A DNA stretch of 14,446 bases from Janthinobacterium lividum (lineage in GTDB: Bacteria > Pseudomonadota > Gammaproteobacteria > Steroidobacterales > Steroidobacteraceae): the NCBI GenBank assembly GCA_943327025.2, contig CALPVO020000022.1, forward strand, positions 1 through 14,446. The letters run 5' to 3'. This document shows, one piece after another, positions 1-14,446 of this stretch. Both the position numbers and the translations under genes were made by a program. The stretch's first letter is position 1; the number at the start of each line of letters is the position of its first letter. The notes beneath the pieces are model-generated. The model did no database searches. It saw only the letters and a list, made by a program, of their open reading frames with translations, and was not told where the DNA came from.

Positions 1-915
1 CGCAGCCACATGCCCAGCTTCGCTGCGCGCGACGAACGGCAACCCTGCCGCCTGAATATTCACTGCCGCCGCCGCGAACCGCTGCGGATGCCGTGGCACC
101 AGCACCAGCAAAGCATCAGGCACGGTCTGACGCAGCAGACTATGTGCCGCCAACAAAATCTGTTCTTCGCCTTCGTGAGTGCTGCCTGCCACCCAGATAA
201 AGCGCACCGCGGCACCCGCCCACTGTTCCTGCCAAGCACGGCCCAAGGCGCGAGTTGCCGCAGGAACTTCCAATTCAAATTTGAGGTTACCCACTGCGCG
301 GCACTGCGCCGGCAAAGCGCCCAGTTCCAGATAGCGCGCTGCATCGGCAGCGCTCTGGGCAAGAACCGTGACCCCGCCACTGCCCAGTGCCGGGGCGAAC
401 AAACGACGTAGACGTCGATAAGTAGCGATAGTGCGAACCGACAGGCGCGCACTGGCGAGTGTCAGCGGGATACGGCGGCGCAAACACTCGGCGTAGAGGT
501 TCGGCCAGATCTCTGTTTCCAAAACCACGGCCCGCGCTGGCTGCACGCGGTCGAGGAAACGTGCCACTGCTCCTGGATAATCGAGTGGCAGAAAACGGTG
601 TTCGACCGCCGCGCCGAACAAAGCCGCGACACGCGCCGCACCTGTGCCAGTGGTGGTGGTCACCACCAAGCGCCGTGCTGGCGACTGCTGCAGCAAGGCG
701 CGCACCAACGGTACCGCCGCCTGCACCTCGCCCACCGACACCGCATGTAGCCACACGGTCGGGCCAGCCAGCGAAGACACCACCGGCGCGCCGTAACCCC
801 AGCGCTCCCACCAACGGCCGCGGTAATTGGGCTCGCACCAACTCCGCCACGCCTGATGCAACAGCACGGCGGGCGCCAGCAGGCGCAGCAGCAAGGTGTA
901 AAGGAGCCGGTTCAC
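1..915 (-). CDS. waaA: 3-deoxy-D-manno-octulosonic acid (Kdo) transferase WaaA, C-terminus cut by the window edge
   Basis: WaaA transfers Kdo from CMP-Kdo to lipid IVA at the inner face of the inner membrane, the first step of LPS core assembly. About 305 N-terminal codons are present; the family usually has about 420. The protein opens with a short hydrophobic anchor (VNRLLYTLLLRLLAP). Family landmarks follow in order: VSVGE with Glu63, which aligns with the catalytic acid, TTTTGTG, LETEIWPN, GNLKFE and GSTHEGEE near residue 245. The reading frame is open throughout. I chose the GTG at 915-913 because the first residues then match the usual MNRLLY-type family start; the ribosome site is weak. 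The gene is divergent from lpxL. A kdkA gene close by suggests, by analogy with Haemophilus and Vibrio, that this enzyme adds a single Kdo, but the sequence alone does not prove that. Confidence 0.93.
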   Translation of the reverse strand, partial: MNRLLYTLLLRLLAPAVLLHQAWRSWCEPNYRGRWWERWGYGAPVVSSLAGPTVWLHAVSVGEVQAAVPLVRALLQQSPARRLVVTTTTGTGAARVAALFGAAVEHRFLPLDYPGAVARFLDRVQPARAVVLETEIWPNLYAECLRRRIPLTLASARLSVRTIATYRRLRRLFAPALGSGGVTVLAQSAADAARYLELGALPAQCRAVGNLKFELEVPAATRALGRAWQEQWAGAAVRFIWVAGSTHEGEEQILLAAHSLLRQTVPDALLVLVPRHPQRFAAAAVNIQAAGLPFVARSEAGHVAA

Positions 916-1068
916 CCTGCCAGTATCGCCTAGTTGTTGCCGGGAATGCCGCCACCGCGTGCGCCAGCCTGCACCTCGTCTATGCTTGCAGCCCTGATGA
1001 ACGCCAAAGAACCCACGCCCCTCCCGACCCCCAACGCAACGCTGAACGAGCGGGCCTGCGGCGTCCCC

Positions 1069-2040
1069 ATGCCGCCTTTGCGGCAGTTTCTGGGCCCGCG
1101 GCATTGGCCAGTGTGGTTGGCCATCGGTCTCATGGGCGTCTTCGCTTGGGTCCCGTGGGCGTGGCAACGCCGCTTGGCGCAAGCGCTGGGTACCTTGGGA
1201 TGGCTGCTGGCCCGGCGCGACCGGCGCACCACGGCGGTGAACTTGCGGCTTTGCCTGCCGGAACTCGCAGTGGCGGAACAACGGCGTTTGGCGCGCGCGC
1301 ACTTCGCCTCGGTGCTGCAAAGCCTGTTCGAAACGGCGGCGCTGTGGTTTCGCCCGAACGGACGTCTCGCACAAAGCCCCGTGCTCGCTGGTCGCGAACA
1401 TCTGGACGCCGCCCTGCAACGTGGCAAAGGGGTCCTGCTGGTGACCGCGCACTTCACCACGAACGAAATGGCCGCCGCCGCACTGGGACGCGCCGGGCTG
1501 GACGCGGACCTCATGTACAAACGCTCCTCGAGCCCACTCATCCAAGCGTTTGCCTTGCGCCAGCGTCTGCGGCAAGCCTCACCCGCCACGCGGCTCGTGC
1601 CGAGCGAGGGACTGGTGGAAGTATTGCGTTCGCTGAAGCGCAACCGCGTGGTGCTTTATGCACCCGACCAGGTCTACGCCGGCCCGGGGCACTTGCGTGT
1701 GCCCTTCTTCGGCGTGCCAGCGCTCTGCAACCCGGGCATCACCACCATCGCGCGCGCGACCGGCTGCGCGGTACTGCTCTACTTCCCGGAGCGCTTGCCA
1801 GGCACGCAAGGCTTCGTCGGCCATGTACTGGCACCGCTACCCTATTTCCCGTCCACAGACGCCGCGGCAGATGTGCAGCGCTACCACCGCGCCATCGAAG
1901 AGCAGGTGCGCCACGCACCAGAGCAATACCTGTGGAGCTACAAGCGCTTCCGTCCCTTGCCCGGTGAAGCGGACCCGTACCGGAACAATCTTGCGCGCGG
2001 TTCGACTGGCGACGGCGCGCAGCACAAGCCCAAGTCCTAG
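1069..2040 (+). CDS. lpxL: Lipid A biosynthesis late acyltransferase, LpxL/HtrB type
   Basis: This is an inner-membrane enzyme of the LpxL/LpxM family, which moves an acyl chain from acyl-ACP to Kdo-lipid IVA. It has one N-terminal membrane segment (WPVWLAIGLMGVFAWVPW) and the catalytic H-x4-E motif in TAHFTTNEM (His128, Glu133). It also shows APDQVYAGPG, the GITTIARATGC segment and the C-terminal APEQYLWSYKRF signature. The H-x4-E form matches E. coli LpxL better than LpxM, which has H-x4-D. The frame is open upstream to TTG 934, with other starts at 982 and 997. I prefer ATG 1069 because MPPLRQFLGPRHW then aligns with the E. coli start, giving 323 aa (about 306 is usual). No start has a convincing ribosome site. 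The stop lies at the edge of the 12-bp tandem array, 32 bases before the kdkA stop on the other strand. Confidence 0.88.
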   Translation: MPPLRQFLGPRHWPVWLAIGLMGVFAWVPWAWQRRLAQALGTLGWLLARRDRRTTAVNLRLCLPELAVAEQRRLARAHFASVLQSLFETAALWFRPNGRLAQSPVLAGREHLDAALQRGKGVLLVTAHFTTNEMAAAALGRAGLDADLMYKRSSSPLIQAFALRQRLRQASPATRLVPSEGLVEVLRSLKRNRVVLYAPDQVYAGPGHLRVPFFGVPALCNPGITTIARATGCAVLLYFPERLPGTQGFVGHVLAPLPYFPSTDAAADVQRYHRAIEEQVRHAPEQYLWSYKRFRPLPGEADPYRNNLARGSTGDGAQHKPKS

Positions 2041-2148
2041 CCCCAGGCTTGGCCCCAGGCTTGGCCGAAGGTCTAGTCCAAAGTCTGGTCCAAAGTCTGG
2101 TCCAAAGTCTGGTCCAAAGTCTGGCCCAAAGTCTGGCCCAAAGTCTGG
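2029..2148. repeat. 12-bp tandem repeat array between convergent lpxL and kdkA, coding for the KdkA tail
   Basis: Nine consecutive 12-base units fill 2041-2148. In order they are two CCCCAGGCTTGG, one CCGAAGGTCTAG, four TCCAAAGTCTGG and two CCCAAAGTCTGG. A tenth, more diverged unit (CCCAAGTCCTAG) occupies 2029-2040 and contains the lpxL stop codon. Read on the minus strand, units 2077-2148 encode six copies of Gln-Thr-Leu-Gly/Asp at the end of KdkA. In the third unit the CAG codon reads TAG and is the KdkA stop. The unit is a multiple of three, so gain or loss of copies keeps the frame. The central copies are identical and the flanking ones diverged, as expected for growth by replication slippage. 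It has no palindrome and is not a CRISPR array. Confidence 0.95.
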
Positions 2149-2894
2149 CCCTGATAAGCCGCTTCGAGCTCCCGCCACGCGGCGACGGCATCCGCCGTCC
2201 GCCAGCCCGCTTCCAGCGCCAGCTTCTGCAAACTGCGTTGCAAGCGCAGCAGGTTGCCCCGTGCCGCCCGCTGCCCCAACGGTCCGGCCAACAAGCGTCC
2301 ACGGTCCCAGTCAATGACATGTACCGAAGGCGCGGCACTGGATGCCGCGCCAACCGCCGGCAAGGCCACCAGAATGTTGTGGGCGTTCAAGTCCGCATGC
2401 CAGGCGCCTGCGGCATGCAAACGGCGCAGGCACTGCCCCACGGTCGTCCACACGGCCACCGGCCAGTCCGCCAGCGCAGCGGACAGGGTTCGCACGCCCG
2501 CAATACGCACGGTGAGCAAATCCGCGCGATAGTGGAAGCCCGCGCGAACGTAGCGTGCCGCCACCGGCGCGGGCACCGGCAAGCCTGCCGCGTGCAGCGC
2601 GGCCGTCATGCGCAATTCACGGAACGGACGGGTGGCCTCCTCGCCGCGCCACCAATAGCGGTCAGGGTTCCAGCGCGCCACCAAGCCACCACGCAAGTAA
2701 TGGCGCAGCACCCAATCGTCGGCATCGCCGCCCGTGCGCAGAAACCAAGCGCCCCCACGGCCACGGTCGGCCGCCGTCAGCGCACCCGCCGCGCGCCACC
2801 GGGCGGTGTCGAACAAAGAAGGATCAGGTTGGTGCACTTGCCGGGGGTCGTATAGCATCGCCCCATCTGCACCCTGCCACCGCAACAGGCCCAT
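2073..2894 (-). CDS. kdkA: 3-deoxy-D-manno-octulosonic acid kinase (Kdo kinase)
   Basis: KdkA phosphorylates Kdo at position 4 on Kdo-lipid A, using ATP, on the cytoplasmic side. The 273-aa protein has the small-kinase fold of the family. It shows GRGGAWFL near residue 46, LRHYLRGG near 63, NPDRYWW near 76, PFRELR near 90, and the catalytic loop HADLNAHN (166-173, Asp168). The metal-binding motif appears as DWD (195-197). The family normally ends at the AAYQ seen at residues 245-248; here 24 residues of QTLG/QTLD repeats follow, encoded by the 12-bp array. I chose ATG 2894 because an AGGAG ribosome site lies 4-5 bases upstream; ATG 2858 is an alternative. The start codon overlaps that of the divergent glycosyltransferase, so any promoter must lie inside that gene. 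Together with waaA it points to a phosphorylated Kdo in the LPS core. Confidence 0.92.
   Translation of the reverse strand: MGLLRWQGADGAMLYDPRQVHQPDPSLFDTARWRAAGALTAADRGRGGAWFLRTGGDADDWVLRHYLRGGLVARWNPDRYWWRGEEATRPFRELRMTAALHAAGLPVPAPVAARYVRAGFHYRADLLTVRIAGVRTLSAALADWPVAVWTTVGQCLRRLHAAGAWHADLNAHNILVALPAVGAASSAAPSVHVIDWDRGRLLAGPLGQRAARGNLLRLQRSLQKLALEAGWRTADAVAAWRELEAAYQGQTLGQTLGQTLDQTLDQTLDQTLD
2829..2856 (+). promoter_or_regulatory. Candidate promoter of the GT9 gene, inside kdkA
   Basis: TTGGTG (2829-2834) and TATAGC (2851-2856) are separated by 16 bases, about 36 bases before the ATG at 2893. Both boxes are imperfect matches to the housekeeping sigma consensus. It is proposed mainly because the glycosyltransferase has no intergenic space of its own, so its promoter has to sit in the kdkA coding region. 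Confidence 0.3.
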
Positions 2895-4014
2895 GCCACT
2901 CCTGCATTCCCCGCCGCGCGAGGTCTGTCTACTTCGCGTCTCCGCCATCGGCGACACCTGTCATGTGGTGCCGTTGCTGCGTACCTTGCAGCACGCTTGG
3001 CCGGAAGCCCGCTTTACTTGGGTCATTGGCAAGCTCGAGGCGAAACTGATGCGCCTGCTGCCCGAAGTGGACTTTATCACCTTCGACAAGCGCGCCGGCC
3101 TCAAGGGCCTGCTGGCTACGCGCCGCGAACTGGCCGCGCGCCAGTTCGACCTGCTGCTGCACTTGCAAGTGGCCTTCCGCGCCAGCCTGCTCGCGCAAGC
3201 CGTGCGCGCGCCCGTCAAACTGGGCTTCGACCGCGCCCGTGCCCGGGAAGGCCAGTGGTGGTTCACCACGCACCGCACAGCCCCCCAAGGCCGGGTGCAC
3301 GTGCTGGAGAGCCTCATGGCTTTCGCGGACGCCTTGGGCTTATCGACCGACTCCAGCGACCGTGTCGACGGGCAACCACGTACGGGCCTGCAATGGAACC
3401 TGCCGCTGCCGCTGGACGCCACGGCCTACGCCGATTCACTGGTACCAGCCGGACAGCGCACGCTCGTCATCAGCCCCTGCTCTAGCCACGTGCTGCGCAA
3501 CTGGCGTCCGGAACGCTACGCGGCGGTCGCCGAGCACGCCGTTCAAAGCCATGGCATGCAGGTCATCGTGTGCGGCGGGCCCAGCGAACTGGAACGCAGC
3601 ATGGCCGAGGCCATCTGCGCCATGGCGCGGGTACCCGTGCTGAATCAGGTGGGCAAAGACACGCTCCCGCAACTGCTGGGCCTGCTCGGACGGGCCACGG
3701 TGCTACTTACCCCCGACAGTGGCCCCGCCCACATGGCCACCATGGTCGGCACCCCAGTCATCGGCCTTTATGCGGCCACGAACCCGGAACGCAGCGGGCC
3801 GTATCTTTCCCGGGAGTGGTGTGTGAACCGCTATGCCACAGCGGCGCAGCAGTTCCGCCAAAGCGCGCCGGAAGCCCTGCCGTGGACAACCAAGATCGAG
3901 GCGCCCGGCGTCATGGACCTCATCACCGTGGACCACGTGACGGAACGCCTGGACGCTCTGTTGGCGGTCGCCGCAGGTGGTAGCCCACCGAGCGGCCCCG
4001 TCGCCAGTGGTTGA
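2893..4014 (+). CDS. Glycosyltransferase family 9 protein, LPS heptosyltransferase-like
   Basis: GT9 enzymes such as WaaC and WaaF add heptose from ADP-heptose to the growing inner core in the cytoplasm. The 373-aa protein has the N-terminal nucleotide-sugar-transferase opening (VCLLRVSAIGDTCHVVPLLRTL, residues 11-32). It also has the family signature in the C-terminal Rossmann half: TPDSGPAHMATMVGTPVIGLY, then NPERSGPY (about residues 272-302). The only in-frame start near this opening is ATG 2893, with a weak CAGG upstream. That ATG overlaps the kdkA ATG on the other strand by two bases. Its place beside waaA, kdkA and lpxL argues for a core heptosyltransferase. I cannot tell heptosyltransferase I from II or from another GT9 sugar specificity by eye, so no symbol is given. 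The Gly/Pro-rich last 15 residues look like a loose tail. Confidence 0.85.
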   Translation: MPLLHSPPREVCLLRVSAIGDTCHVVPLLRTLQHAWPEARFTWVIGKLEAKLMRLLPEVDFITFDKRAGLKGLLATRRELAARQFDLLLHLQVAFRASLLAQAVRAPVKLGFDRARAREGQWWFTTHRTAPQGRVHVLESLMAFADALGLSTDSSDRVDGQPRTGLQWNLPLPLDATAYADSLVPAGQRTLVISPCSSHVLRNWRPERYAAVAEHAVQSHGMQVIVCGGPSELERSMAEAICAMARVPVLNQVGKDTLPQLLGLLGRATVLLTPDSGPAHMATMVGTPVIGLYAATNPERSGPYLSREWCVNRYATAAQQFRQSAPEALPWTTKIEAPGVMDLITVDHVTERLDALLAVAAGGSPPSGPVASG

Positions 4015-4052
4015 TCCGGTACTCCGGACATAAAGCCCGCCGGGCGCAGGGT

Positions 4053-4058
4053 TACAAT
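4053..4058 (+). promoter_or_regulatory. Candidate -10 box before the DUF6165 gene
   Basis: TACAAT, one base from consensus and preceded by GGT, lies 28 bases before the ATG at 4086. No good -35 box is visible at the normal distance; the nearest resemblance, CGGACA at 4025-4030, is too far upstream. The small gap to the glycosyltransferase stop (4014) also leaves simple co-transcription possible. Confidence 0.3.
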
Positions 4059-4085
4059 GACTGCCTCCACGAAGGAAGCACCAGC

Positions 4086-4481
4086 ATGACCACCGACATC
4101 CTCGTTCCCATCTCGCCCGGTGAACTCATCGACAAGATCACCATCTTGCGCATCAAGGTGGCGCGCATCACGGACCCGGCCAAGCTGGCGAACGTGAAGG
4201 TGGAACTGGAGGCGTTGGAGCGCGTTTGGCTGGAATGCGGCCTGCCCATTACGCAAGTGGAAGCGCAAGAGCGCGGCTTGCAAGACGTGAACACGCGCCT
4301 GTGGGATATCGAAGACCGTATCCGCGACGAAGAACGGGCACAAACCTTCGGCGCCGAGTTCATCGCACTGGCGCGCAGCGTCTATGTGGAAAACGACGAA
4401 CGTGCTGCCCTGAAGAAGCAGATCAATTTGGCGCTGGGTTCACGCATCGTGGAAGAGAAAAGCTACCAGCCCTATCGCTGA
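4086..4481 (+). CDS. DUF6165 family protein of unknown function
   Basis: A 131-aa soluble protein with the DUF6165 pattern: an N-terminal ILVPISPGELIDKITILRIK segment, then ITDPAKLANV and a largely helical remainder rich in Glu, Arg and Lys with probable coiled-coil character. It has no signal peptide, membrane segment or obvious catalytic motif. ATG 4086 is supported by AAGGAAG ending 6-7 bases upstream. The gene follows the GT9 gene on the same strand after 71 bases, and homologues of this family are often found near LPS or capsule glycosyltransferases, so a role linked to surface-sugar synthesis is plausible. Nothing in the sequence defines a reaction. The family assignment is from pattern memory and is fairly firm; the function is unknown. 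Confidence 0.8.
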   Translation: MTTDILVPISPGELIDKITILRIKVARITDPAKLANVKVELEALERVWLECGLPITQVEAQERGLQDVNTRLWDIEDRIRDEERAQTFGAEFIALARSVYVENDERAALKKQINLALGSRIVEEKSYQPYR

Positions 4482-4536
4482 CAGCTTGCGCGCTGCACGG
4501 CAGCGGCGCTCGGAATGCACGCTGCGTGGTGACGGC

Positions 4537-4564
4537 GCCCGGGAGCGGGCGCTGCCCGCCGGGC
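4537..4564. repeat. REP-like GC-rich palindrome between convergent genes
   Basis: GCCCGG-GAG-CGGGC and GCCCGCCGGGC pair across a short loop (GGGAGCGGGC, then GCT, then GCCCGCCGGG in the core), giving an 11-bp stem with a three-base bulge. The core resembles pseudomonad REP units of the GGGAGCGGGC...GCCCGC type. It lies between the converging DUF6165 and zinc-finger genes, so the hairpin may also end transcription, although no T-run follows on either strand. Confidence 0.55.
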
Positions 4565-4574
4565 TGCCAGCCCA

Positions 4575-4781
4575 TCAATCGACGAGCGTGTATTCCGCGC
4601 CACAGTAAGGGCACTTGGCGAAGCCGGTCTTCGCCACCGGCAGAAACACTCGCGGATGCGAGTTCCACAGGGCCATGGCCGGGCTCGGGCAAGACAGTGG
4701 CAGTTCCGCGCGCGTAACGCTGTACTGGTGCTGAGCATTGGCCTGAGTAGGGGAGGACTTGTCGGCGTTCGGGCTATTCAC
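4575..4781 (-). CDS. Small zinc-finger domain protein (zf-CHCC, NDUFS6-like)
   Basis: A 68-aa protein with a predicted zinc site formed by Cys in ELPLSCPSP, His in NSHPRVFLP and the Cys pair in KCPYCGAEY. The conserved MALWNSHPRVFLP stretch is typical of the proteobacterial relatives of the complex I subunit NDUFS6. The molecular role of the bacterial proteins is not established. I chose GTG 4781 because GAAGG lies 8 bases upstream and the length then fits the family (60-70 aa). A TTG at 4820 would add 13 residues but has no ribosome site. It follows glnE on the same strand after a 90-base gap that contains a perfect TATAAT. In pseudomonads and relatives ilvE usually sits beside glnE here; it is absent in this window. 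Confidence 0.85.
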   Translation of the reverse strand: MNSPNADKSSPTQANAQHQYSVTRAELPLSCPSPAMALWNSHPRVFLPVAKTGFAKCPYCGAEYTLVD

Positions 4782-4837
4782 AGGCGTGGCCTTCGGTAAA
4801 ACGACAGGGGCGAGCAGCAAACCGCCGCGCGCGCGCC

Positions 4838-4843
4838 ATTATA
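4838..4843 (-). promoter_or_regulatory. Perfect -10 box (TATAAT) for the zinc-finger gene
   Basis: On the minus strand the glnE-zinc-finger gap contains TATAAT, about 57 bases before the chosen GTG. The -35 region is GC-rich (GGGAAA-like at 17 bases) and weak. An alternating GCGCGCGCG run follows at once in the predicted start of the transcript. Exact TATAAT is uncommon in such GC-rich DNA, which supports separate transcription of the small gene. Confidence 0.45.
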
Positions 4844-4871
4844 CCGGGCAGCCGCCAGCGTTTCCCGCCCA

Positions 4872-7691
4872 CTAAAGCACCGGCGCGTCGGCCACGCCGC
4901 TGAATGTGGCATCCCAAATGGCTTGCACGGCCGCCCGCGTGGCCGCCCAAGGTGCCGCGTCGACCACCGCCTTGCCGCCCGCCAGCGCTAGGCGATGGTT
5001 CACATGGCGGTATTCGCGGTAGGCGTTCACCAGCGTGTCGATGTCCCCGTGGTCCACGAGCGCCGCGCTACCCACGGACTCCAGTTGGCGGATGGTATCG
5101 GCAAACATCGCCAGTGGCGGGTAGCGACCAGCCCAGCGCAGCACCCAGTACTGCGCCAGAAACTCAATATCGGCGACGCCGCCCGGGTCTTGCTTCAGGT
5201 CGAACTGTCCGGCTGCCGCCCGCGTAAGCTCGTTGCGCATGCGCTGGCGCATGTTGCGTACCTCTACGGCGAGCGTGTCTTGTCGTACGTAACGACACAA
5301 CACGTCCTCACGTACCGCGCGGAAGCGCTCGCGCAACTCGGGCTCTCCCGCCACATCACGCGAGTGCAGCAGTGCTTGGTGCTCCCATGTCCAAGCATCG
5401 TGGCGTTGGTAGGCTTGAAACGCTTCGATGGGCGTCACCATGAACCCGCCCTTGCCACTCGGACGCAAGCGCGTGTCCACCTCATACAAGCGGCCGGCCG
5501 CGCTGTGGATGGTGAGCAAATGCAGGATGCGCTGGCCCAAGCGCAGGAAGAACACGCCGTTCTCCACTTCCTTGGGGCCCGCCGTTTGCTGCCACGCGCC
5601 AGCAGAATCATGCAGAAACACCAGGTCGAGGTCCGATGAATACCCGAGCTCCTGCCCACCCAACTTGCCATAGCCCACCGCGGCCAACTGCACCGTCCGC
5701 ACATCAGCGGCGCCAGCAGCACTGCCGCAGCGCGGTTCGCCATAGATGGCCGTCATCTGCTCCCAACCCAAGCGCATCGCTTCGGCCAGAATGAGTTCGG
5801 CTATTTCAGTCAGCCGGTCGCTGACTTGCATCAGTGGGAGGCGCCCGGTGAGGTCCCACAACGCCACCCGGAACACTGCCGCGCGCTGGAACTGCCGCAG
5901 CGCTTCCACTTGCCGTTCCGGGTCTTCATCCGCTGCTGGTCGCTTCAGCGCCAACTCAGCTTCGAACTGCAGCCGTGAAGGGAGTTCCTCGAACAAACGC
6001 TGGTCGACCAGTTCATCCAGCAGCAAAGGGAAGGCCGCCACTTGGTCGCAGAGAAAATCCCCGAGCGCGGCAATTTCCCCGAGGCGGGCCAGGGCGAGCG
6101 GACTTTCCAGCAGCAAGGCCAGATACGTACTGCGGTTACCGGTAGCCTGCACCACCCGCAGCAAGCGCGGCAACGCCGCAGCGGCGTCTGGCGTGCGCTC
6201 CGCCGCGGCTACCAAACGTGGCAACAGTTGTTCGAGCCGTCGCAATCCAGTGCCATCGAGACGGCGTGCGTAGTGCGAGTTCAGCAGCGCCGCCACCGCT
6301 TCCGACACCATTGCTGAACTGCCAGTGTTCGCTGCTGCTTGGTCACCGTCGGCCTGCGGCGCCAGGACAACATGGGTAGCGTTCTCGGCCGCTTGTGCGG
6401 CTTCCGCGGGCGAAGGCGCCACTACCGCAGCGAAATGGCGCATCACCGCGTCACGGTGGACGCTGAGCACTGTGACGAACGCCGCCCAGTCTGCATAACT
6501 CATGGCCGCCGCCATCCGCGCGCGTCCGGCCTCGTCACGCGGCAATTCATGCACCTGCGCTTCAGCCACCATCTGCAGGCGATTTTCGACGCGACGCAAA
6601 AAATGATAGGCCGCCTCCAGTTCTGCCACCTCGGCGGCACCGAGCCGCTTGGGATGCGCCAGCACCGGCAACAGGTCGAGCAACGACGCCGGCTGCAAGG
6701 CAGGCTCTTGCCCACCGCGCAACAACTGGAACACCTGCACGATGAACTCGATTTCGCGAATGCCGCCCGGCCCGAGCTTCACATGGTCTTGTCGGTCGAG
6801 GCGCTGCACTTCGCGCGAAATCATCGCCTTCATCTCGCGCAGCGATTCAATAACGCCGAAATCGAGATAACGGCGGAACACGAACGGACGCACCACGCTG
6901 CGGAACAACTCCGCGTAAGCCACCTGCCCGGTGACGGCGCGTGCCTTCACCCAGGCATAGCGCTCCCAATCGCGGCCGTGCTGCTGCAAGTAGTCCTCGA
7001 GCGCCGAAAAGCTGGCTACCAAAGGGCCGGATTCACCGAACGGCCTCAGCCGCATGTCTACGCGATAGCCGAAGCCATCTACCGTGGGCGCCTCCAGCAA
7101 ACGGATGAGGTGTTGCCCCAGACGCGTGAAGAACTCCATGTGGTCGGTGCCGCGCCGGTCTGTTTCGCCGTCTTCGGGAAACAAGAACACCAAGTCGATG
7201 TCGGAAGAGAAGTTCAGCTCGCGGCCACCGAGCTTGCCCATGCCCACAACGACGAGGTCCTGCTCGACACCGGCCGCGTTGCGCGGAGTACCGAAGCGAG
7301 CAATGGTGGCGCGGCGCGCGAAAGCGTGTGCGACGCGAATGGCGGCATCCGCCACAGCCGAGACATCGCGCAGCACTTGCACCGGCTCGATGCGCCCGGC
7401 GAGGTCTTGCCAAGCCAAGCGACACGACTCGCGGCGGCGCAATTGCCGCAAGGCGGCCATGAAGGCCGGTTCGTCAGCGATGGAGAGAAGCGCAGCAAAC
7501 CCAGCGACGTGTTCCGCGGGGGAAGGAACCTGGCCCAAGTCGAGATTGGCAAACAGCCCGGGCTGGCGCGCGAAGGACTCGGTGAGGTAGTCGCTGCAGG
7601 CAAAAACCTTCGCCGCCTCGGTGGCATCGAGGCCTGCCGCTGCAGCAGCAGCCAACGCGGCGTCGAAGAGAGGCGAGGTACCGGCAGCCAT
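4872..7691 (-). CDS. glnE: Bifunctional glutamine synthetase adenylyltransferase / adenylyl-removing enzyme
   Basis: GlnE attaches AMP to, or phosphorolytically removes it from, glutamine synthetase in response to the PII signal, and so controls ammonia assimilation. The 939-aa protein (E. coli 946) carries two nucleotidyltransferase domains. The N-terminal adenylyl-removing domain has GMGKLGGRELNFSSDIDLVF at 150-169 with Asp164/Asp166. The C-terminal adenylyltransferase domain has GYGKLGGQELGYSSDLDLVF at about 672-691. Between them lie YRVDMRLRPFGESGPLV, QGRDWERYAWVKAR and GGIREIEFIVQVFQLLRGG; a second such motif, DPGGVADIEFLAQYWVL, lies near the C-terminus. ATG 7691 has no ribosome site, but TATAGT sits so close upstream that a leaderless transcript is possible. 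The gene is complete. Its neighbour downstream is the zinc-finger gene, and groESL lies upstream beyond a terminator. Confidence 0.98.
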   Translation of the reverse strand: MAAGTSPLFDAALAAAAAAGLDATEAAKVFACSDYLTESFARQPGLFANLDLGQVPSPAEHVAGFAALLSIADEPAFMAALRQLRRRESCRLAWQDLAGRIEPVQVLRDVSAVADAAIRVAHAFARRATIARFGTPRNAAGVEQDLVVVGMGKLGGRELNFSSDIDLVFLFPEDGETDRRGTDHMEFFTRLGQHLIRLLEAPTVDGFGYRVDMRLRPFGESGPLVASFSALEDYLQQHGRDWERYAWVKARAVTGQVAYAELFRSVVRPFVFRRYLDFGVIESLREMKAMISREVQRLDRQDHVKLGPGGIREIEFIVQVFQLLRGGQEPALQPASLLDLLPVLAHPKRLGAAEVAELEAAYHFLRRVENRLQMVAEAQVHELPRDEAGRARMAAAMSYADWAAFVTVLSVHRDAVMRHFAAVVAPSPAEAAQAAENATHVVLAPQADGDQAAANTGSSAMVSEAVAALLNSHYARRLDGTGLRRLEQLLPRLVAAAERTPDAAAALPRLLRVVQATGNRSTYLALLLESPLALARLGEIAALGDFLCDQVAAFPLLLDELVDQRLFEELPSRLQFEAELALKRPAADEDPERQVEALRQFQRAAVFRVALWDLTGRLPLMQVSDRLTEIAELILAEAMRLGWEQMTAIYGEPRCGSAAGAADVRTVQLAAVGYGKLGGQELGYSSDLDLVFLHDSAGAWQQTAGPKEVENGVFFLRLGQRILHLLTIHSAAGRLYEVDTRLRPSGKGGFMVTPIEAFQAYQRHDAWTWEHQALLHSRDVAGEPELRERFRAVREDVLCRYVRQDTLAVEVRNMRQRMRNELTRAAAGQFDLKQDPGGVADIEFLAQYWVLRWAGRYPPLAMFADTIRQLESVGSAALVDHGDIDTLVNAYREYRHVNHRLALAGGKAVVDAAPWAATRAAVQAIWDATFSGVADAPVL

Positions 7692-7697
7692 GCCAAG

Positions 7698-7703
7698 ACT
7701 ATA
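7698..7703 (-). promoter_or_regulatory. Candidate -10 box of glnE
   Basis: TATAGT on the minus strand, preceded by GGT, ends 6 bases before the glnE ATG. The expected +1 therefore falls on or next to the A of the start codon. No clear -35 box is seen at 16-18 bases (CCCTTT/CTTTGC). The missing ribosome site and this spacing agree with leaderless translation. Confidence 0.35.
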
Positions 7704-7732
7704 ACCGTTGCAGAGGCAGCAAAGGGTTCGCT

Positions 7733-7750
7733 GGTGAGCGCCAGCTCGCC
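7733..7750. repeat. REP-like palindrome 1 in the groL-glnE gap
   Basis: GGTGAGC-GCCA-GCTCGCC forms a 7-bp stem with one wobble. On the minus strand the sequence is GTAGAGGCGAGC followed by GCTCACC, close to the GTAGGAGCGAGC...GCTCGC form of pseudomonad-type REP units. It is the most diverged of three such units in this gap and lies about 40 bases from the glnE start. Confidence 0.5.
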
Positions 7751-7771
7751 TCTACAAAACCTTCAGGCATA

Positions 7772-7801
7772 AAAAAGGGCCGGCTTACGCCGACCCTTTT
7801 T
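7772..7801 (-). terminator. Rho-independent terminator of groESL
   Basis: On the minus strand GGGTCGGC-GTAA-GCCGGCCC is flanked by AAAAA and TTTTTT. As RNA the stem is fully paired with one U-G wobble, is closed by a GUAA tetraloop of the GNRA class, and is followed by six U. On the plus strand the same position is a C-A mismatch, so the element is better in the minus direction. It lies about 97 bases past the groL stop and before glnE, separating the two units. Confidence 0.9.
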
Positions 7802-7807
7802 CGATGA

Positions 7808-7839
7808 TTCCACAGTCGCGAGCACGCTCGCTTCCACAG
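7808..7839. repeat. REP-like element 2 with flanking direct repeats
   Basis: The palindrome GCGAGC-AC-GCTCGC (7818-7831) is flanked by two identical TTCCACAG octamers (7808-7815 and 7832-7839). The minus strand reads CTGTGGAAGCGAGC, then GTGCTCGCGA, near-identical to the common REP core of pseudomonads (CTGTGGGAGCGAGC, then TTGCTCGCGA). Such units are non-coding and are spread by RAYT transposases; no transposase is present in this window. Confidence 0.75.
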
Positions 7840-7853
7840 AACCGACGGTGGTA

Positions 7854-7887
7854 GCTGCGGGAAAACGAGCAAGCTCGCCCCCGCAGC
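7854..7887. repeat. REP-like element 3, next to the groL stop
   Basis: GCTGCGGG and CCCGCAGC form an 8-bp outer stem around an inner CGAGC-AA-GCTCG stem. The minus strand core is GGGGGCGAGCTTGCTCG, a close match to the REP core. It starts 11 bases past the groL stop and, with element 2, forms a tandem pair on the groESL 3' end, where such hairpins often stabilise mRNA or assist termination. Confidence 0.7.
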
Positions 7888-7897
7888 CGACCGGGCA

Positions 7898-9559
<1,662 letters not shown>

Positions 9560-9596
9560 TCAAATTCAATAAGGGGGTGAGAGGGGAACCGGAGGC

Positions 9597-9890
9597 TTAC
9601 TTGCCTTCGATGACCGCCATGACGTCTTCCTCGCGCATGACGAGGACGTCTTCGCCGTCGACCTTCACTTCGGTGCCGCTGTACTTGCCGAACAGCACCT
9701 TGTCGCCGACCTTGAGGTCCAAGGGGCGGACTTCGCCGTTCTCAAGGATCTTGCCCTTGCCAACAGCCTTGACGACGCCCTGCACGGGCTTTTCGGCGGC
9801 CGCGTCGGGGATGATGATCCCGCCGGCGGACTTCTTCTCTTCTTCGACGCGCTTGACAATAACGCGGTCATGAAGCGGACGGATCTTCAT
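9597..9890 (-). CDS. groS: 10 kDa co-chaperonin GroES
   Basis: GroES caps the GroEL ring during folding. The 97-aa protein matches the family over its whole length: [14 protein letters not shown] start, the mobile loop [19 protein letters not shown] (about 17-35) with the GroEL-binding Gly-Gly-Ile-Ile-Ile, [17 protein letters not shown], and the [13 protein letters not shown] end. ATG 9890 is preceded by AAGGAAC at a normal distance. It is the first gene of the groSL operon. An untranslated leader of about 130 bases separates it from the promoter and CIRCE operator upstream. Confidence 0.99.
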
Positions 9891-10005
9891 GGAACTGTTC
9901 CTTTACTTACGGTTTGCACTGGAATGATGTCCGCCGGATTCCCGACGGAAGATGGAACGAAAAGGACCGACTGCGCTCTGACCCGGTAACCGGGACGGCG
10001 CGCTG

Positions 10006-10032
10006 TTAGCACTCTCCGCTAGTGGCTGCTAA
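10006..10032 (-). promoter_or_regulatory. CIRCE operator (HrcA-binding site) of groESL
   Basis: TTAGCACTC (10006-10014), nine spacer bases, then GGCTGCTAA (10024-10032). The consensus is TTAGCACTC-N9-GAGTGCTAA, so the first arm is exact and the second has 7 of 9 bases. It starts right at the -10 box of the groES promoter, so HrcA bound here would block initiation until heat or misfolded protein occupies GroEL. An hrcA gene is predicted elsewhere in the genome. Confidence 0.88.
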
Positions 10033-10059
10033 TGATAGCGGCGGAAGTCGCCTTTTCAA
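10032..10059 (-). promoter_or_regulatory. groESL promoter
   Basis: On the minus strand TTGAAA (10059-10054) and TATCAT (10037-10032) are 16 bases apart, a good housekeeping sigma promoter. The -35 also reads CTTGAAA, as in heat-shock sigma-32 promoters, but the -10 (CCGCTATCAT) is a poor match to CCCCAT, so sigma-32 use is only a possibility. The predicted start site is near 10025, inside the CIRCE element. Confidence 0.7.
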
Positions 10060-10188
10060 GGGTGCGGGCCACGGATTTCTTTTTAATGGGCCCCACCACC
10101 GCGGACGGAGTGGACACTGCGTGGCACGGCAACCGGTCGCAGCGTATGCTGTGGCCGCAAGCAAAGCTAGATTATTCGCATTATTCCT

Positions 10189-12645
10189 ATGGAATTCATG
10201 AACTTGAACATCTCACGCAGCACTCGTTCCCAAGCCGTCGGGCAGGTTCTCGCCCGCACCCTCGCCGAGCGCTTGCGGTTTTGGCGTGCTCCCGCGCTGG
10301 CTTTGCTGGTGGCCTTGGCTGCCCTTTGGCCAGCCGCCGCCCCCCGCGCGGAGGACGACTTCATCCCGCCCGAGCAGGCTTTCAAGTACAGCGTCACCGC
10401 CACTGCGGACACCATTACTGTCCAGTGGACTGTCGCTCAGGGCTATTACCTCTACCGCAAACGACTGGGTTTCGAGTCCAGCACGCCCGGCATAACGCTC
10501 GGCGCTCCCGTGTTCCCGAAGGGCATCGACCACGAAGACGAGTTCTTCGGCAAACAAGAGGTGTACCGCGGTGCCGGCAACCGCTTCGTGCTGCCCTACA
10601 CCCGCGCCGGCAATACCGTCGCCAATGGCCCGGCTAGCGCCACGGTGCTGCTGAAACTGCAGGGCTGCGCCGACGCCGGTCTGTGTTACCCGCCCCTGAA
10701 GTGGACCGCAACCGTCGCCCTGCCACCTGCCGCGCGGGCAGAGAGTCAGGCCAGCAGCCCCGCGTCGGGCGCATCGGTCACCTCACCAGTCACCTCACTG
10801 GCTGGGTTGAAAGCACTCGCCAGTACGGGCAAGGCGCGTAGTGCCAATCAGGAGTTTCTACCGCCAGCGGAAGCCTTCCGCGTCTCGGCCACCGCCCTCG
10901 CCGCAGACCGCATCCGCGTGTCGTTCATGGTGGCGCCCGGCTATTACCTCTACCAGAAGCGCCTGAAAGCGACACTGGAAGGGGCACCGACCGGTGTAAC
11001 GCTCACCCCGGTCACCTGGCCGGCGGGAATCGACCACAACGACGAATTCTTCGGCCAGCAAACCGTCTACCCGGAAAGTTTCGAGGCCGAACTGGTCCTC
11101 CAGCGTGGCGATTCCGTTGGCGCCCTCACGGTCGGCCTGACCCTCGGCTTGCAAGGCTGCGCTGACGCGGGCCTGTGCTACCCGCCGGAAACCCGACGCC
11201 TCACGGTGGTATTGCCGGCCGTGGGTACTGCACCCCCTGCGCCGATGGTGCCAACCGAGGGGACGGCACCGAGCGACTCCGAGGCGAGCGCGGCCAATGC
11301 GTCCGCTGAAGCCAGTGCTGCCTCACCTGCCGCCAGCGGCATGGTCTCCGAGCAAGACCGCTTGGCCAAGCTCGTGGCCAACGGTTCGCTGTGGCTGGTG
11401 CTGGCCTCGTTCTTCGGCTTCGGCCTGTTGCTGGCCTTCACGCCGTGCGTACTGCCCATGATCCCCATCCTCTCCGGCATCATCGCGGGACAAGGCGAGC
11501 AGGTCACCCCCATGCGCGGGTTCCTGCTGTCACTGTCTTATGTGATGGGCATGGCGCTCACCTACACCATCGCGGGTGCCGCCTTCGCTGCGGCCGGCCA
11601 GCAGGCACAAGCCATCTTCCAGCAGCCATGGATTCTCGCGCTGTTCGCGCTGCTGTTCGTCGGTTTGGCGCTCGCCATGTTCGGCTTCTATGAACTGCAA
11701 CTACCCGCCGGCCTGCAGACACGCCTGAACGGTGTGAGCGGCAAACTCTCGGGCGGCAAGGTGCTGTCCACCGCCCTCATGGGGGCACTGTCCTCGCTGG
11801 TGGTCACCGCCTGCGTGGCGCCGCCGCTCGTCGCCGCGCTGGCAGTCATCAGTCAAACCGGTAGCGTGCTGCGCGGTGGTCTTGCCTTGTTCTCCCTGTC
11901 CATCGGCATGGGCGCCCCCTTGCTGGTAGTCGGCGCGTCTGCCGGCAAGCTGCTGCCGCGTGCTGGTGCCTGGATGGAAACCGTCAAGCAAGTCTTCGGC
12001 GTGCTCTTCCTCGGCGTGGCCGTCTGGATGGCCGAACGCATCCTGCCCGAGCGACTCGTCATGGTGCTGTGGGCCGGCGTGGCGGGCGCGGCGCTCTGGG
12101 TATTCTGGCCGCGGCGCGGTTGGCGCCCCTTCGGCGCCGGCCTTGCCCTGCGCGGCGTGCTCGTAGCAGCAGCCGTGCTGTGGGGGCTTGCCCTGCTGGT
12201 CGGCGCGGGCTTCGGCGGCAAGGACCCCCTGCGCCCGTTTGAGGGCACGCGCTTCGGCGCCGCAACGCCGCAGGCGCTCGTATTCACGCGCATCCACTCC
12301 GTGGCCGACCTCGACCGGGAACTGGCTGCCGCCCAAGCGGCGGGCAGACGGGTCATGGTCGACTTCTCCGCCGAATGGTGCGTGTCCTGCAAGGAAATGG
12401 AGAAGTACACCTTCCGGGACCCCGCCGTACAGGCGGCGTTGGCCCCCTATGTGCTGCTGCAGGCGGACGTCACCGCCAACAGCGCGGAAGACCAAGCCCT
12501 GCTGCAGCGCTTTGCTATCTTCGGCCCCCCCACCACCGCGTTCTTCGGCCCCGAAGGACGTGAACGGACCGACTTCCGACTGGTAGGCTTCGTAGCTGCA
12601 GAGCCGTTCCGTGCCCACCTAGCCCGCCTGGAAAAGACTCCATGA
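10189..12645 (+). CDS. dsbD: Thiol:disulfide interchange protein DsbD with two tandem N-terminal alpha domains
   Basis: DsbD carries electrons from cytoplasmic thioredoxin across the inner membrane to periplasmic reductases. The 818-aa protein (E. coli 565) has a signal segment (about 32-56, ending PAAAPRAE) and two complete alpha domains. Alpha 1 has GCADAGLCYPP with Cys160/Cys166; alpha 2 has the same motif with Cys324/Cys330. Each also has PPxxAF, GYYLYxKR, GIDHxDEFFG and VY. An Ala/Ser/Pro linker follows. The eight-helix beta domain has TPCVLPM (Cys420) and TACVAPP (Cys542), 122 residues apart as in E. coli. The gamma thioredoxin domain has EWCVSCK (Cys731/Cys734). All cysteines of the relay are present. 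ATG 10189 and ATG 10198 are both possible; neither has a strong ribosome site. The stop overlaps the tlpA start (ATGA), so the two are translationally coupled. Confidence 0.96.
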   Translation: MEFMNLNISRSTRSQAVGQVLARTLAERLRFWRAPALALLVALAALWPAAAPRAEDDFIPPEQAFKYSVTATADTITVQWTVAQGYYLYRKRLGFESSTPGITLGAPVFPKGIDHEDEFFGKQEVYRGAGNRFVLPYTRAGNTVANGPASATVLLKLQGCADAGLCYPPLKWTATVALPPAARAESQASSPASGASVTSPVTSLAGLKALASTGKARSANQEFLPPAEAFRVSATALAADRIRVSFMVAPGYYLYQKRLKATLEGAPTGVTLTPVTWPAGIDHNDEFFGQQTVYPESFEAELVLQRGDSVGALTVGLTLGLQGCADAGLCYPPETRRLTVVLPAVGTAPPAPMVPTEGTAPSDSEASAANASAEASAASPAASGMVSEQDRLAKLVANGSLWLVLASFFGFGLLLAFTPCVLPMIPILSGIIAGQGEQVTPMRGFLLSLSYVMGMALTYTIAGAAFAAAGQQAQAIFQQPWILALFALLFVGLALAMFGFYELQLPAGLQTRLNGVSGKLSGGKVLSTALMGALSSLVVTACVAPPLVAALAVISQTGSVLRGGLALFSLSIGMGAPLLVVGASAGKLLPRAGAWMETVKQVFGVLFLGVAVWMAERILPERLVMVLWAGVAGAALWVFWPRRGWRPFGAGLALRGVLVAAAVLWGLALLVGAGFGGKDPLRPFEGTRFGAATPQALVFTRIHSVADLDRELAAAQAAGRRVMVDFSAEWCVSCKEMEKYTFRDPAVQAALAPYVLLQADVTANSAEDQALLQRFAIFGPPTTAFFGPEGRERTDFRLVGFVAAEPFRAHLARLEKTP

Positions 12646-13322
12646 CCGAGAATGCCGAAGGCCAAGCCCGTTCCTTGCTGAACCACCCCACCCTGCGCCT
12701 CGCCGGCCTAGCCCTCGCTGCCGGCCTGTTGGGCGCGGGCGGCTATCTGGCCTACGACCGGTGGTTGTCCCCAACAGGCGTAGCCGATAACACAACGGTG
12801 CCGACCAGTGGCATGGCCAACGAACTCGAACGTCCGAAAGTTCCGGAGATACGCCCCGAATTCACCCTGAAAAACCTGCAAGGGGAACCGGTGGCCATGA
12901 GCCACTGGCAGGGTAAAGCGGTGGTGGTGAACTTCTGGGCCACCTGGTGCGGCCCCTGCCAGCGGGAGATTCCGCTGCTGAACCGCATGGCGGCCGAGTA
13001 CGGCCCCAAGGGCCTGCATATTGTCGGCATTGCCGTCGATTTTGCGGAGGACGTGCAGAAGTTTGTCGCTAAAACGCCGCTCGACTACCCCACCTTGGTC
13101 GGCGAGGAAGACGGCGCCGCCGCGGCCACGGCGTTTGGCATCGACTCGCTGGCTTTCCCGTTCACGGCTTTCACGGACAAGCAGGGACGCGTCCTTTCGG
13201 TGCATTTGGGCGAATTGCACGAACCCGAACTGCGCGTCATTCTTGACGCCATCGTCGCCGTCGATGCCGGTAAAATGTCGCTAGCCGACGCCCGCGCCAA
13301 AATCGCTGCCAGCAAAAGCTAG
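12642..13322 (+). CDS. TlpA-like membrane-anchored thioredoxin family disulfide reductase
   Basis: A 226-aa protein with a short cytoplasmic N-terminus, one membrane anchor (LAGLALAAGLLGAGGYLAY, about 20-38) and a periplasmic thioredoxin fold. The active site is WATWCGPCQREIP with Cys103 and Cys106. The fold continues through GIAVDF, FGIDSLAFPFTAF, which carries the cis-proline region, and DKQGRV. The start is ATG 12642, overlapping the dsbD stop by the ATGA arrangement. Coupling to DsbD suggests that DsbD keeps this protein reduced and that it is a client reductase, for example in cytochrome c maturation or repair of periplasmic thiols; the substrate is not shown by the sequence. TlpA and ResA/CcmG relatives are hard to separate by eye, so no symbol is given. 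Confidence 0.92.
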   Translation: MTENAEGQARSLLNHPTLRLAGLALAAGLLGAGGYLAYDRWLSPTGVADNTTVPTSGMANELERPKVPEIRPEFTLKNLQGEPVAMSHWQGKAVVVNFWATWCGPCQREIPLLNRMAAEYGPKGLHIVGIAVDFAEDVQKFVAKTPLDYPTLVGEEDGAAAATAFGIDSLAFPFTAFTDKQGRVLSVHLGELHEPELRVILDAIVAVDAGKMSLADARAKIAASKS

Positions 13323-13335
13323 CCACGCCACCCCG

Positions 13336-13358
13336 CCCGGCCCGGACTCGGGGCCGGG
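13336..13358 (+). terminator. Possible terminator hairpin after tlpA
   Basis: CCCGGCCC, a seven-base loop (GGACTCG) and GGGCCGGG form a perfect 8-bp all-GC stem starting 14 bases after the tlpA stop. TAGTCTCCTCC follows instead of a T-run, so termination would be weak or need Rho. It separates the dsbD-tlpA unit from accBC. Confidence 0.4.
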
Positions 13359-13382
13359 TAGTCTCCTCCGCCGCAAACGGTT

Positions 13383-13421
13383 ACACTGCCGCGCCTGCCG
13401 GTTTTCCGGTGGGTGCAGTGT
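13383..13421 (+). promoter_or_regulatory. Long hairpin in the accB leader / possible operator
   Basis: ACACTGC (13383-13389) and GCAGTGT (13415-13421) form the outer stem. GCCTGCCGG (13393-13401) and CCGGTGGGT (13406-13414) pair through four Watson-Crick and wobble steps plus a CCGG core, around a TTTT loop. Only a three-base bulge (CGC) interrupts it. A weak -10-like TACACT (13382-13387) overlaps the 5' arm. The hairpin ends 24 bases before the accB ATG, so it could act as RNA in the leader or as an inverted-repeat operator. Confidence 0.4.
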
Positions 13422-13445
13422 TAGGTAGCGAGGGGACACGCCTAG

Positions 13446-13925
13446 ATGGATATCCGCAAGGTCAAGAAGCTCATCGAACTGCTCGAAGAATCGGGCATCG
13501 CCGAGATCGAGATCAAGGAAGGTGAGGAGAGCGTTCGCATCAGCCGCCACTCCCCCGGTGCCATGATGGCGCCAATCCAGTACACGCTACCCCCGCAGGC
13601 GGCCCCGGCCGCTGCCCACGCCGCCCCGGCCGCCCCGGCCGCCCCGGTGGCTGCTGCCTCGGCCGCCGCTCAGGCCCCCACCGTCAGCGCCGAAAACACC
13701 GTCACGGCTCCCATGGTGGGCACGTACTACGCCTCGGCCTCGCCGGGTGCCAAAGCATTCGTCGAGATTGGCTCGGAAGTGAAGGCCGGCCAGACGCTCT
13801 GCATCATCGAAGCCATGAAGATGATGAACCAGATTGAATCCGACCGCGCCGGCAAGGTGGTTTCCATCCTCGCCAGCAACGGCGAGCCGGTGGAATTCGG
13901 CCAGCCCCTGTTCATCGTCGAATAA
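13446..13925 (+). CDS. accB: Biotin carboxyl carrier protein of acetyl-CoA carboxylase
   Basis: AccB carries the biotin that AccC carboxylates and AccAD uses to make malonyl-CoA, the committed step of fatty acid synthesis. The 159-aa protein has the N-terminal helical segment ([23 protein letters not shown]) and an Ala/Pro hinge (about 50-78) encoded partly by repeated GCCCCGGCC. The biotinyl domain follows, with [10 protein letters not shown], the thumb segment [15 protein letters not shown] and the biotinylation motif EAMKMMN (Lys125). ATG 13446 is preceded by GAGGGGA about 9 bases upstream. accC follows after 9 bases, so the two form an operon. The aroQ gene that often precedes accB in gammaproteobacteria is not here; tlpA is the upstream neighbour. 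Confidence 0.98.
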
Positions 13926-13934
13926 GGCGCGGCG

Positions 13935-14327
13935 ATGCTCGACAAGATCGTCATCGCCAATCGCGGCGAAATTGCGCTGCGGATTCTCCGCGCCTGCCGT
14001 GAACTCGGCATCAAGACGGTGGCCGTGCACTCCACCGCCGACAAGAACCTGAAGCACGTCCTGCTCGCGGACGAGACCGTTTGCATCGGTCCGCCGCAGT
14101 CCAAGGACAGCTACCTGAACATGCCCGCCATCATCAGCGCCGCTGAAGTGACGGACGCGCAGGGCATACACCCCGGCTACGGCTTCCTCTCCGAAAACGC
14201 GGACTTCGCCGAACGCGTCGAGAAGAGCGGCTTCGTGTTCATCGGCCCGAAGGCTGAAACCATCCGCCTGATGGGCGACAAGGTCTCGGCCATTCGCACC
14301 ATGAAGGCCCACGGCGTGCCGTGCGTG
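13935..14327 (+). CDS. accC: Biotin carboxylase of acetyl-CoA carboxylase, N-terminal part only; broken at an inverted junction
   Basis: AccC is the ATP-dependent biotin carboxylase acting on AccB. About 131 codons are clearly acc[72 protein letters not shown] and HGVPCV, all closely matching E. coli. The family (about 450 aa) continues with PGSDG after PCV. Here the frame reads [11 protein letters not shown] and stays open to the edge without any resemblance to AccC. The opposite strand from there on encodes a different biotin carboxylase. ATG 13935 has TAAGG about 8 bases upstream, over the accB stop. I read the gene as intact in the organism and cut here by a chimeric join, but a real truncation cannot be excluded from sequence alone. 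Confidence 0.93.
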
Positions 14328-14446
14328 TCCGCAAAGACCTGGATTTCGATGTGGCGGGGGCGGGTGAGGTATTTTTCGACCAGGACGCGGTCGTCGCCGA
14401 AGGAGGAGCGGGCTTCGCGTTGGGCGCCTTCGAGGGCGGCGGGGAA
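14318..14446 (-). CDS. Fragment of an acyl-CoA carboxylase alpha subunit (biotin carboxylase domain), inverted
   Basis: Read from the right edge on the minus strand, 43 codons translate to the middle of a biotin carboxylase domain: [20 protein letters not shown], then [18 protein letters not shown]. This matches the family pattern [15 protein letters not shown] before the expected ERDCSxQRRHQK. The [17 protein letters not shown] form is typical of methylcrotonyl-, propionyl- or related acyl-CoA carboxylase alpha subunits, not of AccC, which reads ENPRHVEIQVLAD. After the glycine at 14320-14318 the homology stops, exactly where the accC reading ends. Both ends are missing, so substrate class cannot be set. 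It signals that the genome also encodes an acyl-CoA carboxylase of leucine or odd-chain catabolism. Confidence 0.85.

Follow-up and report, generated by a model that had tools for sequence, protein, structure and literature searches.

The window, by which we mean the whole stretch of 14,446 nucleotides that was analysed, carries a gene for a DsbD-type thiol:disulfide reductase in which the alpha domain is present twice, followed on the same strand by two further genes (Table 1). The ends of both alpha domains were placed by eye.

Table 1. Features of the double-alpha dsbD gene and of the genes downstream of it (window coordinates)
Feature	Position	Strand	Basis or remark
dsbD, double-alpha thiol:disulfide reductase, 818 aa	10189..12645	+	open frame; NCBIfam NF001419
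signal-peptide-like stretch, residues ~30-53	10276..10347	+	by eye: hydrophobic run ahead of alpha1
alpha1 (outer DsbD_N), residues 54-180, Cys160/Cys166, cap loop HEDEFFG	10348..10728	+	Pfam, residues 56-176
alpha1-alpha2 linker, Ala/Ser-rich, residues 181-220	10729..10848	+	sequence
alpha2 (inner DsbD_N), residues 221-346, Cys324/Cys330, cap loop HNDEFFG	10849..11226	+	domain match 10849-11208
alpha2-beta linker, Ala/Pro/Ser-rich, residues 347-388	11227..11352	+	fast-changing
beta, transmembrane domain, residues 389-690, Cys420/Cys542	11353..12258	+	PF02683 at 401-619, 306.8 bits
gamma, thioredoxin-like, residues 691-818, Cys731-V-S-Cys734	12259..12642	+	PF13899 at 706-788
tlpA/resA-like periplasmic thioredoxin, possible client	12642..13322	+	AhpC-TSA 81.6 bits; 4-base overlap with dsbD end
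accB-like biotin carrier protein	13446..13925	+	Biotin_lipoyl 85.4 bits

The product is a true DsbD. It passes the curated threshold of the family (NF001419, 694.9 bits against a cut-off of 330), the sole NCBIfam model above its own cut-off for this protein, and its eight cysteines make up the four expected redox pairs (160/166, 324/330, 420/542 and 731/734). The traits of the family are all found: a DsbD_N domain with a C-x5-C pair, here twice, a DsbD_TM domain with two cysteines and a C-terminal CVSC motif. What is absent is the single alpha of the characterised members, a trait that lies outside the profile definition. Double-alpha proteins (P0035, P0044 and others) are named protein-disulfide reductase DsbD by NCBI in the same way, and the window protein is therefore best regarded as a variant inside the DsbD family.

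The earlier note on this DNA had proposed two complete alpha modules and had reserved the case of a profile search yielding only one. Pfam finds two DsbD_N stretches, besides one DsbD_TM and one thioredoxin-like domain, and the motifs and the pairs Cys160/166 and Cys324/330 lie where they had been placed. The two stretches reach 189.3 bits combined (Pfam cut-off 25) and, scored singly, 102.3 bits (10354-10716) and 96.0 bits (10849-11208). Each alpha separately matches solved nDsbD chains (best values 1.1e-21 for alpha1 and 1.6e-17 for alpha2), gamma matches solved gamma domains of E. coli with E values down to 9.6e-32, and the two alphas are 48% identical to each other over 128 columns (E = 1e-33). 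Translation may start at codon 1 or codon 4, the latter being the start of the database protein P0002. Three further records of 612 aa (P0024, P0025 and P0027), near-identical to the window protein, begin at its TTG codon 207 and are devoid of alpha1; either their start was called differently or their frame is broken upstream.

An assembly fault can be ruled out, since the tandem is also present in each of three genomes of the same genus (G001, G002 and G003), and an 819-aa protein with 97% identity over residues 50-360 represents 49 member sequences. At the DNA level, the longest gapless stretch found to be shared by alpha1 and alpha2 is 52 bases with 77% identity, thus the pair is neither a recent duplication nor an assembly repeat. 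The latter, considered as a source of the two alphas, is rejected on account of both this divergence and the same-genus genomes.

Occurrence and history of the double-alpha form

The domain search over homologues that the earlier note had recommended was run, with a tandem defined as two DsbD_N matches side by side on the same contig and strand; the double-alpha form proved to be widespread. Among relatives, it was detected in 31 of 58 other genomes (13 of 35 in the family of the window and 18 of 23 in the remaining order). In a class-wide draw, at least 39 of 113 other genomes of the same class carried it, and 10 of the 113 had no DsbD_N match; outside the genus of the window the count is at least 38 of 112, about one third of the sampled families. 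A phylum-wide draw of 120 genomes gave a DsbD_N match in 59, and the tandem was found there in 3 of 27 genomes of the window's class besides its own (G068, G255 and G259), and in none of the 31 DsbD_N-bearing genomes of other classes. In the relatives, class and phylum surveys the loci analysed were the best-scoring matches, with no random draw, and four loci below the alpha profile (L145-L148) were left out. The 80 best loci from named genomes comprise 78 double and 2 single forms (L075 and L076), a set which is biased because the search query was itself a double-alpha protein. In one locus (L018) an insert splits alpha1. Cultured species with the double-alpha form include Peristeroidobacter soli (L012), Povalibacter uvarum (L016) and Luteimonas panaciterrae (L065).

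Two irregular cases were encountered in these surveys. In one genome of the window's family, DsbD_N occurs in two separate frames of 695 and 660 aa (G020:C47 and G020:C49), with no tandem. Contig CALQLF020000055.1 (L003) is titled Candidatus Planktophila lacus, an actinobacterium, yet it matches G001:C55 of a genome placed in the window's own genus; the label is probably a wrong name or a wrong bin.

Concerning the literature, the earlier note knew of no described double-alpha DsbD, and searches of an open-access collection, in which most subscription papers are missing, showed no such description. As far as searched, the form is undescribed.

A tree was built from the beta and gamma domains of 61 proteins: the window protein, 20 of each form (single and double) from the class survey, and 10 of each from its own family. 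The two forms are mixed on this tree, with at least 14 changes between them, 7 of which are forced by well-supported branches; the branches are very long, that of L205 being the worst, and some joins may be false. Within the window's family six single-alpha groups can be counted on the tree as drawn, some of them on weak forks. Trees of the alpha domains themselves are poorly resolved. In a topology test, from which L179, L181, L204 and L205 had been dropped beforehand, grouping all alpha1 domains together is allowed (p-AU 0.80), and so is grouping alpha1 and alpha2 of the window's family together (p-AU 0.83). Since several families have the alpha classes described below in common, the pattern is most simply read as repeated loss of alpha1, and the sequences suggest one old duplication followed by such losses. 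Gene exchange between lineages, or separate duplications, are also possible sources of the mixed pattern. Loss by crossover inside the repeats, expected to leave chimeric lone alphas, received no support among 32 lone domains examined in two directions each (lowest p 0.04).

Two classes of alpha domain

The alpha domains were compared in an alignment of 103 double-alpha proteins (window protein included, its copies L001 and L133 excluded) and 40 lone alphas, which makes 246 domain rows, 238 of them distinct. Both cysteines are kept in all 103 alpha1 and all 103 alpha2 domains, as are D117 and Q158 (window alpha1 numbering). Other positions separate the copies: R127 is present in 95/103 alpha1 vs 9/103 alpha2 domains and Y157 in 8/103 vs 78/103, D162 is found in 100/103 alpha1 and R139 in 94/103 alpha2. 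Class profiles cross-validated over 40 clusters assigned 100 of the 103 alpha1 and 101 of the 103 alpha2 domains correctly, and profiles built from 20 doubles of other families labelled the window's family without error (11/11 alpha1 and 11/11 alpha2). In the reverse test, profiles from the window's family recognised alpha2 of other families in 20/20 cases, but alpha1 in only 8/20; they also called 20/20 lone alphas of other families alpha2-like, a verdict which says little because these profiles mislabel the alpha1 of other families. The outer and the inner copy are recognisable classes, and the asymmetry of the two is the interesting part of the finding. The two copies are joined by a linker whose profile-to-profile gap has a median of 31 aa (range 16-53) over 102 double-alpha loci; the alpha2-beta linker was measured by means of a TM1 motif present in only 38 doubles and 21 singles.

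Both alphas are under purifying selection against the same-genus relative G001, and the linkers are looser. Beta has a dN/dS of 0.024, alpha1 of 0.064, gamma of 0.123 and alpha2 of 0.129; in the alpha1-alpha2 linker the ratio is 0.350, and the alpha2-beta linker (residues 347-385) has 42% amino acid identity to that relative. Against G003, alpha1 gives 0.205 and alpha2 is without any change; against G002, where synonymous sites approach saturation, the values are 0.242 and 0.203. The view of the earlier note that the diverged copies keep their redox residues and are both under selection is borne out by these ratios together with the complete conservation of the cysteine pairs.

A further difference concerns the cap loop. 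In E. coli nDsbD the active-site disulfide is shielded by F70 of the cap loop, a loop that stands open in the complexes formed with gamma, DsbC and CcmG (PMC7347389). An aromatic residue equivalent to F70 is present in 98/103 alpha1 domains, 64/103 alpha2 domains and 29/40 lone alphas; the window protein has it in both alphas. Alpha2 is without it in 39/103 proteins (14/40 clusters by majority). A capped alpha1 combined with an uncapped alpha2 occurs in 38 proteins (13/40 clusters by majority), and the opposite combination in 4 proteins (1 cluster). An insert of five alignment columns, of the type KQDSIRPDGTIG, rebuilds the cap loop of alpha2 in symbionts of bivalves and tubeworms and in their relatives (loci L049, L068, L070, L072, L073, L074, L078, L079 and L081).

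Covariation of the alphas with gamma, a measure that does not reveal contacts, was assessed by a mirror-tree test with beta as background, in sets that overlap in genomes. Lone alphas of 30 singles co-vary with gamma (0.279, p 0.017). For alpha2, the value is 0.356 in 77 query-biased doubles, whose rows are related, and none of 300 permutations reaches it; the thinned sets give 0.461 (13 rows, p 0.003) and 0.293 (21 rows, p 0.023), and the unthinned survey sets 0.157 (30 doubles, p 0.057) and 0.203 (20 class doubles, p 0.127). Alpha1 gave no significant covariation with gamma in any of five sets (-0.047 to 0.106, p at least 0.27), with values of 0.004 in the 77 doubles, -0.023 in the 30 doubles and 0.056 in the 21 thinned rows. 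The interval of the difference between alpha1 and alpha2 excludes zero in the 77-row set only, whose rows are related. Covariation with gamma is thus a tendency that alpha2 shares with lone alphas and that alpha1 does not show in these alignments.

Comparison with lone alphas bears on the question which copy is the canonical one. In the wider set, 32/40 lone alphas score nearer alpha2, and among the class singles 19/20 are alpha2-like. In the window's family the count is 9/10 with the 20-family profiles and 8/10 with larger profiles, under which two lone alphas score alpha1-like, the assignments often being made by few bits. In the alpha tree, 6/10 lone alphas of this family group with its alpha2, and two (L173 and L178) stand beside its alpha1 on a long branch. 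The two class profiles score E. coli nDsbD alike (113.6 and 112.8 bits), and the window alpha1 is nearer than alpha2 to the solved E. coli and Neisseria alphas (80.8 vs 66.9 and 77.5 vs 66.0 bits, respectively). Since these comparisons do not favour alpha2, its designation as canonical rests on lone alphas of nearer lineages.

Neighbouring genes and possible clients

The product of the tlpA-like gene scores 92 bits against the ResA model NF002854, below the cut-off of 170. The earlier note had hinted at the coupled TlpA as a special client of the extra alpha. This idea was abandoned, since single- and double-alpha loci do not differ in their neighbourhood, tlpA lying 3' of dsbD in 21/28 single-alpha and 22/30 double-alpha survey loci with room for it (two further singles are without room). 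In the query-biased set, tlpA is next in 41/73 doubles with room and in 0/2 singles, 5 doubles being without room. The accB gene adjoins many dsbD loci of both the single- and the double-alpha type, often beyond tlpA. Elsewhere in the window, a 12-base repeat (2062-2151, 7.5 copies, 92% matches) lies at the 3' end of a Kdo/WaaP-like LPS kinase gene (2073-2957, - strand) and encodes a tail of QTLG/QTLD repeats.

Across families, the number of CcmG/TlpA-like proteins, counted with matches below the TIGR00385 cut-off included, has a median of 9.5 in tandem genomes vs 5.0 (t 6.8 with genome size modelled), and in the class subset of 20 vs 20 genomes it is 10 vs 6 (p 0.0017, size-corrected 0.029). 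Within the window's family no such excess was observed (7.0 vs 6.5, p 0.52), and independent pairs were too few to be informative. DsbC is present in 37/38 tandem genomes vs 47/64 others (p 0.002), and among genomes of 2.4-4.0 Mb in 27/28 vs 32/36. In the genome of the window, which is 75% complete, DsbC_N is matched once and CcmG/TlpA-like proteins six times. A larger set of periplasmic thioredoxin-like clients as the cause of the double-alpha form is only a lead. One genome of the window's family (G014) stands out with at least 48 CcmG/TlpA-like matches (48 scored of 102 candidates), far above its kin, and with four DsbD_N matches on four contigs.

Possible roles of the two alpha domains

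In E. coli, electron flow is established to run from thioredoxin through beta, gamma and alpha to the clients (PMC7347389, PMC4460558), and what nDsbD is paired with in its solved complexes, namely gamma, DsbC and CcmG, are thioredoxin folds (PMC7347389). The reading which we put forward, tentatively and with slightly less than even confidence, is that of an old alpha duplication after which alpha2 kept the canonical pairing with gamma, alpha1 being an additional arm for delivery with a more reliable cap. The alpha domain would have been duplicated before the families sharing the double-alpha form diverged. Electrons would pass, as in the E. coli protein, from thioredoxin to beta (Cys420/542) and on to gamma (Cys731/734), which would reduce alpha2 in its canonical role. 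Alpha1, carried on a flexible linker and endowed with a conserved face of its own and a reliable cap-loop aromatic, would be a second redox-active arm, presumably also charged by gamma. Periplasmic proteins with a thioredoxin fold (TlpA-, CcmG- or DsbC-like) could receive its electrons, with some division of clients between the arms. Direct charging of alpha1 by gamma is preferred because of the thioredoxin-fold partners in the solved complexes, but some covariation between alpha1 and gamma might then be expected, and its absence from the five sets counts against it.

That absence is what a serial relay would account for. In such an arrangement gamma reduces alpha2 only, alpha2 passes electrons to alpha1 by disulfide exchange between two Ig folds, and alpha1 alone meets the clients. 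If true, it would explain why alpha2 tracks gamma and is often uncapped, and why alpha1 is capped and does not track gamma; the distribution of the cap aromatic fits a protein in which only the terminal domain has to hold electrons for long. On the other hand, the thioredoxin folds of all the nDsbD partners in solved complexes speak against it, and lone alphas may also be without the aromatic (11/40), yet must perform the whole job. We know of no precedent for thiol exchange from one Ig-fold alpha to another, and a relay of this kind, which we consider unlikely, would be an Ig-to-Ig thiol relay without a known example.

The two alphas could also be equivalent and perform the same tasks, the gain being a higher local concentration and throughput. 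Retention of all redox cysteines in both copies agrees with such redundancy, and one copy would seem to be dispensable, given that the extra domain may be present or absent within an unchanged gene setting. However, the copies fall into distinct classes with different conserved residues, R127 and Y157 among them, and differ in their covariation with gamma, so that simple dosage appears rather unlikely, albeit with some chance of being correct. A mainly structural or regulatory alpha1, acting as a spacer, dimer contact or oxidation guard in which the cysteines matter little, seems highly improbable: although it is alpha1 that most of the tested single-alpha relatives do without, the invariant cysteines and the nearly constant cap aromatic speak for catalysis.

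Disulfide isomerases, cytochrome c maturation and periplasmic repair all draw their electrons from DsbD as a hub, and models of this protein assume that one alpha is both the acceptor from gamma and the donor to all clients. In about one third of the sampled families of the class, these two jobs may sit on separate alphas. With single-alpha relatives sharing the gene setting and double-alpha species available in culture, the question of one versus two alphas is directly testable.

Domain fusion in DsbD was reportedly dealt with by Katzen et al. in 2002. The alpha of ScsB (suppressor of copper sensitivity B) is said to be called a 'tandem immunoglobulin-fold domain' in the title of a paper; to our knowledge, its second fold is without a redox pair. 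By its published description, ScsB has the same alpha-beta-gamma plan and keeps a thioredoxin-fold client reduced (PMC8900818); none of the chains that matched by sequence was an ScsB. CcdA resembles the window DsbD in its beta domain and in its electron route, which leads to CcmG (PMC4460558), but consists of a beta domain only. The TsoB-type rhodanese/DsbD fusion selenoprotein model (NF045694) gives 197.9 bits against a cut-off of 805, its best stretch lying over the window beta; the fusion has a rhodanese domain, whereas none is reported by Pfam or NCBIfam in the window protein. The DsbD of E. coli and Neisseria (nDsbD structures such as 1L6P, 3PFU, 1VRS and 6DPS) has the same alpha-beta-gamma order, the same cysteine pairs per domain and the cap loop, with one alpha there and two in the window protein.
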